Positions 1 through 64,000 of a stretch of 64,000 bases of DNA are shown here, in pieces (position 1 is the stretch's first letter; the number at the start of each line of letters is the position of its first letter). A model generated the notes under the pieces. The model ran no database searches. It was not told the origin of the DNA and saw nothing but the letters and a program-made list of their open reading frames with translations. The DNA comes from Crocinitomicaceae bacterium. Lineage in GTDB: Bacteria; Bacteroidota; Bacteroidia; Flavobacteriales_D; Crocinitomicaceae. Position numbers and translations under genes: made by a program. The DNA lies in the NCBI GenBank assembly GCA_023262855.1, contig JALQYQ010000047.1, forward strand, positions 1-64,000, given 5' to 3'.

Positions 1-1
1 A

Positions 2-1312
2 ACAGCAATGGCAATTTCGTTATATCCAAAAGAAGGAAATCCGCTTTGGGAAGAATATTCTACTAGAATGGTGGCGCATACTTTAAAAAGTTATTCTAGC
101 TATACTTTTGATTATCCTTATCCAAAAGCAATTTCAATTAATGCAAGAGATCAAGGAATGGAATACCCAATGATTTGTTGGAATTTTGGTCGTCCAGATG
201 CAGAAGGAAAATATACCGATCAAACTAAATACGGAATGCTAGGGGTAATTTGCCATGAAGTAGGGCACAATTTCTTTCCAATGATTATCAATTCTGACGA
301 GCGTCAATGGACATGGATGGATGAAGGATTAAACACCTTTGTCCAATACCTTACTGAACAAGAATGGGAACGCGGATATCCTTCACGTCGCGGACCTGCC
401 TACATGATTGCGGATTACATGCGTGGACCAAAAGAATTCATTTCGCCAATCATGACGAATTCTGAGTCAATTTTCCAATTCGGAAACAATGCCTACGGAA
501 AGCCCGCAACAGCTTTGAACATCTTACGTGAAACCGTTATGGGGCGTGAATTGTTTGATTATGCTTTCAAAATTTATTGTGAACGTTTGAAATTCAAACA
601 CCCAACTCCAGCTGATTTCTTTAGAACAATGGAAGATGCTTCTGCTGTTGATTTAGACTGGTTCTGGAGAGGATGGTTCTACTCTACTGATCATGTTGAT
701 ATTTCATTAGACCAAGTGAAATGGTTCCAAATGAACACCATGAATCCTGAAGTTGAAAAAGCAATGAAAGAAGCGCAAAACAACGCAAAAGACAAATTTA
801 TTGGTGATACCCGCAACAAAGAATCAATCAAACAAACGGTAAATGAAGCAGATCCAGCAATTGATGATTTTTATGCAAAACGTAACATCTACAAAGTTGA
901 CGCTCTGGACGAGAAAGAATATGCTGAATTCATGAGTAAATTAAGCGATGAAGACAAACAACTGTTGAATTCAAACAAACAATTCTACGAATTGACATTC
1001 TCAAATATTGGTGGACTCGTAATGCCATTAATCATTGAAGTTACATACGCAGACAATAGTACAGAAGTGATTCGAATTCCAGCAGAGATCTGGCGCCAAT
1101 ATGAAAACAAAGTTTCTCGCGTATTGATTTTGAACAAAGAAGTTATTTCGTTCAGATTAGATCCATTTTTAGAAACAGCAGATACTGATTTAAACAATAA
1201 CAGTTGGCCAGCACGAGTTGAACCAACACGTTATGAATTGTTCAAACAAAAGCAAACAAATGAAAATCCAATGCAACGTCAAAAACGTGTTGAGGAGCTG
1301 AATAAGCAATAA
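2..1312 (+). CDS. M1-family zinc metallopeptidase, C-terminal part (5' end outside window)
   Basis: The frame is open from base 2, so the true start lies before the window and about 436 codons are visible. Counting from the first Met (base 8), the zinc signature HEVGH is at 83-87, followed after 18 residues by the third ligand E106 in WMDEGL. This HEXXH-x18-E spacing defines gluzincin M1 peptidases. GMEYP at 50-54 matches the family's substrate-binding GxMEN-type loop. M1 enzymes cleave N-terminal residues from peptides; Bacteroidota versions are usually exported, but the part that would carry a signal peptide is missing. The last 200 residues are rich in Lys, Glu and Asn and belong to the family's less conserved C-terminal region. 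A strong terminator follows the stop within 20 bases. Confidence 0.9.
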   Translation, partial: TAMAISLYPKEGNPLWEEYSTRMVAHTLKSYSSYTFDYPYPKAISINARDQGMEYPMICWNFGRPDAEGKYTDQTKYGMLGVICHEVGHNFFPMIINSDERQWTWMDEGLNTFVQYLTEQEWERGYPSRRGPAYMIADYMRGPKEFISPIMTNSESIFQFGNNAYGKPATALNILRETVMGRELFDYAFKIYCERLKFKHPTPADFFRTMEDASAVDLDWFWRGWFYSTDHVDISLDQVKWFQMNTMNPEVEKAMKEAQNNAKDKFIGDTRNKESIKQTVNEADPAIDDFYAKRNIYKVDALDEKEYAEFMSKLSDEDKQLLNSNKQFYELTFSNIGGLVMPLIIEVTYADNSTEVIRIPAEIWRQYENKVSRVLILNKEVISFRLDPFLETADTDLNNNSWPARVEPTRYELFKQKQTNENPMQRQKRVEELNKQ

Positions 1313-1330
1313 GGTAATAAGTAAAACTAA

Positions 1331-1363
1331 AAAAGGTGCTAAGATTATTTAGCACCTTTTTTT
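1331..1363. terminator. Bidirectional intrinsic terminator
   Basis: A 12-bp perfect stem (1331-1342 with 1349-1360) has a 6-base loop, an A tract on its left and a T tract on its right. It lies between the convergent M1 peptidase gene and the minus-strand gene ending at 1369, and can serve both. Confidence 0.9.
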
Positions 1364-1368
1364 ATACC

Positions 1369-2589
1369 TTATTTTTTATAAAAACTTAAGTATTGATAGT
1401 ATTTCTCGCGCACAAATTGAATCAATTCTTCATTCGTAGCAGATAACATGAACGATTCTTTCAGGTTTAAAAACACAATAAATTTATCAAATTCCTCCTC
1501 TGGCAATTGAATCACTTTATGTGAATTATACAAACGCAACAACGTTAATGTAGCAGTCTTTTTGTTTTTATGTTTTAAATCCCACTGCCAATCTTCGTTA
1601 TCCGCTACAGTTAAATTATACCCCGATTTTAAAGCACGAACATCAATGTGATAAAAATCAATGTAAGCACTGTATTTAGCACGAATAAAATCGAATAAAT
1701 CTGCATCTGAAACTTGATTCAAAAACGCGTAATCTAAATTCAAATACGTCACAAAACGATCAAATTCTGTTGTTGGTAAATCAAAAGCTTTGTTCTCGAT
1801 ATACATTGTCAACAATTCATGAATTGCAGCGCGCTTATCGGAATCCAACTTACTTCTCCAACGCATGCTATCCATGGTTTGAATTTCAGCGGTCAATTTA
1901 AAATGATCGTATTTATCCTGAATAAACGTGATTAATTCCATTTCAGTCGCCGTTTTCAAGAAATCCTCATTGATGTTTAAAAACGAAATAAATTGATCAA
2001 ATTGTTCTTCTGTTAAATCAATAATATCGTATGCCACATAATTACGCAAGAGTTCTTTCACAATCCTTCTTTGATCATCGTGGTATTCTTGTTCTGCTAT
2101 CCATCGTTTATTTTGCTCTTTCTTCGAAAAGGTTTGATACAAGGCAGTAATCGGACTTTGAAACAATTCAGCTCCAGTTACAGTTCGCGTTTCGCGCATA
2201 GCCAATTCCTGACGCTCTTCCTTTATTTGTTCCAAGGATTTCAATGGCCTCACCGCCACTTCTGGTAAATCACTAAACCTGCGTTCGATGTAATATCTAC
2301 CTTTGAATTGGCAATTAGAATCCGCATGAACAACGGTTTTAACAAGCAAATAGTTTTTTACGGAAAGAGAAATTGTATCGCCATCTTTGACATAAATGGA
2401 GAAAGTACCGTTTGGCTGACCAAAAACACCTTGTCCAGTTCGTCGGTTCACCAACATTAAATTATAAAAGCTTTGTGTTTCGAGCGAATCAATTACACGC
2501 CCTGTGAAAAGTACTTTATCACACTTCTGTCCGAAACTCGAAAAAGAGCTTCCAAGAACCAATAATCCGATGATTGTTTTAGATATCAT
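1369..2589 (-). CDS. Secreted protein: carboxypeptidase-regulatory-like domain plus three helical repeats
   Basis: A 406-residue protein with an N-terminal signal peptide (hydrophobic residues 5-19 ending in SFGQ). Residues about 25-110 look like the beta-sandwich carboxypeptidase-regulatory-like domain common in Bacteroidota envelope proteins (FTGRVIDSLETQSF, then a GTFSI strand). The rest contains three related units at about 175-231, 253-313 and 343-404. Their shared pattern is LL..Y, then dLp..eFd.Fi.fLNl, then Fl..a...eL..Fi..KY. No enzymatic motif is visible. It is transcribed alone, convergent with the M1 peptidase gene. A surface or periplasmic scaffold role is a guess; I do not recognise a named family for the repeat. 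Confidence 0.7.
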   Translation of the reverse strand: MISKTIIGLLVLGSSFSSFGQKCDKVLFTGRVIDSLETQSFYNLMLVNRRTGQGVFGQPNGTFSIYVKDGDTISLSVKNYLLVKTVVHADSNCQFKGRYYIERRFSDLPEVAVRPLKSLEQIKEERQELAMRETRTVTGAELFQSPITALYQTFSKKEQNKRWIAEQEYHDDQRRIVKELLRNYVAYDIIDLTEEQFDQFISFLNINEDFLKTATEMELITFIQDKYDHFKLTAEIQTMDSMRWRSKLDSDKRAAIHELLTMYIENKAFDLPTTEFDRFVTYLNLDYAFLNQVSDADLFDFIRAKYSAYIDFYHIDVRALKSGYNLTVADNEDWQWDLKHKNKKTATLTLLRLYNSHKVIQLPEEEFDKFIVFLNLKESFMLSATNEELIQFVREKYYQYLSFYKK

Positions 2590-2664
2590 TAAAACGAATG
2601 TAGCAAAAAAGATTCCAAAGGTGTTGAATCCAAAATGTTATTAAGTGTTAATTCAATATTATTT

Positions 2665-2722
2665 ACATTTGTATACTCCATAAATTTACTTTTGTATATT
2701 TTATTATTTAACTTTTGTAAAT
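2665..2722 (+). repeat. Three 9-bp direct repeats with exact 23-bp period upstream of mnmA
   Basis: ACATTTGTA at 2665 and ACTTTTGTA at 2688 and 2711 recur at exactly 23-base intervals. The last extends to ACTTTTGTAAAT, one mismatch from the half-site ACATTTGTAAAT at 4316-4327 beside the XRE gene. They could be regulator sites. Two copies also read as TAnnTTTG boxes, so chance in AT-rich promoter DNA is the alternative. Confidence 0.4.
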
Positions 2723-2767
2723 AGCAAAATCCTACAATGATAAAACTCTCACTTTCTAAGTTTATTG

Positions 2768-2775
2768 TAATTTTG
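2768..2775 (+). promoter_or_regulatory. -7 box (TAATTTTG) of mnmA
   Basis: This matches the Bacteroidota TAnnTTTG -7 element and ends 4 bases before the mnmA ATG at 2780, so the leader would be very short. No convincing -33 TTG is seen at the usual distance. Confidence 0.5.
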
Positions 2776-2779
2776 CACT

Positions 2780-3961
2780 ATGAATAAACGAGTTGTTGTA
2801 GGACTTTCAGGCGGCGTTGACTCTAGTGTCGCAGCACATTTACTTATCCAACAAGGATATGAAGTCATTGGAATGTTCATGCGCAACTGGCACGATGAAA
2901 GTGTAACATTATCTGACGATTGCCCATGGATCGATGATTCAAACGATGCCTTATTGATTGCACAACAACTCGGAATCCCTTTTCAAGTCATTGATTTAAG
3001 CAAAGAATACAAAGAACGCATTGTCGACTACATGTTCAATGAATACGAAGCAGGAAGAACACCAAATCCTGATGTGCTTTGTAACAGAGAAATAAAATTT
3101 GATGTTTTCTTAAAAGCTGCAATGGGACTAGGAGCTGACTACGTTGCAACAGGACATTATTGCAGAAGAATCGACCACGAAGACGGAACTGTCGGCTTGT
3201 TAGCAGGAAAGGATCCTAACAAAGATCAATCCTATTTCTTATGCCAATTGAATCAAGAACAACTCAGCAAAGCGTTGTTTCCAATCGGCGAATTACTAAA
3301 ACCAGAAGTGCGTGAAATTGCCAAAGAAATGGGTTTGATTACCGCTGAAAAGAAAGACTCACAAGGACTTTGCTTCGTAGGAAAAATCAGCTTACCAACC
3401 TTTTTACAGCAGAAATTAGCAGCAAAAAAAGGAGATGTTATTGAATTACCAAACGATCTTCCAACTTACAAGGAATACAACAACATCGAACCAACAGCAG
3501 AAAATGTTCAGCTTTTAGCTCGTGAATTCAAGTATTCTGCAGAAATGGGCATCAAAGTAGCAGAACACCAAGGAGCGCATTACTACACAGTTGGTCAACG
3601 AAAAGGCTTACATATCGGAGGAAGACCACTTCCTTCATTTGTGATCGGAATTGACACCCTAAACAACCTTGTTTATTCTGGTCAAACAGATGAACATAAC
3701 GGTTTAAATAAATTCGCATTAAAAATTAATAATCAAGAAGTTCACTGGATTAATTTAAAGTATAAAATTAACATTGGAGAACAACTAACATGCCTTGTTC
3801 GAATCCGATACAGACAACCTTTAAAACAAGCAACGTTGATCCAAAAAGAAGACGGTTTATACATTTTATTCCCTCAAAAAGAAAAGGGAATTACACCAGG
3901 ACAATTTGCAGCATGGTATGTTGGAGAAGAATTAATTGGCTCTGGAACAATTGCTTATTGA
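2780..3961 (+). CDS. mnmA: tRNA-specific 2-thiouridylase MnmA
   Basis: A cytoplasmic enzyme that adenylates and thiolates U34 of the wobble position in Glu, Gln and Lys tRNAs, using sulfur relayed from a cysteine desulfurase. The N-terminal PP-loop SGGVDSS (10-16) binds ATP. The catalytic pair C101 (in [12 protein letters not shown]) and C198 (in GLCFVG) is present, as is the tRNA-binding GQRKGL segment near 274. At 393 residues it is slightly longer than many bacterial MnmA proteins but complete. The start is the ATG at 2780 just behind a -7 box. It is convergent with the XRE gene, with a single base between the two stops. Confidence 0.96.
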
Positions 3962-3962
3962 T

Positions 3963-4319
3963 TTATTTCTTTGGAAAATACTCTTTAAACGTTCCGTCTT
4001 GATAAAACTCAACCATTCGAATAACAGTTGAATTTGTTTCCAAAGAACCATCCTGCTCCTTTGAATCATTCGTCTCCTCTACTTTTTTAACCTCAGGCTT
4101 TACTTCTGTTACTGTAGACATTTGTCCAGTAAGCAACCAATGCGCATTCACACGTGGGAAATTCACTATGATTTTCTCTAAGAAATCCAGACTAGGCTTG
4201 TTTCTACCTGAAATAACATGACTCACATTCGATCGTTGAACACCTAATTTATCCGCAAAAGCAGATGGTGTCAAATTGTGCATTTTCAGAATTAATTGAA
4301 GTCTTTCTTGAATTAACAT
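3963..4319 (-). CDS. XRE-family helix-turn-helix transcriptional regulator
   Basis: About 118 residues from the ATG at 4319. An 8-residue longer form would need a TTG at 4343 inside the promoter, so I prefer the ATG. Residues 1-55 form a Cro/C1-type HTH: SAFADKLGVQRSNVSHVISG is the helix-turn-helix, followed by NKPSLDFLEKI. The WLLTG sequence after it is typical of small Bacteroidota XRE regulators. The C-terminal 60 residues are acidic and low in complexity, ending in VIRMVEFYQDGTFKEYFPKK, and may be a dimerisation or effector tail. The upstream inverted repeat (4316-4368) suggests it controls its own promoter. The target is unknown. Confidence 0.85.
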   Translation of the reverse strand: MLIQERLQLILKMHNLTPSAFADKLGVQRSNVSHVISGRNKPSLDFLEKIIVNFPRVNAHWLLTGQMSTVTEVKPEVKKVEETNDSKEQDGSLETNSTVIRMVEFYQDGTFKEYFPKK

Positions 4320-4368
4320 TTGTAAATTTATTTGCTTTAACAAATCTACATTAAATATTTACAAATGT
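4316..4368. promoter_or_regulatory. Operator-like 12-bp inverted repeat around the XRE promoter and start codon
   Basis: ACATTTGTAAAT (4316-4327) and its exact reverse complement ATTTACAAATGT (4357-4368) are separated by 29 bp. Their centres lie 41 bp apart, close to four helical turns. One half overlaps the start codon; the other lies between the -33 and -7 elements. This is the expected layout for an autorepression operator. Confidence 0.55.
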
Positions 4369-4371
4369 CAA
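4341..4371 (-). promoter_or_regulatory. Promoter of the XRE gene
   Basis: Read on the minus strand: TTG (4369-4371), a 20-base spacer, then TAGATTTG (4341-4348). This matches the Bacteroidota TTG / TAnnTTTG consensus. It leaves about 20 bases to the ATG at 4319. Confidence 0.65.
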
Positions 4372-4393
4372 TAGATTGAAATGAATGTACACA

Positions 4394-4423
4394 AAAAAAG
4401 CCCCACATAAATGGAGCTTTCAT
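4394..4423 (-). terminator. Intrinsic terminator of the 65-residue gene
   Basis: On the minus strand an 8-bp stem, AAAGCTCC with GGGGCTTT (one G-T pair), is followed by a run of seven T. It lies just beyond the stop of the gene at 4459-4656 and insulates the XRE promoter from it. Confidence 0.8.
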
Positions 4424-4458
4424 TATCTTTTAAGATAACTATTTGATTTTGATTGGTT

Positions 4459-4656
4459 TTAATTCATGTGTATCGAATGGAAAATCGAATTCGACTGAAC
4501 GTTTTTCATTTGCTCAGCCATTTTAATTGAATCCATCAATTGAGCTACCTCAAAAATGTTTAATTTACTTTTAGTTCCTTGTACTCTATGTTGAGATAAC
4601 TTGTACTGTGCTAGTTTAACAGTGTTATTAATCATATTTTCTGCAATTAAGTTCAT
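4459..4656 (-). CDS. Small protein of unknown function (65 residues)
   Basis: Not recognised. The 65-residue product is mostly amphipathic helix (NLIAENMINNTVKLAQYKLS, then IFEVAQLMDSIKMAEQM) with no cysteines, no signal peptide and no membrane segment. A strong minus-strand terminator directly after the stop supports a real gene. The start ATG at 4656 is the first in frame; another Met at codon 8 is possible. It lies in the same orientation as the XRE gene downstream but in a separate unit. A cofactor of the regulator or a small nucleic-acid-associated protein are possibilities without direct support. Confidence 0.5.
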   Translation of the reverse strand: MNLIAENMINNTVKLAQYKLSQHRVQGTKSKLNIFEVAQLMDSIKMAEQMKNVQSNSIFHSIHMN

Positions 4657-4829
4657 ATCCTAAATATTCAATACAAACCCATTTACGGCACCCTGTTTCA
4701 GAATGTTACAAAAAATTTAAAAAAAATTAAGATATGTATACGAATTCCTTATTTTAAACTCAAACAAAAAGCATCTAATCAATTTAATTTCAATTAATTA
4801 GAAGTTATTTTAAAAGTTAGAAATATGAA

Positions 4830-5060
4830 TTATTTTTTAATAAGCGGATAGATCAATCCTTCCAAGCCATTCACTTTCAATTCGAGAATGAGCTGTAATT
4901 GTTCGCCCAATTTTCCGGGCGGAAAACCTTTTTGGCGGTACCAAACCAAATAATGTTCAGGTAATTGTATAAGCAAATGCCCCTGGTATTTACCAAAGGG
5001 CATTCGCATATTTGCAAGTTTTATTAACTCTTGATGTTGTTCTTGAGGATTCAAAACCAA
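4830..5060 (-). CDS. DUF3820 family protein
   Basis: A 76-residue protein of the DUF3820 family, known in Bacteroidota and Proteobacteria as an uncharacterised cytoplasmic protein. The family signature MPFGKYQGHLLIQLPEHYLVW (split here: MPFGKYQG, then LLIQLPEHYLVW) is at 20-40, followed by QKGFPPGKLGEQLQLI. The preceding pepD stop codon TAA abuts a TTG that opens this frame. The first in-frame ATG is codon 18, and relatives usually carry about 15 residues before MPFGKY. So the start is probably TTG, at 5060 or codon 3 (5054). It is the last gene of the ettA-VF530-pepD operon and probably translationally coupled to pepD. Confidence 0.8.
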   Translation of the reverse strand: MVLNPQEQHQELIKLANMRMPFGKYQGHLLIQLPEHYLVWYRQKGFPPGKLGEQLQLILELKVNGLEGLIYPLIKK

Positions 5061-6518
5061 TTAATTTGCAATTGGAGTTCGTTTAATCGTCTCTAACAAA
5101 TAGCCCCAGAACTTTTGAACGGAAGAAATCTGCACTTTTTCATCTGGTGAATGCGCCGCACGAATATTCGGCCCAAACGAAATCATATCTACTCCTGGTA
5201 AATGTTTTCCTAGAATCCCACATTCTAATCCTGCGTGACACGCTTTCACTTGTGGATCTTCGTTGTACATTTCACGGTATAAATCTGTCATCAAATTTAA
5301 AATTGGTGAATTTGGATTTGGTTGCCAACCTGGATAATCTCCCGATTGAACAACGGCACATCCCATATTTTCAAATGCTGCACGAATAGTGTTTGCCACA
5401 TCTCCTTTTGATGATTCAACACTACTGCGCTGCAACGATTGCGTAATAAATTCCCCATTTTTTATAATTACACGCGCTAAACTTGATGAAGCTTCAACCA
5501 AATCAGCGATATCAGGACTCATTCTAAAAACTCCATTATGAACTGCATAAAGCGTGTTCAACATTTTATTAAAATCATCTGAACTCACAGCCATTTCATC
5601 ATTCGAAACAGTATCAACTGAAAGTGTAAAATGTGGTTCGATTGTCGAATATTCAGCTTTCAAGATAGAAACGAAATGCTCAACCTCTCCCCTAAACTTC
5701 GCATCTTCATCTTTAGAAACAGCCACAACAACTGTTGCTTCACGTGGAATCGCATTGCGCAAACTTCCACCATCAAACGAAATTAATTGGATCTCTGTCA
5801 ATGAATGCAAATGATACAACAAACGCGTCATCATTTTATTTGCATTTCCTCGTCCTTTGTCAATATCCATTCCTGAATGTCCACCCAACAACCCTCGAAG
5901 CGTTAATGAGTATTTTACAAACCCTTCATTAACAGGTGATTGATTGTATTTATATGAAGTATTAGTATCAATACCTCCAGCACAACCAATTGACAATTCA
6001 TCATCGTCTTCTGTATCTAAATTCAATAAAATTTTCCCAGAAAAATTAGAACCATCCAATTCTTTTGCACCAGTCATTCCCGTTTCTTCATCAATTGTAA
6101 ACATTGCTTCAATTGCAGGATGTGCAATATCAGTAGATGCAAGAATCGCCATAATAGCTGCAACACCAATTCCATTGTCAGCACCTAAGGTTGTTCCATT
6201 CGCTTTCACCCAATCACCATCAACGATCATTTCAATTCCTTGTTGATCAAAATCAAAGACCGTATCAGAATTTTTCTGATGCACCATATCAATGTGCGAT
6301 TGTAAAATCAATGTTGTGCGATTCTCCATTCCTGGTGTCGCTGGTTTCTTGATGATTACATTCTGAATGGCATCTTTTTTTGTTTCCAATCCCAACGAAT
6401 TGCCAAAATCTACCATAAACTGAATTACACGCTCTTCTTTTTTAGATGGACGTGGAACAGCATTCAAATCTGCAAAGTGATTCCACAATGCTTTCGGTTC
6501 TAAATTTCTAATACTCAT
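5061..6518 (-). CDS. pepD: Aminoacyl-histidine dipeptidase PepD (M20 family)
   Basis: A 485-residue cytosolic metallodipeptidase that hydrolyses X-His and other dipeptides. The M20 metal-site pattern is visible: QSHIDMVHQK near 75-85 (His and Asp ligands), TTLGADNGIGVAA near 110-123 (bridging Asp), and TIDEETGMTGA near 145-155 with the catalytic Glu and metal-binding Glu. A distal His site lies in GPNIRAAHSPDE near 455. The lid domain contains LRGLLGGHSGMDI, as in characterised PepD proteins. The length matches E. coli PepD (485). It sits 25 bases after the VF530 gene and directly before the DUF3820 gene. Confidence 0.95.
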   Translation of the reverse strand: MSIRNLEPKALWNHFADLNAVPRPSKKEERVIQFMVDFGNSLGLETKKDAIQNVIIKKPATPGMENRTTLILQSHIDMVHQKNSDTVFDFDQQGIEMIVDGDWVKANGTTLGADNGIGVAAIMAILASTDIAHPAIEAMFTIDEETGMTGAKELDGSNFSGKILLNLDTEDDDELSIGCAGGIDTNTSYKYNQSPVNEGFVKYSLTLRGLLGGHSGMDIDKGRGNANKMMTRLLYHLHSLTEIQLISFDGGSLRNAIPREATVVVAVSKDEDAKFRGEVEHFVSILKAEYSTIEPHFTLSVDTVSNDEMAVSSDDFNKMLNTLYAVHNGVFRMSPDIADLVEASSSLARVIIKNGEFITQSLQRSSVESSKGDVANTIRAAFENMGCAVVQSGDYPGWQPNPNSPILNLMTDLYREMYNEDPQVKACHAGLECGILGKHLPGVDMISFGPNIRAAHSPDEKVQISSVQKFWGYLLETIKRTPIAN

Positions 6519-6543
6519 TTATTTTCTTTTCTAATTTTTTGAC

Positions 6544-6759
6544 TTAACTATTTCGAATGTTATAGATGCGATTGATCCACAAATCCTCCACTTTTGCGCG
6601 CGCCCAGGGAGTTTTGCGTAAAAATGTCAAACTCGATTTCACACTTGGATTGCTTTTAAAACAATTGATTGGAATCAACTTCCCTAGATTTTCCCAACCA
6701 AATTCTTGTTCTAAATCAATAACAATCTGTTCTAACTTCACACCGTGTAATGGATCCAT
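6544..6759 (-). CDS. VF530 family (DUF2132) small DNA-binding-type protein
   Basis: A 71-residue protein of the VF530/DUF2132 family. The pattern DPLHGVKLEQIVIDLEQEFGW, split here as DPLHGVKLE and IVIDLEQEFGWENL, is followed by IPINCFKSNPSVKSSLTFLR and the WARAKVEDLW motif. VF530 structures show a helical fold resembling DNA-binding modules, but the cellular role is unknown. The start ATG at 6759 lies one base after the ettA stop, which implies co-translation with the translation factor EttA. It is the second gene of the four-gene operon. Confidence 0.88.
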   Translation of the reverse strand: MDPLHGVKLEQIVIDLEQEFGWENLGKLIPINCFKSNPSVKSSLTFLRKTPWARAKVEDLWINRIYNIRNS

Positions 6760-6760
6760 G

Positions 6761-8446
6761 CTATTTCACCAATTTTCTATACTTGATTCGTTTTGGACCA
6801 TTGTCACCCAAACGTTTTTTACGATTTTCTTCGTATTCTGTGTAAGATCCTTCAAACCAATATACTTCGGAATCTCCTTCAAACGCCAAAATATGTGTAC
6901 AAATACGATCCAAGAACCAACGGTCGTGAGAAATAACCACTGCACAACCTGCGAAATTCTGAATCCCTTCTTCCAAAGCACGTAAAGTATTTACGTCAAT
7001 ATCATTCGTTGGCTCATCCAGCAACAATACATTCGCTTCTGTTTTCAAGGTCATTGCTAAATGCAAACGATTTCGCTCACCACCTGACAAAATTCCAACT
7101 TTCTTGTTTTGATCTGAACCGTTGAAATTGAATTTTGACAAATAAGCACGTGAATTGATTTTTTGATTCCCAACTTCCACATATTCCAGACCATTTGAAA
7201 CAACTTCAAAAACAGTTTTATCTGGATGAATATCTTTATGGGTTTGATCCACATAACCAATTTTCACCGTCTCTCCTACTGCAAATTCACCGCTATCCGG
7301 CTGTAACTCGTTCATAATCATTTTGAAAATCGTTGTTTTACCAGCACCATTTGGACCGATAATTCCAACAATTCCAGCTGGTGGCAATTTGAAATTCAAA
7401 TTATCATACAACAATTTATCGCCAAATGATTTCGCTACGGCATTCGCATCGATTACATTGTTCCCCAAACGAGGTCCGTTCGGAATTGGCATTTCCAATA
7501 ATGCTTCTTTGTCTTTCAAGTCTTCAGAAAGCATTTTATCGTAGTTTGCAATACGCGCTTTGTTTTTAGCATGACGTCCTTTTGGATTCATGCGTACCCA
7601 CTCCAACTCACGCGCTAACATTTTTTGACGTTTCGATTCAGACTTCTCTTCTTCTTTCAAACGATTTCCTTTTTGCTCCAACCATGAAGTATAATTTCCT
7701 TTCCAAGGAATTCCTTCTCCACGATCCAACTCAAGAATCCAACCAGCTACATTATCTAGGAAATAACGGTCGTGCGTTACAGCGATAACTGTTCCTTTGT
7801 ATTGTTGCAAATGTTGCTCTAACCACTCAATCGATTCAGCATCCAAGTGGTTGGTTGGCTCATCCAACAATAAAATATCAGGATTTTGTAACAACAAACG
7901 ACACAATGCAACGCGACGTTTTTCTCCTCCTGAAAGTGTAGAAATCAACTGATCATCTGGTGGACAACGCAAAGCATCCATGGCACGCTCTAATTTTGTA
8001 TCCAATTCCCACGCGTCAAGTGCGTCAATTTTATCGGAAACAACACTTTGGCGAGCAATCAATTTATCCATTTTATCAGGATCATTCAGAATCTCTTCAT
8101 CCATGAATGAATTATTGATTTCCTCGTATTCCTTCAACACATCAACCGTTTCTTGCGCTCCTTCAAGCACAATATCTTTAACTGTCTTGTTTAAATCCAA
8201 TTCTGGTTCCTGTGGCAAATATCCAACAGTATATCCTGGAGAAAAAACAACATCTCCTTGATACGCATTATCTAATCCAGCAATAATCTTCATTACTGTA
8301 GATTTTCCAGAACCATTCAAACCGATGATTCCGATTTTCGCTCCATAGAAGAACGATAAGTAAATATTTTTAATGATTTGTTTTCCTTGAGGCGTGTTTT
8401 TCGAAACACCAACCATAGAAAAGATGATTTTTTTATCGTCTGACAT
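6761..8446 (-). CDS. ettA: Energy-dependent translational throttle protein EttA (ABC-F)
   Basis: A 561-residue ABC-F ATPase without membrane segments. It has two ABC domains: Walker A GLNGSGKST near 41-49 and GPNGAGKTT near 356-364, signatures LSGGEKRR and LSGGERNR, and Walker B DILLLDEPTNHLD and VLLLDEPTNDID. Between them is the inter-domain linker that contacts the ribosome (REEEKSESKRQKMLARELEWV region). The arm motif and the C-terminal GDNGPKRIKYRK fit EttA rather than Uup or Vga-type factors. EttA binds the ribosomal E site and gates entry into elongation according to the ADP:ATP ratio. It is the first gene of the operon leading to VF530, pepD and DUF3820. Confidence 0.95.
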   Translation of the reverse strand: MSDDKKIIFSMVGVSKNTPQGKQIIKNIYLSFFYGAKIGIIGLNGSGKSTVMKIIAGLDNAYQGDVVFSPGYTVGYLPQEPELDLNKTVKDIVLEGAQETVDVLKEYEEINNSFMDEEILNDPDKMDKLIARQSVVSDKIDALDAWELDTKLERAMDALRCPPDDQLISTLSGGEKRRVALCRLLLQNPDILLLDEPTNHLDAESIEWLEQHLQQYKGTVIAVTHDRYFLDNVAGWILELDRGEGIPWKGNYTSWLEQKGNRLKEEEKSESKRQKMLARELEWVRMNPKGRHAKNKARIANYDKMLSEDLKDKEALLEMPIPNGPRLGNNVIDANAVAKSFGDKLLYDNLNFKLPPAGIVGIIGPNGAGKTTIFKMIMNELQPDSGEFAVGETVKIGYVDQTHKDIHPDKTVFEVVSNGLEYVEVGNQKINSRAYLSKFNFNGSDQNKKVGILSGGERNRLHLAMTLKTEANVLLLDEPTNDIDVNTLRALEEGIQNFAGCAVVISHDRWFLDRICTHILAFEGDSEVYWFEGSYTEYEENRKKRLGDNGPKRIKYRKLVK

Positions 8447-8466
8447 ATTCTAAAAAATGATTTTCT

Positions 8467-8474
8467 CAAAGTTA
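8467..8474 (-). promoter_or_regulatory. -7 box (TAACTTTG) of the ettA operon
   Basis: On the minus strand TAACTTTG lies 20 bases before the ettA ATG at 8446, downstream of the terminator of the preceding gene. No clear -33 TTG is seen. Confidence 0.5.
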
Positions 8475-8518
8475 ATAAAGGAAACTGAAACTACTTTGAA
8501 ATGCAAAAGTTTATTGCA

Positions 8519-8549
8519 TAAAAAAGCCCTGACATTACTACCAGGGCTT
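8519..8549 (-). terminator. Intrinsic terminator after the DUF5362 gene
   Basis: An 8-bp stem (8524-8531 with 8542-8549) is followed on the minus strand by a T run (8519-8525). It separates the DUF5362 gene from ettA. Confidence 0.85.
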
Positions 8550-8567
8550 CAAGTTATATAGTTTTTT

Positions 8568-9011
8568 TTACATTGCAGCCAATCCAACTAGCCCAATTAA
8601 AAATAACAGTCCATAAATCGACAAAACCACAATCATAAGAATTCCTGTAAATTTAAATAGGGACTTCAAGTTCTCAAATCCATCTTCAAGATTATTTTGT
8701 TGAGAGTTTTGAATTGCTAGTTTCATTTTTACAGCAAAATTGTACAAATACTGTGTTGGAAAATAATAAAGTACTGCCATAAGTATATATGTAATACCTG
8801 CAATTACAGGTCCTCCTGCTAATCCAGGGATTCTAGATGCTGATGCACCGGCTCCTATCATAAACAAACCTGCAAGCACCATTAAACCTATGAAAACAAA
8901 ACCAACTATTGCTAAAAATTTAGCCCATTTTGAAGTTTCTAATAAAAAGTTATTGATTTTAGAATTAAGACTTAATTCTGACGATGTCACATTGTTATCT
9001 AAAGTATCCAT
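8568..9011 (-). CDS. DUF5362 family membrane protein
   Basis: A 147-residue inner-membrane protein from the ATG at 9011. A longer frame to 9053 exists, but its first codons run through the terminator of the upstream gene, so I reject it. The product has a soluble N-terminus with LNSKINNFLLETSKWAKFLA, then hydrophobic segments near 35-65, 75-95 and 120-147. The TSKWAKFLAIVGFV motif and overall layout match DUF5362, an uncharacterised Bacteroidota family often near DUF5684-type proteins. Both neighbours here are small multi-span membrane proteins, so a shared membrane role is plausible. Confidence 0.78.
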   Translation of the reverse strand: MDTLDNNVTSSELSLNSKINNFLLETSKWAKFLAIVGFVFIGLMVLAGLFMIGAGASASRIPGLAGGPVIAGITYILMAVLYYFPTQYLYNFAVKMKLAIQNSQQNNLEDGFENLKSLFKFTGILMIVVLSIYGLLFLIGLVGLAAM

Positions 9012-9033
9012 TTGTAAAGGGTTTTTAATTGTA

Positions 9034-9065
9034 CAAAAAAAAGGCCTCTCCAATTTGAGAGGCCT
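9034..9065 (-). terminator. Intrinsic terminator after the DUF5684 gene
   Basis: A 9-bp GC-rich stem (9042-9050 with 9057-9065) has a 6-base loop and is followed on the minus strand by eight T. It sits directly upstream of the DUF5362 start. Confidence 0.9.
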
Positions 9066-9081
9066 AATTAAAATAATTCGA

Positions 9082-9468
9082 TTAATTATCTAATAAATCA
9101 GATGTTGGTTGAGCTTTATCACCATAAACGTAAGTTGAATCTCCAAATGCTAACATTGGGAAAAATACGTAAGGTAAAATAATCATTCCAACTCCAAAAC
9201 CAGCAGATTTACCATAAGCTTTTGCCATTTCGATAAACATGATAATGATAATAATGAAGTTTACAATTGGAATCAACAACAAAATAATCCACCAAATTGG
9301 TTTTTTAATGATTTCCAACCAAACAACATAATTGTAAATAGGAACTAAACATGCCCAGCCTGGTTTTCCAGCTTTTGAGAAAAGTTTCCACATACTTGCA
9401 ATCATCAAAATTGCAATTGCCAATACCACAACAAGGTAGGCTCCTAAAATTGCTAATAATCCTTCCAT
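9082..9468 (-). CDS. DUF5684 family membrane protein
   Basis: A 128-residue protein with hydrophobic helices near 5-25, 58-80 and 92-115. The signature FSKAGKPGWACLVPIYNYVVW, split here as FSKAGKPGWACLVPIYN and VVWLEI, matches the DUF5684 region also found at the N-terminus of some signal peptidase I relatives. The peptidase Ser/Lys domain itself is absent, so it should not be called a signal peptidase. It has its own terminator and precedes the DUF5362 gene. The start ATG at 9468 is the only reasonable one. Confidence 0.8.
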   Translation of the reverse strand: MEGLLAILGAYLVVVLAIAILMIASMWKLFSKAGKPGWACLVPIYNYVVWLEIIKKPIWWIILLLIPIVNFIIIIIMFIEMAKAYGKSAGFGVGMIILPYVFFPMLAFGDSTYVYGDKAQPTSDLLDN

Positions 9469-9590
9469 AAATAATAATAGTTTTTAAGTTAACGAGACCA
9501 AGATAAATTTTTAACATTAATTCACAACTATTTTTTTTTCAATGTTATTAACAAATTAATGTGTAAGTAGTCAATCATTTACATTTTTTG

Positions 9591-9598
9591 TAAGTTTG
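9591..9598 (+). promoter_or_regulatory. -7 box (TAAGTTTG) of the lipoprotein gene
   Basis: TAAGTTTG ends 5 bases before the ATG at 9604, the near-leaderless layout seen at several genes in this window. Confidence 0.45.
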
Positions 9599-9603
9599 GG
9601 TTT

Positions 9604-10227
9604 ATGAAAAAAATCATTCCATTTTTATTCTTAGCACTTCTTTTTTCATGCAAAAAAGGCAAAGCAAATTTCACCTTAAAAGGCACGATTACAGATATTA
9701 CCTTCAATCAAAATCTAAGTGGAGCCACTCTAAAATTGTACCAAGTGGCTGTTGGAACAACTCAAGAGGATTTAATTGGAACTTCAACGATTGGTTCTGA
9801 TGGCTCTTATTCGTTTTCTTTCCCAAGGGATAAAATGGAAAAATACATTCTTCGCATAACGAAACCTAATTATTTTAACATTGAAGAAACCGTTTATTTC
9901 AAAGATTTAACCATTGAAAACGATAACATTCGAAATTATGGTACACATGCAAAAGCTTGGGTAAAACTTACATTCCGGAACACATTAAATCCATCTGTTT
10001 CTGATCAATTTAAATTTATTAAACAACTCGGGAAAGAAGGTTGCGCAGAATGTTGCACGACTTCAGAACAGTATTTGTACGGAATAGTAGACACGTCTAT
10101 TTATTGTATCAACAATGGAAACGACTATTACTCTTACTTATACTTTAAATTGAATACAAGTTTTTCTGGTTCACAAGAAACTCAAACAATTGCTTTCGAT
10201 ACAACTGAAATTATTCTAAACTACTGA
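9604..10227 (+). CDS. Lipoprotein with carboxypeptidase-regulatory-like domain
   Basis: A 207-residue predicted lipoprotein. The signal peptide MKKIIPFLFLALLFSC ends in a lipobox with Cys16, followed by KKGKANF. Residues 22-110 form a beta-sandwich of the carboxypeptidase-regulatory type (FTLKGTITD, GATLKLY, GTSTIGSDGSYSFSFP, YILRITKPNYF). The C-terminal half contains a cysteine group (EGCAECCT, then YCINNGN) that could form disulfides in the periplasm. No catalytic motif is visible and the function is unknown. It is monocistronic, with its own -7 box and a terminator at 10295. Confidence 0.72.
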   Translation: MKKIIPFLFLALLFSCKKGKANFTLKGTITDITFNQNLSGATLKLYQVAVGTTQEDLIGTSTIGSDGSYSFSFPRDKMEKYILRITKPNYFNIEETVYFKDLTIENDNIRNYGTHAKAWVKLTFRNTLNPSVSDQFKFIKQLGKEGCAECCTTSEQYLYGIVDTSIYCINNGNDYYSYLYFKLNTSFSGSQETQTIAFDTTEIILNY

Positions 10228-10294
10228 TTAATAATTTATTAAATTAGGAATAATTATCCTAAAATGGGATTTTTAGAGAACCAATTTTCATTCT

Positions 10295-10321
10295 AATATC
10301 AGTAAAATACTGATATTTTTG
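10295..10321 (+). terminator. Intrinsic terminator overlapping the next gene's -7 box
   Basis: A 10-bp perfect stem (10295-10304 with 10308-10317) has a 3-base loop and a short T run. The right arm and T run also spell TATTTTTG (10314-10321), a -7 box for the gene at 10371. Confidence 0.65.
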
Positions 10322-10370
10322 CATTAGGAACCATTTTTGGCATAAGCGTAAAAACACTTAAATTCTAAAT

Positions 10371-10889
10371 ATGGAACAAACTACTATTGCTCAAGAGCAA
10401 AAAACAGAAAACTTTAGTTTTTCTCAACATTTTGTAAAAGCCCTAATTGGCGCTCTTTATTATCTAATTTTGTATATTCCTTTTATTCTACCATACAATA
10501 TTTGGGGAAAGGCTGCGACACGTTTAAGCCTTATTTGGGAATCTAAATCATTAGCCTATAACGAAGATGGTGGAACATATCCACTTCATAGCTTTTACTT
10601 AAAATATGTTGTTAATTTCATTTTTGATGCACTTATGTTCTTAATTTGGCCTATCGGCTTAATTATTACAATTAAAATGAGAATTGACAATGATGGAATG
10701 GAGATCGTTGACGTTCTTATCATGCTTTTCACATGGTACATCTATGTTATTGTTATTAGAGTAATGAAGGAAGTTGTATACTTCGTATTAAATACTTTAG
10801 TTGCCTGGTTCTTGAATGTTATTAAAAACATTGGACAATTAATTAAAAACATGTGGTTACTAAACATTGTTATCAAACGAAAAGATTAA
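10371..10889 (+). CDS. Multi-span membrane protein of unknown function
   Basis: A 172-residue protein that I do not recognise. Residues 1-20 are polar (EQTTIAQEQKTENFSF). Hydrophobic segments follow near 23-45, 78-102 and 110-140, and the C-terminus is basic (NIVIKRKD). Aromatic residues are abundant, which suggests an integral inner-membrane protein. The start ATG at 10371 leaves a leader of about 50 bases after the -7 box at 10314. It has its own terminator and no operon partner, and gives no functional clue beyond membrane location. Confidence 0.6.
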   Translation: MEQTTIAQEQKTENFSFSQHFVKALIGALYYLILYIPFILPYNIWGKAATRLSLIWESKSLAYNEDGGTYPLHSFYLKYVVNFIFDALMFLIWPIGLIITIKMRIDNDGMEIVDVLIMLFTWYIYVIVIRVMKEVVYFVLNTLVAWFLNVIKNIGQLIKNMWLLNIVIKRKD

Positions 10890-10913
10890 TCAAATCCACA
10901 TTAAGTTAACGGA

Positions 10914-10942
10914 AGAGTCTACTTGTGTAGGCTCTTTTTTTT
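10914..10942 (+). terminator. Intrinsic terminator
   Basis: A 9-bp stem with one G-T pair (10914-10922 with 10927-10935) is followed by nine T. It ends the membrane-protein gene and abuts the convergent helicase gene. Confidence 0.85.
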
Positions 10943-12453
10943 TACTCATCCTCTAAAACGTCACGTAATTTTTGACGCAATTGTCGATTATACGTTTCAA
11001 TTAAATATTTCAAGTAATTCGGCGTACTTTTAGAAATACACTTTGTATAGTGTTTTAAACGATGCTCAACATGCTCTTGTAAAGCTGCCATTAATTCTAA
11101 TCCATGGAAGAAATCTGTTGCAGCAGTTGAAATCACTTCGAAATGATTATCCATGGACATATCAACAGCATCTTTACCTTTTCGACCTTGATCCAAGCAT
11201 TCGTAATAAACATCCTTGATATTAAATTGCTCCAAGCGACTTGTATCAATTACTTCAGCCAATGCACGCGGGAATTCAAATTCAACTTCGAATTCTAAGT
11301 CATCATTCTCTGTTAAACGCGATTCCAAAAAGCGATCTGGAAAACGGAAAGCATCTTGCCAATTCAAATAATCTTGCCAAAATCCAAAACGACGAACATT
11401 GTTTCCAAGATCAATCAATTTGAATTTATCCTTGTTCGGCAATTTACGCGAACCACGTCCAATCATTTGATGATAAAGGGTTAAAGAACGCGTTGCACGA
11501 TTCAAAATAATCGTTTGAACTGTTGGCTCATCAAAACCTGTTGTCAAAATCCCAACTGACGTTAAAATTGCATCAGGGGTAGTTTTAAACCAACTCAATA
11601 CATCTTTACGATCTTTATCGCTAAACGTAGAATCCAAGTGACGAATTTTATATCCGCGCTTCTTGAACGTTTCTTCAACTCTCAATGAAGTATCAATACC
11701 AGAATTGAAAATCAAAGTTTTGTCACCAACAGCCACTTCTTCGTATGCAAACAACAATTTTTCTTGCATAAAGAAATTCCCATAGACTTGATCAGAACTG
11801 CTAACGGTGAAATCTCCATTTGATCCAATCTTTAAACCATGCAAATTTACATCGTACGTATATGTTTCTGCATCAGCCAAGTATCCATTCTCAATTAAAT
11901 TAGAGATTGATTCTCCAACGATTAATTTATTGTAATTATCATTTAATGGAAGTGCCTTATTTGAACTCAACGGAGTAGCTGTGACACCAAGAATGTTTCC
12001 GCCTTCATAAAACTGAAATATCTTTCTGAAACTATTGTAATGCGCCTCATCCACAATAACCAAACCTACGCCTTCGATGAAATTTCCATCTTCATTCAAA
12101 CGATTATTCAAGGTTTCAACCATGGCAATAAAACAATTGTATTCTCCTTGGTCTGGGATCTTTTTTACGTCGCTATTGATGATTTTATTGCGAACACCAA
12201 TTGCAGCAAGTTGTTTGGATGTTTGTACAGAAAGTTCAATTCGATGCGTTAAGATCAACACTTTCTCATTCATCTTTTCGATGAAGCGTTTAGCAATCTC
12301 TGAGAAGATTACGGTTTTACCTCCACCTGTAGGCAACTGAAAAAGCAAATTGAAATTTTTTCCATTTTTTTCAAGTTCGTCAACGATCGAATGAACGGTT
12401 TTCTCTTGGAACGGGTAAAGTGTTTTTGCTTCGTATAATTCTGTATCAATCAT
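10942..12453 (-). CDS. DEAD/DEAH-box superfamily 2 helicase
   Basis: A 503-residue SF2 ATPase. The Q-like YPFQEKTVHSI precedes Walker A LPTGGGKT (40-47). DEAH is at 135-138 in VIVDEAHYNSF, motif III-like GVTATPL follows, and the second RecA domain has FDEPTVQTIILNRAT and the Arg-finger motif QMIGRGSRK. This arrangement resembles RadD-type and ResIII-type repair helicases. The C-terminal 130 residues are charged and could bind nucleic acid. No nuclease, methylase or other defence gene is adjacent, so a housekeeping DNA-repair or RNA role is more likely than restriction. A near-consensus promoter lies directly upstream, with the ATG at 12453. Confidence 0.88.
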   Translation of the reverse strand: MIDTELYEAKTLYPFQEKTVHSIVDELEKNGKNFNLLFQLPTGGGKTVIFSEIAKRFIEKMNEKVLILTHRIELSVQTSKQLAAIGVRNKIINSDVKKIPDQGEYNCFIAMVETLNNRLNEDGNFIEGVGLVIVDEAHYNSFRKIFQFYEGGNILGVTATPLSSNKALPLNDNYNKLIVGESISNLIENGYLADAETYTYDVNLHGLKIGSNGDFTVSSSDQVYGNFFMQEKLLFAYEEVAVGDKTLIFNSGIDTSLRVEETFKKRGYKIRHLDSTFSDKDRKDVLSWFKTTPDAILTSVGILTTGFDEPTVQTIILNRATRSLTLYHQMIGRGSRKLPNKDKFKLIDLGNNVRRFGFWQDYLNWQDAFRFPDRFLESRLTENDDLEFEVEFEFPRALAEVIDTSRLEQFNIKDVYYECLDQGRKGKDAVDMSMDNHFEVISTAATDFFHGLELMAALQEHVEHRLKHYTKCISKSTPNYLKYLIETYNRQLRQKLRDVLEDE

Positions 12454-12478
12454 TCTAATGTGTGCGAAAATGGGGGTA

Positions 12479-12508
12479 CAAAAGTACCTCCTTTTATTCG
12501 AAATACAA
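12479..12508 (-). promoter_or_regulatory. Promoter of the helicase gene
   Basis: On the minus strand TTG (12506-12508), a 19-base spacer, then TACTTTTG (12479-12486). This is one of the best matches to the Bacteroidota consensus in the window and leaves a 25-base leader. The rest of the 316-base gap to trxB holds only the trxB -7 box. Confidence 0.75.
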
Positions 12509-12727
12509 AATGTTTTTCTAGCACTAACAGAATTTAACAGTTAAGTTCTAATGTATCAAGCAACTAAGTTAACTTGAATAGGAATGTTCTAGTGTTTTTC
12601 AACTTGGACTTCTCAGTTTAACTAACTTTATTCATTGCACCAATACTTGAAATGCTAAATCAAAAAATCAGAACAATCTTCTTTATTGAATGTTATGAAC
12701 AATACTTTCAAATCTAGTTTTAAAAAT

Positions 12728-12735
12728 TAAATTTG
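12728..12735 (+). promoter_or_regulatory. -7 box (TAAATTTG) of trxB
   Basis: TAAATTTG lies 34 bases before the trxB ATG. A weak TTT at 12706-12708 stands at the -33 distance. Confidence 0.5.
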
Positions 12736-12769
12736 TAGGACAATAAGCATTAATTAAATACATATTCAA

Positions 12770-13720
12770 ATGAGCGAAATAGAAACAGTCAATTGCTTAA
12801 TTATCGGTTCAGGACCTGCTGGATATACAGCTGCTATTTATGCTGCGCGTGCAGACATGAACCCTGTACTTTACCAAGGAATGCAGCCGGGAGGCCAATT
12901 AACAACAACAAATGAAGTAGAAAATTTCCCTGGTTATCCAGAAGGAATTTCAGGTCCAGAAATGATGGTTCAATTAGAAGCACAAGCAAAACGCTTCGAA
13001 GCTGATATCCGTTTTGGATTTATTACCAAAGTTGATTTTTCAGGGCCAGTTCACAAATGTTGGACAGAAGATGGAAAGGAAATTCACGCAAAAACAGTTA
13101 TTATTTCAACAGGTGCGTCAGCTAAATACTTAGGATTGCCTAGTGAACAAAAATACCTAGAGATGGGTGGTGGAGTTTCAGCTTGTGCAGTTTGTGACGG
13201 ATTCTTCTACCGTGGACAAGAAACTGTGATTGTTGGTGCTGGTGATTCAGCGTGTGAGGAAGCACACTACTTATCAAAATTGTGTACAAAGGTCACAATG
13301 TTGGTGCGTAAAGACGAGTTCCGAGCTTCTAAAATCATGGCAGATCGCGTTAAAAACACGCCAAATATTGAAATCCTGTTCAACACAGATACAGTTGAAG
13401 TTCTTGGAGACGATAATGGAGTTACAGGAGCATTAGTAAAAAACAGTGTTACTGGTGAAGAAAAAACAATTCCATGTACTGGATTCTTTGTTGCAATCGG
13501 TCACAAACCAAACACAGATGTATTCAAAGACTTTATTGATTTGGATGAAACAGGTTATATCAAATACGCACAACCTGGAACATCATTAACAAATGTACCT
13601 GGAGTTTTTGTTGCGGGAGATGCAGCTGACAAACGTTACCGCCAAGCAATTACTGCAGCTGGAACAGGTTGTATGGCAGCATTAGATGCAGAGCGTTATT
13701 TAGCAGCGCAAGAACATTAA
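12770..13720 (+). CDS. trxB: Thioredoxin-disulfide reductase TrxB
   Basis: A 316-residue cytosolic flavoenzyme that passes electrons from NADPH via FAD to thioredoxin. The FAD-binding GSGPAGYTAAIYAARA is at 13-28. The redox-active CAVC is at 139-142, the NADPH-binding GAGDSACEEA near 158-167, and the second FAD motif GVFVAGDAADKRYRQAITAAG near the C-terminus (split: GVFVAGDAAD, RYRQAITAAG). The length is standard. It is monocistronic, with a terminator at 13797, and divergent from the helicase. Confidence 0.97.
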   Translation: MSEIETVNCLIIGSGPAGYTAAIYAARADMNPVLYQGMQPGGQLTTTNEVENFPGYPEGISGPEMMVQLEAQAKRFEADIRFGFITKVDFSGPVHKCWTEDGKEIHAKTVIISTGASAKYLGLPSEQKYLEMGGGVSACAVCDGFFYRGQETVIVGAGDSACEEAHYLSKLCTKVTMLVRKDEFRASKIMADRVKNTPNIEILFNTDTVEVLGDDNGVTGALVKNSVTGEEKTIPCTGFFVAIGHKPNTDVFKDFIDLDETGYIKYAQPGTSLTNVPGVFVAGDAADKRYRQAITAAGTGCMAALDAERYLAAQEH

Positions 13721-13796
13721 ACAATTCATGATTTAGAATACATAATTTGTGATTGCCTGCGGCGGTTATGATTTATGATCTGGAATTAAATAAAAT

Positions 13797-13829
13797 CAAA
13801 AAAGAAGCTTTCGGGCTTCTTTTTTTTTA
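13797..13829. terminator. Bidirectional intrinsic terminator
   Basis: An 8-bp stem (13801-13808 with 13815-13822) is flanked by A and T tracts. It lies between the convergent trxB and lipoprotein genes. Confidence 0.8.
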
Positions 13830-13831
13830 TT

Positions 13832-14458
13832 CTAGAAAAACAAATAAGACAACAGTGCTAATAGCAAACATACTGGCACTGCAACAAGGCATCCAAAACC
13901 TACTATTACCATCAAATAAGCTAACATGCCACCAATCGATAAACCTTCAACTTCAAGGACAACAATTAATAGAACTGCTATTCCAACCAACACGATACCG
14001 CCCACCAAACATGCAAGTGCGGCAATTAAATATTCACGAGGTGTTCGAATACCTATTTCACCAATTTGAGCTTCTTTCTTCTTTTTTACAAATTCAGTTG
14101 ATTTCTTGACAAATGAAACCTTGTCTTTTATTTTCTGAAGTTTCGTTGCACCTTGAATTGGCTGTATGTTGACCCATCGATTTACAACTGATTCCTGTTT
14201 ATATGTTTGATCAATACTGTTATTCTTTGTTTCAAGTTCTACATTTGATTTTTCTTTAGACTTTTCAATTTCAACCGAATTAAATGTTTCATCGATTTTC
14301 GATAAATCTTCTTCGATTGGTTCATTTAGTTGGTTGTTCGTAGAATAATGTTTTCTCCATTCGAAATGGTAACCGTTGTTATACTGACGTTTGGTAATTG
14401 TACAAGCACCAACAAAAAGGGCTAAACAAACAAAATAAAAGGCAGTTCTATAATTCAT
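13832..14458 (-). CDS. Lipoprotein with C-terminal membrane segments
   Basis: A 208-residue protein. The N-terminus MNYRTAFYFVCLALFVGAC is a lipoprotein signal with the lipobox Cys19. It is followed by KRQYNNGYHFEW, the kRxYnxGY motif that recurs after the lipid anchor in Bacteroidota small lipoproteins. Residues 40-130 are charged and low in complexity. The last 65 residues hold two long hydrophobic helices (LIAALACLVGGIVLVGIAVLL and LAYLMVIVGFGCLVAVPVCLL, each 21 residues with partial overlap of Gly and Val runs). A lipid anchor plus two C-terminal spans in one short protein is unusual. The function is unknown. Confidence 0.65.
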   Translation of the reverse strand: MNYRTAFYFVCLALFVGACTITKRQYNNGYHFEWRKHYSTNNQLNEPIEEDLSKIDETFNSVEIEKSKEKSNVELETKNNSIDQTYKQESVVNRWVNIQPIQGATKLQKIKDKVSFVKKSTEFVKKKKEAQIGEIGIRTPREYLIAALACLVGGIVLVGIAVLLIVVLEVEGLSIGGMLAYLMVIVGFGCLVAVPVCLLLALLSYLFF

Positions 14459-14645
14459 CTTTCATTTACATTACAATTTGTACACGCATCTGAACCAAGT
14501 ACATGGACATCAACTTTAAAATCGTATGTGGTTTTTGAAGTTTAAAAAGGTTTGTTAAAAATAACACCGCAAGTTACGTTAAATCGGTAAAAATCCAAAA
14601 TATTACAACTTTTACACTTAATTTCTCTTTAGGAAGGGAGGCACC

Positions 14646-14672
14646 AAAAAAAAGAAGTCCTAAGACTTCTTT
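14646..14672 (-). terminator. Intrinsic terminator of the sigma/GIN-domain operon
   Basis: A 9-bp stem (14651-14659 with 14664-14672) has a 4-base loop. The minus-strand T run follows, 20 bases past the stop at 14692. Confidence 0.8.
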
Positions 14673-14691
14673 CTTCAACTAAAATCGGAAG

Positions 14692-15864
14692 TTATTTTAT
14701 TTTAAGCTTAGAACCTTCCGAAACTTCTTGATGTAAAATTTCAGGTGCCCCAAGAATAACGACTGTATTCTCACCGCTGATTTCCACATCCAATTTCGAA
14801 GAAACTGTTGTTTCCATTTTATTATTAAATCCACTTACCTTTAAAAAAAGCTCTTGTGAAGCAAATTCTTCTGCTGAAATTTTAGACTCACCAGATATAT
14901 TCATATCTGTCGATATCGATGTTCCCATGAATTTTATTTTAGAAAAACCGGTCACCTCAATCCTACTCTGTTCGAAATCAAATTCAATTTCTACATCTGA
15001 AAATCCATTACTGTTTAAATCGATATTCTTTCCTTTAAGATTTAATGTCCCCTTCGTTTCTCCATTCATTTCAATTTCAAGATCTTTCACATTCAAATCA
15101 ATGTTTAAAGTGCTGAAACCATTTAAATTCAATTCCAAATCAGTTGATTCATAAGTAGAATTCGTAATCATTTCACAATATCCATTCAGTTTAATTTTTT
15201 CCAGTTCAACCACGGTAATAATCAATTCGGATGCATTATTCTCATCTGCACTATTCAAATACAAGGTTCCGTTTTTAATTGAATAATCCAGGGGTGTAAC
15301 TCCATTTTGAATTGGAATGGTGTTCTGTATTGAGCAACTTGATCCTTTGACAAGTGTAAAATGCACAAATCCGTTCGCATCAATTCGCGAGAACTGATCT
15401 TTGGGTTCATTATCCTTTATGACAATCGGTAACTTATAATCAACTGGTACAATAGAATTGTCTTGATCTTGGGTTAAAAGTTGATTCGGCGTTAAAAAAG
15501 TTATTTCATACAACTCTTCCATAAAACCTTTTTCGATTACTGGATTTTCTTTTCTTTCGGATGATTCAATAGTTGGAGTTTTTATTTCAACGTATTTAGG
15601 GTGCGTTTTACTTTGGACATTATTGCTTGATTGAAACGTTGAATTTGAATTTAGTTGAACAATTGCCAAAATTGTAACAATTGAGATAGAAGAAATACTT
15701 GTAAACATAAGCCACATTTTTTTAGTGAATAACCATTTTAACGTAGCAAATAATCCCACGAAAACAACACCTCCTTTTAACCAAGAATCGACAGCAGAAA
15801 TAGAAACCGTTGTAGGTTCTTCTCGTTTTTCTTTGAATAATGCATCTAAATCCAATTCTCTCAT
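14692..15864 (-). CDS. Membrane protein with DUF2807 (GIN) ectodomain; putative anti-sigma partner
   Basis: 390 residues. A short N-terminal cytoplasmic part (1-30, RELDLDALFKEKREEP) is followed by hydrophobic stretches at about 31-46 and 50-70, a linker to about 165, and a beta-rich C-terminal DUF2807/GIN domain to 390. The GIN domain shows repeated short strands with NGxSxx turns (LNLNGFSTLNIDL, MNGETKGTLNLKG, VTGFSKIKFMG). GIN domains form secreted right-handed beta-helix folds. The ATG overlaps the stop of the ECF sigma factor gene by 4 bases. By position this is where an anti-sigma factor would be, with the short N-terminus as the candidate sigma-binding part. That role is inferred from layout only. 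Confidence 0.75.
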   Translation of the reverse strand: MRELDLDALFKEKREEPTTVSISAVDSWLKGGVVFVGLFATLKWLFTKKMWLMFTSISSISIVTILAIVQLNSNSTFQSSNNVQSKTHPKYVEIKTPTIESSERKENPVIEKGFMEELYEITFLTPNQLLTQDQDNSIVPVDYKLPIVIKDNEPKDQFSRIDANGFVHFTLVKGSSCSIQNTIPIQNGVTPLDYSIKNGTLYLNSADENNASELIITVVELEKIKLNGYCEMITNSTYESTDLELNLNGFSTLNIDLNVKDLEIEMNGETKGTLNLKGKNIDLNSNGFSDVEIEFDFEQSRIEVTGFSKIKFMGTSISTDMNISGESKISAEEFASQELFLKVSGFNNKMETTVSSKLDVEISGENTVVILGAPEILHQEVSEGSKLKIK

Positions 15865-16370
15865 ACAGCAATTGTATTAGTCGTTTTTTCTGATAATGCT
15901 TCCACAAGCATCTTTCTTCCTCTTGACAATCGTTGTTTCAAAGCATCAATCGTACATTCTTGAATTTCAGCAGTTTCCTTGATAGAAAAACCTGCGATTT
16001 CAAACAAAATAATACAATTACGATAATCAATAGGCAACTTATTCAACGCTTCATATAGCTCATCATGTTGGAAGTTTTTTTCTATCGAAAAGGTGTGATC
16101 TGGCGAATTTTCAATACCTATCACTTCTGAAAATGAAATGGGTTTATTCTTACGACGAAAATTAGCATGAACTTTATTGGTAATACTGAACAGAAATGAC
16201 AAAAAAGCTTCCTTGTTTTTTAAGGTATCAAATTGTTCAAAAGCAATAATTAAAGTATCATGCATCAAGTCATTAAAATCACAAACACCATAAGAACGTG
16301 CTTTACAAAATCGTTCGAAACTCCCGTGCACAGGTTCGTACAATTCCATAAATAGTTTCTTTTTTGTCAT
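15861..16370 (-). CDS. RNA polymerase sigma factor, ECF subfamily
   Basis: 169 residues. Region 2 includes YGVCDFNDLMHDTLIIAFEQ and NKVHANFRRKNK. Region 4 includes LNKLPIDYRNCIILFEIAGF (20 residues), followed by SIKETAEIQECTIDALKQRL and the DNA-contact RGRKMLVEA. The size fits ECF sigma-70 factors, which redirect RNA polymerase to a small regulon. It is the first gene of a two-gene operon, overlapping the GIN-domain membrane protein by 4 bases. The start ATG at 16370 is the first in frame. Confidence 0.88.
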   Translation of the reverse strand: MTKKKLFMELYEPVHGSFERFCKARSYGVCDFNDLMHDTLIIAFEQFDTLKNKEAFLSFLFSITNKVHANFRRKNKPISFSEVIGIENSPDHTFSIEKNFQHDELYEALNKLPIDYRNCIILFEIAGFSIKETAEIQECTIDALKQRLSRGRKMLVEALSEKTTNTIAV

Positions 16371-16460
16371 TCTATTCGCGTACTATTTGCTTCTAAAACA
16401 GTAAGTGTTAACCTCCTGAAAAAGGTGACAAGAAAACTAAAATAAATTAAAGGGCAACAT

Positions 16461-17108
16461 TTACTTTACAACCTGTTCAAGCATTGGGACAAATTTAAAT
16501 GCACCAAAATCTTCAGAATCAAAAGTGGTTTCAGATGTTTTTATGACACGTTTCATTACTTGATGTACTCCTTCTCCAACAGGAATCACCATAATCCCTC
16601 CTACTTTTAGTTGTTCAAAAAGTGCTGGTGGAATTTCTGGTGCACCACATGTAACAATGATTTTATCGAAAGGTGCAAATGTTGGCAAGCCTTTGTATCC
16701 ATCACCGAATGACAATCGCGGGACAAAATTTAAATCGTGAATAATCTTCTTAGCTTTCAAATGCAATTCCTTTTGGCGTTCAATCGAATAAACACGCGCA
16801 CCAAGTTGACACAAAATACATGTTTGAAAACCAGAACCAGTGCCAATTTCGAGAATCTTATCTCCTTTTTTCACTTCCAATAATTGCGTTTGAAAAGCAA
16901 CAGTTATTGGATGCGAAATCGTTTGTCCTGCTCCAATTTGAAAAGCCATGTTGGAATAAGCTTGTTCAACAAATGCTTTATCAAGGAAAAAATGACGTGG
17001 AATTTTATCAAAAGCCTCAAAAATAGCTGCGTTCGTAATTCGCTCATCATGTTTTAATTCATTGATGAGTTGTTTGCGCATTCCTTTATGTTTGAACGTA
17101 TCTTGCAT
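16461..17108 (-). CDS. pcm: Protein-L-isoaspartate O-methyltransferase
   Basis: 215 residues from the ATG at 17108. An upstream extension to 17174 is open, but the promoter lies inside it, so it is not translated as part of this protein. The SAM-binding motif KILEIGTGSGFQTCILC is near residues 75-91. The family motifs are present: IPRHFFLD, FQIGAGQTISHPITVAFQT (19 residues) and IIVTCGAPEIPPAL. The enzyme methylates isoaspartyl residues to start repair of aged proteins. The product length matches bacterial Pcm. It is monocistronic. Confidence 0.94.
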   Translation of the reverse strand: MQDTFKHKGMRKQLINELKHDERITNAAIFEAFDKIPRHFFLDKAFVEQAYSNMAFQIGAGQTISHPITVAFQTQLLEVKKGDKILEIGTGSGFQTCILCQLGARVYSIERQKELHLKAKKIIHDLNFVPRLSFGDGYKGLPTFAPFDKIIVTCGAPEIPPALFEQLKVGGIMVIPVGEGVHQVMKRVIKTSETTFDSEDFGAFKFVPMLEQVVK

Positions 17109-17112
17109 GTTG

Positions 17113-17143
17113 CAAAAATAGAACTTCACGGCAAACATCTCAA
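17113..17143 (-). promoter_or_regulatory. Promoter of pcm
   Basis: On the minus strand TTG (17141-17143), a 20-base spacer, then TATTTTTG (17113-17120). The -7 box ends 4 bases before the ATG, so the transcript is nearly leaderless. Confidence 0.7.
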
Positions 17144-17281
17144 GTCGATTTTCGAACATTCCATTGTTAATCATTCATTCTAAAATTTTATTCAATAAAA
17201 CCGTTAACAAATCAATTAAATCGTTGATAAATTCAGTACTTGAAATTCGTGTTTTATGTTTTCGTACTCATCTGTGTTTAG

Positions 17282-17289
17282 TATATTTG
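17282..17289 (+). promoter_or_regulatory. -7 box (TATATTTG) of the carboxylase gene
   Basis: TATATTTG lies 21 bases before the ATG at 17311 and argues against the longer upstream frame. Confidence 0.5.
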
Positions 17290-17310
17290 ACCTGCTTAAA
17301 AAAATCTAGA

Positions 17311-18954
17311 ATGGCTATTTCTAAAAAAGAACTTGAATTTAATATCAACGACGATCAAATGCGTCTTAAAATCTCAGCTCTCGAGCGCGAATTAGCGATT
17401 GTGGCTGAAGGCGGTGGTAAAAAGCGCATTGAAAAATTGCATGAAAGCGGAAAATTAACTGCTCGCGAACGCATTGACTTATTACTTGACCCAAACACGG
17501 ATCGCTTTGAAGTTGGTGCTTTGGCTGGTTACGGCATGTACAAGGAACATGGCGGATGTCCATCTGCTGGAGTTGTTGTGGTAATTGGTTATGTTTCTGG
17601 TAAACAATGTATTGTTGTTGCAAACGATGCAACTGTAAAAGCTGGAGCTTGGTTCCCGATTACAGGAAAGAAAAACCTACGTGCACAAGAAATTGCGATG
17701 GAAAACCGTTTGCCAATTATTTATTTGGTTGACTCAGCGGGTGTTTATCTACCAATGCAGGATGAAATTTTCCCAGACAAAGAACATTTTGGCCGCATTT
17801 TTAGAAACAATGCAGTTATGAGTTCAATGGGAATTGTGCAAATTGCCGCGGTAATGGGAAGTTGTGTTGCCGGTGGTGCCTACCTTCCAATCATGTCTGA
17901 TGAATCCTTAATTGTCAACAAAACTGGAACAATTTTCTTGGCTGGATCTTATTTGGTGAAAGCTGCAATTGGTGAAAGTATCGACAATGAAACGTTGGGT
18001 GGAGCAACTACACACACGGAGATTTCTGGGGTTTGTGATTACAAAACGGAGAACGATCAAGAGTGTTTGGCAACAATTCGCGATTTAATGGATAAAATCG
18101 GTCAACCTGAAAATGCCGGTTTTGACAGAAAAGAAGCGAAATTACCAAAAGAACCATTGAAAAATGTATATGGAATTTTACCAGCAGACCGCTCAAAACC
18201 TTACAGCACAAAAGAATTAATTGAATGTTTAGTAGATGATTCTGAATTCACTGAATACAAAGAAGAATACGGAAAATCAATCATTTGTGCCTATGCTCGC
18301 ATCGATGGTTGGGCAGTTGGAATCGTTGCTAACAATCGTGAAATTGTTAAAAGTGCCAAAGGAGAAATGCAATTTGGTGGTGTGATTTACAGTGATTCAG
18401 CAGATAAATCAGCTCGTTTCATTATGAATTGCAATCAAAAGAACATTCCATTGGTATTCTTACAAGATGTAACAGGCTTCATGGTTGGTTCAAAAAGTGA
18501 ACATGGTGGAATTATTAAAGACGGTGCTAAAATGGTGAATGCCATGGCAAATTCTGTTGTTCCTAAATTCACTGTTGTTACGGGAAACTCTTATGGTGCA
18601 GGAAATTACGCCATGTGCGGAAAAGCGTACGATCCTCGATTGATTGTTGCCTGGCCAAGTGCTGAAATTGCAGTAATGAGTGGCGCTTCAGCTGCAAAAG
18701 TATTGTTGCAAATTGAAGTGGCTTCGTTAAAGGCGAAAGGAGAAGAAATTACAGCAGAGCGTGAAAAAGAATTGTATGATACTATTAAAAATCGCTATGA
18801 CGAACAAATTTCGCCGTATTACGCTGCAAGTAGAATTTGGATTGATGCAATCATCGACCCAGCTGAAACGCGCAAAGTAATTTCAATGGGAATTGAAATG
18901 GCAAATCATAAAAAAGCTGAAAAGCCTTACAATGTTGGAGTGATTCAAACGTGA
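17311..18954 (+). CDS. Acyl-CoA carboxylase, carboxyltransferase (beta) subunit
   Basis: 547 residues from the ATG at 17311; the frame is open 49 codons further upstream, but those lie in promoter DNA. The biotin-dependent carboxyltransferase fold has two crotonase-like halves. The N-terminal KLTARERIDLLLDPN and GVVVVIGYVSGKQC lead to LVDSAGVYLPMQDE and GSCVAGGAYLPIMSDE. The C-terminal half has FLQDVTGFMVGSKSEHGGII (20 residues) and GNSYGAGNYAMCGKAY, ending in IDPAETRKVISMGIEMA. It moves the carboxyl group from carboxybiotin to an acyl-CoA. Which one (propionyl, methylcrotonyl or other) cannot be fixed without its alpha subunit, which is not adjacent. Confidence 0.9.
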   Translation: MAISKKELEFNINDDQMRLKISALERELAIVAEGGGKKRIEKLHESGKLTARERIDLLLDPNTDRFEVGALAGYGMYKEHGGCPSAGVVVVIGYVSGKQCIVVANDATVKAGAWFPITGKKNLRAQEIAMENRLPIIYLVDSAGVYLPMQDEIFPDKEHFGRIFRNNAVMSSMGIVQIAAVMGSCVAGGAYLPIMSDESLIVNKTGTIFLAGSYLVKAAIGESIDNETLGGATTHTEISGVCDYKTENDQECLATIRDLMDKIGQPENAGFDRKEAKLPKEPLKNVYGILPADRSKPYSTKELIECLVDDSEFTEYKEEYGKSIICAYARIDGWAVGIVANNREIVKSAKGEMQFGGVIYSDSADKSARFIMNCNQKNIPLVFLQDVTGFMVGSKSEHGGIIKDGAKMVNAMANSVVPKFTVVTGNSYGAGNYAMCGKAYDPRLIVAWPSAEIAVMSGASAAKVLLQIEVASLKAKGEEITAEREKELYDTIKNRYDEQISPYYAASRIWIDAIIDPAETRKVISMGIEMANHKKAEKPYNVGVIQT

Positions 18955-19021
18955 TGAAATGATTTGAAGATTCAAAAATTCGATGATTCAAAAATTTAAC
19001 TATTCAAATTATAACGAACAT

Positions 19022-19477
19022 ATGCATTTAGACTGGCAAGTAAAATATTATCCCGAATTAACAACGAATGAGTTTCATGACATCATTGCTTTGCGTTTAA
19101 AAGCATTTGTTGTTGAACAAAACTGTTCTTACCTCGATTTAGACGGTAAAGACAAAAAATGCTACCACTTAATCTGTAGAGATGGATTTGGAAAAGTCGT
19201 TGCAACTGCGCGTATTTTACCACCTGGGATTTCTTATCCAGAAGTTTCAATCGGACGCGTGGTGCTTGATCAAGCAATTCGTGGAAATGGAATTGGACAT
19301 CAATTAATGGATCAATCTATGAAATTCATCAATGAGGAGTTTGGATCAGTTCCTGTTCGTATTTCTGCGCAAAAGCATTTAGAAAATTACTACAATAAAC
19401 ACAATTTCATCAGTACTGGAAAAGAATACTTAGAAGATGAAATTCCACACGTTGAAATGTTAAATACCCCAATTTAA
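19022..19477 (+). CDS. GNAT acetyltransferase, ElaA family
   Basis: 151 residues from the ATG at 19022. A Met 13 codons earlier lies within low-complexity intergenic sequence (GATTCAAAAATT repeats), and family members start close to this WQVKYYPELTTNEFHDIIALR (split: WQVKYYPELTT, EFHDIIALR). The ElaA signature LRLKAFVVEQNCSYLDLDGKD is read as RLKAFVVEQNC and YLDLDGKD. The acetyl-CoA loop is VSIGRVVLDQAIRGNGIGHQ (20 residues), then LENYYNKHNF. The substrate is unknown. The gene ends 4 bases before the M13 peptidase start, so the two are probably co-transcribed. Confidence 0.88.
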   Translation: MHLDWQVKYYPELTTNEFHDIIALRLKAFVVEQNCSYLDLDGKDKKCYHLICRDGFGKVVATARILPPGISYPEVSIGRVVLDQAIRGNGIGHQLMDQSMKFINEEFGSVPVRISAQKHLENYYNKHNFISTGKEYLEDEIPHVEMLNTPI

Positions 19478-19481
19478 AACT

Positions 19482-21566
19482 ATGAAAAAGACTGTATTCA
19501 TTTATAGTTCGATGGCAGCTTTGGTATTAGCAAGCTGTAAAACGACAGAAAACCAGGAAAGTACTGGCGATGTAAAAAACACATCAAATACAACATCAAC
19601 TGTTACCGCTTCAGGAAATGGTAGCATTGACTTATCTTATCTAGATAAAAACATTCGTCCTCAAGATGATTTCTTCCAATTTTCAAACGGAACTTGGATC
19701 GCAAACAACCCTGTCCCTCCTTCCGAATCGCGTTGGGGAAGCTTCAATGAACTTGAATTGAATAATAAAATTAAGTTAAAAGCTATTCTCGAAGAATGTA
19801 AAGCGAAAGATGCTAAACCTGGTTCTGATGCTGATATTCTTGGAAAATACTATGCTTCATTCATGAACATGGAAGTGCGCAACAAACAAGGCTTAGCTTC
19901 GATTAAAGGTGATTTAGATAAAATTCAAAATTTAAAATCAAAAGGAGATATAGTTTCAGTTGTTGCAGAACAACACATGCAAGGAATTAATTCATTGTTC
20001 GGCTTCGGAATTGGACAAGATTTGATGAATGTTGATCGTAACGTGGCATACATTGGTCAAGGTGGAATTGGTTTACCGAATAAAGAATATTATACAAGTG
20101 AAAACAAACGTGATATTCTAAAACAATACACTGTTCATATTTCTACAGTTTTTCAATTATTGGATATTCCAAAAGATTTGGCAGATAAAAAAGCGCAAAC
20201 GGTAGTCGATTTTGAATCAAAACTAGCAGCTGCAAGTATGGCACCAGCTGAATTACGTATTCCTGAAAAAACGTATAATATGCTAACGCGTGAAGACGTG
20301 ATTCAAGCGACTGGTACATTCAATTTTGACACTTATTTATCTTCTGTTGGAAGTCGTTCGTTTGATTCAATTGTTGTGAGTCAACCAGATTTTTTAAGAA
20401 GAATCAACATTATGATGTCGGAAGAATCCATGGAAGCTTGGAAAGACTATTTGCTATGGTCAACAATTAATCACTATGCTGGACATTTAAGTGAAAAGTT
20501 TGTAAACGCAAATTTCTCTTTTTATGGCAAAGCTTTAAGTGGAAAATCAGAAATGAAACCATTGGAAGACCGAGTTATTGATGAAATTACCAATAAAGAA
20601 TTTGGTGAAATTTTAGGAAAAGCGTTCGTTGAAAAATACTATTCTGAAAAATCTCAGCAACGTGTTAATACGATGGTTGACAATTTGTTAATTGTTTTCA
20701 AAGAACGAATCCAAGGTTTAGATTGGATGTCAGCTGAAACTAAAAAAGAAGCCATCAACAAATTGAATTCAATTGGTCGTAAATTAGGATTCCCAAGTAA
20801 ATGGGAAGATTTTAGTGCATTAACATTCACTGCAGACAATTACATTGAGAACCTTAAAATGGAAAGTAAATTTTCACATTTTAAAAACATGAATGAACTT
20901 TCAAAACCTGTTGACAAAGAAAAATGGGGAATGCCAGCTCACATGGTGAATGCTTATTACCATCCTTTATTGAATGAAATTGCCTTCCCTGCTGGAATTA
21001 TGCAAGCTCCATTCTTCGATGAAAATGCTGAAGACGCTGTAAATTACGGTCGTATCGGAATGGTAATCGGACACGAGTTCACACACGGATTTGATGACAT
21101 GGGATCTAAATTTGCTGCGGATGGTTCATTTAAAAATTGGTGGACGGAAAGTGATCGTAAATTGTTCGAGGAAAAAACTGGAATTCTTGGTGAAACTTTC
21201 TCAGGTTTTTGTCCTATTGATGGTCATTGCGTAAACCCTGATTTAACAATGGGTGAAAATATTGCTGATTTAGGTGGTTTGACAATGGCTTATTATGCTT
21301 ACAAAAGAACCCAAGAATTTAAATCAGGAAAAGAAGTGAATGGCTTCACTCCTGCTCAACGTTTCTTCATTTCGTATGCGCAATTGTGGAAAATCAATTA
21401 TACAGAAGAAGAATTGAAAAATAGAATTGCAAACGATCCGCATTCTCCAGGAATGTATCGTGTAAATGGACCATTGATGAATTGTCCGGAATTCTTCGAA
21501 GCTTTCAACGTGAAAGAAGGTGACAAAATGAGAAACCCTCAAACGAAAGTTGCTCGAATCTGGTAA
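19482..21566 (+). CDS. M13-family metallopeptidase lipoprotein (neprilysin/PepO-like)
   Basis: 694 residues. A lipobox ending LASC17 indicates a lipid-anchored protein; a Thr/Ser/Asn-rich linker follows to about 48. The M13 N-terminal domain starts at YLDKNIRPQDDFFQFSNGTW. The zinc site HEFTH is at 531-535, and the third ligand E592 is in GENIADLGGL. The NAYYHPLLNEIAFPAGI motif lies upstream of the zinc site. The C-terminus, MRNPQTKVARIW, ends in the family's terminal W. M13 enzymes degrade oligopeptides outside the cytoplasm. It probably shares a transcript with the GNAT gene. Confidence 0.95.
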   Translation: MKKTVFIYSSMAALVLASCKTTENQESTGDVKNTSNTTSTVTASGNGSIDLSYLDKNIRPQDDFFQFSNGTWIANNPVPPSESRWGSFNELELNNKIKLKAILEECKAKDAKPGSDADILGKYYASFMNMEVRNKQGLASIKGDLDKIQNLKSKGDIVSVVAEQHMQGINSLFGFGIGQDLMNVDRNVAYIGQGGIGLPNKEYYTSENKRDILKQYTVHISTVFQLLDIPKDLADKKAQTVVDFESKLAAASMAPAELRIPEKTYNMLTREDVIQATGTFNFDTYLSSVGSRSFDSIVVSQPDFLRRINIMMSEESMEAWKDYLLWSTINHYAGHLSEKFVNANFSFYGKALSGKSEMKPLEDRVIDEITNKEFGEILGKAFVEKYYSEKSQQRVNTMVDNLLIVFKERIQGLDWMSAETKKEAINKLNSIGRKLGFPSKWEDFSALTFTADNYIENLKMESKFSHFKNMNELSKPVDKEKWGMPAHMVNAYYHPLLNEIAFPAGIMQAPFFDENAEDAVNYGRIGMVIGHEFTHGFDDMGSKFAADGSFKNWWTESDRKLFEEKTGILGETFSGFCPIDGHCVNPDLTMGENIADLGGLTMAYYAYKRTQEFKSGKEVNGFTPAQRFFISYAQLWKINYTEEELKNRIANDPHSPGMYRVNGPLMNCPEFFEAFNVKEGDKMRNPQTKVARIW

Positions 21567-21599
21567 TACTTAGAAAATAGAAATTAGATTTTAGAATTT

Positions 21600-21632
21600 A
21601 GAAAGCGGTAATTGATTTTACCGCTTTTTTTT
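21600..21632 (+). terminator. Intrinsic terminator after the M13 peptidase
   Basis: A 10-bp stem, AAAGCGGTAA with TTACCGCTTT (21602-21611 with 21618-21627), is followed by eight T. Confidence 0.88.
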
Positions 21633-21639
21633 GCGCTTA

Positions 21640-21740
21640 CGATTTGGGATTCAGGATTCGTAATTCATGATTCGTAATTCGTAATACCCAACCTGTCGTA
21701 GCATCCAGTGCAGAAAGGGTAATTCATGATTCATGATTGA
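21640..21740. repeat. Degenerate ATTCATGATTCGTAATTC array around a palindromic repeat element
   Basis: About 100 bases of imperfect GATTCRTAATTC-type units surround a 27-base GC-richer element (21692-21718) whose ends CCTGTC and GAAAGG are nearly complementary. The same element recurs at 43324-43350 with 3 differences. The rest of the 377-base gap holds only the two terminators. No gene is seen. Confidence 0.65.
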
Positions 21741-21887
21741 GGATTCCGTCTATCCAATGATTAGAATTTTAAAAGACTAGATTTTTAGTCTTCTGAATAA
21801 ACCAAAGAAGGTTATTCCTTTGAAATGCACTCCTATTCAAACATAAAAGACCAAAATTTTAATCCGTAGCTTTCCAAAATGTGAATA

Positions 21888-21924
21888 ATAAAAAAGCCCT
21901 GTCCAACAATTAGGACAGGGCTTT
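21888..21924 (-). terminator. Intrinsic terminator of the TPR gene
   Basis: A perfect 12-bp stem (21893-21904 with 21913-21924) is followed on the minus strand by a T run, 20 bases after the stop at 21944. Confidence 0.92.
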
Positions 21925-21943
21925 CACAATAGGTATGTTACAA

Positions 21944-23539
21944 TTATTTAATGCCTAAATAATCTTTAGCTTGTTTATCTGTTGGATCAACTGTATTCAC
22001 CATTGTCCAATATTCTTTCGCTTTTACTGGATCTTTTGCTGGTGAAGTTACATAGTAATCACCCAAGTATTTAGCAGCTTCAACAAAAATGGCTTTATAG
22101 CTATTTGATGCTCTGTCTTCAACTTTCACCAATTCAACAACTTTCTCATAATATGGTTTTGCCGCATATGTTTTGTTGTTATCCAATTGGTAAGTAGAAC
22201 GAGCTCTCCAGAAAAATCCTGCTGCATACGTTGAAGAAACCGCATTTAATTTAGCGAATGCACTATCAGCCAAAGCGTAGTTTTTAGGTCCAACAAAGTA
22301 TGCTTTTCCTAAATCCAAATATTCACCTGGAGTCAAAGCTATGCTCTTTTCTTTCAATGTATAATATTCAATTGCTTTGTCATATTTTTTAGCTTTCATG
22401 TACAATTTAGCAATTTCTGGAGCTAAATCAACTGCAACTTTACTATCCAATGCAGATGCTTTTTCCAATTCTAAAATTGCCAATGAATCTTGTCCTAATT
22501 TAGAATACGCTGTTCCTTTGTATTTGTAATCAGTGTATAAAATTTTGTCAGAAGGAACAATTGTAAAATAATGGTTCAATAATTCAATTCCTTTTGTTGG
22601 TCCGTCAGCCAATGTAGTACATTCGATCAATGAATAAGCTTTCATTCTTTCAAGGTAGAAATTCGTCAAGCCAGCTTTTTCAACATTTTCGAATTCTGTA
22701 ATTGCATCACAATATTGTTTTCCAACAAACATTGCAGTTGCGTAACGGAAACGTGCTTCAGTACTGTTGTTCAATTCCAAATATTTTTTCCAGTTTGCAA
22801 TTGCTTTTTCAGACTGTTTAAACATCATGTACAACTCAGCGTTTTCACGGTAAGCTGGAGCATACGTTGGATCAATAGCTTGTGCTTCTTTGTATTTTTG
22901 ATCTGCTAATTCAAAGTTTTTCGCACGTTGGTACAATTTTGCTGTACGAACGATACCACGTGGCGATTTAGGATTGATTTCCAATACTTTGTTATAGCTT
23001 TTAATTGCTGGAGAACCATCTGTTGGTGTTTTCAAATACAATGCATCACCCATTAACAAATGCCCATCTTCATTTCGTGGATCTAATTTGATTGCAAGCT
23101 CTAACAAGGTGATTGCTTCATCAAGATTTTTTGTTTCCGATGTGATGTACGTTTCAGCAATTGCACGCAATACTTCAGCATTTTTATTTTTTGTCATTGA
23201 TGTTGCTTTTGCGAATTGTGTCTTCGCTCCTGCTGCGTCACCATTAATCCAAAGTGTTTTACCCGCGCCAACATACGATAAAGGTGCAGCTTGATCAACT
23301 TTTAACGCTTGAGTCCAATGAACTTTAGCAGAATCTAGTTCTCCACGCTCATAAAAATTCTCACCGAAGTAAAATTGGTAACATCCATTTGCAGGTTCAG
23401 CTGCAATTAATTTTCTAAAATCAGTATCGGCATCCGCAAAACGCTCATTGTCTGTCTTTTGAATTGCCTCTTTCAACGTTTGACCGAAAGAAGTTGAACT
23501 AACTAATAACGCTAATGCAACTAGGTTTTTTGTGTTCAT
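21944..23539 (-). CDS. Secreted tetratricopeptide-repeat protein
   Basis: 531 residues with a signal peptide (MNTKNLVALALLVSSTSFGQ) and TPR units throughout: GCYQFYFGENFYERGELDSA, APLSYVGAGKTLWINGDAAG, DGHLLMGDALYLKT, APAYRENAELYMMFKQSEKA and KYDKAIEYYTLKE all show the Trp/Gly/Tyr/Ala TPR spacing. TPR arrays act as protein-binding scaffolds. It follows the PstS-like gene in the Ton cluster, an arrangement recurrent in Flavobacteriia, which suggests a periplasmic or outer-membrane partner of Ton transport. It has its own -7 box, so transcription may be partly independent. Confidence 0.88.
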   Translation of the reverse strand: MNTKNLVALALLVSSTSFGQTLKEAIQKTDNERFADADTDFRKLIAAEPANGCYQFYFGENFYERGELDSAKVHWTQALKVDQAAPLSYVGAGKTLWINGDAAGAKTQFAKATSMTKNKNAEVLRAIAETYITSETKNLDEAITLLELAIKLDPRNEDGHLLMGDALYLKTPTDGSPAIKSYNKVLEINPKSPRGIVRTAKLYQRAKNFELADQKYKEAQAIDPTYAPAYRENAELYMMFKQSEKAIANWKKYLELNNSTEARFRYATAMFVGKQYCDAITEFENVEKAGLTNFYLERMKAYSLIECTTLADGPTKGIELLNHYFTIVPSDKILYTDYKYKGTAYSKLGQDSLAILELEKASALDSKVAVDLAPEIAKLYMKAKKYDKAIEYYTLKEKSIALTPGEYLDLGKAYFVGPKNYALADSAFAKLNAVSSTYAAGFFWRARSTYQLDNNKTYAAKPYYEKVVELVKVEDRASNSYKAIFVEAAKYLGDYYVTSPAKDPVKAKEYWTMVNTVDPTDKQAKDYLGIK

Positions 23540-23585
23540 GAGTTTATTTTTCTTATTTGTAATTGTCCTTTATCAATTGTCTTGC

Positions 23586-23593
23586 CAAAAATA
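23586..23593 (-). promoter_or_regulatory. -7 box (TATTTTTG) of the TPR gene
   Basis: On the minus strand TATTTTTG lies 46 bases before the ATG at 23539. No clear -33 element is seen. Confidence 0.45.
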
Positions 23594-23635
23594 GAATACT
23601 TTCTTCAAAGTGCCTATATTTCGCAAGGAAACCTT

Positions 23636-24547
23636 TTATTCTTCATCAAGTTGAATCAAACGAATTGGTGCGTTGGCAGGAACTAAAGCCGATTTTTGTA
23701 CAATCAACTGTCCTTTTTCACCAATCATGAAATTCACAAAACTTGAAAACACGCTGCTTCTACCCGCAAAGTTGATCATCCAAATTTCTCGTGAAAGCGG
23801 ATAATCTTGGGAGAAAAGATAACTAGCATACGGTTTTAAATAATCTTTTTTACCATCAACAGAAACAGACATCACAGTAATACCATCCAAAAATGCTAAT
23901 GCATCAAAATCATCTGCATCCGAAATCCAATTAACACCAATCACTCCGAGTGCACTTTTGTTTTTCTTTACATAATCAATCACCTCTTTATTTCCTTTAA
24001 CAGCAAATACATTCACAGGCAATTTTTTCAGTTTACACAAGTTCTTCAAATAATAAAAATTAGCTGAATTCTCTTGATCAAACACAACATTGATGCGCGT
24101 TTTCAATTGCGGCCAAACAGTATCTTTTCCTGTTAAAATGCGCTTCAACTGGTCAATTGTGATTAAACTATCTTTATTCTCTGGATTTGTAATCAAAGCA
24201 ATTCCTTCAACAGCTACTTTATCACTTCGTACTTCTATTTGCTTCTTTTTCAAGTCGCTCAACTCTTTCGCATTTAATTGACGTGAAATACAAATCGTTT
24301 TGTAATCGCCAGAATAGAATTTCTCAATGATTTCACCCTCAGGCAAATAATTTGGTACAATATTATACTTCGGAAACTGACCTTCGAATGTATCAATACT
24401 TGTTTCAAACAAGGGTTTAAATGATTCTTCTATTAAAATTTCAGTTTCATTTTTACCATCTCCAGCCGATCCACTGCCATAATTTGTACATGCAGCAAGT
24501 ACAACACCAACAATTCCAACAACAATATATTTTATGTTCTTTTTCAT
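23636..24547 (-). CDS. PstS-like substrate-binding lipoprotein
   Basis: 303 residues. The lipobox VVLAAC ends at C20, then a Gly/Ser linker. The remainder is a type-II periplasmic-binding fold of the PstS-like class: ILIEESFKPLFETSIDTFEG, the EGIALITNPEN hinge, LTIDQLKRILTGKD (written here with the I/T order seen as ITIDQLKRILTGKD), and VFDQENSANFYYLKNLC. The C-terminal region has LSREIWMINFAGRSS. No Pst permease or ATPase is adjacent. Its place after ExbB/ExbD/TonB suggests a Ton-linked role rather than classical phosphate import. The stop of the 62-residue gene lies 5 bases upstream of its start. Confidence 0.85.
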   Translation of the reverse strand: MKKNIKYIVVGIVGVVLAACTNYGSGSAGDGKNETEILIEESFKPLFETSIDTFEGQFPKYNIVPNYLPEGEIIEKFYSGDYKTICISRQLNAKELSDLKKKQIEVRSDKVAVEGIALITNPENKDSLITIDQLKRILTGKDTVWPQLKTRINVVFDQENSANFYYLKNLCKLKKLPVNVFAVKGNKEVIDYVKKNKSALGVIGVNWISDADDFDALAFLDGITVMSVSVDGKKDYLKPYASYLFSQDYPLSREIWMINFAGRSSVFSSFVNFMIGEKGQLIVQKSALVPANAPIRLIQLDEE

Positions 24548-24552
24548 GACCT

Positions 24553-24741
24553 TTATTTTTTAATCATTTTATAAAAGCGATAACCTCTGAAGACTGCATA
24601 CAAAATCAAAATCGTAAAAAGAATGTTCTTTCGAGACTCTGTCATTGTCCCTGCTGTTAAATCTTCAAATTTTATATAATAAGCGAGCACTAAACACATC
24701 ACTATTGCAAACAGCGATATAACTTTATTAACTGATTCCAT
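24553..24741 (-). CDS. Small two-span membrane protein (62 residues)
   Basis: 62 residues with two hydrophobic helices (about 5-23 and 38-55), separated by KFEDLTAGTMTESRKN and ending in basic RFYKMIKK. It starts 4 bases behind a -7 box placed directly after the tonB terminator, and ends 5 bases before the PstS-like gene. It is therefore the first gene of a separate unit. Equivalent short membrane proteins often stand between tonB and the PstS-like gene in Flavobacteriia (from memory). The function is unknown. Confidence 0.7.
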   Translation of the reverse strand: MESVNKVISLFAIVMCLVLAYYIKFEDLTAGTMTESRKNILFTILILYAVFRGYRFYKMIKK

Positions 24742-24745
24742 TAAA

Positions 24746-24753
24746 CAAAAATA
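24746..24753 (-). promoter_or_regulatory. -7 box (TATTTTTG) between the tonB terminator and the next gene
   Basis: On the minus strand the box starts right after the terminator's T run and ends 4 bases before the ATG at 24741. Terminator and promoter are thus packed within 50 bases. Confidence 0.55.
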
Positions 24754-24790
24754 TAAAAAAAATCCCCGAAAGACATGTCAATCGGGGATT
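24754..24790 (-). terminator. Intrinsic terminator of the exbB-exbD-exbD-tonB operon
   Basis: A 9-bp stem (24761-24769 with 24782-24790) is followed on the minus strand by a T run, 17 bases after the tonB stop. Confidence 0.88.
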
Positions 24791-24807
24791 ATAAAATCAA
24801 AGAATAA

Positions 24808-25674
24808 TTATTCCAATGCGAAGTTAATTGGCAACTGGAAATAAGATGCCGTACTACGACCATTTAGTTTACCTGGTTTCCAAGGTGGCATGCTTTTAAC
24901 AACTTTAATCGCTGCTTTGTCACACTCTGGACAACCTGGAACACCACGAACAATCGATACTTGTGAAATTGAACCGTCAACTGAAACGACAAATTTCAAA
25001 TAACATTTACCTTGAATGTTGTTTTCTCGTGCAATTTCAGGGAATACAATGTTCTCACTAATGTATTTTTGCATTGCTGCAACTCCACCTGGGAATACAG
25101 CTTCCTCATCCACGAACATTGCTGGTTCATCTGGTTTCACAGGATCTGCAACTGGATCTGGTCCTGGATCTGGAGTAACCACGAATGGATCACCATTTCC
25201 TTTTTGATCTTCTTTACCTGTTTTAGGCGCATCATCCGTTTGAATGAAGGGAGGATCTTCAACTGGTAAGTTCGTAACTACCGGCGGAGTAAACGCTACA
25301 CGCTCTTCCAATGGTGGTGGAGGTGGAACTAACTCTTTTGGTGGCGGTGGAACTTCTTCTTCCATTGGAGGAGCCACTTCAACAAACTGACTATCGTCTT
25401 TTTTAGCAGTGATTTTCTCGTCTTCTGGACGACTTTGGTAGTATGCAACTGTTCCAAACGTCAATCCTAAGATTAAAATAAAGCTACCCATGATGATTAG
25501 GATCAATTTACTGTAATCTTTTCTTAAGACATACGCACCGTATTCTTGGTTACGTTGCTCGAAAACGACATCATTACGTTGGTCAGAAGTTACTTGAGCC
25601 CAAGCACCTTGAGAGAAGTAATCATACAATGTTACTCCAGCTACAAGTGCAATTAATATTAATATGAGTGTCAT
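24808..25674 (-). CDS. Energy transducer TonB (operon copy)
   Basis: 288 residues. An N-terminal hydrophobic stretch (1-16) and a second at about 57-78 flank SDQRNDVVFEQRNQEYGAYV (20 residues), a Bacteroidota TonB feature. A periplasmic Pro/Glu-rich spacer follows (KELVPPPPPLEERV; DPGPDPVADPVKPDEP). The TonB C-terminal domain begins near 195 with VFPGGVAAMQKYI and carries GKCYLKFVVSVDGSI, the CPECDKAAIKVVKSMPPW motif and the final FQLPINFAL strand. It couples the proton motive force to outer-membrane receptors. It is the last gene after exbB, exbD and exbD, one base after the second exbD. Confidence 0.93.
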   Translation of the reverse strand: MTLILILIALVAGVTLYDYFSQGAWAQVTSDQRNDVVFEQRNQEYGAYVLRKDYSKLILIIMGSFILILGLTFGTVAYYQSRPEDEKITAKKDDSQFVEVAPPMEEEVPPPPKELVPPPPPLEERVAFTPPVVTNLPVEDPPFIQTDDAPKTGKEDQKGNGDPFVVTPDPGPDPVADPVKPDEPAMFVDEEAVFPGGVAAMQKYISENIVFPEIARENNIQGKCYLKFVVSVDGSISQVSIVRGVPGCPECDKAAIKVVKSMPPWKPGKLNGRSTASYFQLPINFALE

Positions 25675-25675
25675 A

Positions 25676-26320
25676 CTATTTTGCTTTAGCTTTTAATAAA
25701 TCTAATTCCGATTTCAAGATGTCAACCGGAGCAATCATCCCGATGTCAGCAATTTTCAACTCATCTACTAAATCGATGAAGTTTTTACACGTTGCTTTAT
25801 CGTCTGTTTTAATCAAGACTTTCAAAGCTTTCTTGTTTTGTTTAGCTTCAATCATTTTTTGGGTAAATACTGAATCTACCATTTGTTTGCTTTCCACTAA
25901 TTTTTCAAGACGCTCTCTTTCTTGAATCACGTATTTGTTACCTTTTGCTAACAAAGCTCTAACACCATCAGGGCTGAAATTTGTTTCTTTCAATTCTGTT
26001 GGCGGCTCACCTTGTGGATTTCCTTTAGGAAAAAACTCATCTTCGTAATAATAAATTTTATCCTCAGTTAACAAAAATGTAATCGCGTTATTAATCTTTG
26101 TTGGTTTAATATCCTTCATCTCCTCGTCTGTCAACTTAGCAGGATACACCAAACTCATTACTTTAGGCTTTGCGAAAGTCGTTGTCAATACGAAGAAAGT
26201 CAACAACAAGAAAGCCAAATCCACCATTGGAGTCATGTCTACTTTCGTAGAACTCTTCTTGGCTCTTTTCTTTCCTTTATCGTGGCCGCCACCGCCGCCG
26301 CCTTCTGCTATTTCTGCCAT
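25676..26320 (-). CDS. ExbD-family biopolymer transporter (second copy)
   Basis: 214 residues. The N-terminus is glycine-rich and basic (EGGGGGGHDKGKKRAKKSST), then the ExbD signature VDMTPMVDLAFLLLTFFVLT at about 29-48 with the proton-relay Asp in the membrane helix. The rest is a periplasmic domain with a FINLVDEL-type segment, here NFIDLVDELKIADIGMIAPV, typical of ExbD dimerisation. It is longer than E. coli ExbD (141) because of an inserted charged region. The gene lies 12 bases after the first exbD. Confidence 0.92.
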   Translation of the reverse strand: MAEIAEGGGGGGHDKGKKRAKKSSTKVDMTPMVDLAFLLLTFFVLTTTFAKPKVMSLVYPAKLTDEEMKDIKPTKINNAITFLLTEDKIYYYEDEFFPKGNPQGEPPTELKETNFSPDGVRALLAKGNKYVIQERERLEKLVESKQMVDSVFTQKMIEAKQNKKALKVLIKTDDKATCKNFIDLVDELKIADIGMIAPVDILKSELDLLKAKAK

Positions 26321-26332
26321 AGTTCTTCTGTA

Positions 26333-27001
26333 TTACAATGGAGCCATCTCCAAAGAAGTTATAAAATTCAAGTTATTCAATTCCAACTCTCTGAAAACAT
26401 CGATTACTTTTTGCGCATTCGCATACAATGTTTTACTATCAACTCGTAGAATAAACTTCGGCACAAAATCTTTTGGATCTGGATTTAATCCGTCCATTTG
26501 TGCTACTTCATATGCTGTTCTTCCTGAGTTTACTGCTGCACGGTTTCCAAAATCAATCCAATCTTTCAATTGATTTTTAGTAGAATCTAAATATGGAATT
26601 CCTGAAGTATTAAACTGACGTCTTTCGTCTGTACTTAAATCAATGTATTGAGGTAACTCACCTACAGTACAACCGAACGTTTCCATCAATGTAAATTCTT
26701 CGACTTGTTTCTCAGTTAATTTAAGCGATTTGTATTTCCCCATCATACTGTTGATCAATTCTCTTTTTGCTTCTGGATCAGACATTTTAAAGAAAACACG
26801 ACCACCAGCATCAACAGTTACAAGCACAACATTAGCTGGAATAGCCATGTCACTGATACTTGTTGGAATGTCAACATCAACTGGATCACTAGGACGAATA
26901 CTTGCAGCAAGCATGAAGAAAGTAACAAGCAAGAAAGCCAAATCCACCATAGGAGTCATGTCTATGGACGGGCTGCTTTTGGGCATTTTAATTTTAGGCA
27001 T
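26333..27001 (-). CDS. ExbD-family biopolymer transporter (first copy)
   Basis: 222 residues. SSPSIDMTPMVDLAFLLVTF (20 residues) is the ExbD membrane helix with the conserved Asp. A periplasmic part follows with VFREL near 205 and ITSLEMAPL at the C-terminus. Together with the second copy it suggests a hetero-ExbD motor, a common Bacteroidota arrangement. It is preceded by exbB (36-base gap) and followed by the second exbD. The start MPKIKMPKSS at 27001 is the natural one. Confidence 0.92.
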   Translation of the reverse strand: MPKIKMPKSSPSIDMTPMVDLAFLLVTFFMLAASIRPSDPVDVDIPTSISDMAIPANVVLVTVDAGGRVFFKMSDPEAKRELINSMMGKYKSLKLTEKQVEEFTLMETFGCTVGELPQYIDLSTDERRQFNTSGIPYLDSTKNQLKDWIDFGNRAAVNSGRTAYEVAQMDGLNPDPKDFVPKFILRVDSKTLYANAQKVIDVFRELELNNLNFITSLEMAPL

Positions 27002-27037
27002 TTCCCTTCAATTTAATTAGTTACTTTTTCTTCTTAA

Positions 27038-27880
27038 TTATTTGTTTGAAGCAGAGAAATCTTGAACGATTGTAAATGCTGCCTCATCAATGCTGTAAGT
27101 CATTGTATCAACTTTCGTAGAGAAGAAGTTGTACATAACGATCGCAATAGTTGAACCTGTAATACCGAATGCCGTGTTGATCAAGGCCTCAGAGATACCT
27201 GCAGAAAGTTTAGCTGGGTCAGGAGTACCAGATGACATCGCAGCGAACGAAGAAATCATCCCTAATACCGTTCCAATCAAACCAACTAATGTTGCGATAG
27301 AAGCACAAGTTGAAAGTACAACCAAGTTTTTAGACAACATTGGCAATTCTAATGCTGTAGCTTCTTCTAACTCTTTTTTCAATGATTCAATTTTTTGCTC
27401 TTTGTCCATTGAATTATCTTCAGCAACGTGAGAATATTTCTCCAAACCTGCACGAACAACGTTTGCCAATGAACCTCTTTGTGCATCACACTCTTCAATT
27501 GCAGTAGCAACTTCTTTCGTTTCTAATAAACCTTTTACTTTAGAAATGAATTTATCGATGCTTCCTTTTCCTTTCGCTCTTGTTAATGTAATGAAACGCT
27601 CAACAGAGAAAGTAATAATGATGATGTTAATCGCTACAAGAATTGGTACGATGAATCCTCCTTTGTGGATCAAACCAAAAATGTGACCAACGCCTTCTTC
27701 TACTGGTTCGTTTTCCCAATACGGTAAGTTTGCCTTAGCATCTTTAAGACCGTTAACGAAGTTTGCTGGGTTACCAAATACTAATTTGTAAATAAGTACA
27801 CCAATTACCAATGCAATAACAATAGCGATTGCCGCCATTAAAGATGAAAAACCACCCGATGTTTTTTGATTGTTGCTCAT
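27038..27880 (-). CDS. MotA/TolQ/ExbB proton-channel family protein
   Basis: 280 residues from the ATG at 27880. A longer frame to 27955 would place 25 codons over the promoter and is rejected. A first hydrophobic segment is at about 15-38, a second at about 75-95 (GGFIVPILVAINIIIITFSV, 20 residues). The MotA/ExbB core lies at about 185-245: LVVLSTCASIATLVGLIGTV (20 residues), then LGMISSFAAM and ALINTAFGITGSTIAIVMYN (20 residues). It forms the channel part of the Ton motor and is the first gene of the exbB-exbD-exbD-tonB operon. Confidence 0.93.
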   Translation of the reverse strand: MSNNQKTSGGFSSLMAAIAIVIALVIGVLIYKLVFGNPANFVNGLKDAKANLPYWENEPVEEGVGHIFGLIHKGGFIVPILVAINIIIITFSVERFITLTRAKGKGSIDKFISKVKGLLETKEVATAIEECDAQRGSLANVVRAGLEKYSHVAEDNSMDKEQKIESLKKELEEATALELPMLSKNLVVLSTCASIATLVGLIGTVLGMISSFAAMSSGTPDPAKLSAGISEALINTAFGITGSTIAIVMYNFFSTKVDTMTYSIDEAAFTIVQDFSASNK

Positions 27881-27923
27881 AATTCTAAATTTTATTTTAT
27901 CCTTTATTTTACGATTTAGGTGC

Positions 27924-27931
27924 CAAACATA
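27924..27931 (-). promoter_or_regulatory. -7 box (TATGTTTG) of the exbB operon
   Basis: On the minus strand TATGTTTG lies 43 bases before the ATG at 27880. A TTTG stands 23 bases further up, slightly outside the usual -33 spacing. Confidence 0.45.
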
Positions 27932-27999
27932 ACAAAAAACTTTCAATAGTACCACAAATACACATGACGTTTTTATTTAATTGTTAGCCTTTTTATTTA

Positions 28000-28040
28000 A
28001 TGTGTTCGTTTTAGCATTTTATCTGTTAAAACGAACACAT
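28000..28040. repeat. 14-bp perfect inverted repeat between tonB and exbB
   Basis: ATGTGTTCGTTTTA (28000-28013) and its exact reverse complement (28027-28040) enclose a 13-base loop. No T run follows on either strand, so it is not a standard terminator. It could be a stable mRNA hairpin after tonB or a protein-binding site upstream of exbB. Confidence 0.6.
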
Positions 28041-28092
28041 TTCCAACCTATTTCTTGTGTTATTAAATTATTAATTTCTTATTAAAATTTCA

Positions 28093-28983
28093 TTAATCAA
28101 GTGCAAAATTGATTGACAAATTGAAATACGATGGTACTTTTTTACCGCCCGACTCAGCAGGAACCCATGGTGGCATCGCTTTCAATACGCGAATCGCTTC
28201 TTTGTCACATTCAGGACAGCCTGGGATTCCTCGCAACACTTTCACTGAACTGATTGTTCCATCCGCATTGACAATGAATTTCAAGTAACACACTCCTTGG
28301 ATGTTTTCCACTTGTGCAATGGTTGGATATTCCAATTCTTCTTGAATGAATCCAGCCATTTTAGGTTGACCACCAACATAATGTGCTTCAACAGGAGGGA
28401 ATTCCATTGGTGTTGTTGTTCCACCCTCACCTTCTCCATCTTTTTTGTCGTCCACTTTTTTAGTTGTTGTCAAACCATCGCCAATTTTCTCTTTGTTCTC
28501 AGCGCCAGTTTTTAAGGCATCTAATTCTTCTTGTGTCAACACTTTTGTTTCAACAGGCTCGTTTTTAACAACTGGTTCGATGTTTTGAACAGTTTTTTCT
28601 TGAGATTCTGGTTGATCCTCCACCACTTCTTCTTTTTTCTCTTCCTCTTTTTTAATATCGTCTTTTTTAGTGAGGTCGAGTTCAACTTCAACTTGCGTTG
28701 CATCGTTGTGTTTAATAACTGCTACTTCTTCAGGTGCAGAAGAACTGAATGAACTGTAAGCTGCAGAAACACCTCCCATACCAAAAAGCATAGAGCCCAT
28801 AATAATTAAAAGTGTTTTGTCATAATCACGTCGAATGACATAAGCGCCGTATTCTTTGTTGCGTTTTTCAAAAACGACATTGTTGCGAACGGTTGAAGTT
28901 TCGCGTTGCCAACTTTTAGAAGAAAAATAATCGTAAAGCGATACGATGGCAACTAAAACGATAATACTTAAAATCAGAATCAT
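28093..28983 (-). CDS. Energy transducer TonB (upstream paralog)
   Basis: 296 residues, a paralog of the tonB at 24808. It shares the N-terminal hydrophobic segment, the RNNVVFEKRNKEYGAYVIRR motif (20 residues), a second hydrophobic segment at about 57-75, and the C-terminal domain with GVCYLKFIVNADGTISSVKV and CPECDKEAIRVLKAMPPW. Its spacer differs: Lys/Glu/Asp-rich (KKDDIKKEEEKKEEVVEDQP) instead of Pro-rich. It lies upstream of exbB, with 212 bases and an inverted repeat between, so it may be a separate unit sharing the same ExbB/ExbD motor. Confidence 0.92.
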   Translation of the reverse strand: MILILSIIVLVAIVSLYDYFSSKSWQRETSTVRNNVVFEKRNKEYGAYVIRRDYDKTLLIIMGSMLFGMGGVSAAYSSFSSSAPEEVAVIKHNDATQVEVELDLTKKDDIKKEEEKKEEVVEDQPESQEKTVQNIEPVVKNEPVETKVLTQEELDALKTGAENKEKIGDGLTTTKKVDDKKDGEGEGGTTTPMEFPPVEAHYVGGQPKMAGFIQEELEYPTIAQVENIQGVCYLKFIVNADGTISSVKVLRGIPGCPECDKEAIRVLKAMPPWVPAESGGKKVPSYFNLSINFALD

Positions 28984-29070
28984 AATACATAGTTTTAAAA
29001 GATTGATACTTTGTGTACTTACTCAATTGATTGTCGACAATGATTGATACACTTTTCCTTTTTATTGGTT

Positions 29071-29281
29071 CAATCAAACTTATACGAAAAACTAGGTAAT
29101 TCCCGCACTAAAGTGCGAATGGTAGCTTTGATTGATTTAACAGTCGTTCTAAAATTGTTAAAGAAAAATAAACGCTTAAAAAATGTTACTTAAATACAAA
29201 GCACCATTATTAAAACAGACAAGTTCATAGCTTGATTTTCTAGTTTAGCTTCAAACGGCGGTTTACGGACTGCCGTTTTTT
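29071..29281 (+). ncRNA. Candidate structured non-coding RNA or leader
   Basis: CAATCAAA (29071-29078) pairs with TTTGATTG (29127-29134) around an inner hairpin CGCACT-AA-AGTGCG (29104-29117). A plus-strand intrinsic terminator (29253-29281) then follows with no plus-strand gene upstream of it. The two protein genes here are divergent, so the terminator should end some transcript starting between 28990 and 29250. It could be a small RNA or an attenuated leader of the J-domain gene. No clear promoter was found. It accounts for most of the 332-base gap. Confidence 0.3.
29253..29281 (+). terminator. Plus-strand intrinsic terminator in a divergent intergenic region
   Basis: A stem AAACGGC with GCCGTTT (29253-29259 with 29272-29278) is followed by a T run. 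It lies 35 bases before the J-domain gene. TAACTTCG (29292-29299), one base from consensus, may be that gene's own -7 box. Confidence 0.65.
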
Positions 29282-29315
29282 ATTTATTATCTAACTTCGT
29301 TTAAAATTAAAGTGA

Positions 29316-30146
29316 ATGTACATTCTTATATATAGCAGAAATTGGGGAGCAATTAGCAATACACCAGACTGGCAAGTCGCATTGTTTTTTTTCGGTCCAA
29401 TGGTCATAGCACTCATTTATGCGTTAGTCTATCGTAGTCGTAACAACGATAAACTATGGCAAAAAGGAATATTTCCGGACAGTTTAAAATTTAATCGAGA
29501 CAATTTATTGGAAGCTTACATCTGTCTAGCGGCTCTCATCATGCAGAAAGACCGTACCAACCGTGCCAAGAAATTGAAATTCCTAACAAGCTATTTCCAA
29601 CAACATTTCCCAAAGGAAACGTATGATTTTTCAGAATCACTCGAATATAGCTTTAAACATCCAATTCAACTTAAAACCATTTCATTCTGGTTAAAGAAAC
29701 ATTTAAAAGATCCTGCAAAACGCTCACAAGTTCTTTATTTTCTTGCTGGAATTGCGGTTGTTGATGGTGTTTATACGCAACAGGAAGAAGCGTTGATGAA
29801 TGAATTGGCGACTTTGCTAGGTTTATCTGATCAAGATTTAACATCAATTCTAGCGCAATATTCATTTGAAACAGAAGCTGAATACAATGAACGCAAAAAC
29901 AAACGTGAATCGGAGCAAAGTTCTACAACCTTGAACAATTCGGTGCGAACAGAATTAGCCTATCAAGTACTCGGATTAACTTCATCAGCAACGTTTGCAG
30001 AAATCAAAGCTGCTTACCGTAAATTAGCAATGGTCCATCATCCTGATAAGTTCATGAATGAATCACCTGAGCAAATCAAATTGGCTAACGAACGTTTTCA
30101 GAAGATTTTGGATGCTTACCAATTGTTGGAAAAACTGAAAAGTTAA
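29316..30146 (+). CDS. TerB/DjlA-like J-domain protein with N-terminal membrane segment
   Basis: 276 residues. A hydrophobic segment at about 19-40 (WQVALFFFGPMVIALIYALV, 20 residues) anchors the protein. A helical TerB-like region at about 60-195 contains YICLAALIMQKD, FLAGIAVVDGVYTQQEEALM (20 residues) and LLGLSDQDL. A C-terminal J domain (about 212-274) has the HPD tripeptide at 242-244 in KLAMVHHPDKF. This layout is that of DjlA-like co-chaperones, which stimulate DnaK at the membrane. The start at 29316 is the first ATG; Met33 is unlikely because it would cut the membrane segment. It is convergent with the LuxC-like gene. Confidence 0.85.
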   Translation: MYILIYSRNWGAISNTPDWQVALFFFGPMVIALIYALVYRSRNNDKLWQKGIFPDSLKFNRDNLLEAYICLAALIMQKDRTNRAKKLKFLTSYFQQHFPKETYDFSESLEYSFKHPIQLKTISFWLKKHLKDPAKRSQVLYFLAGIAVVDGVYTQQEEALMNELATLLGLSDQDLTSILAQYSFETEAEYNERKNKRESEQSSTTLNNSVRTELAYQVLGLTSSATFAEIKAAYRKLAMVHHPDKFMNESPEQIKLANERFQKILDAYQLLEKLKS

Positions 30147-30151
30147 TTTAT

Positions 30152-31198
30152 TCAATTCAAGGTTTGAAGAAATGCCATCGTATCTACTCCATCCGCATAA
30201 TCATCCAACATCGGACATTGCGCGTTTCCAAATGGAATAAAGTTTTTTCCGACAATCGCTTGAAGTTGATCTTTGTGTTTTGACAAATACGCTTCAACCT
30301 CTTCTGGCTTGTCATAATACTGATAATGTACAATTGCCAGTGGACTAAACAAATCAGTTGATTCTTTCAGTAATACAAAATTGTTATCGAGTAATTCCTG
30401 TTGGTTCAATAAAAATACCGCTTTGTTGTAATCGTAATTATTCGCGTATTTGTTGTGATTCACCACGTCGCCATGCTGAATAATTCCTTCAAAGAAACGA
30501 TTCAAGTTAAATCCTCGTGGAATCAATAAATGTGAAACATTGCGACATCCCAAACCATAATAGTTAAAGATATCATTACCCAATTCATGGAAATCTTCAG
30601 CTGTTTCTTCACCCGTAATAACAGCAATCGACGTTCTGTTTCTTCTAAAAATGTGCGGATATTTCCCAAAATATTGTTCAAAGTACTTCAAGGAATTATC
30701 TGAACCTGTTGCGATTACAGCGTCTACCTCACCTATTCTTCCCGTTGTAAATTCCATTCGGTTTTTCAATTCCGGTAAAAATTGGATCAAATGATGTCCG
30801 AGCGCTGGCAATAAGGTTTTGTCGTCCGAACTCAGTTTACAAACAGCATAGTTTCCAGAAATGACCGCGCACAGAAAATCATGAAATCCAACCAACGGAA
30901 TATTTCCTGCCATGATCAGCGCCACTTTTTTCGGATTCGTAGAATAATTGTAGCGAGAAACCCAAACGGTTAATTGTTCTTCGGTTAATTGACTTCCAAG
31001 AGCCAAAAGCGCTTGTTGCACATTTTCCTTCGTGAACCACCCGTTGTAAAAGAATTGTCGGCCAATAACACCTTTCAGCGTTAAGTATTCCTCTTCGGTC
31101 ACCCCCGATTCGTAACCATTCCACTCTGCTCCTTCACCTAAGGCAACCATTAACTTGCCCAATTGAGCAAATGCTTTTATAATTTCTTCCTGTTTCAC
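30152..31198 (-). CDS. LuxC-family acyl-CoA reductase
   Basis: 348 residues. The family signatures are VALIMAGNIPLVGFHDFLCA (20 residues) near 92-111, LSSDDKTLLP, and FNYYGLGCRNVSHLLIPRGF (20 residues) with the catalytic Cys in GLGCRNVS near 219. LuxC-type enzymes reduce long-chain acyl-CoA to aldehyde with NADPH. No other luminescence genes are present, and in Bacteroidota this gene regularly stands beside a 4Fe-4S ferredoxin without lux context. It starts with GTG at 31198, 4 bases behind a -7 box, and is divergent from the ferredoxin with a 116-base shared promoter region. Confidence 0.9.
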   Translation of the reverse strand: MKQEEIIKAFAQLGKLMVALGEGAEWNGYESGVTEEEYLTLKGVIGRQFFYNGWFTKENVQQALLALGSQLTEEQLTVWVSRYNYSTNPKKVALIMAGNIPLVGFHDFLCAVISGNYAVCKLSSDDKTLLPALGHHLIQFLPELKNRMEFTTGRIGEVDAVIATGSDNSLKYFEQYFGKYPHIFRRNRTSIAVITGEETAEDFHELGNDIFNYYGLGCRNVSHLLIPRGFNLNRFFEGIIQHGDVVNHNKYANNYDYNKAVFLLNQQELLDNNFVLLKESTDLFSPLAIVHYQYYDKPEEVEAYLSKHKDQLQAIVGKNFIPFGNAQCPMLDDYADGVDTMAFLQTLN

Positions 31199-31202
31199 GC
31201 TG

Positions 31203-31210
31203 CAAAATTA
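31203..31210 (-). promoter_or_regulatory. -7 box (TAATTTTG) of the LuxC-like gene
   Basis: On the minus strand the box ends 4 bases before the GTG start, which supports that start. Confidence 0.5.
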
Positions 31211-31286
31211 CCTTCAAACATTCGATTGAAGATAAATATTTCAATTTTTTTGTGCAAAATGAACAAAACAATTCGTCAAGCGTTGC

Positions 31287-31294
31287 TATATTTG
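31287..31294 (+). promoter_or_regulatory. -7 box (TATATTTG) of the ferredoxin gene
   Basis: TATATTTG lies 20 bases before the ATG at 31315, back to back with the promoter of the LuxC-like gene. Confidence 0.5.
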
Positions 31295-31314
31295 CAAACC
31301 AAAATTTTTGAGTC

Positions 31315-31662
31315 ATGGCAATAATGATTACGGACGAATGCATTAACTGCGGAGCTTGCGAGCCTGAATGTCCGAATAACGCAATATATGAAGGTGGTGC
31401 TGAATGGAAATATTCAGACGGAACTACGCTTAAAGGAATAATTACAACATTGGACGGTGAAGAAATCTTAGCGGATAAAGCTTTCGAGCCAGTAGATATG
31501 GATGTGTATTACATAGCGCACGACAAATGTACGGAGTGTGTTGGTTTCCACGATGAGCCACAATGTGCAGCTGTTTGTCCGGTTGATTGTTGTGTTGACG
31601 ACCCGAATTACAGAGAATCAGAAGACGAATTATTGGCGAAGAAAAGTTTCTTGCATTTATAA
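31315..31662 (+). CDS. Two-[4Fe-4S] ferredoxin
   Basis: 115 residues with two 4Fe-4S motifs. The first is C9-x2-C12-x2-C15-x3-C19-P. The second is C73-x2-C76-x8-C85-x3-C89-P, with an 8-residue insertion between the second and third cysteines as in Allochromatium-type 2[4Fe-4S] ferredoxins. C93 and C94 follow. About 50 residues separate the two motifs, longer than in clostridial ferredoxins. It is a cytosolic electron carrier whose partner is not shown by the neighbourhood except the divergent acyl-CoA reductase. A terminator follows. Confidence 0.93.
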
Positions 31663-31683
31663 GACGTTTCATTTCAAGGATAT

Positions 31684-31718
31684 AAAAACGGTTCACATCA
31701 GATGAGCCGTTTTTTTTT
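31684..31718 (+). terminator. Intrinsic terminator of the ferredoxin gene
   Basis: A 12-bp stem with one G-T pair (31684-31695 with 31703-31714) is followed by a T run. Confidence 0.88.
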
Positions 31719-31748
31719 GCTCAAAAAGTGATTTTTTACAAAGATTGC

Positions 31749-31777
31749 TTGACAATTCAGAATTCTCATTAACTTTG
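31749..31777 (+). promoter_or_regulatory. Promoter of the SRP RNA gene
   Basis: TTG (31749-31751), an 18-base spacer, then TAACTTTG (31770-31777). This puts the start of transcription about 5 bases on, at the first G of the RNA. Confidence 0.7.
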
Positions 31778-31781
31778 CGGC

Positions 31782-31878
31782 GGGGTAAGTCTTGTACGAC
31801 CAGCTCCTTCTGACTCCTCCAGGACGGGAACGTAGCAAAGGTAAGAAGTTGAGCGGTGCGATATGAGTAGCTTACCCC
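31782..31878 (+). ncRNA. ffs: Small bacterial signal recognition particle RNA (4.5S-type)
   Basis: The ends GGGGTAAG (31782-31789) and CTTACCCC (31871-31878) pair to close one long hairpin of 97 bases. The apical part has the SRP domain IV signature CCAGGACGGGAACGTAGCA, with asymmetric and symmetric internal loops and a GGAA-type tetraloop (GGGAAC), the binding site for Ffh. The RNA escorts ribosomes with nascent membrane proteins to FtsY. A promoter lies at 31749-31777 and a T run (31880-31887) ends the transcript. Confidence 0.92.
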
Positions 31879-31980
31879 TCTTTTTTTGTCCAAGAATTTG
31901 GTTAAATGGTCATCACCTGAATTGCCCACTGCAATTGACTCCAATTCATATTGATTTACAAATAATTAGATAAATGAAGT

Positions 31981-32340
31981 ATGTTAATAGAAGTACATCC
32001 AAAGTTGCCCATGCTTAACAAAACTATTACGAAGGATTTCTACATAAATCAATTAAATTTTGAAGTGTTTGGGGATTCTGAATTTGATGGTTACTTAATG
32101 TTGAAGAAGGACAAAATACAACTTCACTTTTTCGAATTCAGCAGCCTAAATCCGAAAGAAAACTACGGTCAAGTTTATATCAGAACAAATGATATTGATG
32201 AGCTTTACCAACATCTAATAAACTCGAACATTTCAATACATCCAAATGGAAAGCTAGAACTAAAACCGTGGGGTCAAAAAGAGTTTTCTATATTAGATCC
32301 AGATAGCAACTTATTGACTTTTGGACAAAATTACTTTTAA
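31981..32340 (+). CDS. VOC-superfamily protein (bleomycin-resistance/glyoxalase-like)
   Basis: 119 residues forming one VOC module of two beta-alpha-beta-beta-beta units: LIEVHPKLPMLNKTITKDFY (20 residues), GYLMLKKDKIQLHFFEF, VYIRTNDIDELYQHLINSNI (20 residues), and WGQKEFSILDPDSNLLTFGQ (20 residues). The H in LHFFEF and the late E in KEFSILD stand where metal or ligand residues lie in related proteins. Whether it binds bleomycin-like drugs or is an enzyme cannot be decided. It stands alone downstream of the SRP RNA gene. Confidence 0.8.
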   Translation: MLIEVHPKLPMLNKTITKDFYINQLNFEVFGDSEFDGYLMLKKDKIQLHFFEFSSLNPKENYGQVYIRTNDIDELYQHLINSNISIHPNGKLELKPWGQKEFSILDPDSNLLTFGQNYF

Positions 32341-32501
32341 ATTTATCCATTAGTATTCTTGTTTAAACAATTACAAATGGTGCGACTGAAAAAGTCTTTT
32401 CTCACAGAAAAATGTCACTGCAAGCAAAATAGGTTTCATAATTGTGAATAAATCGTAAAAACTACTCTGCTTCCTTTTCTTACTTAACCGTTTCAATGCT
32501 T

Positions 32502-32509
32502 TATTTTTG
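32502..32509 (+). promoter_or_regulatory. -7 box (TATTTTTG) of the transaldolase gene
   Basis: TATTTTTG lies 17 bases before the ATG at 32527. Confidence 0.5.
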
Positions 32510-32526
32510 TCAAAAAAACGGATTTT

Positions 32527-33183
32527 ATGAAATTTTTCATTGACACAGCGAATTTAAACGATATCAAGGAAGCAAATGACCTTGGAATTTTGGATGGAGT
32601 TACCACTAACCCATCGTTAATGGCAAAAGAAGGCATCACAGGTGAAGAAAACATTATCAATCACTATGTTGCAATTTGTAACATTGTTGACGGACCTGTA
32701 AGTGCAGAGGTGATTTCAACTGATTTCGAAGGAATGGTGCGTGAAGGTGAAAAATTGGCTGCTTTGCATAAAAACATTGTTGTAAAAATCCCAATGATTC
32801 CAGAAGGAATTAAAGCAATTAAATACTTCTCAGGAAAAGGAATTAAAACGAATTGTACCTTGATTTTCTCTGCTGGACAAGCCTTGTTAGCTGCGAAAGC
32901 TGGTGCAACCTACATTTCTCCGTTCTTGGGACGTTTGGATGATGTTTCAACAAATGGTTTAGATTTAATTGCTCAAATTCGTTTGATTTACGATAACTAC
33001 ATGTTCGATACACAAATCTTAGCGGCATCTGTTCGTCATCCAATGCACATTATTAACTGTGCTGAAATTGGATCTGACGTGATGACTGGACCATTGAGCG
33101 CAATTAAAGCTTTGGCAAAACATCCGTTGACTGATATTGGTTTGGCGCAGTTCTTGGCAGATCACGCAAAAGGAAACAATTAA
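32527..33183 (+). CDS. fsa: Fructose-6-phosphate aldolase / small transaldolase
   Basis: 218 residues, the length of the compact TalC/Fsa class. [18 protein letters not shown] and [13 protein letters not shown] are at the N-terminus. The Schiff-base lysine lies in [12 protein letters not shown] near residue 86. Family motifs [20 protein letters not shown] (20 residues) and [10 protein letters not shown] follow. The enzyme transfers or cleaves a dihydroxyacetone unit in the pentose phosphate pathway. Sequence alone does not tell transaldolase from F6P aldolase activity. It is monocistronic, with a strong terminator downstream. Confidence 0.92.
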
Positions 33184-33255
33184 TTCTTCAACGTATTTTC
33201 ACTTCGAATTACTTCGTTCTGCTTGGTGAAAATTCGTTTTGCAGGATATTAAAAT

Positions 33256-33294
33256 AGAAAAGAGCGATTAGATGATCTAGTCGCTCTTTTTAGT
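33256..33294. terminator. Bidirectional intrinsic terminator
   Basis: A 14-bp stem with one G-T pair (33258-33271 with 33277-33290) lies between the convergent transaldolase and DUF4440 genes. Confidence 0.88.
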
Positions 33295-33303
33295 TTGCAC
33301 TTT

Positions 33304-33765
33304 TTATTTCTTTGGTTCAAGTGGCTCATCACGCAATCTGATGAACGATTGCACTTTTTCATTTTCAATCAAAACGGTCAAATTGTAATAAACCAATTTC
33401 CATTCACCTTTCTTTTTCACCATGATTCCGCTTCCACGACAACCGCGCATCCACGTGTCCAAATCTTCATCGAACCAAGCCATTTTCTTGTTTTCTGAAA
33501 ACATCCAAACGCGATTCGACGGTTTGAAATCCCACGCTCTACCCTTGTCGAAATACGGTTTTGCGAATGCTGAAAAAGCTTCTTTGTCCCAACGCTCACC
33601 TGGCGCTGTACCCAAATACACAAAGGATTTATCCATCAATCCGAAGAAAGCATTGTAATCTACTTGTGCAGCGGCTTTGTGCCAATTGTTAATCAACGAA
33701 TCAAGTTCTTGCGCATTCGTTGTTGAAATTAAGAAGGACGTTACGAGTAAGAGTATATATTTCAT
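33304..33765 (-). CDS. Secreted DUF4440/NTF2-like protein
   Basis: 153 residues from the ATG at 33765. An in-frame Met 18 codons upstream is ignored because those codons cross the subtilase terminator, and the 33765 start gives a clean signal peptide (MKYILLLVTSFLISTTNAQ). The mature part is a SnoaL/NTF2-like cone: ELDSLINNWHKAAAQVDYNA (20 residues), FGLMDKSFVYLGT, GERWDKEAFSAFAKPYF, and a last strand WKLVYYNLTVLIE. Such domains bind small ligands or act as partners; no specific function is known. It follows the subtilase gene on the same strand, behind a terminator. Confidence 0.82.
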   Translation of the reverse strand: MKYILLLVTSFLISTTNAQELDSLINNWHKAAAQVDYNAFFGLMDKSFVYLGTAPGERWDKEAFSAFAKPYFDKGRAWDFKPSNRVWMFSENKKMAWFDEDLDTWMRGCRGSGIMVKKKGEWKLVYYNLTVLIENEKVQSFIRLRDEPLEPKK

Positions 33766-33783
33766 ATCGGTGTTTTTAGAATT

Positions 33784-33814
33784 AAAAAAGGCTACCCGAT
33801 AATCGAATAGCCTT
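33784..33814 (-). terminator. Intrinsic terminator of the minus-strand subtilase
   Basis: A 7-bp stem (33788-33794 with 33808-33814), with inner CGAT/ATCG pairing and a minus-strand T run, 17 bases after the stop. Confidence 0.75.
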
Positions 33815-33831
33815 CTCAATTTTTAGAAATT

Positions 33832-35430
33832 TTATTTTGTACCTGCTTTTGATTTCTCAAGAGCCATACACATTTTTACTGCATTCTTTACATTCACAAC
33901 TCCACCAGTAACTGAAAGCGTTGAAAAATCAACTTTCTCAGTTGTAGAACCTGGTTTCAATTGTTGCGTTCCTTTGTACGATTTTGCTGATTTCAACATA
34001 ATTTCTTTGATCTCTTTCATCGTCAACGTAGGGAAATAACCTTGTAACAACGCTGCAACACCAGCAACCATTGGAGCAGCCATTGATGTTCCGTTCAATT
34101 TTGCATAATCACTTTGTGGTACAGAGTTGTAAATGTCATGTCCTGGTGCAAATACATCTACTCGTGTTTGTCCGTAATTAGAGAATGAAGCTGCCAATTT
34201 TTCTTTTGTCATACGTGTAGACGCTCCAATTGTCAAGAACATATCCAAGGGTTTAGTTTGGAAACTGTACAATGACGTTGGGAAATTTGGATCTGTATCG
34301 ATGTTTGCGTTGTCATTACCAGCAGCGTGTACCAACAATACTCCTTTTGAATCTGCATATTTGAATGCTTCGAACACTTCTTTTTGGTGAACAGAATACG
34401 CTTTACCGAACGACATATTGATCACTTGCGCACCATTGTCAACTGCGTAACGAATTGCCAAAGCGATGTCTTTATCTTGCTCATCTCCATTTGGAACAGC
34501 GCGTAAAACCATCAATTTCACATTGTCAGCAACTCCGTCACCACCTAAACCATTTCCACGAATTGCTCCGATGATTCCTCCAACGTGTGTTCCATGCAAT
34601 GCTTCTGGACCTTCAACGTTATTGTTTCCGTAATTTTTATCTGTAAAATCGTGAGGATTATCACCAATCAACGCACGGTCATCAAATTCAACGTTTAAGT
34701 TATAGTTAACCATTTGTTCAATTTGCGTTTTTTGTTCCGCCATGATTTCTTTGGTCACTTCACCTTTCAAAATAGCAATGGCAAAATCTTTCAATTGAAT
34801 CATTTGCTCTTCTGTAGGATTCCATTTTTCCAAATCCTTCAAGGTGTAATCAGTTTTACCGATTGTTGTTCCCACCATCATTGGAACTTGATCGATCATC
34901 ATTGTAATCATATCAATTTGCTCCAAATAACCTGAATAATTTGTGTATTCAGCTTGAACTTCGGCTTTCACTTTTTCATACAAAGCGTATTCTTCTTTTT
35001 CTGAAGCTGACAAGGTTTCAACGTCAATTCCGTCGAACTTTTTCGCTAAATCTCTTAAAATACGTGTTTTCTCCAAACACGCCTCGTTGACATTCTCACC
35101 TTTTGCGTTTCCTAGGAAATTCCATCCGTGAACGTCATCGATGTAACCATTTTTATCATCATCCACTCCATTGTTTGGAATTTCATCGCTGTTCACCCAG
35201 ATTTTTCCTTCCAAATCTTTGTGCTCAATGTCGATTCCTGAATCAATAACAGCAACTACAACTGAATTTGATTTTCTCTTTTTCAAAAGTTTGTATGCCG
35301 CTTCAGTTTCCATACCTGCTTTACCATTGTACCAATTTAGCACGTCTTTGTCAGGAGCTTGGCCATAAAGTAAATTCGTTATTCCAAAAGCAAAAATGGA
35401 TAAACTAAGTTGAATGATTCTTTTTTTCAT
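33832..35430 (-). CDS. Secreted S8-family subtilisin-like peptidase
   Basis: 532 residues with a signal peptide (1-24). The catalytic triad is D63 in VVAVIDSGIDI, H279 in HGTHVGG and S449 in NGTSMAAP; the oxyanion Asn lies in HAAGNDNANI. The 216 residues between Asp and His are far more than in subtilisin BPN' and include a helical insertion (SASEKEEYALYEKVKAEVQA, 20 residues), a feature of a Bacteroidota S8 subgroup. No propeptide inhibitor domain or T9SS C-terminal domain is visible, so it is probably periplasmic or membrane-associated. It is divergent from the T9SS subtilase. Confidence 0.93.
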   Translation of the reverse strand: MKKRIIQLSLSIFAFGITNLLYGQAPDKDVLNWYNGKAGMETEAAYKLLKKRKSNSVVVAVIDSGIDIEHKDLEGKIWVNSDEIPNNGVDDDKNGYIDDVHGWNFLGNAKGENVNEACLEKTRILRDLAKKFDGIDVETLSASEKEEYALYEKVKAEVQAEYTNYSGYLEQIDMITMMIDQVPMMVGTTIGKTDYTLKDLEKWNPTEEQMIQLKDFAIAILKGEVTKEIMAEQKTQIEQMVNYNLNVEFDDRALIGDNPHDFTDKNYGNNNVEGPEALHGTHVGGIIGAIRGNGLGGDGVADNVKLMVLRAVPNGDEQDKDIALAIRYAVDNGAQVINMSFGKAYSVHQKEVFEAFKYADSKGVLLVHAAGNDNANIDTDPNFPTSLYSFQTKPLDMFLTIGASTRMTKEKLAASFSNYGQTRVDVFAPGHDIYNSVPQSDYAKLNGTSMAAPMVAGVAALLQGYFPTLTMKEIKEIMLKSAKSYKGTQQLKPGSTTEKVDFSTLSVTGGVVNVKNAVKMCMALEKSKAGTK

Positions 35431-35551
35431 AGTGATGTGAACTTAATAATTGTCTAATAATTAACCGAAAAGTAGAAATTATCTTTTAAACCATGCTGAT
35501 TTTTTAACCATTCGGTTTATATTTACGTCTTAAGGTAAAAATTGCTTACAA

Positions 35552-38119
35552 ATGGTTCGAACTAACTTGTCACTGCTCACTGGGATTCTAGCGTTTCTTT
35601 TTCTATCAACGAATTCCTTTTCTCAACATCACAAATTTGGCTTTCAGGCTTATTTGGACAAAGCACCCAATGACATCACGACGTTTTGTGTACCGAATGA
35701 TGCTCAAACAAAAGAATTGTTAAACAAAGAGCGCATTACTGTAAAATATCAAACGGCGAATTGGTTATTTATTTCCACCACAGCAAGTTGGATTGACGCA
35801 AAGACAAAAAGTCGCGAATTGAGCAATTATTACTTTGAATATGCGCCACCTGTCGCTTTGGCGGATAGTGCTTTGGTAAAACACAATGTTGTTCAAGTAC
35901 ACAATGGTCTTGGAGGTTTGAGCAGTTCACATACTGGAAAAGATGTCATTGTTGGTTTTGTGGATCAAGGAATTGATTGGAATCACCCAGATTTCTTGGA
36001 TGCGAATGGAAATACACGTGTTTTACGTTATTGGGATCATTCAACGAACACAGGTGGAACCGTTCCTCAACCCTATAATTATGGAATTGTTTGGGATTCA
36101 GCAGCCATCAACAATGGAACATGTACGAGTACAGAAGAATCGACAGCTCATGGCTCAACCGTTGCGGGAATGGGAACGGGAAATGGAAATGCAAACGGAT
36201 CGAATACAGGCGTTGCTTCAGATGCTAAAATCATCATTGTAGAAACAAATTTCAACCTTACGAACTGGACTTTATCCATTGCTGATGCGTGTGATTACAT
36301 TTTTAAAGTTGCTGATACACTCGGATTACCAGCTGTTGTCAACTTGAGTTTAGGATCTTATTTAGGAAGTCATGACGGCTTGGATCCTGCTGGTGAATAC
36401 ATTGATTCCTTATTAACAGCGAAGGAAGGACGAATTGTTGTTTGTGCTGCAGGAAATTCTGGAAGTCAAGGAAAATACCACGTAACAGGAACAGTTGACA
36501 GTGATACCTCATTCGTTTGGTTACAAAACAACAGTTCAGCAAGTGCCGCTTTTGGTGCCAATCACATTTATTTTGACTTATGGTCGGATCAAAGTGATGC
36601 AACGTTTGATTTCGCGTTTGGAGCAGACAAGCCAGGTCCTGCATACGGATTTAGGGGGAGAACGAGCTTCCACCCTGCTCAATCTTCGATCAATGTTCCA
36701 ATTTTCGACACCATTTACAATGCCAATGGAAACCGCATTGCAACGATTGAAATTTACACGGAAATCGTGAATGGCAACTATCATTTAGAAGCGTATTACA
36801 GCAATGTCGATTCAACAAATTACTTGTTCCGCTTTGAGACAAAAGGCAGCGGAAAATACGATTTATGGAGTGGAACGTGGATGGGTTTAAACAATTTGGT
36901 TACGAGCATTCCTTCTTCGGTTGTGATGCCAGCAATTGTAAATTACCACATGCCTGATTCCTTGCAAACAATTGTTTCTTCATGGGCATGTTCCGATAAA
37001 GTCATTACGGTTGGAAATTTCCGAAATCGTAAGAGCCACATTGACAATAACAACAACCCATTTGTTTCTCCTGATCCAACTTTACCGGGTAAATTATCTC
37101 CAAATTCAAGTAAAGGACCGAACAGACACAACAGTCAAAAACCAGATATTTCAGCGAGTGGAGATATTTCACTTTCTGCTGCACCACTTTGGTTGTTAAC
37201 AAATCCTGCTTATTGGGCTGCAGTAGATTCTGGCGGTTGGCACGCACGAAACGGTGGAACATCGATGGCATCGCCTGTTATTTCTGGGATTGCTGCGCTG
37301 TACCTTGAAAAATGTAACAAAGCAACATACGCCGATTTCAAAACGGATTTAATTGCAACAGCATACAGTGATGGATTCACAGGTTCCTTGCCAAATTACG
37401 GTTATGGAAATGGAAAAGCGGATGCTTTGGCCTTGTTGTTAGCGAATGAGTTCACAGCAACATTGGTTGTCAACGATACGATTTGTGCCTACTCTCCTAT
37501 TCTTATTAATTCGACTTCTTCAACGCCAATCACAAATGCCTTGTGGTCAAATGGATATGAAGGATATCCGATTCAACCGAATACCTCTGGTGATTATTCT
37601 GCCTTAGCAATCAATCAAAAGGGATGTACAGCGCAAACAGACACAGCAAGCGTTGAAGTTTTACCGGCATTCCCGATTGATCCAATTACTGTTAACGGAA
37701 ATCAATTGTCAACATTTACACTTGCTTCGAATTACCAATGGACTTTGAATGGTGCGGATATTTCTGGTGCAACAAACGCTACTTTGGACATTACGCCTCC
37801 GTACGGAACGTACACATGTTACACCGTAAATACGAATGGTTGTGTTTCAGAAACGGCTCCAATTGTGATTGTTTTAGGTCTAACGGAAGAAAATTCAGAT
37901 AAAATCTCCATTTTCCCGAATCCAACGAATGATTTCTTCAAAATAAAATCGAATGAACCAATTAAAGCTGTTCATGTCCTCGATAACAACGGCAAAGAAT
38001 TGTTTATCAACAAAATAGACACAAACACTTATTCCATTTCTTCCTTTCCAAAAGGAATCTATCACGTGATAATTGAATTAGAATCAGAAAAGATTTACTC
38101 AAAAATCACAAGAATGTAA
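35552..38119 (+). CDS. S8-family peptidase with T9SS sorting domain
   Basis: 855 residues. A signal peptide at 1-25, then an N-terminal prodomain-like part. The triad is D138 in GFVDQGIDWNH, H200 in AHGSTVAGMG and S571 in GGTSMASPVISGIAALY. A domain of about 260 residues is inserted between the oxyanion Asn region (VVCAAGNSGSQGKY) and the Ser. Residues about 630-770 form two Ig/PKD-like modules (LVVNDTICAYSPILINST; ITVNGNQLSTFTLASNYQW, 19 residues). The C-terminal 75 residues are a type IX sorting domain with ISIFPNPTNDFFKI and FPKGIYHVII. The protein is therefore predicted to be exported across the outer membrane by T9SS. Confidence 0.93.
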   Translation: MVRTNLSLLTGILAFLFLSTNSFSQHHKFGFQAYLDKAPNDITTFCVPNDAQTKELLNKERITVKYQTANWLFISTTASWIDAKTKSRELSNYYFEYAPPVALADSALVKHNVVQVHNGLGGLSSSHTGKDVIVGFVDQGIDWNHPDFLDANGNTRVLRYWDHSTNTGGTVPQPYNYGIVWDSAAINNGTCTSTEESTAHGSTVAGMGTGNGNANGSNTGVASDAKIIIVETNFNLTNWTLSIADACDYIFKVADTLGLPAVVNLSLGSYLGSHDGLDPAGEYIDSLLTAKEGRIVVCAAGNSGSQGKYHVTGTVDSDTSFVWLQNNSSASAAFGANHIYFDLWSDQSDATFDFAFGADKPGPAYGFRGRTSFHPAQSSINVPIFDTIYNANGNRIATIEIYTEIVNGNYHLEAYYSNVDSTNYLFRFETKGSGKYDLWSGTWMGLNNLVTSIPSSVVMPAIVNYHMPDSLQTIVSSWACSDKVITVGNFRNRKSHIDNNNNPFVSPDPTLPGKLSPNSSKGPNRHNSQKPDISASGDISLSAAPLWLLTNPAYWAAVDSGGWHARNGGTSMASPVISGIAALYLEKCNKATYADFKTDLIATAYSDGFTGSLPNYGYGNGKADALALLLANEFTATLVVNDTICAYSPILINSTSSTPITNALWSNGYEGYPIQPNTSGDYSALAINQKGCTAQTDTASVEVLPAFPIDPITVNGNQLSTFTLASNYQWTLNGADISGATNATLDITPPYGTYTCYTVNTNGCVSETAPIVIVLGLTEENSDKISIFPNPTNDFFKIKSNEPIKAVHVLDNNGKELFINKIDTNTYSISSFPKGIYHVIIELESEKIYSKITRM

Positions 38120-38139
38120 TTTGGCTAACAAAGAATTTA

Positions 38140-38147
38140 TATTTTTG
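38140..38147 (+). promoter_or_regulatory. -7 box (TATTTTTG) of the DUF5606 gene
   Basis: TATTTTTG lies 19 bases before the ATG at 38167, with TTG at 38121-38123 as a short-spaced -33. Confidence 0.5.
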
Positions 38148-38166
38148 GCGACGTAAATAATTAAGA

Positions 38167-38769
38167 ATGAATTTAACAGGTATAATTGCAATTTCAGGAA
38201 GACCAGGTCTTTACAAAGTAATCGCTCAAGGTAAAAACAGTATTATCGTTGAGTCTTTGATTGATAACAAACGTTTTCCAGCGTACGCTACGGATCGTAT
38301 TTCAGCATTAGATGACATTTCTATTTACACGTATGATGAAGATGCACCGTTGCGTGATTTGTTAACAGCAATTTATACGAAAGAAGGCGGTAAAGAATGT
38401 CCTTCTCACAAAGAAGATTTAAAAGTGCTTCAAGCGTATTTGTTAGAGATTCTACCTAATTATGACCAAGAGCGTGTTTATCCTTCAGACGTTAAGAAAA
38501 TGTTTCAATGGTACAACTTATTGCACAAATCTGGAAACTTAAACGTTGAGGAAGAAAAAGCAGAAGAAGTTGTTGCTGAGAAAAAAGCTCCTAAAGCGAA
38601 AAAAGCAGCGGTAGATGCGACAGAAGAAGTTGCACCTGCAAAAAAAGCTCCTGCTAAAAAAGCGGCTACAACTGCTAAACCAAAAGCAGCTCCAGCAGCA
38701 AAAGCAGCAAAACCAGCAGCAGCTAAAAAAACAACAGCTACTAAAACAGGTTCAAGTCGCGGAAAATAA
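38167..38769 (+). CDS. DUF5606/DUF6852 protein with histone-H1-like Lys/Ala tail
   Basis: 200 residues. Residues 1-125 form the conserved Bacteroidota DUF5606 region (LTGIIAISGRPGLYKVIAQG, 20 residues; RFPAYATDRISALDDISIYT, 20 residues), followed by the linked helical part (QAYLLEILPNYDQERVYPSD, 20 residues; KKMFQWYNLL). The last 65 residues are low-complexity Lys/Ala/Pro repeats (AKKAPAKKAATTAKPKAAP) resembling bacterial histone-H1-like tails, which bind nucleic acid. The globular part is of unknown function and has an SH3-like beta start. It is monocistronic; a palindrome and a terminator follow. Confidence 0.85.
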   Translation: MNLTGIIAISGRPGLYKVIAQGKNSIIVESLIDNKRFPAYATDRISALDDISIYTYDEDAPLRDLLTAIYTKEGGKECPSHKEDLKVLQAYLLEILPNYDQERVYPSDVKKMFQWYNLLHKSGNLNVEEEKAEEVVAEKKAPKAKKAAVDATEEVAPAKKAPAKKAATTAKPKAAPAAKAAKPAAAKKTTATKTGSSRGK

Positions 38770-38781
38770 ACTAGTGAACTG

Positions 38782-38795
38782 TCCGCCGCGGCGGA
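38782..38795. repeat. Perfect GC palindrome TCCGCCGCGGCGGA
   Basis: A 14-base perfect palindrome, GC-rich in AT-rich surroundings, lies 13 bases after a stop codon. It is flanked by near-repeats CTAGTGAACT and GTGACTAGTGAC. A variant stands in the same position behind another gene at 41913. Confidence 0.75.
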
Positions 38796-38830
38796 GTGAC
38801 TAGTGACGAGATTTTAGAAAATAGATATTA

Positions 38831-38857
38831 AAAAGTCGGAAGTTCCGGCTTTTTTTA
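38831..38857 (+). terminator. Intrinsic terminator of the DUF5606 gene
   Basis: An 8-bp stem with one G-T pair (AAAGTCGG with CCGGCTTT, 38832-38839 with 38845-38852) is followed by a T run. Confidence 0.8.
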
Positions 38858-38869
38858 TGACATAAGCAT

Positions 38870-40582
38870 ATGAAAATAGAAAAAGCAAAACGCACCTTCG
38901 TTGCAGAAAATTTACAAATCGATAGTTGGGAATCAATCAAAACGTACTTTGATGATTTACTTGCACGTACGATAGAAACAAAGGAAGATTACGCCAAATG
39001 GCTAAAAGACAAAAGTGAATTGGAAGCTGTTTTGGAAGAAGATGCTGCTTGGCGTTACATCAAAATGACAATTGATACACGTGATGAAGCATTGAGTAAT
39101 GCTTACACGTTTTTCGTAACGAAAATTCAGCCTGAACTGGCGCCATTTGAAGATCAATTGAATCAAAAATTGGTAAACTCGCCTTATTTTGCTGAGTTGG
39201 ATACAGATCAAGCACATCACATTTATTTCCGTTCGGTAAAAACTGCCTTGGAGTTGTTCCGCGAGGAAAACATTGAAATTGAAGCAGAGTTGAACGAAAA
39301 AAGTCAACAATACGGTTCTATTTCAGCAGCACAAACGATTGAACACGAAGGCGAACAAATCACGATGCAGAAAGCGTCATCTTTGTTAAAAGAACAAGAT
39401 GAAACCTTGCGTAAAACTGTTTTTGAGAAAATGGCTGTACGTCGAGCTGAAGATGCTCAAAAATTGGATGATTTGTACACTGAATTGGTTCAGAAAAGAC
39501 ATCAACTTGCAATGAATGCTGGATTTGAAAATTTTAGAGATTACAAATTCCAATCGTTGGGACGTTTTGATTATACCAAAGAAGATTGTTTCAATTTCCA
39601 CAATGCGATTAAGAAATTGATTGTTCCAATGGTGAAAACAATCCAACAAGAGAAATTAACTAAATTAGGTAAAACGCAGTTCAAACCGTGGGATGCCGAT
39701 GTTGATCCAGATGGAAAAGCGCCGTTGAAACCATTCTCAACAGGTGAAGAATTATTGAACGGAAGCATTGTAATGTTTGATAAAATCGATTCATACTTTG
39801 GAAATTGTTTGCGTACAATGGACGAAATGGGTCACTTGGATTTGGATTCAAAAGCTGGAAAAGCACCAGGTGGTTATAATTATCCCTTGTATGAAATTGG
39901 AGTTCCATTCATCTTTATGAATTCTGTTGGTGCGCAACGCGATTTGGTGACAATGGTGCACGAAGGTGGACACGCAGTGCATTCATTCTTGAGCAGAGAT
40001 TTGGAATTAACTGGTTTCAAAAGTTTACCTTCAGAAGTAGCAGAATTGGCTTCTATGTCGATGGAATTGTTGACCATGAACCTGTGGAACGAATTCTACA
40101 AAGACGAGCAAGAATTGAACCGTGCGAAGAAAGATCAATTGGAAACAATCTTGAAGATTCTTCCTTGGATTGCTCAAATTGATGAATTCCAGCATTGGGT
40201 TTACGAAAATCCAACGCATTCGGTTGAAGAACGTCACGCAAAATGGGTTTCAATTTCAAAAGAATACGGAACTGGTTTAACGGATTGGACAGGATTTGAA
40301 GCCGTACAAAAAACAGCATGGCAACGTCAATTGCATTTATTCGAAGTTCCTTTTTATTACATCGAATATGGAATTGCACAATTAGGTGCATTAGGCGTTT
40401 GGAAAAACAGCATGACGAACTTCCAACAAGCGATTGATGCGTACAAAGCGGCTTTGAGTTTGGGGTATACGAAATCAATTCCTGAAATCTATGCAACAGC
40501 TGGAATTCGATTTGATTTCACGGAAGCTTATTTGAAAGAGTTGGCTGATTTTGTTCAAGCGGAACTTTCTTCTTTGAATTAA
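38870..40582 (+). CDS. pepF: M3-family oligoendopeptidase (PepF-like)
   Basis: 570 residues without signal peptide, so cytoplasmic. The zinc site HEGGH is at 364-368 in TMVHEGGHAVHSF, the third ligand Glu lies in SEVAELASMSMELL about 25 residues later, and the late His/Tyr substrate-contact region is FYYIEYGIAQLGALGVW. The N-terminal helical domain (1-190) is typical of M3B oligoendopeptidase F. It cleaves peptides of roughly 5-20 residues, so it would finish digestion begun by exported peptidases in this region. The start ATG at 38870 is followed by a basic stretch KIEKAKRTFV. Confidence 0.93.
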   Translation: MKIEKAKRTFVAENLQIDSWESIKTYFDDLLARTIETKEDYAKWLKDKSELEAVLEEDAAWRYIKMTIDTRDEALSNAYTFFVTKIQPELAPFEDQLNQKLVNSPYFAELDTDQAHHIYFRSVKTALELFREENIEIEAELNEKSQQYGSISAAQTIEHEGEQITMQKASSLLKEQDETLRKTVFEKMAVRRAEDAQKLDDLYTELVQKRHQLAMNAGFENFRDYKFQSLGRFDYTKEDCFNFHNAIKKLIVPMVKTIQQEKLTKLGKTQFKPWDADVDPDGKAPLKPFSTGEELLNGSIVMFDKIDSYFGNCLRTMDEMGHLDLDSKAGKAPGGYNYPLYEIGVPFIFMNSVGAQRDLVTMVHEGGHAVHSFLSRDLELTGFKSLPSEVAELASMSMELLTMNLWNEFYKDEQELNRAKKDQLETILKILPWIAQIDEFQHWVYENPTHSVEERHAKWVSISKEYGTGLTDWTGFEAVQKTAWQRQLHLFEVPFYYIEYGIAQLGALGVWKNSMTNFQQAIDAYKAALSLGYTKSIPEIYATAGIRFDFTEAYLKELADFVQAELSSLN

Positions 40583-40617
40583 TTTGTTGTAAATTGCTTT
40601 AAATTAATCTCTTGAAC

Positions 40618-41898
40618 ATGAAACCGCTAATCATCTTTTTTGCTCTAACACTCTTTTTCACGGCGAAAAGTCAAACGTATTTTCCTCCGCTGACAGGTAC
40701 GACGTGGGAAACGATTCCACCTTCCGATTTAGGCTGGTGCGACGATTCGATTCAAGTATTGTATGATTTTCTTGAAGGATCGGATTCGAAAGCATTCATC
40801 GTGTTGAAAGATGGAAAAATCGTTCTTGAAAAGTACTTTGGCACCTTCACCCAAGATAGTGTTTGGGTATGGAATTCCGCAGGAAAAACCTTAACGGCTT
40901 ATGCAGTTGGAATTGCGCAAACCGAAGGAATGTTGAACATCAACGATCCATCTAGCGATTATTTAGGAACGGGTTGGACAAGCCTCACTCCTACTCAGGA
41001 AGCAGCAATTACCATTCGCCATCAGCTTACAATGACAACTGGTTTGGATGAAGGTGTTTCATTTGATTGCACTGTTCCAGCTTGCTTGCAATACCTTGCC
41101 GCTCCAGGAACACGTTGGTCGTATCATAACAGTCCATACACTTTATTGGATGGTGTTATTGAAAATGCTTCCGGTTTAACCTTGAATCAATTTATTCAGC
41201 AGAAAATCGGGTCTAAAATCGGCATGAACGGTTTGTTTGTTCCTTATGGATATGACAATGTGTTTGTTTCAAAAGCACGCGGAATGGCCCGTTTCGGATT
41301 GTTGCTTTCACAAAATGGCGTTTGGAATACAACGACTGTTCAAAGTGATGTAAATTATTTGAACGACATGCGCACGCCGTCACAAACCTTGAACAATAGT
41401 TACGGTTATTTAACGTGGCTCAATGGTCAGTCGAGTTTTATGTTACCGAGTTCGCAGCTGGTTTTCCCTGGATCGACCATTCCAAATGCGCCAGACGATT
41501 TATACGCGGCCTTAGGAAAGAATGGGCAAATCATCAACGTGGTTCCTTCTCAGGGATTGGTGATTGTTCGCATGGGTTCGTCAATGGGAAACAGTTATGT
41601 CGGCAATCAATACAATGATACCATTTGGCAACACATCAATAACTTAGGTTGTGTAGCTGGCATTGCAGAAAACACGAATGATTTTTGGTCGATTCAAAGC
41701 AATCCAACGACTGATGTGATTACAATTAATGGACTAAACGAGTCTGATGGTGTTTCACTTTATTCACCAGCAGGTCAACGCATTGAGATTGCGCGAAACA
41801 ACAGTGCCTTGAGTGTATCTGCACTTCCACGCGGAATTTATTTTGTGCGCTTGGAACGAAATGGGGTGATGAGAACATTTAAAATTCTTCTTAACTAG
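40618..41898 (+). CDS. Secreted beta-lactamase-fold serine hydrolase with T9SS sorting domain
   Basis: 426 residues from the ATG at 40618 (a TTG two codons earlier is unlikely). The signal peptide is MKPLIIFFALTLFFTAKSQ. A class-C beta-lactamase/DD-peptidase-like domain shows the SxxK motif S87-A-G-K90 and the YxN motif Y169-H-N171. HxG is replaced by a degenerate late segment near LGKNGQ. The C-terminal 75 residues are a T9SS sorting domain (FWSIQSNPTTDVITINGL, SVSALPRGIYFVRLE). It probably acts as an esterase or peptidase on the cell surface; resistance to beta-lactams is not implied. It follows pepF by 35 bases on the same strand. Confidence 0.88.
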   Translation: MKPLIIFFALTLFFTAKSQTYFPPLTGTTWETIPPSDLGWCDDSIQVLYDFLEGSDSKAFIVLKDGKIVLEKYFGTFTQDSVWVWNSAGKTLTAYAVGIAQTEGMLNINDPSSDYLGTGWTSLTPTQEAAITIRHQLTMTTGLDEGVSFDCTVPACLQYLAAPGTRWSYHNSPYTLLDGVIENASGLTLNQFIQQKIGSKIGMNGLFVPYGYDNVFVSKARGMARFGLLLSQNGVWNTTTVQSDVNYLNDMRTPSQTLNNSYGYLTWLNGQSSFMLPSSQLVFPGSTIPNAPDDLYAALGKNGQIINVVPSQGLVIVRMGSSMGNSYVGNQYNDTIWQHINNLGCVAGIAENTNDFWSIQSNPTTDVITINGLNESDGVSLYSPAGQRIEIARNNSALSVSALPRGIYFVRLERNGVMRTFKILLN

Positions 41899-41912
41899 AA
41901 TTTAGAAGTTAG

Positions 41913-41926
41913 TCCGCCACGGCGGA
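41913..41926. repeat. GC palindrome TCCGCCACGGCGGA between direct repeats
   Basis: A variant of the 38782 palindrome (one central base different). It is flanked by TAGAATTTAGAAGTTAG (41896-41912) and a nearly identical TAGAATTTAGAATTAG (from 41927), as if inserted with target duplication. Confidence 0.7.
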
Positions 41927-41946
41927 TAGAATTTAGAATTAGTCAG

Positions 41947-41954
41947 TATATTTG
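41947..41954 (+). promoter_or_regulatory. -7 box (TATATTTG) of the SlyD-like gene
   Basis: TATATTTG lies 22 bases before the ATG at 41977. Confidence 0.5.
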
Positions 41955-41976
41955 ACCTTTATTTAAAAGAATCAGT

Positions 41977-42483
41977 ATGACAATTCAAGAGAAATTGGTG
42001 GTTTCGTTGAACTACAAACTATCAGATCACAAAACAGGAGAGAAAATCGAAGAGACTAGCACAGAAAATCCGATGGTATTTTTATATGGTGTTGGAGCGA
42101 TTATCCCTGAATTCGAAGAGAATATTTATGGAAAAAAAGTGGGAGATTCTTTTGAGTTTGTCATTAAATCAGAAAACGCTTATGGCACTGCAGATGAGAA
42201 TCAAGTTGCAATGATTCCTTTAGATGTTTTCCGTGATCCAAACGGAGAGTTCAATCCAGAACATTTTCCAGTTGGAGCTTTAATTCCAATGTCAGATAAC
42301 GAAGGAAACAATTTACGTGGACGCGTTGTTGAAGTGACTCCAGAATTAATTAAAATGGACTTCAACCACCCATTAGCAGGAACAGATTTACATTTCATCG
42401 GTGAAGTGTTGGCAATTCGCGAAGCATCACAAGACGAAATTGATCATGGACACGTTCACGGAGAGCACGGACATCATCACTAA
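41977..42483 (+). CDS. slyD: FKBP-type peptidyl-prolyl isomerase, SlyD-like
   Basis: 168 residues without signal peptide. The FKBP core is interrupted by an insert-in-flap (IF) domain, as in SlyD. The start VVSLNYKLSDHKTGEKIEET (20 residues) leads to GVGAIIPEFEENIYGKKVGD (20 residues), a flap region DENQVAMIPLDVF, and AGTDLHFIGEVLAIREAS. The tail HGHVHGEHGHHH is a metal-binding His-rich end as in nickel-handling SlyD proteins. Likely roles are folding of cytosolic proteins and metal buffering. A terminator follows at 42503. Confidence 0.92.
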   Translation: MTIQEKLVVSLNYKLSDHKTGEKIEETSTENPMVFLYGVGAIIPEFEENIYGKKVGDSFEFVIKSENAYGTADENQVAMIPLDVFRDPNGEFNPEHFPVGALIPMSDNEGNNLRGRVVEVTPELIKMDFNHPLAGTDLHFIGEVLAIREASQDEIDHGHVHGEHGHHH

Positions 42484-42500
42484 GAAAAAATAAACGATTG

Positions 42501-42534
42501 AGAAAAGGAATGACGCAGGTTGTTCCTTTTTTTG
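42501..42534 (+). terminator. Intrinsic terminator of the SlyD-like gene
   Basis: An 8-bp stem AAAAGGAA with TTCCTTTT (42503-42510 with 42523-42530) is followed by a T run. Confidence 0.7.
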
Positions 42535-42552
42535 TTGAATTTGAATTCATTA

Positions 42553-42729
42553 TTATTTTCTATCTTTCCATTTGTACCCACCTTTTTTCAATGGTATACG
42601 TTCAAAATTGTTTTTTTTTGACATTTCCATAACCTTATCAATGTCTTTTTTAGTTTCATGAATTTGCTTGGTTTGTTGGTTAACACAGCCAATACAAAAG
42701 AGAATCAATGAAATATAAAAACCTTTCAT
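42553..42729 (-). CDS. Small lipoprotein (58 residues)
   Basis: A short gene encoding MKGFYISLILFCIGCVNQQ followed by a charged helical stretch (KQIHETKKDIDKVMEMSKKN) and a C-terminus ERIPLKKGGYKWKDRK. The lipobox FCIGC with Cys15 and the basic-hydrophobic start make a lipid-anchored protein likely. It starts 21 bases after the stop of the 126-residue lipoprotein gene on the same strand, so the two form an operon. No domain is recognised; the mature part is only about 43 residues. Confidence 0.65.
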   Translation of the reverse strand: MKGFYISLILFCIGCVNQQTKQIHETKKDIDKVMEMSKKNNFERIPLKKGGYKWKDRK

Positions 42730-42750
42730 AATTTTCTAACTATATGTTGA

Positions 42751-43131
42751 TTACAATTTACCTAAAAAGCCATTAATTCTATATTCTCCCTTTTCATTTT
42801 TCAAAATTAAAAAACCATGTGGCGCATCGAGATCACTTCTATTGGAACCGATGTCAATAATTGTTTCATGCGACTCTTCATGAATTGAATAGAATACGTT
42901 TGAGGAAGTCAAATCCTTTGCAATTGAATCAAGAAATGCTGTATTCTTTAAAGAATCTGACCAATCCAATACACTCAAAAAACCTTCATTCGTGCAAATT
43001 TTATTGATCCGATTAATGTTATGCGATTTTAGTTCTTTGGCAAGTATCGACAAACCATTTCGATTTAATGGCTCATTTGAAGTACAGCTAAGCAGTAATA
43101 AACCTAAAAACAAAACAAATAAGAACTTCAT
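42751..43131 (-). CDS. Predicted lipoprotein of unknown function
   Basis: 126 residues. The signal MKFLFVLFLGLLLLSC has lipobox Cys16, followed by TSNEPLNRNG. The mature domain looks mixed alpha/beta (LSILAKELKSHNINRINKIC, 20 residues, then SHETIIDIGSNR and GFLILKNEKGEYRINGFLGK), compatible with a small DUF4878/NTF2-like fold, but I cannot name a family. It is the first gene of a two-gene lipoprotein operon with the 58-residue lipoprotein, and lies next to a 600-base repeat region upstream. Confidence 0.65.
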   Translation of the reverse strand: MKFLFVLFLGLLLLSCTSNEPLNRNGLSILAKELKSHNINRINKICTNEGFLSVLDWSDSLKNTAFLDSIAKDLTSSNVFYSIHEESHETIIDIGSNRSDLDAPHGFLILKNEKGEYRINGFLGKL

Positions 43132-43323
43132 AAAAGAGATTTAGTTACGTTTTTTAATCTCTGAAAGATAATAGAAATTATTTATATCAACAATTTTAAA
43201 ACAATTAATGAGTGGTGGTTCGTAAATATCACATCTACAAAAAGCTTTACCACTTACCACTACAACCCTGAAGGGGTTGAATGAGAGCCCAGAGCAGAGA
43301 ATCGAGAACCGAGAGTCGACATG

Positions 43324-43350
43324 CCTGTCGTAGCCTCCAGCGCAGACAGG
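43324..43350. repeat. 27-base element CCTGTCGTAGC...GCAGACAGG
   Basis: A second copy of the element at 21692-21718, differing at 3 of 27 bases. The ends CCTGTC and GACAGG are perfectly complementary here. Confidence 0.7.
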
Positions 43351-43414
43351 AAATCGAGATTAGCCCAAAACCCTGAAGGGGTTGAATCATTAACCTTTTA
43401 CTAAAAACAAAAAA

Positions 43415-43439
43415 AGGGACGCGATAAATCGACGTCCCT
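43415..43439. repeat. GGGACG hairpin element
   Basis: AGGGACG (43415-43421) pairs with CGTCCCT (43433-43439), with inner CGAT/ATCG and one bulged A: 11 pairs in 25 bases. There is no T run after it, so it is a repeat-type palindrome, not a terminator. Confidence 0.6.
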
Positions 43440-43733
43440 ACGATTAGATTTAATGTTGTAAATCAATCCCAACCCTGAAGGGGTTGAATCTTAATACTAC
43501 AAAACCTTACAACTGATTCACAACCCTGAAGGGGTTGAATAATTAAAATGAATAATGGTTAAACTAAAGAATAAAAAAATACTCAAAAATGAATTAAAAA
43601 AATAATGCACCTTTTTCCTTTTTTTAAAACAAATATTCGCCTTTTATCAAAACAAATAATGTCCTGAATTGTCTATTCTATAGTGCATGAATAAATAGTT
43701 GTTTAAACCCTTTTCATGTGCTTTACTTAGGAC

Positions 43734-44387
43734 ATGGATATGGAAAAAACCTTTCGTTTAAATGATATTCTCGCACTTGAAAAGCAAAAGCGTACAAATT
43801 TAATCAACAGCATTGGAGGATTTAAAAGTGTTGGTTTGATTGGAACACAAAACAAACTGGGACAAACAAATCTCGGTATTTTCAGTTCTATCATCCACAT
43901 AGGAGCGCATCCTCCATTGATTGGTTTAATTTTTCGACCGAGTAACCCAATGCGCGACACACTTTCAAACATTCTTGAAACAGGATATTATACAATTAAT
44001 CACATCCATGAAGGAATTCTGTCGCAAGCGCACCAAACGTCTGCGCATTATCCAGCAGAACAATCCGAATTTGAAGCAGTAGGACTTAGTCCTTCCTATA
44101 TAGATTCAATTCCGGCTCCTTTTGTGGCGGAAAGCAAGATTCAGATTGGTGTTCAATTCAAAGAAAAACTAGAAATAAAAAGTAACAATACACAATTAGT
44201 TGTAGGAGAAATTGTTTTCATAAAAGTCCCAGAAAACTGTTTGGGCGCTGATGGATTCGTTCATCTGGATAAAGTTAACACGCTCACTTGCTCGGGGTTA
44301 GACGCGTATCACTCAACCAATTCAATCAATCGTTTTAGTTACGCAAAACCGAATAAAGACTTAACATCGCTCCTTTCCAATGAATAA
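43734..44387 (+). CDS. Flavin reductase-like domain protein
   Basis: 217 residues, a split-barrel FMN-binding flavin reductase or flavoredoxin. [20 protein letters not shown] (20 residues) and [20 protein letters not shown] (20 residues) correspond to the FMN-binding strands, and [13 protein letters not shown] follows. Such proteins supply reduced flavin or bind FMN. The start is either 43734 or the Met two codons on (43740). The next gene, a photolyase, starts 8 bases before this stop. It is therefore the first gene of the photolyase operon, and may deliver reduced flavin to the photolyases, whose FAD must be fully reduced to act. Confidence 0.86.
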
Positions 44388-45897
44388 AACTGCTCTGTCA
44401 ATTGTTTGGTTCAAGCGCGACTTACGTGTGAGCGATCATGCTGCTTTACACAGGGCACAGCAGGGGAATTTACCGATTCTCCTACTCTATTGCTTTGAAC
44501 CTTCGATTATGGAGTACGATGATTCAGACACACGTCATTGGCGTTTTGTCTATGAATCGCTGTTAGACCTACAAAAAAGCTTCAATGCTTCGAACGCGAA
44601 ACTTCACATTTTCTTTAATGAAGCTGAATTTGTCTTTCGAAAATTAGCAGAGAAGTATAAAATTGAAGCGGTATATTCTCATCAGGAAATTGGGAATAAA
44701 TTAACTTTTGACCGCGATCTCCGATTAAAACGTTTCTTCAAAGAGCAATCAATAGCGTGGCAAGAATTCCAAACAAATGGTATTATTCGCGGACTAAAAA
44801 ACCGAATGACCTGGGATGAACAGTGGAAAAAAGTAATGACTTCCCCCTATTATCCTTTTGAGGCAAGTGTTGGAACTTTTTTTGAACTTTCCAATGACGA
44901 TGAACACGAATTAAAAGGACCCGACTTACCAACTGAAATTACACAACGCAACACGTCTTTTCAGGAAGGTGGAGAATCGTGGGCATGGAAATACTTAAAA
45001 AGTTTTATTTCGGAACGCTACGTCAATTACAGCAAGCATATTTCAAAACCATTGTTGAGTCGCACGGGTTGTAGTCGACTTTCGCCTTATTTAGCTTACG
45101 GAAACATCAGTATGAGAATGGTGTATCAAGTTACCATTCAGAATTACGAAACGTCTCGAAATAAACGAGCATTATCCAATTTCATTTCACGTTTGCATTG
45201 GCATTGTCATTTCATTCAAAAGTTTGAAAGTGAATGTCGGATGGAATTTGAGAATGTCAATCGTGCATTTGATGCGGTAGTAAAACAAAAAAACGAGGCT
45301 TACATTTCTGCTTGGCAGCAAGGAAAAACTGGCGTTCCAATTGTTGATGCGTGCATGCGTTGTTTGGTTGAAACAGGTTATATCAATTTTCGCATGCGTG
45401 CGATGGTGGTTTCCTTTTTCGTTTTTAACCTTTGGCAAGATTGGCGCGAGTTGCATTATTTAGCGCGTCAATTTTTGGATTATGAACCGGGAATTCATTA
45501 CCCACAATTACAAATGCAAGCTGGCGTTACAGGCATTAATACCGTGCGCATTTACAATCCGATTAAAAATTCGGAAGATCACGATTCAGAGGGACTTTTC
45601 ATCAAACGATGGCTACCAGAATTGAAGAACATTCCGCCACATTTGATTCACGAACCTTGGAAATTGAGTTGGATGGAACAACAACTCTACGGCTGTGAAA
45701 TTGGCAAAGACTACCCTGCTCCTATTGTCGATTTGGAAGAAACACGTAAATACGCGAGTGATGTTATTTGGTCATTTCGCAAGAATACTGAAGTTAAAAT
45801 CGAAGGACAACGAATCTTAAACATGCATGTCAGCCAAGATTCAACACGTAAATCGAAATCAAATGCGAAACGTAAAAAAGCAACACCTACCGACTAA
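44380..45897 (+). CDS. Cryptochrome/photolyase family protein (probable CPD photolyase)
   Basis: 505 residues. The N-terminal photolyase alpha/beta domain is [20 protein letters not shown] (20 residues). The C-terminal FAD-binding helical domain includes [20 protein letters not shown] (20 residues), [37 protein letters not shown] (20 residues), [20 protein letters not shown] (20 residues) and [20 protein letters not shown] (20 residues). The repair substrate is inferred, since this Bacteroidota subclass is not identical to class I PhrB. The C-terminal tail is Lys/Ser-rich ([18 protein letters not shown]) and might contact DNA. It overlaps the flavin reductase gene by 8 bases and the DUF2256 gene by 35. 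Confidence 0.88.
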
Positions 45898-46003
45898 GGT
45901 CTGCCCTGTTTGTGAACGTCCATTTACCTGGCGAAAAAAATGGGAAAAGGTTTGGAACGAGGTCATTTATTGCAGCGATCGTTGCCGTAAAACAAAGAAA
46001 TGA
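45863..46003 (+). CDS. DUF2256 zinc-ribbon-type small protein
   Basis: 46 residues starting at ATG 45863 in a frame overlapping the last 35 bases of the photolyase gene. The signature [20 protein letters not shown] (20 residues), then [15 protein letters not shown], is exactly that of DUF2256, with four cysteines as CxxC and CxxxC for metal binding. DUF2256 genes commonly accompany photolyases and cryptochromes, but the role is unknown. Its stop TGA overlaps the next gene's ATG (46000-46003). A shorter start inside the photolyase end is not available as ATG. The overlaps on both sides imply tight co-translation. Confidence 0.9.
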
Positions 46004-47544
46004 TGGAAGAAAAAAAGATAGTACGACTGCTTCTCGGAGATCAATTGAATTACGCTCATTCGTGGTTTAGAACGGTGCATCCAAACGTTACATACGTTTT
46101 CATGGAAATCAGAACGGAGACAGATTACACCGTTCATAATATCCAAAAAGTACTTGGATTCTTTGCTGCCATGCGCGAATTTGCCGATTGGTTGCGTGAA
46201 AACAAGCACCAGGTAATTTACCTGCATTTGAACGATGAGGACAATCTTCAATCCTTTGAAAAAAACATTCAAGCACTGATTCAACAGCATTCTTTTACTC
46301 ATTTTGAATACCAACTTCCCGATGAATACCGCGTCGATGAAGTTCTGAGTCAATTATCCTCGAAACTCAGTATTTCAAGTGCTTTCGTTGATTCCGAACA
46401 TTTCTTTGGAACGCGTGACGAATTGAGCCAGTTTTTCGAAGGAAAGAAAATGCTTTTGATGGAGAGTTTTTACCGCCACATGCGCACAAAGCACAAGGTT
46501 TTAATGGATGGCTCACTTCCAACCACTGGGCAATGGAACTACGATTCAGACAACCGTAAGAAATTACCAAATCAACACAAACCAACTGAACCATTGGTGT
46601 TTGACAACGACGTTTCGTCGATATACAAAGAGCTCCAAGTTGCGCAAATAAAAACGCTAGGAACCTGTGATCCGAAACGGTTTATTTGGCCCGTCAATCG
46701 TCAACAATCCTTGGACTTATTGCGCTTCTTTATTGAGAATTGTTTGCCTTTGTTTGGAACGTATCAGGACGCTATGATGCCTCAGGAGTGGTCGCTTTAT
46801 CATTCTCGCCTGTCGTTTTCCATGAATACCAAAATGCTTTCTCCAATGGAAGTCATTCAAGCGGCGATTGACCAATGGAAACAACATCCAACAACCATCG
46901 AATTCAATCAATTGGAAGGTTTTGTTCGACAAATCATCGGTTGGCGGGAATACATGCGCGGAATTTATTGGAAGGAAATGCCACGGTACCGCGATTTGAA
47001 TTTTTTCCAGCACCAACGGTCCTTACCTGAATGGTTTTGGACGGGAAAAACAAAGATGAATTGTATGCGAGACGCCATTCAGCAATCTTTGAATTACGCC
47101 TATGCCCACCACATTCAACGCTTGATGATTACGGGAAATTTTGCCCTATTGGCTGGCGTTCATCCGGATGAAGTGGATCAGTGGTATTTGGGAATTTACA
47201 TTGATGCCTTGGAATGGGTTGAAATCACGAACACGCGTGGAATGAGTCAATTTGCAGATGGCGGAATTGTTGGGACGAAACCCTATGTTAGTTCAGCCAC
47301 ATACATTGATAAAATGAGTCATTACTGCGGCACTTGTTACTATTCTAAAGCGAAAAAAGTGGGCGAAAAAGCCTGTCCTTTCAATAGTCTTTATTGGAAT
47401 TTTTATGATCAACATGAGGATAAACTAGCGAAAAACCCACGCATTGGGATGATGTACAATGTTTGGCGAAAGATGAAACCCGAAGATAAAGCAGCACTTT
47501 TGGAGCAAGCAGCCTACTACATCGATCACATCAATGAACTTTGA
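46000..47544 (+). CDS. phrB: FeS-type bacterial cryptochrome / (6-4) photolyase (FeS-BCP)
   Basis: 514 residues (a start at Met2, 46003, is possible). The N-terminus [15 protein letters not shown] and the short photolyase domain are those of the FeS-BCP/CryPro class. Four cysteines C355, C443, C446 and C459 have the spacing 88-3-13, the same as the 4Fe-4S ligands of Agrobacterium PhrB (350, 438, 441, 454, from memory). The cluster region reads [13 protein letters not shown] and [16 protein letters not shown]. This class repairs (6-4) photoproducts with FAD and a lumazine-type antenna. It is encoded between DUF2256 (4-base overlap) and cry-DASH. Confidence 0.93.
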
Positions 47545-47567
47545 GAAACTTCACAAAATTAACGCAC

Positions 47568-48854
47568 ATGAAAACAGCAATCGTTTGGTTCAAAACAGAT
47601 TTACGCTTGGAAGACAATGAAACTTTAGTAAAAGCCATCGCTCAGAATGATCAACTAATTCCAGTTTATTGTTTCGATCCGCGTCATTGGGAAACGAGTA
47701 CGTTTGGCTTTAAAAAGACAGGAAGTTTCCGCACGAAATTCTTGTTTGAAGCATTAATCGATTTAAATAAACAATTAGAGCTAATCGGCTCACATTTAGT
47801 TGTTTTAAATAGCTTACCTGAAGAAGAACTTCCACAACTAGTCGCAAAATATGCTGCGACAAAAGTGTATGCAAAACGCGAAGTTGGGTTTGAGGAGAAA
47901 CAAGTAGAATCTGCTGTTGAAACAGCCTTGTGGAAACATAAATGTGAATTGGAACGCTTTAGTACAAGTACGCTTTACCACGCAGAAGATTTGCCTTTCG
48001 CCATCAAATCAATTCCAGAGGTATTTACTGAATTTCGTAAGAAGGTGGAAAAGGAATCGATCATCCGTCCTGTGTTCAAGCGACCTGCACGCATCAATTC
48101 ACCAGCAATGAAACCCTTTCAACTTCCATCCTTTGAATCTCTTGGACTTGAACCACCACAAGCAGATGAACGTGCTGTCCTTGCGTTTAAAGGAGGAGAA
48201 ACAGCAGCATTGCAACGTTTGAATCACTATTTTTTTGATACGAAAGCGCTCTCACGTTACAAGGAAACGCGCAACGGTTTGATTGGAGCAGATTATTCAT
48301 CAAAGTTCTCCGCTTGGTTGGCTTTGGGTTGTATTTCGCCGCGCTACATCGTTGATCAAATCAGAAACTATGAAGAGCAACACGGTGCCAACGAATCGAC
48401 TTATTGGCTGATCTTCGAACTTATTTGGCGCGATTATTTCCGTTTCATGATGAAAAAGCACCAAGCAAAGTTCTTCTTAAAAGGTGGAATTCAAGGCAAA
48501 GAACTCAGCACACAAACTGATTTAGCAAAAGCGCAACAATGGATCAATGGAGAAACAGGCCTCGACTTTATCGATGCAAACATGAACGAACTCAAACGAA
48601 CTGGTTTTATGAGTAATCGCGGGAGACAGAATGTTGCCAGCTATTTTTGCAATGAACTAAACCTCGATTGGCGTATTGGAGCAAGTTACTTCGAAGAAAA
48701 GTTGATCGACTATGACGTTTGCAGCAACTGGGGAAATTGGGCTTACCTGGCAGGAGTTGGCAATGATCCTCGCGGAAGTCGCGCGTTTAACATCGAAAAG
48801 CAAGCGAATGAATATGATAGAAAGGGAGAATATAGGAAGATTTGGCTGGATTGA
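47568..48854 (+). CDS. cry: DASH-family cryptochrome
   Basis: 428 residues from the ATG at 47568. The N-terminal domain reads AIVWFKTDLRLEDNETLVKA (20 residues), then PVYCFDPRHWE and SFRTKFLFEALIDLNKQLE (19 residues), as in cry-DASH. The FAD-domain motifs ALSRYKETRNGLIGADYSSK (20 residues), FSAWLALGCISPR, FELIWRDYFRFM and MSNRGRQNVASYFCNELNLD (20 residues) are intact. Cry-DASH proteins repair CPDs in single-stranded DNA and may act as sensors. The gene follows the FeS-BCP by 23 bases and is the last gene of the operon. Confidence 0.94.
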   Translation: MKTAIVWFKTDLRLEDNETLVKAIAQNDQLIPVYCFDPRHWETSTFGFKKTGSFRTKFLFEALIDLNKQLELIGSHLVVLNSLPEEELPQLVAKYAATKVYAKREVGFEEKQVESAVETALWKHKCELERFSTSTLYHAEDLPFAIKSIPEVFTEFRKKVEKESIIRPVFKRPARINSPAMKPFQLPSFESLGLEPPQADERAVLAFKGGETAALQRLNHYFFDTKALSRYKETRNGLIGADYSSKFSAWLALGCISPRYIVDQIRNYEEQHGANESTYWLIFELIWRDYFRFMMKKHQAKFFLKGGIQGKELSTQTDLAKAQQWINGETGLDFIDANMNELKRTGFMSNRGRQNVASYFCNELNLDWRIGASYFEEKLIDYDVCSNWGNWAYLAGVGNDPRGSRAFNIEKQANEYDRKGEYRKIWLD

Positions 48855-49050
48855 AAGTGGAGTTTTTAAGGAGCGTCTATGAAATAAAAAACTTCCTGTT
48901 TTTCCTTTCTTTCATTAATTATTTTAAATCAGGATGCATTTACCGGTTCTACTCACCCATTGAATAAACAATTAAATCAAACTTAATTTTACGGAACAAA
49001 AACATTTTTATCGTTAATTTGAAACTTCAATTCTGAAATCAAATTAAAAA

Positions 49051-49398
49051 ATGGGAATAGAAATCATCATTGGTGCCGCCGTCGGATTTGCCTATTTAGG
49101 CGCTCAATACATCATTAAGAATGGATACAAGAAAAAATGTTCAAAATGTAGCAAATGGTTTGCACTTAAACTGATTAATTCAGAGTTAATAAGCACAAAA
49201 AAAACACAAAAAGTTAGAACGACTAAAGAAGAGTCTGGACAAATGGAGATAATTCAAAAACACGGTAAAACGATTATCAAACCAAAACTTCGTTCAACAT
49301 TAAAGTGGATTCCAGCAGTGACATCCCGTTATAAAAACACTACAGAATGTAGATTTTGTAAGGAAAAATTCATCACATTTTCGGAGGAAACAGTGTAG
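49051..49398 (+). CDS. Membrane-anchored zinc-ribbon-like protein
   Basis: 115 residues. The N-terminal hydrophobic helix GIEIIIGAAVGFAYLGAQYI (20 residues) is a membrane anchor or uncleaved signal. After a basic NGYKKK, a first CSKCSKWFALKL and, about 60 residues on, a second CRFCKEKFITF form two CxxC knuckles that together could hold one zinc. Between them are basic segments (KKTQKVRTT; KPKLRS). I know no family name. It stands alone between cry-DASH and a convergent lipoprotein gene 5 bases beyond its stop. A DNA- or RNA-binding role is possible from the zinc-ribbon look, no more. Confidence 0.6.
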   Translation: MGIEIIIGAAVGFAYLGAQYIIKNGYKKKCSKCSKWFALKLINSELISTKKTQKVRTTKEESGQMEIIQKHGKTIIKPKLRSTLKWIPAVTSRYKNTTECRFCKEKFITFSEETV

Positions 49399-49403
49399 AA
49401 AAC

Positions 49404-49895
49404 TTAGTAAAATATTTTCCCGTTTTTTAAATTTGAAGGAACAATTCGTGCTGTATCATTTTCAATAACGACCACTAATCGCTTGATTACTTTTGTTGCA
49501 TCAATTTGACATGAATAACTCAAAATCTTGCAATCTGAAGAGTCCTTCATCCCTGTCAATTTGAGTTCAAAGCCTAAATCTAATTTTGAAAGGGATTTCT
49601 GCAATTCACTCATTGAATAGTGTTGTTTAGTTTGTTTGTCCAATAAAGGAATCATTTTATCAATTGATCCAACTCGATAATACGTATTGAACATTGTCCC
49701 GATATCAGAACCATATTCCATTAAAACTGGATTTGCCATTGACGCCTCTGCTACCGGATCAGAATTTGTTGTATCTGCTGGTTGATTCTTCAATGTTGAA
49801 TTATCTACATTATTCGATTTCCATTGACGTGTGCATGAAAATAGAACGATTAACGTTATGATCAAACCTGGAATGAAGATATTTGTTTGTTTCAT
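49404..49895 (-). CDS. Predicted lipoprotein of unknown function
   Basis: 163 residues from the ATG at 49895; the longer frame to 49955 would put 20 charged residues ahead of the signal and is rejected. The signal MKQTNIFIPGLIITLIVLFSC has 21 residues and is described here as a hydrophobic stretch ending in the lipobox VLFSC. After it comes a Ser/Thr/Asn-rich linker, then a compact domain with GTMFNTYYRVGSIDKMIPLL (20 residues) and FELKLTGMKDSSDCKILSYS (20 residues), ending TARIVPSNLKNGKIFY. It resembles small NTF2-like lipoproteins such as DUF3887-type. The function is unknown. Confidence 0.62.
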   Translation of the reverse strand: MKQTNIFIPGLIITLIVLFSCTRQWKSNNVDNSTLKNQPADTTNSDPVAEASMANPVLMEYGSDIGTMFNTYYRVGSIDKMIPLLDKQTKQHYSMSELQKSLSKLDLGFELKLTGMKDSSDCKILSYSCQIDATKVIKRLVVVIENDTARIVPSNLKNGKIFY

Positions 49896-50057
49896 TTTAT
49901 CGATTGTTTTCTTTTTTTTAAGTTGTAATTGCACGTTATAAGTACCTTCTCGCACAACATCCTTTAACTGATTTTCTTACGAAAAGTCGAATTTAAAAAT
50001 AATTAATAAATTTACACACCATGTTAATCATCATTGGTAGGCGCTAAAACACAACAA

Positions 50058-50252
50058 ATGAAAACTTTTTTATACATCTTGGTAATTTTGATTTGGTTAT
50101 TCTGCTTTACAATAGGTTGTCTGTTGTTTGCACAATACATTGAACTTCCATTAATTCAAGAAGTGATCGTTGGTGTATTGTTTGTTGGTAGTTTGATTTT
50201 CCTTCGAATCAAAAAATTTCAACCAAGTTGGATGAATAAACTCGAGGATTAA
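50058..50252 (+). CDS. Small two-span membrane protein (64 residues)
   Basis: 64 residues from the ATG at 50058; an upstream TTG (50034) is less likely. Hydrophobic segments are at about 2-26 (TFLYILVILIWLFCFTIGC, 19 residues) and 33-50 (IQEVIVGVLFVGSLIFL), with a basic end LRIKKFQPSWMNKLED. No family is recognised. It lies between a divergent lipoprotein gene and the sigma factor gene, 200 bases from the latter. Confidence 0.5.
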   Translation: MKTFLYILVILIWLFCFTIGCLLFAQYIELPLIQEVIVGVLFVGSLIFLRIKKFQPSWMNKLED

Positions 50253-50461
50253 CGGAAATAGATATCGTTTATCCCGAATTCTCGCACCAAAAATCCATCT
50301 TTCCTTCTTCTTTTATTACCCCAGAATTCCGCATTCTTGAATAGAATTGTCGATTTCGTGTAGCTCTTTAGAAATCTTTATTTTCATTTTTTCCTATGCA
50401 CACACAATAAGCTATAAATTCTTTCGTTTGCTTTTTACTGTTAAACTCTAAAACAAACGCT

Positions 50462-50956
50462 ATGAAAACGAACATTCTCCTTGTTTCGGAACAAATGCCG
50501 TATTTTAAATCTGTGGCTCTACGTTCTCTCCCTAGTCGCTACATTCACTTAGCTGAAGACTTAGCACAAGATGCCATCATCAAGTCAATCGAAAAAATTC
50601 ATTTGTACGATGCTTCGAAAGGCAACTTTAAATCATGGTTATTCAAACTTACTCAAAACCTTTGCTTTGATGCGGTTCGTAAACTGGATAAAATGAACGT
50701 TGTTCCAATGAGTATTGAGTTATTACATGACAAAGCTGATCATTCGAAAGAAATTCATCATGCTGAATTGAAAGTTATTCGCCGCGCAATGAAAAACTTG
50801 AATGAGCGCGATCGCCAATTGATCTTGTACAAGTTTGTCTTCAATTTAAGTGGTCGTGAAATGGCACAATTGCTTGAGATTCCAGAAGCACAAATCAACA
50901 CTTATTTCAAACGCGCCAAAATGCGCTTAGTTGAATTATGTGAAAAAGCAGCTTGA
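50462..50956 (+). CDS. RNA polymerase sigma factor, ECF-like (sigma-70 family)
   Basis: 164 residues. Region 2 covers LAEDLAQDAIIKSIEKIHLY (20 residues) and NFKSWLFKLTQNLCFDAVRK (20 residues), the promoter-melting part. Region 4 includes MKNLNERDRQLILYKFVFNL (20 residues), SGREMAQLLEIPEAQINTYF (20 residues) and KRAKMRLVEL. It lacks a clear neighbouring anti-sigma gene, unlike the sigma factor at 15861. Both are in the ECF size range but differ in sequence. The start ATG at 50462 is preceded by 200 bases of gene-free DNA. Confidence 0.88.
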   Translation: MKTNILLVSEQMPYFKSVALRSLPSRYIHLAEDLAQDAIIKSIEKIHLYDASKGNFKSWLFKLTQNLCFDAVRKLDKMNVVPMSIELLHDKADHSKEIHHAELKVIRRAMKNLNERDRQLILYKFVFNLSGREMAQLLEIPEAQINTYFKRAKMRLVELCEKAA

Positions 50957-51032
50957 TATTTCCTGATTGTTCAACCACTCTGCGGTTATTTCAATTCTTT
51001 TTTGACCACCTATCAATTATTTCCATTACCTC

Positions 51033-51692
51033 TTACTTCAAAAAATCATACACCTCATGGTGAATTAATCGCACGCGAATTCCAATTTCTTGACGGAAAT
51101 ATTTTTGTTCTGTACCGTTTATTGTTTCGGCAAATATTGGCGTGAAACCTTGACGATAAAACAAATCGTATTGGCGTGTTTTGCTGCGTGCTCGCTTACT
51201 TGCTGACGAATAATGGTGGTACAAGGATAAACCGATCTGACCTCCTACTTCACCGAATGATTCATTCGGATGTTCGCGCGTCCCTAACATGTAATGGTAT
51301 TCTGGCGCTACTATCAATCCTAATGAAAGGTAATGACAAACGCCATTGATTCTTTTGTTCATCAATTTGACCAAGCGCTTGTTGAAAATCAATGATGCAT
51401 CCAACGTATGACTTTCTGTCAAGGGAAATGAGGTGTTGCGCGCACCTGAATTTAAGAGATGTGAATACGTGTATCCAACACTTGGATAAATTCCACGCGA
51501 AACCATTGATATAAAACCAATACTTCCATTTACGTTAGTTAATGAGAATGGATCTCCTGCTTGTTTCAGCACTGACAATGGCTGAGCAGAAATATACATG
51601 CCATAATTCTTTCCTGTACGCTCATAAAATTGTCCAAATGCCGTTGTTCCAATTACAATCGTCAAAAGAGCTGAGATTATTTTTGCTTTCAT
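51033..51692 (-). CDS. Exported protein, probable outer-membrane beta-barrel
   Basis: 219 residues with signal peptide (MKAKIISALLTIVIGTTAFGQ, 21 residues with cleavage after FGQ or AFG). The mature part has alternating aromatic and polar residues (YGMYISAQPLSVLKQ; SLGLIVAPEYHYMLG; VGGQIGLSLYHHYSS) typical of beta strands of outer-membrane proteins and ends in IGIRVRLIHHEVYDFLK. The usual terminal Phe is not present at the very end. It follows the cell-wall-hydrolase-like gene by 5 bases, so it is in the same operon. No family can be named. Confidence 0.6.
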   Translation of the reverse strand: MKAKIISALLTIVIGTTAFGQFYERTGKNYGMYISAQPLSVLKQAGDPFSLTNVNGSIGFISMVSRGIYPSVGYTYSHLLNSGARNTSFPLTESHTLDASLIFNKRLVKLMNKRINGVCHYLSLGLIVAPEYHYMLGTREHPNESFGEVGGQIGLSLYHHYSSASKRARSKTRQYDLFYRQGFTPIFAETINGTEQKYFRQEIGIRVRLIHHEVYDFLK

Positions 51693-51697
51693 CTTTT

Positions 51698-53611
51698 CTA
51701 CTTTTTAGTTAATGTTCTAAATCCTACAACATGGTTTGATCCGTATTGACGAATGCAAACCTGATCATCTTGATTTCCGCCTAAACAGATGATTTCATTC
51801 GTGGTTTCATCTTTTCCTAAGTAAATTGCTACGTGGCCCTTCCATGAATCTGGATCTTCTCTCCAAAAAACAACAATATCACCTGGTTTTGGATTTGAAG
51901 TGGCTGTTCCTTGTTCTAACCAAGATTTGGCAGTCGCTTTTTTCGAATAAGAGAATCCTGCATTCTTCGCACAGTAGCCAACGAAAACACTGCACCATGC
52001 TTCCTCATCCGATTTGATTGAACCGTTTCCAGTTTCTTTGAAAAAGGTCATGATGGTCTTGTTATCTTGCTCACCTTCAATTTCCTTCACGCCAAAGTAC
52101 TTTCTTGCTTCTTGAATGAGTGGATGTTGCAACAAACTCGCATCTGAAAATTCCAATTCTGCCAATTCATTTAAGAATTTATCTGTTGACGATCCCCATG
52201 ACTCAATAACTGATTTACTACTTGTCGAAGTTGTCGAAACAAGAGCGTTTGCATTCAAAGTTTTTATAAGCGGTAAAGTCGGTCGTGATTTAACTATACC
52301 TTTTAAATACTCAGCTACTTCTAACTCTTCACTCCCATTGTTTTCAATGAAATATTGAACGACCATTCCATTTGGCAACTGCACACTCAATTGTCCTTTT
52401 TTAGCACTTATTGGAACAGAAACTAAGGTCTTTGCTCCTACTTGTTCATTCGTTACATTCGTTACGAGTTGAGGAGTTCCAAAACGATTGTTTATGTCAT
52501 TGAAATCCGTAAATGTTACTTTAACTCCAGAAATGTGTTGATCGAACAAAATCGCTACTTTTCCATTGGCTACCAATTGTTGCTTTGTTGGAAGAAACGA
52601 AATGTATGAAGTACTTTCTTTTACTTGCTCGACATATGCCAATTGATCAAATTGTTCGGATGTTATAGATTTCTCCAAGAGCTGATCTTCTTCCTTTAAT
52701 GGTAAGTGGGAATGAATCATGACCGATGGATCGACTTTTAACCATTTTTCATCCATTGAAGCATCGCTTAAGAGCGCTTGTTCGCCTAAATTGATTTGAT
52801 TCCATGCATGTGCTATTCGAACAAAGTTCTTTCCTTCCTTTTGTTTCTTATAGCCACGAATTGAACGCACATTCAAACCAGCCTTGTTGCCAAGTTGTGC
52901 AATTAATTCGGCCAATTCTAATCGATTCACCTTTCTATTTTCACCAGCAAGTTTTGTACGTAAATCATCAGAACTTTCATGTTGAAGATCAATGGAAGCT
53001 TCATTATCCAAATCTGTTTGTTTGTGGACAAATTCAACAATGGATTGATAGTTATTCCATTGAGAATGTCCACCTTTTGTAATCCATTTAGCCAAATCAG
53101 CCAATTCAATTTTTGCTGCTGCATCTTCGTTTCGAACGATACGCTGTGACAAAGGATCCAAATAAAAAGGGAAAGCGTATTTACTTTTATTGACTGTTTT
53201 CAAAAGGAAATCCTTCTTATTGAACATACTTTGAAAACGCGAAGTGTAAACTTTGTTATCGATGAAGGCAAATTCCTTTTTGTATAAATCACTTGAAAAT
53301 TCTTTGTCTGAAACCTTGAATTGAATTTTTCCAGCAGCAATTGAATACGTCCCGGAATTACGCTTAACAGTACTTTCATGCACTTCGGCCAACACTTCTT
53401 GGCCTTTATTGTACTTGCGCACAGGAACATACACAAGATGCTCGAAGGATTTATCTTGATACAAACGAATGAGTTCAGTTTCCTCTGTTGATTTTGATGG
53501 GACAAACACGTACTTGATTGCTGACTTGCTGATTTTCCAAGAAGTTGGTTTGGCTTGTAAGGTACTGATAGAAACTAATATTCCAATGAAGAAGATCAAT
53601 CCATTTTTCAT
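51698..53611 (-). CDS. Exported transglutaminase-fold protein with C-terminal TIGR02594 hydrolase-like domain
   Basis: 637 residues with signal peptide (MKNGLIFFIGILVSISTLQA). Residues about 170-290 resemble the transglutaminase-like fold: LAELIAQLGNKAGLNVRSIR (20 residues) then GYKK, the HAWNQI histidine motif and WLKVDPS with the Asp. The catalytic cysteine is missing: aligned back from LNVRSIRGY, an Arg (in VNRLELAEL) sits at the Cys position. The C-terminal 130 residues match the TIGR02594 CHAP-like family (EARKYFGVKEIEG, WCSVFVGYCAKNAGFSYSKK, PKPGDIVVFW, GHVAIYLG, GNQDDQVCIRQY), with catalytic Cys and His apparent. It is a likely periplasmic wall hydrolase or adaptor and the first gene of an operon with the 51033 gene. 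Confidence 0.82.
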   Translation of the reverse strand: MKNGLIFFIGILVSISTLQAKPTSWKISKSAIKYVFVPSKSTEETELIRLYQDKSFEHLVYVPVRKYNKGQEVLAEVHESTVKRNSGTYSIAAGKIQFKVSDKEFSSDLYKKEFAFIDNKVYTSRFQSMFNKKDFLLKTVNKSKYAFPFYLDPLSQRIVRNEDAAAKIELADLAKWITKGGHSQWNNYQSIVEFVHKQTDLDNEASIDLQHESSDDLRTKLAGENRKVNRLELAELIAQLGNKAGLNVRSIRGYKKQKEGKNFVRIAHAWNQINLGEQALLSDASMDEKWLKVDPSVMIHSHLPLKEEDQLLEKSITSEQFDQLAYVEQVKESTSYISFLPTKQQLVANGKVAILFDQHISGVKVTFTDFNDINNRFGTPQLVTNVTNEQVGAKTLVSVPISAKKGQLSVQLPNGMVVQYFIENNGSEELEVAEYLKGIVKSRPTLPLIKTLNANALVSTTSTSSKSVIESWGSSTDKFLNELAELEFSDASLLQHPLIQEARKYFGVKEIEGEQDNKTIMTFFKETGNGSIKSDEEAWCSVFVGYCAKNAGFSYSKKATAKSWLEQGTATSNPKPGDIVVFWREDPDSWKGHVAIYLGKDETTNEIICLGGNQDDQVCIRQYGSNHVVGFRTLTKK

Positions 53612-53720
53612 AGTGCGTAATTTTTGTTCGACATTTATAAAAAAGTAAAGATCTTTCCATCCGTTTGTTTTAGCTTGTTTCTAATAATACGCGTTGCTGA
53701 TTGATATGTAACAGTTGGTA

Positions 53721-53760
53721 GAAAAAAAAACTCGAACCAATTCATAATGGTCCGAGTTTT
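53721..53760 (-). terminator. Intrinsic terminator after the 53782 gene
   Basis: A 13-bp stem with one G-T pair (53727-53739 with 53748-53760) is followed on the minus strand by a T run. Confidence 0.85.
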
Positions 53761-53781
53761 AGCTTGTTGAATCGGCGGTTT

Positions 53782-55185
53782 CTAGATGAATCTTGGCGTA
53801 TTTTCTTTTGGCTGAATTAACTTTTCAAACTTGTCATAACTGAAGCGCTCGGTTACAAAATGAAATTTGTTTTCCAAAATCGGACTCAGTGTTGCAGCAT
53901 TTATTTTTGCACGAAAATCCTCTTTCGAAACGAATGCAACCGTTTTATCCGGCAAAATTGCAACTAATGAATAATCATTTTTTGTAATCGGAATGTGTTT
54001 CCAGTCGAATGCATTGAATTTAAAGACGGTACGTTCTTTTTCATCAATAACATACAGCATAACGCGATTAAAGGCTGGGTTCAATTCGTTTTCAAAATCG
54101 AAACTTAAGTTTACCGATGCCAAGATTTCAAGGCTTTTTAATTTATCGATGTTGTACACTCCAAATGAATTGATCTCAAATTTGTTTAATAACCCTGCTT
54201 CTAACTTCAAGCGTTCTTCTTCTTGATCAATTGCAGCGAATTCAATTTCATAAGCCACTAATTCCGTATTGTAAGCTAACACAGCATCCGCCAATTCACT
54301 CGCTGATAATTCAGGTCGCGCCTTCATGGAATATGTTTTTTCAATTATTTTACCGTCATAATCTGTTTGGAAGAACTTAAAATCCATTGTATAAACATTC
54401 GTTTCTTCATCTATTTTCTTCAAGGAAATCTTATCCCAATTGATGCGTAATGCTTCTTCTGGTTGCAGTCCTTTATCAGCAGAAACAAGTGTCCATTTTA
54501 CATCTTTCCACGCTTTCAAATGTGGCATACGTTTGTAATCGGACACCAATTCGAAAACAAAATCATTCGAATCAGCAACAGGATTTATTGGTTTATCTGG
54601 ACGTTCAGGTAAATTCGCCAAAGCGCTATCGCGACGAGCGTTTGGAATCGTCTCAAATGCAGCGCCATTGTCCCAATTTAAATTATCCGTTAAAAAATAA
54701 AGTTTAAAATCCGCATCAGGTTGAATCGCAGAAGCTAATTCAACGTCAACTTTTGCATCTTTTTTCAATTGAAGTTCTTCACCATTTTGTAGTACTTTCA
54801 ATTCCATCATACCTGCAGAAGCAAAGTATTTTTCTCGATCATCACCCGTTTGCATCGGAATACCTGATTGAAAAATCTCACGTGCATTTTGAAACTCACG
54901 GAAATTTAATTCCACTTTACCTTTAACTGGATTTCCATTTTTATCTATGAGTGCATTAGCTGGAATTACAATATGTGTTCCTGTCGTTTGATGAAAAACT
55001 GTTCCTTTTGAGGCATCAAATTCCTGCTTTTGAAAAGCTAAACTCTTCCCTAAAGGTGGGATAATTCCTTCGTCGTAATGTGACAATTTCAAATAAACGA
55101 TATAGCCCAATATACTCAGTGAACTCAAAATTATCGAGGTGAACAAAAATACTTTCTTCGTTCTTTTTATTTTTAAACTAGTCAT
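53782..55185 (-). CDS. Membrane-anchored large exported protein of unknown function
   Basis: 467 residues. A basic N-terminus (MTSLKIKRTKK) precedes a hydrophobic segment at about 13-31 that could be a signal anchor. Residues 55-130 show GTHIVIPANALIDKNGNPVK (20 residues) and GKVELNFREFQNAREIFQSG (20 residues), a beta-sandwich pattern shared by Bacteroidota surface proteins. The remainder has strands and helices such as ELSASELADAVLAYNTELVA (20 residues), with no catalytic motif. It follows the PQQ-type beta-propeller gene by 18 bases and forms an operon with it. Function not recognised. Confidence 0.65.
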   Translation of the reverse strand: MTSLKIKRTKKVFLFTSIILSSLSILGYIVYLKLSHYDEGIIPPLGKSLAFQKQEFDASKGTVFHQTTGTHIVIPANALIDKNGNPVKGKVELNFREFQNAREIFQSGIPMQTGDDREKYFASAGMMELKVLQNGEELQLKKDAKVDVELASAIQPDADFKLYFLTDNLNWDNGAAFETIPNARRDSALANLPERPDKPINPVADSNDFVFELVSDYKRMPHLKAWKDVKWTLVSADKGLQPEEALRINWDKISLKKIDEETNVYTMDFKFFQTDYDGKIIEKTYSMKARPELSASELADAVLAYNTELVAYEIEFAAIDQEEERLKLEAGLLNKFEINSFGVYNIDKLKSLEILASVNLSFDFENELNPAFNRVMLYVIDEKERTVFKFNAFDWKHIPITKNDYSLVAILPDKTVAFVSKEDFRAKINAATLSPILENKFHFVTERFSYDKFEKLIQPKENTPRFI

Positions 55186-55203
55186 AGTCTTGAATTTTTA
55201 AGG

Positions 55204-56550
55204 TTAGTCAATCAAATGATCTGTTGTGATTCCATAATCAAAACAATACAAGAAACCATCGTAGCAACCGATCAACGCATCGATCTTTCCATCTTTGTTG
55301 AAATCACGTAGTACAGGTGTAAATTCTGAGGAAGCCGGTAAATAAGCTTTCACATGAACTTTTCCACTGTTCAAACCAATGAGCATTAATGGTGATTGCC
55401 CTCGGTTTTGCAGGAAATCGTACTGAAATAAGACCACTGCACAGTCTTCGTTATTATAGCGTATTTTTTGCAGCGCAACTTGTCCGTCTCCGTAACGCGG
55501 ATAGATTTTTTCTTCATCCAATTTTCTAAAGGCGCTATCGATGGCTATGATTTTCAAATCATCTGGATTTTTACCCGGAACTAGGATGGATGTTGTTGTA
55601 AAAAATACTCCGTCAGTTTGACTGATTAAACTGTTGCCTAAATCACTATTCGCGTTGATGCGTTTAATCAATTTCCCTTTGGCATTGTAAAAGGCTATAC
55701 AGTCTTTACTTCCATCGTTTCGATTCCATTGCATCACCATCAATTGCGCTTTGGAACCTTCACCAATAATCAATGGTTTTTCTCGTCCCATATTCGAGAC
55801 AAAACCTGATTCTTCCTCTCGATCTATTGACCACAACATTTTTCCCGTATTTCCAGAAATTGCTATAAAACCACCCCAATTTGTGTTGTAAACGAGATCT
55901 TGAACAGCATCACCATTCAAGTCAACCAAACTTGGCTCGTTGAAAAAAATATTCGCTTCCGTAAAGTGCATCTTTACTTTAAATACTGTTCGGTTATCAC
56001 CTGGTTTCCAACCTTCAAAGTCTTGATGATAATACGACCAACGTTCCTTTCCCGTTTTTGCATCAACAGCAACAATTTGACCTGTTTCAGTCGCAAAAGC
56101 AATTGTCTTCTCTGTACCTGAATTAAATTGAACTGGTCTGTGTTCAATATCTCCGGAAGCAGGTATTCGCCATTGAATTGCGCCCAAAGCGTCCACACAA
56201 AGAAATTCTTCGTTATCATTTCCGAAGTAGAATTTTCCATCATAGCTCAGGATTCCATTCACATCCATATCACCAAATTGATCGTTGGCAAAATGAATTT
56301 TTTGAGCACCATTTGAAGCACTCAAAGCAAAGACACCGTTTCCATCGTCGATTGCATAATCACGAAAATGGCTACCATTTGAACCAATGTAAATCAAACC
56401 ATTTGATTCAACTGGAATTGTGCGGTAGCTGGTATTACCAATTTTGGCTTTCCAATGGTATTTTAATTCTGTTTTGAAAGTGCCACGTTTACCGGGTAAA
56501 GCAGCGCTGATGATTCCAATCACCAGCAGAAATAGAAGGAGTTTTTTCAT
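55204..56550 (-). CDS. PQQ-like beta-propeller exported protein
   Basis: 448 residues with a signal peptide (MKKLLLFLLVIGIISAALPG). Repeating blade strands are clear: GLIYIGSNGSHFRDYAIDDG (20 residues), GVFALSASNGAQKIHF, GQIVAVDAKTGKERWSYYHQ (20 residues), GGFIAISGNTGKMLWSIDRE (20 residues) and GKIDALIGCYDGFLYCFDYG (20 residues). VDLNGDAVQDLVYNT and RDFNKDGKIDALIG are FG-GAP-type calcium-binding loops as well. Propellers of this type are scaffolds or bind metal/PQQ; PQQ enzyme activity cannot be claimed. It is the first gene of the operon leading to the 53782 gene. Confidence 0.8.
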   Translation of the reverse strand: MKKLLLFLLVIGIISAALPGKRGTFKTELKYHWKAKIGNTSYRTIPVESNGLIYIGSNGSHFRDYAIDDGNGVFALSASNGAQKIHFANDQFGDMDVNGILSYDGKFYFGNDNEEFLCVDALGAIQWRIPASGDIEHRPVQFNSGTEKTIAFATETGQIVAVDAKTGKERWSYYHQDFEGWKPGDNRTVFKVKMHFTEANIFFNEPSLVDLNGDAVQDLVYNTNWGGFIAISGNTGKMLWSIDREEESGFVSNMGREKPLIIGEGSKAQLMVMQWNRNDGSKDCIAFYNAKGKLIKRINANSDLGNSLISQTDGVFFTTTSILVPGKNPDDLKIIAIDSAFRKLDEEKIYPRYGDGQVALQKIRYNNEDCAVVLFQYDFLQNRGQSPLMLIGLNSGKVHVKAYLPASSEFTPVLRDFNKDGKIDALIGCYDGFLYCFDYGITTDHLID

Positions 56551-56757
56551 ACTTTATGATTTAAATTAAACGTTCATGGAGAGTTTGAACTAGACTATAA
56601 CGGAAACATCAAAAATGTAACACGTAATAATTAAGCACTAACTAACGAGTAATTTTAAACCATACGCCTTGTTTGTTTATTATAGTACGAACGCATCGCG
56701 ATAATGTAACAAGGACTGAAAAAATATTTTTTGAATTAGAATTGAATTAGAAATGAA

Positions 56758-57744
56758 TTAAAAACTGTATAAATACCATTTTCCGTCTCGAAGAATAACA
56801 TTCATTTCTTCATTTACTTCACTATCATAGCCAAAAGTGACTGGAACTTTAGCCGTAATTTTTGTAACATATATAACCTCTCCAGTAACAGTTCCTGTTC
56901 CAAAAACACCACTAAATGCACTTTGCTCCTCTTCAGTAGCATTTGCAATTTGGCAAATACTTTTTGTATCACCATCATTTTCTTCCATTGGATCACAAAG
57001 GTTATACAATTCATAGTAAGCACCTGTATTTGCAACTTCGAAAATCTTTTCTACCAGCCAAACCGGATTGTCTCTCGGATCAACCTCTTCTTCTTCAGTA
57101 TATTCTACATCAAGAACCTCTTCGTCATCGATCGTTTCACCATCAGTTTCGTATACAATCATATCCTCCTCCTCAACTGGCATGAATTCAGTGCCTACCT
57201 CCAAGAAATAATCGAAATATTGCTCAATGTTAGAAAGCGTTACAACTTCCAAATTAAGCTGACCACTTTGTTCGTTAACTGTAAACGTATTTGATATCAA
57301 ATCAATCGTTTTTTCATAGGCTCCACTTTGCTCATAATTGCCTAAATAACTTTCTCCATATTCAATTAATCGCATATTCTTTAACGTTCTATCATACTTC
57401 AGAATCAACGATTTACCAAATCGGCCTACACCAAAAGAAGATGAAATAGTTAGAATACTATTTTCATAGGTAAAGTAATTCATATCACTTTCCCATGGAA
57501 ACCAATAATAATTGCCACTTACTTTATAACTTGAGCTAATGAATACCAATATGCAATAACCAAAATCTTCGCTTTCACATGTTACTATCAGATCTTTCGC
57601 TGCATCTCCGTCAAAATCAGCGGAAAGCGCTTGTGGATTGTTATCGTAATCAAAATACTGTGTAAAGTTCCCAGGTAATTCGTACTGCTGAGTCAATGCA
57701 AAACTTGAAATTGCAACGAAACAAATTAATAGTGCCTTTTTCAT
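56758..57744 (-). CDS. Exported FG-GAP-like protein with acidic linker and C-terminal NTF2-like domain
   Basis: 328 residues with signal peptide (MKKALLICFVAISSFALTQQ). Residues about 35-160 include SADFDGDAAKDLIVTCESED (20 residues), an FG-GAP/integrin-alpha-type loop. Residues 205-240 are strongly acidic (EEEDMIVYETDGETIDDEEV, 20 residues, then EYTEEEEVDPRD). The last 90 residues look like a small alpha/beta domain with GTVTGEVIYVTKITAKVPVT (20 residues) and a final ILRDGKWYLYSF strand as in DUF4878-like folds. It lies 21 bases downstream of the last kinase gene on the same strand, so it may belong to the kinase operon. Confidence 0.65.
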   Translation of the reverse strand: MKKALLICFVAISSFALTQQYELPGNFTQYFDYDNNPQALSADFDGDAAKDLIVTCESEDFGYCILVFISSSYKVSGNYYWFPWESDMNYFTYENSILTISSSFGVGRFGKSLILKYDRTLKNMRLIEYGESYLGNYEQSGAYEKTIDLISNTFTVNEQSGQLNLEVVTLSNIEQYFDYFLEVGTEFMPVEEEDMIVYETDGETIDDEEVLDVEYTEEEEVDPRDNPVWLVEKIFEVANTGAYYELYNLCDPMEENDGDTKSICQIANATEEEQSAFSGVFGTGTVTGEVIYVTKITAKVPVTFGYDSEVNEEMNVILRDGKWYLYSF

Positions 57745-57765
57745 CTCTTTTTATTTCATTTAAAA

Positions 57766-59871
57766 TTAATCACAACCTTCAGTAGATTTTTCATGCTCAA
57801 ATAAAATTTCTTCTCCTTGATATATTTTTATAGACCAAATTGAACCGCCGACAGATAAATAGGAATCTAAATCGATTATTAATTCATCTGTAATGGATAA
57901 CTCGTCTTCAAGCTGGATCAATCGATCACTGCCAAGTTTTTCACGAATTTCTAAACGTAGGTTATCACCTGATCCTTTAATTCGGATTTTTTTATAATTA
58001 TCTCCATCAAAACTGCACAGCCCTGAATAACTTCCATTTTCAAACAACGTACTATTGCATGAATAGGATTCACTGTATTCACCTGATTCCTGATCATAAT
58101 CAGCGCATTCACCATCAATAAACTGTATCAAATCAATATCACCTTTTTCAAATTTGATTTCTGGATCTTCAGCACGTTGGTTTTTCAATTTGGATGAAAT
58201 ATCATAATTTAACAAATGACTTACCTCACTAATTGGCACACTAAAAGGTAAATTTCCTGCTGCTCCAGAAGCCACTTCATATTTATCATAAGAAAAAGTG
58301 AAATTTCCATTTTCGATATAGAAATTTTTCGGGCAATAAAACTGACCATTCTCAAAGGTGAATTCATAACCAAAGTCGGTTCCAACAGGACCTAAACCGT
58401 ATTGTTTTCTAAATTGTATTTCAGCAATTCCTGTGAAAATTTCGATATTACTGATGATATCTTGAAGACCAAGTACTTTTGCTGTTTCACGATCGACCAA
58501 CTTATATTCAGCCGCTTGCCAACCCGTTCCACCACACAAATATCCATACATATACATTTTTACTTGATCAAATTTTACAAAATTTGTATCAATCGAAATA
58601 GAATCATGAAGCTCTGATCCATATTCAATGTCTTGGCATTCAATTTCAGCATCACTTTTAGAAACGGATAAAAGCCTCTGTAAGAATTCTACACTTATAC
58701 TATCTTTCTGAAAGCTAAGCGTATCTTTTACAAATGAATTTTTAATCACAAATTCTTCGACCAAATCATTTACTTTACGCTGATATGGAAGTAATTCTCC
58801 TTCATCCGCTTGATAAAAGGCATAATAGGTGCTAAACTCTTTTCCTTCAGATACATAACCCTGCTGAATATGCCATTTATTCTCTGGCTCGGGATTAAAA
58901 AATGTAAAAGCTAAGAAAATACCAATCGCAGCAGCGGCAATTCCCAAAGTAATCCACAACCACGTTTTATTCTTTGTCTTTTCTACAGGTGTGTTCGTCG
59001 AATTAGAATGATTGACAACAGGCTTTGTGGGACTTGCTTTTGGGGTTAAAACAATTCCTTTTTTCAAATCCACAACTAATTCATCACACGATTGATAGCG
59101 CCCTTCACATTCCTTTGCTGTTGCTTTACATATGATATTCCACATTGAACGATAGTCAGTTCCCATCGTTTGTGTTAAGTCCAAAAGTGGCTCCTTTACA
59201 ATTCGGTCATAAATTTCATATTCCGTTGTAAACGATTTGTATGGACAAACACCCGTCAATAACTCATAAAACGTAACACCTAGTGAATAAATATCACTTC
59301 TATGATCCAATATTTGTCCACGCACTTGTTCTGGTGACATGTAATAAACAGTTCCAATTTGAGTTCCTGTTTTCGTTAATTGATGATTTCCTTCACCAAC
59401 CAATTTTGCAATACCAAAATCGAGTACTTTGATTTGATCATCCGCAGTAACAATAAAGTTGGAAGGTTTTACATCGCGATGAATGATTCCATTTTTATGT
59501 GCATAGATGAAGGCCTCAACGACTTGAATCATGAGCTTTTTTGCTCTTTCAATTGAAATCGGAGCCACTTGAGCCTTGATCAGCTCATCCAAGCCTTGAC
59601 CTTCCACGTATTCCATGATTAAGTACAACCCTCCATCCTGCTCCACGTAATCAATCAGACCAACAATGTTCGGATGCTGCAAATGCGCCAACATGGAAGC
59701 TTCATTTTTAAAGCGCAAACGAATTTCTTCATTTTTCACCAATTCAGGCTTTAACACTTTTATAGCTACTTTTCGTTTTATCGCAACATGTTCTGCTAAG
59801 TATACATCTCCCATTCCACCTTCACCAATAAGGGAAATAATCGTATAATTTTGAATTTGTTGGTTGATCAT
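57766..59871 (-). CDS. Membrane Ser/Thr protein kinase with DUF3298-like exported domain
   Basis: 701 residues. Kinase domain 1-275: GEGGMGDVY loop 16-24, K38 of VAIK, E57 of helix C, catalytic D133 in HRDVKPSN, D151 of DFG, activation segment with GTVYYMSPEQV. It is an RD kinase of the bacterial PknB type. After a linker, a membrane helix at about 303-325 (TWLWITLGIAAAAIGIFLAF, 20 residues) leads to an extracytoplasmic part of about 370 residues. Part of this resembles DUF3298 (GLQDIISNIEIFTGIAEIQF, 20 residues, then FTFENGQFYCPKNFYIENGN, 20 residues). It is the first of four adjacent kinases in sequence order and the last in transcription order, 21 bases before the 56758 gene. Confidence 0.92.
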   Translation of the reverse strand: MINQQIQNYTIISLIGEGGMGDVYLAEHVAIKRKVAIKVLKPELVKNEEIRLRFKNEASMLAHLQHPNIVGLIDYVEQDGGLYLIMEYVEGQGLDELIKAQVAPISIERAKKLMIQVVEAFIYAHKNGIIHRDVKPSNFIVTADDQIKVLDFGIAKLVGEGNHQLTKTGTQIGTVYYMSPEQVRGQILDHRSDIYSLGVTFYELLTGVCPYKSFTTEYEIYDRIVKEPLLDLTQTMGTDYRSMWNIICKATAKECEGRYQSCDELVVDLKKGIVLTPKASPTKPVVNHSNSTNTPVEKTKNKTWLWITLGIAAAAIGIFLAFTFFNPEPENKWHIQQGYVSEGKEFSTYYAFYQADEGELLPYQRKVNDLVEEFVIKNSFVKDTLSFQKDSISVEFLQRLLSVSKSDAEIECQDIEYGSELHDSISIDTNFVKFDQVKMYMYGYLCGGTGWQAAEYKLVDRETAKVLGLQDIISNIEIFTGIAEIQFRKQYGLGPVGTDFGYEFTFENGQFYCPKNFYIENGNFTFSYDKYEVASGAAGNLPFSVPISEVSHLLNYDISSKLKNQRAEDPEIKFEKGDIDLIQFIDGECADYDQESGEYSESYSCNSTLFENGSYSGLCSFDGDNYKKIRIKGSGDNLRLEIREKLGSDRLIQLEDELSITDELIIDLDSYLSVGGSIWSIKIYQGEEILFEHEKSTEGCD

Positions 59872-59896
59872 CCTTTTATATATAATTTGTTTAAAG

Positions 59897-61390
59897 TTAC
59901 CTGTAATCTTCGAAATGAAGATCTGTTACTTTTAATTCGCGGTAAGAAACAAAATTAAAGTTTTCATCGATACCTAATTCCACTTTAATCTTACAATATT
60001 GGTACATTTCCTTTGATGTGCGATAGCAGGAGAAATCCACCCAATACGTCCAATAATCTATCCCGTTTTCTTTACGGTCAAATTCAATTTCATCATTTAT
60101 AACACTTGCTTCAGACGCCACATATTCTGTATTGTTCTGATGATTTTCATTCAACTTATCTGGATTTGTGTTTTTCCAATTGATAAATTGTAGAATATCT
60201 GCAGCATAAAAATCCCAAGCATCATAAACTGTAGAGCCAACTGCTGAATAATATCGTTCAACTTTGTTTTTCACCTGGCCATATGGATAAAAAGGTTCTT
60301 GAATTTCTTGTTCAATTTCCTCAAGTGAACCATTTGTACTTTCCGTATTTACCTGAGTGCTTGTGCTATCGATTGGTTGTTGATTTAATTCACTTTCAAT
60401 TGGCTCATCAGATGGTTTAGTTTGCTGCCAAACGAAATAACCAATACCTAATACAGCAACGATAATTAAAACAATTAACCAAGCTTTGCTTTTCGATTCT
60501 TTTTTAACAGGAACAGAATCAACTGTTCTTACAGTTTGTTGAATTGGTTTAACCACTTTCGGTGCTTCAACAAGTTCTTTCTTCAAGTCTGAAACAAAAT
60601 CAACACACGATTGGTAGCGATCATTTAGTTCTTTTGCTGTTGCTTTTGAAATGATGTTCCACATCGATCGATATGCGCTACCCATGGTTTGCGTTAAATC
60701 GAGTAATGGCTCTTTAACGATGTTGTCATAAATCTCATATTCTGTTGTCATTGATCTGTATGGACACACGCCTGTCAAAAGCTCATAAAACGTAACACCC
60801 AATGAATAAATATCACTTCGATGATCTAAATTTTGACCTCTCACTTGTTCTGGAGACATGTAATAAACCGTTCCAATTTGTGTACCTGTCTTGGTTAAAT
60901 GATGATTTCCTTCACCAACCAATTTAGCGATTCCAAAGTCTAGAACTTTTACTTGGTCGTCAGCTGTAACAATAACATTGGAAGGTTTTACATCGCGATG
61001 AATGATTCCATTTTTATGCGCATAAATGAACGCCTCGACGATTTGAATCATCAGCTTTTTTGCTCTTTCAATTGAAATCGGAGCCATTTGAGCTTTAATC
61101 AGTTCATCCAATCCTTGTCCTTCAACGTATTCCATGATTAGGTACAAACCTCCATCCTGCTCAACATAATCAATCAGACCAACGATGTTGGGATGTTGCA
61201 AATGCGCCAACATGGAAGCCTCATTCTTGAAACGTAAACGAATTTCTTCATTCTTCACCAATTCAGGTTTCAATACTTTGATTGCAACTTTGCGCTGAAT
61301 TGAAATGTGTTCAGCTAGATAAACGTCTCCCATTCCTCCTTCTCCGATGAGGGAAATGATTTTATAGTTTTGAATTTGTTGGTTGATCAT
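59897..61390 (-). CDS. Membrane Ser/Thr protein kinase, close paralog of the 57766 gene
   Basis: 497 residues. The kinase domain (1-276) is almost the same as that of the 57766 product: by eye about 25 of 276 residues differ (roughly 91% identity), with the catalytic K38, D133 and D151 shared. Beyond it, a helix at about 305-325 (AWLIVLIIVAVLGIGYFVWQ, 20 residues) leads to a different and shorter extracytoplasmic region with a Glu/Thr/Ser linker and a cap ending VSYRELKVTDLHFEDYR. The two probably arose by a recent duplication or by gene conversion of the 5' half. It lies 25 bases upstream of the 57766 gene. Confidence 0.92.
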   Translation of the reverse strand: MINQQIQNYKIISLIGEGGMGDVYLAEHISIQRKVAIKVLKPELVKNEEIRLRFKNEASMLAHLQHPNIVGLIDYVEQDGGLYLIMEYVEGQGLDELIKAQMAPISIERAKKLMIQIVEAFIYAHKNGIIHRDVKPSNVIVTADDQVKVLDFGIAKLVGEGNHHLTKTGTQIGTVYYMSPEQVRGQNLDHRSDIYSLGVTFYELLTGVCPYRSMTTEYEIYDNIVKEPLLDLTQTMGSAYRSMWNIISKATAKELNDRYQSCVDFVSDLKKELVEAPKVVKPIQQTVRTVDSVPVKKESKSKAWLIVLIIVAVLGIGYFVWQQTKPSDEPIESELNQQPIDSTSTQVNTESTNGSLEEIEQEIQEPFYPYGQVKNKVERYYSAVGSTVYDAWDFYAADILQFINWKNTNPDKLNENHQNNTEYVASEASVINDEIEFDRKENGIDYWTYWVDFSCYRTSKEMYQYCKIKVELGIDENFNFVSYRELKVTDLHFEDYR

Positions 61391-61406
61391 TTTTTAATAC
61401 AATAGA

Positions 61407-63083
61407 TTAAAATTTACGAATTGAACGAACATTACAAATTTCATATTTATAACCACTTCCACTGCTTACATATTCACTACAATTTTCATGTGATAATGAT
61501 TGCAAAGATGGAAAATCTCGCCATACAGTTGAACTCCAATAACGACCACAAACAATACCACTTATTAATTTACTATTATCTGCCATTTTTCGCAGTTCAT
61601 CTGAAGATGGCAAATACCAATCAGAATAACCATTCATATTAAGTTTTTCACAAATACTCATTGCTTCATCCCAATTATATTTTCCTTGATCAATTGTCAT
61701 ACATACTAATCCATGTTCTCCTGTATTATCTATGTAAAAAATTATTCCTCCTTGGTGTTTTTGTCCAACTTTTAATTTAATTGACTTTTCAATAACTTTT
61801 TCTTTTTGTTTAATGTTTTGATCAGACTTTGAGGTAAGTTCATCGGTTTTATCAATAGTTACTTTTTGCTTTTTAATATTATCATCAATACCCTTAGAAT
61901 CATTCACTTTATCATTTATTGCTCTTTTTTGAACAGGACTAAAAGTTGAATTCTGATTCCAATAAATAAAAGCAAAAAATGCGATTAGAAAAATGATTCC
62001 AATCCATACATATTTTTGATTAATTTTTGTGGTTAAGGCTGTTGATTTAGCCTGCATCTTTTTTTCTCTCTCTTCTCTATTTCGAGCCATTTCATCTGCA
62101 ACTTTTTCGATTTCCTTTAACTTTTTATTTTGAGTTATCGCAAATAACTGCATCTTTTTTTCTCTTTCCTCTCTATTTACAGCCACTTCATCTGCAACTT
62201 TTTGAATCTCTATTAGCTCTTTTTCGTAGACAACTTCTGCAAGTGCCTTCGATTCCTGCTTCGAAAGTAAATCATTGAATTTTGCATATGATGCCAACTC
62301 TCTAATTTCATCAAAATCACTTCTACCATAGATATCCTTGCTTGTTGTAGACTTGATGACATCATCCCAGCCCGTATTCGTCAACGGAAGTGGTTCTTTC
62401 ATAATGCCCACTTGAATTTCTGGAAGCGTTAATGCATCGGCGTCATAAGGTTTTTTATTCATGACCATTTGCCATAGTACAACCCCTAAACTGTAAATAT
62501 CTGTTTGTGGGGTTATTTCAGACGTATTTCTTACTTGTTCCGGACTCATGTACATGGGTGTTCCCATTTGCTGCGCCATGCTAGTTTTTGTATAGTCAAC
62601 GGCGCCGTCGTTCAAGTTCTTTGCAATCCCAAAATCCAGTAATTTGACACTTTCATCAGGCGTCACCATGAAATTGGAAGGTTTTATATCGCGATGTATT
62701 AAACCTTGTGAATGCACATACTCAACAGCATCAATCATTTGCAGAAACAATTTCTCAATCGTTTCATGTGATAAAGGCGAATTATCTGAAATATATTGTT
62801 CCAATGAAACCCCTTCAATATTTTCCATTACAAAAGCAACAATATCGCCCGCGTCGATTAGATCAGTCACTTTTATTATATTCGGATGCTGCATCTTCGC
62901 CAGATTTCGTGCTTCTGCTAAAAATCGTTTGCGAATATTGGGATGCTGTACGAATTCATCTTTCAATAGTTTGAATGCATATTTTTGACCCAATGTTAGG
63001 TGCTCCACTAAATAAACATTTGCCATTCCTCCTTCACCCAAAAGAGAAATTATTTTGTAATTATGTATTTGTTGGTTTAACAT
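61407..63083 (-). CDS. Membrane Ser/Thr protein kinase with coiled-coil repeat and DUF1566 (Lcl) exported domain
   Basis: 558 residues. The kinase domain (1-265) has K38 (YAFKLLK), the HRDIKPSN and DFGIAKN motifs, and a PEQVRNTS activation end, all intact. Residues 290-345 contain a duplicated charged segment: VADEVAVNREEREKKMQ and VADEMARNREEREKKMQ, likely coiled coil. A membrane helix is at about 353-371 (YVWIGIIFLIAFFAFIYW). After a basic linker, the C-terminal DUF1566/Lcl-like domain reads KVGQKHQGGIIFYIDNTGEH (20 residues), then GLVCMTIDQG, MNGYSDWYLPSSDELRKMAD (20 residues) and GRYWSSTV. It is a sensor kinase with a lectin-like or carbohydrate-related ectodomain. Confidence 0.9.
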   Translation of the reverse strand: MLNQQIHNYKIISLLGEGGMANVYLVEHLTLGQKYAFKLLKDEFVQHPNIRKRFLAEARNLAKMQHPNIIKVTDLIDAGDIVAFVMENIEGVSLEQYISDNSPLSHETIEKLFLQMIDAVEYVHSQGLIHRDIKPSNFMVTPDESVKLLDFGIAKNLNDGAVDYTKTSMAQQMGTPMYMSPEQVRNTSEITPQTDIYSLGVVLWQMVMNKKPYDADALTLPEIQVGIMKEPLPLTNTGWDDVIKSTTSKDIYGRSDFDEIRELASYAKFNDLLSKQESKALAEVVYEKELIEIQKVADEVAVNREEREKKMQLFAITQNKKLKEIEKVADEMARNREEREKKMQAKSTALTTKINQKYVWIGIIFLIAFFAFIYWNQNSTFSPVQKRAINDKVNDSKGIDDNIKKQKVTIDKTDELTSKSDQNIKQKEKVIEKSIKLKVGQKHQGGIIFYIDNTGEHGLVCMTIDQGKYNWDEAMSICEKLNMNGYSDWYLPSSDELRKMADNSKLISGIVCGRYWSSTVWRDFPSLQSLSHENCSEYVSSGSGYKYEICNVRSIRKF

Positions 63084-63092
63084 TTTCCCAAC

Positions 63093-64000
63093 TTAAATAT
63101 TTGCCAAAATGGCAATTGTGATAAAAAAACCGAGCAGGGTTGTTATACTACCAAGCACAATTCCTGCAATCCCTAATCCTTTGTTGGATGCATCATTGCC
63201 ATTTTTATCTTTTTGTCCATTAATTCCAAGCACCAAAGCAAGTACGCCAAGAATGAGTCCTAAAAATGGAAACCAGAACATTAGAATACCAAGTATCCCT
63301 AAAATCAATGCTGCAGTGGATGCTCCATTATCCATTGAAGGTTGAACAAGTTGGTTGTTAGTGCTTGAAGTAATTTTAGGGGGAGCTTTAGGAGCTTGAG
63401 TATTGGTTACTTGTTGCTCTTTTTTAATCAAAGCTTGCTTGAATTGTTCACAAGATTGAAAACGTGTATCAGGATCCTTTGCGGTCGCTTTGTTCAGAAT
63501 ACTAACAATCGCATCACTTATGCCAGGATTTACCAATTTTGGATTCGGCAATTGTTCTTGTACAATTTTCGAATACACTTCAAATTCGGTTGTACATGAA
63601 TTATAGGGATTTTGAGCCGTTAACATTTGGTAGAACGTGACACCTAATGAATAAATATCCGATCGTGCATCGACTTTTTTTCCTTGAACTTGTTCGGGAG
63701 ACATATAATAAACGGTGCCAATTTGGGTTCCCGTTTTTGTCATATTTTGCAAACCATCGCCATCTACAATTTTAGCAATCCCAAAATCCAATACTTTGAT
63801 TGTACCATCATTTGTAATTAGAATATTGGCTGGTTTAATGTCTCGGTGAACAACTCCTTTTTCATGGGCATGCGAAAAAGCATCAAGTAATTGTTTCATG
63901 AAAGCAGCGGTAACATCTTCATCTAAAGGACTACCAATGTTTCGAAGATAGGTCTCTAATTCAACACCATCTACTAATTCCATGATTAGGTACAATCCAT
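63093..64000 (-). CDS. Membrane Ser/Thr protein kinase with DUF4190-like C-terminus (5' end outside window)
   Basis: The gene runs off the right end, so the Gly-rich loop and catalytic Lys are not visible; about 302 codons are seen. The visible kinase part has LETYLRNIGSPLD, VVHRDIKPANILI, KVLDFGIAKI, GTVYYMSPEQVQGKKVDARS (20 residues) and the SLGVTFYQML helix. After a Pro/Ser/Thr-rich linker, two hydrophobic stretches (AALILGILGILMFWFPFLGL, 20 residues, and GLGIAGIVLGSITTLLGFFI, 20 residues) form a DUF4190-type membrane end with KGLGIAG. It has no large ectodomain, unlike its three neighbours. It ends 9 bases before the DUF1566 kinase. Confidence 0.88.
   Translation of the reverse strand, partial: GLYLIMELVDGVELETYLRNIGSPLDEDVTAAFMKQLLDAFSHAHEKGVVHRDIKPANILITNDGTIKVLDFGIAKIVDGDGLQNMTKTGTQIGTVYYMSPEQVQGKKVDARSDIYSLGVTFYQMLTAQNPYNSCTTEFEVYSKIVQEQLPNPKLVNPGISDAIVSILNKATAKDPDTRFQSCEQFKQALIKKEQQVTNTQAPKAPPKITSSTNNQLVQPSMDNGASTAALILGILGILMFWFPFLGLILGVLALVLGINGQKDKNGNDASNKGLGIAGIVLGSITTLLGFFITIAILANI

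Follow-up and report, generated by a model that had tools for sequence, protein, structure and literature searches.

The four membrane Ser/Thr kinase genes at the end of the analysed window (the first 64,000 nucleotides of a Crocinitomicaceae contig) are, with a probability that we put at roughly 60%, the variable input tail of a single phosphothreonine signalling locus. In this locus, differently capped kinases would feed a common set of FHA proteins and a PP2C phosphatase, and inputs would be gained by joining kinase halves to other sensor halves.

Four kinases with different C-termini

All four genes are encoded in tandem on the minus strand at 57766-64238 and are separated by 25, 16 and 9 bases, as was claimed in the preliminary description. 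Each exceeds the Pkinase cut-off, and the Pfam scores likewise uphold the claim that the C-termini differ. K1 (57766-59871, minus strand) is an RD kinase (Pkinase 191.4 bits) with one TM segment, placed by hydropathy at about residues 307-325, and a periplasmic DUF3298 domain (38.0 bits versus a cut-off of 24.1). Its C-terminal part matches the PDB entries 3cyg (E 1.8e-4), 3s5t (DUF3298; E 0.032) and RsiV 5jen (E 0.11). K2 (59897-61390, minus strand) ends in a short cap that belongs to no Pfam family. The cap model has a mean pLDDT of 45.5 and is structurally closest to cystatin-derived affimers (best Z 8.1), with NTF2 domains at about Z 6, and SnoaL_2 is matched below the cut-off in K2-like relatives from genomes G003 (E 0.0021) and G002 (E 0.0088). 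This low-confidence model and the sub-cut-off matches are suggestive of an NTF2-like fold without settling the matter.

K3 (61407-63083, minus strand; Pkinase 177.2 bits) carries a C-terminal Lcl_C (DUF1566) domain that scores 36.5 bits versus a cut-off of 34.9. K4 (63093-64238, minus strand; window part 63093-64000) has its 5′ end at contig position 64238, 238 bases past the window end, and terminates in a DUF4190 membrane segment without an ectodomain (L009:13093-14238; DUF4190 41.0 bits versus 35, Pkinase 207.7 bits). A diversity-generating retroelement acting behind the Lcl/FISUMP domains was considered and finds no support from a nearby reverse transcriptase; the sole RVT_1 match of the draft genome is located on another contig (C9).

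The kinase domains had been described as closely related. This is true of K1 and K2 (91% identity), but K4 is just 54-55% identical to these two and K3 is 41-47% identical to the other three, and therefore a close relationship among all four is rejected. When K5 is included, the kinase domains of K3, K4 and K5 are just 40-55% identical to K1, K2 and one another, and thus shared substrates are less certain for these three. Extending the window reveals three further kinases in the locus, but not an uninterrupted tandem, because a PD40/VWA/OmpA gene comes after a 108-base gap.

The gene for an exported-looking protein (56758-57744, minus strand) lies 21 bases from K1, at the spacing originally reported. 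The FG-GAP-like identity proposed for it is not confirmed, as the protein has no Pfam match at E 0.1 and no NCBIfam match at E 0.001; the next gene (55204-56550) scores above the cut-off for PQQ_2 and below it for FG-GAP (E 0.029). There are only two representatives of the exported neighbour, proposed earlier as a possible sensor or target, among 26 genomes of the genus. Both are island-bearing and it was not found in the other island holders, and thus it is tied to the locus in that pair of genomes only. Because the neighbouring gene block (50462-56550) also occurs in genomes that gave no match to the VWA-FHA marker, the downstream edge of the island is likely to fall at 56551-56757.

The conserved core and the variable array

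The entire same-strand locus covers about 56,758-81,682 of contig C34, with K1 to K4 as its tail. It holds seven of the eight Pkinase matches of the whole genome, and also encodes one PP2C phosphatase and five FHA proteins, which include a double-FHA ABC exporter, an FHA-M48 protease, a VWA-TM-FHA protein, a zinc-ribbon-like FHA protein and a small FHA-TM protein. All seven kinases exceed the Pkinase cut-off and have the Lys, HxD and DFG motifs, the glycine-loop pattern being without a match in K6, and residues K38, D133, N138 and D151 are invariant in all 50 aligned kinases. By these sequence features they belong to the Hanks-type (eukaryotic-like) Ser/Thr kinases. The NCBIfam cut-off for PASTA kinases (Stk1/PknB; 450) is missed by the two kinases scanned, K2 (317.2 bits) and K6 (247.3 bits), and there are no PASTA families among the Pfam matches of the 50 kinases at E 0.001. 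All 13 orthologues of the soluble core kinase K6 are non-RD, and each of the 63 remaining kinases whose motif can be read is RD.

Seven genes constitute the core, in the order zinc-ribbon FHA, VWA-FHA, PP2C, K6, M48, LEA2 and exporter. This order is kept in all eight islands that span the core (G000, G002, L068, G007, L074, G294, G278 and G258), and core fragments are present in G011 and G019 too. The leading kinase is variable and is missing next to the first core gene in G007 and L074; the FISUMP gene varies as well and is lacking there in G278. Anywhere from 0 to 9 kinase genes come after the exporter across the relatives. The array follows the exporter in the five genomes with a readable end, with 5 kinases in G000, 6 in G002, 7 in G003, 9 in G007 and 5 in G294, and in G001 and L074, whose contigs are cut, it begins at that point too. 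Genomes G278, G258, G427 and G189 have the core without kinases after the exporter, which indicates that the array is not needed for the core.

There are representatives of the VWA-FHA marker in 6 of the 26 genus genomes, with the source genome counted. Absence of the tandem from near relatives was to have refuted the original proposal, and the outcome is mixed, in that distribution across the genus is patchy but the core order is constant wherever the core is present. Searches with the marker gave no match in plasmids and none confirmed in viral contigs, and a mobile element was rejected as an explanation. The conserved core, the variable array and the repeated joining of kinase domains to unrelated C-termini support a core with many inputs. 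The proposal of a single signalling core that serves several inputs is partly supported, as a description of architecture through which signals would presumably flow.

Exchange of kinase halves

Comparison of draft genomes indicates that kinase halves are exchanged between genes. There are 33 pairs with at least 85% kinase-domain identity, and in 16 of these the C-termini have no detectable homology (5 of 6 pairs within one contig piece versus 11 of 27 otherwise). The shared block runs from the start codon to about codon 210-300 in the eight profiled pairs, and the 200 bases upstream of the start codon are just 24-35% identical in seven of the eight. For example, the kinase domains of G003 4960 and G007 14990 are 97% identical (dS 0.31) and their C-termini 27% identical; the exporters of the two genomes are 65% identical, with a dS of 2.91. 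Similarly, G294 34265 combines a K7-type C-terminus with the kinase domain of gene 22049 from the same array (93% identity, dS 0.36), and the two domains are sisters in the tree with support of 100/99. The kinase domains of G007 30549 and 26103 are 94% identical (dS 0.49). Synonymous divergence is low in the clearest swapped pairs, not in all, and higher values were obtained for K1/K2 of the window (1.13), for G000 K4 versus the YARHG kinase of G002 (1.04) and for K1/K2 of G002 (1.97). In G007 and G002, pairs from one genome resemble each other more in the kinase domain than orthologues do, with rough z values of 7.0 and 6.6 that are descriptive, because the 21 divergence pairs and eight block-profile pairs were hand-picked and site numbers were approximated.

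The 79 kinase matches were counted before G427 was added, and 68 entered the tree, 53 the pair count and 50 the alignment. The alignment comprises 52 references minus two cut genes, with three more missing at the boundaries of fetched pieces. All G126 genes, one distant G017 gene and cut genes were left out of the three sets, as were kinases shorter than 300 amino acids, including core K6, from the pair count and alignment.

One alternative is incidental tandem duplication, wherein kinases with separate targets piled up beside a kinase-rich locus and their domain similarity reflects recent duplication. The distance of K3-K5 from K1/K2 and the four genomes that have the core without the array would fit such a history, and a common transcript lacks support, since promoter and terminator scans are at chance (48 found versus 52.2 expected and 9 found versus 7.3 expected, respectively). 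However, near-identical kinase domains sit repeatedly on unrelated C-termini, also between genomes, and this, together with the closeness of the within-genome pairs and the recurrent start of the array after the exporter, makes the explanation unlikely.

Another possibility, which we regard as decidedly unlikely, is that the array serves recognition and defence. Phage, toxins or neighbouring cells might be bound by the ectodomains, with the FHA/PP2C core as an output that changes the envelope or leads to cell death, much as kinase-phosphatase defence modules do. Excerpts of the report on KKP (PMC11341870) describe how kinase-phosphatase gene sets can defend, and the array is suitably patchy, variable and sensor-swapping. 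The three kinases scanned score with the PADLOC kinase models PD-T4-6 and mad6, and PDC-M21C, mad3 and ZorB are matched by the PP2C, the exporter and the OmpA part, respectively. However, the kinase matches lie for the most part in the kinase domain and seem generic, none of the named defence systems is complete here, and the marker results for plasmids and viral contigs speak against this role, while the OmpA, M48, LEA2 and weak LysM (E 0.021) parts of the locus point to the envelope. A named defence system was considered and set aside.

It is very improbable that the swaps are chimaeric genes assembled from similar kinase domains of mixed strains, even though all eight relatives with a named source are metagenome bins and G001 has four marker matches in one 64%-complete bin, because the window's K1 and K2 have 83% of kinase-domain bases in common, each has a C-terminus that is kept in G002 (78% and 76% identity), and C-terminal classes recur across independent assemblies. 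For swaps at about 90% DNA identity, such chimaeras could account for a part.

Candidate phosphosites and a proposed mechanism

The zinc-ribbon-like FHA protein carries repeated Thr-x-Val-Phe-Gly motifs. T-x-[VI]-F-G is present in 15 of 17 orthologues, and [KR]T-x-[VI]-x-G occurs 48 times in their 3,713 residues versus 5 times in 142,022 residues of other ORFs. Compared with GarA and OdhI chains, its FHA domain gives E values of 1e-4 to 8e-4. The exporter (L010:5922-8318) has, by Pfam, FHA in two stretches, ABC_tran and ABC2_membrane, and this FHA-linker-FHA-NBD-TMD layout in one chain is of the Rv1747 type. Among 12 aligned orthologues, 10 have an [ST]T[ND]I motif in the inter-FHA linker. The PP2C scores above the Stp1/IreP cut-off (NCBIfam NF033484; 239.1 versus 230).

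We take the VWA-TM-FHA protein (76872-78437, same strand as the locus) to carry a VWA domain on the basis of orthologue matches and fold comparison. The protein itself has no Pfam VWA match at E 0.1, and the three orthologues scanned are above the cut-off (L048, 27.1 versus 23.8), just below it (L086, 23.0) and without a match (L041). The fold matches listed for a model of the VWA part (mean pLDDT 55) are VWA/integrin-I-like, the best reaching Z 9.6 with an rmsd of 3.4 over 150 residues. A T6SS regulator finds little support: TagH, TssO and TssR give weak scores only (TagH-type FHA 38.6 bits, below the NCBIfam cut-off of 120.25), and TssD was found in 0 of 26 genus genomes in a search where no control matched either.

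In the preferred reading of K1-K4 as an input tail, each membrane kinase would sense its own envelope or periplasmic cue via its own C-terminus. The array kinases have the RD motif and a Thr-bearing loop, and may switch on by phosphorylating the threonines of their own activation loops. The kinase domains would then phosphorylate a common set of threonines. Two conserved motifs are the best candidates, namely the repeated T-x-[VI]-F-G of the zinc-ribbon-like protein, which amounts to a specific phosphosite prediction, and the TT[ND]I-like sequence in the inter-FHA linker of the exporter. By analogy with Rv1747, the FHA domains of the exporter, the VWA-TM-FHA protein, the FHA-M48 protease and the small FHA-TM protein would dock onto these phosphothreonines, which might cluster or activate the exporter and protease. 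Soluble non-RD K6 may maintain or amplify the mark, and the membrane PP2C, with its possible LysM tail, would erase it. Sequence comparison of the drafts suggests that new inputs arise when a kinase gene is duplicated or imported and the same kinase half is joined to another sensor half.

How bacterial Ser/Thr kinases gain inputs without losing outputs is, in our judgement, largely open. In this locus the sensors differ, the kinase half is exchanged or kept uniform, and the proteins that probably read (FHA) and erase (PP2C) the mark are encoded together, which makes input specificity and output sharing testable with few proteins. We tentatively suggest, at somewhat under even odds, a bacterial counterpart of receptor-kinase arrays, wherein the kinase half is a cassette that moves within and between genomes onto unrelated sensors. 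Gene conversion would preserve its fit to one FHA hub, whose zinc-ribbon-like protein bears a multi-copy phosphothreonine docking array. Such a locus or kinase array was not found in the open-licence literature, as judged from titles and abstract starts, which is no proof of absence.

A close parallel is Rv1747-PknF-PstP of Mycobacterium tuberculosis. Excerpts of the sources describe the FHA-ABC exporter architecture, PknF-driven condensates and their reversal by PstP (PMC9312465), and an operon of Rv1747 with pknF (PMC3908365). In both cases a single chain unites two FHA domains, a linker, an NBD and a TMD, in the company of membrane Ser/Thr kinases and a PP2C. Unlike that system, the present one has as many as nine kinases with differing sensors, four more FHA proteins, VWA and M48 parts, and a phosphatase within the same locus. 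GarA/OdhI, partners of PknG, have a phosphorylatable ETTSVF peptide before an FHA domain that docks, as described in part of PMC8546545. The zinc-ribbon-like protein is also a single-FHA protein with a T-x-V-F type motif ahead of the FHA domain, but it has several motif copies in most orthologues and an N-terminal zinc-ribbon-like segment, and is far below the NCBIfam OdhI cut-off (24.6 bits versus 200).

The KKP prophage module, as described in excerpts of PMC11341870, likewise places a PP2C alongside more than one Ser/Thr kinase, with kinases fused to CSD and FHA. Such fusions are absent from the seven kinases of the locus and from the families of the 50 kinases, and the locus differs further in its membrane sensors, its many FHA partners and the lack of a prophage sign among the genes read. 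Finally, a 2020 survey of conflict systems reports, in the portion available (PMC7159879), linked kinase, PP2C and standalone vWA genes. In the present locus no GTPase or MoxR caught attention in passing. Kinase and PP2C genes are linked here as well, but the probable VWA part is membrane-bound and fused to FHA.

The kinase tandem and its locus

The window is C34:1-64000, so that positions on contig C34 and in the window are the same. The genome from which contig C34 derives is a 3.28-Mb draft in 73 contigs, and seven of its eight Pkinase matches fall within 57.8-81.7 kb of this contig. The tandem of four membrane kinases (K1 to K4) in the preliminary description was recovered as minus-strand genes at 57766-64238 with gaps of 25, 16 and 9 nucleotides, and the proposed difference in C-termini was borne out, with DUF3298, no named domain, Lcl_C and DUF4190 found across the four. 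The close kinship claimed for the kinase domains holds for K1 and K2 (91%) and fails for the other pairs among the four, which stand at 41-55%.

The whole locus is encoded on the minus strand. In transcription order it begins with K7 (81682-79979), a kinase with TSP3 repeats and DUF4190 (under the cut-off), and a FISUMP protein (80022-79150). There follow the seven core genes, which encode a zinc-ribbon-like FHA protein (79138-78449), so named for the Cys pattern in its sequence, a VWA-TM-coil-FHA protein (78437-76872), a PP2C with a weak LysM tail (76855-75320; E 0.021, under the cut-off), the soluble kinase K6 (75314-74505), an FHA-M48 protease (74508-73255), a LEA2 protein (73216-72311) and a double-FHA ABC exporter (72318-69922). 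Beyond these are K5 (69913-68153), a small FHA-TM protein (68131-67709), a PD40/VWA/OmpA protein (67766-64347), then K4, K3, K2 and K1 in that order (64238-57766), and an exported-looking protein (57744-56758).

The gene block at 50462-56550 is also present in two related genomes (G013 and G009) in which the VWA-FHA protein, our marker for the locus, was not detected, which places the probable end of the island near 56.7 kb. This conserved block, which includes a CHAP protein and a PQQ-propeller protein, adjoins the island in both the window's own genome (G000) and G002. Elsewhere in G000, the sole RVT_1 match (C9:15334-15756; L091) lies inside a 992-aa frame.

Conserved core and varying flanks among relatives

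Distribution was counted by a profile search for the VWA-FHA protein. There are matches in 6 of the 26 genomes of the genus, G000 included, and core fragments are also found in G011 and G019. An even draw of the order gave 10 of 299 genomes, four of them from this genus, and a draw of the phylum gave 2 of 395, one being G000 itself. The eight named relatives reached via one marker are all metagenome bins; two carry the label Chryseobacterium gleum, and the others Crocinitomicaceae or Flavobacteriales. Our guess is that both C. gleum labels are wrong and that fresh water was the source of the bins. The 64%-complete bin G001 has four marker matches (C26, C129, C178 and C216; L047-L050), so either the genome has more than one locus or the bin mixes strains.

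The seven-gene order is kept in eight islands that span the core (G000, G002, L068, G007, L074, G294, G278 and G258), with an extra M48 gene inserted in G007, L074 and G294. At L041:10527-11330, at L074:15239-16045 and in the G294 and G011 islands, the FHA-M48 gene is followed by a further M48 gene that lacks FHA. The M48 protein of G258 has no FHA match and its gene stands alone, in G427 a small separate FHA gene accompanies a lone non-FHA M48, and LEA2 is absent from the G189 locus. A degenerate-looking locus with several kinase fragments occurs in another family (G126:C24; L089/L090).

The genes before the core vary: G000, G002, L068 and G294 have a kinase and FISUMP there, G007 and L074 have FISUMP with no adjoining kinase, G278 has a kinase but no FISUMP, and G258 has a kinase with an unnamed gene. 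Upstream of the core, L074:1524-8625 encodes three large proteins of 901, 482 and 978 aa, none of them a kinase, whose end segments resemble FISUMP or the Lcl part of K3. The array after the exporter comprises 5 kinases in G000 and in G294, 6 in G002, 7 in G003 and 9 in G007. Contig ends truncate it in G001 and L074, where at least 4 kinases and at least 1 kinase follow, respectively, and G278, G258, G427 and G189 have none. Two more kinases of G189 lie on the opposite strand, facing the core.

Exchange of kinase halves

At the score used, the C-terminal parts of 55 kinases sort into seven multi-member groups, one of which lumps the K1 and K2 types, and 17 singletons. Pfam families among 50 kinases are DUF4190 (10), Lcl_C (8), TSP_3 (7) and DUF3298 (3), and YARHG, TonB_C, DUF1036 and BatD occur in one kinase each. 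A tree built from 68 kinase domains, several of whose deeper joins are open or on long branches, shows near-identical kinase domains bearing unrelated ends. The YARHG-ended kinase G002 20913 falls with the K4 clade, and G294 34265, with a K7-type end, joins 22049 of the same array at 100/99, the latter having seven predicted TM helices.

There are 33 pairs with kinase identity of at least 85% among 53 kinases, and 16 of these lack C-terminal homology (E 1e-3), comprising 5 of 6 pairs within a contig piece and 11 of 27 otherwise; the ends of the remaining 17 are related. Kinase dS for the clearest swapped pairs is 0.31 (G003/G007), 0.36 (G294 pair) and 0.49 (G007 pair), whereas core-gene dS between genomes runs from 1.4 to saturation (six comparisons). 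In these pairs, synonymous divergence distinguishes exchange from conservation of the protein alone. For further swapped pairs the exchange is older or undecided, with dS of 1.13 (window K1/K2), 1.04 (K4 and the YARHG kinase) and 1.97 (G002 K1/K2).

Between G000 and G002, synonymous difference is lower in the C-terminus than in the kinase domain for both K1 (0.49 versus 0.67) and K2 (0.62 versus 0.78), a pattern that would be expected if paralogues overwrote kinase halves. The window K1-K2 pair against K1 orthologues has the same sign, weakly (z about 1.9). In eight profiled pairs, the block of identity opens at the start codon and stops around codon 210-300. Upstream DNA is unrelated in seven of these pairs and alike (85%) in the eighth, G003 4960 / G007 14990.

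Possible signalling role and hub proteins

Beside the observed architecture, conservation, exchange and motifs, a likely mechanism is that the kinase C-termini act as sensors, that several kinases share phosphosites at which FHA domains dock, and that PP2C removes the mark. The exporter and protease would then be under control of this signalling, and exporter clustering is modelled by analogy on Rv1747-PknF-PstP (PMC9312465). Clustered kinase, phosphatase and FHA genes are described for M. tuberculosis (PMC1262709). A search of open-licence papers found no description of a sensor-swapping kinase array attached to a conserved core of FHA, VWA, PP2C and exporter genes.

PknG is termed a non-RD kinase. 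K6 is non-RD (HLD or HMD) in 13/13 orthologues, and wherever the motif could be read in the remaining kinases it was RD (63/63); in four it was unreadable. The activation loop of Corynebacterium PknG is open without phosphorylation (PMC8546545).

In the zinc-ribbon-like FHA protein, T41, T58, T73 and T94 are invariant in all eight aligned orthologues within an otherwise variable linker. The motif T-x-[VI]-F-G, present in 15 of 17 orthologues and absent from G278 and G258, resembles the ETTSVF site of OdhI/GarA (PMC8546545). The form [KR]T-x-[VI]-x-G occurs 48 times in the 3,713 residues of these orthologues versus 5 times in 142,022 residues elsewhere in the islands. As read from the alignment, 10 of the 12 exporter orthologues carry [ST]T[ND]I in the linker.
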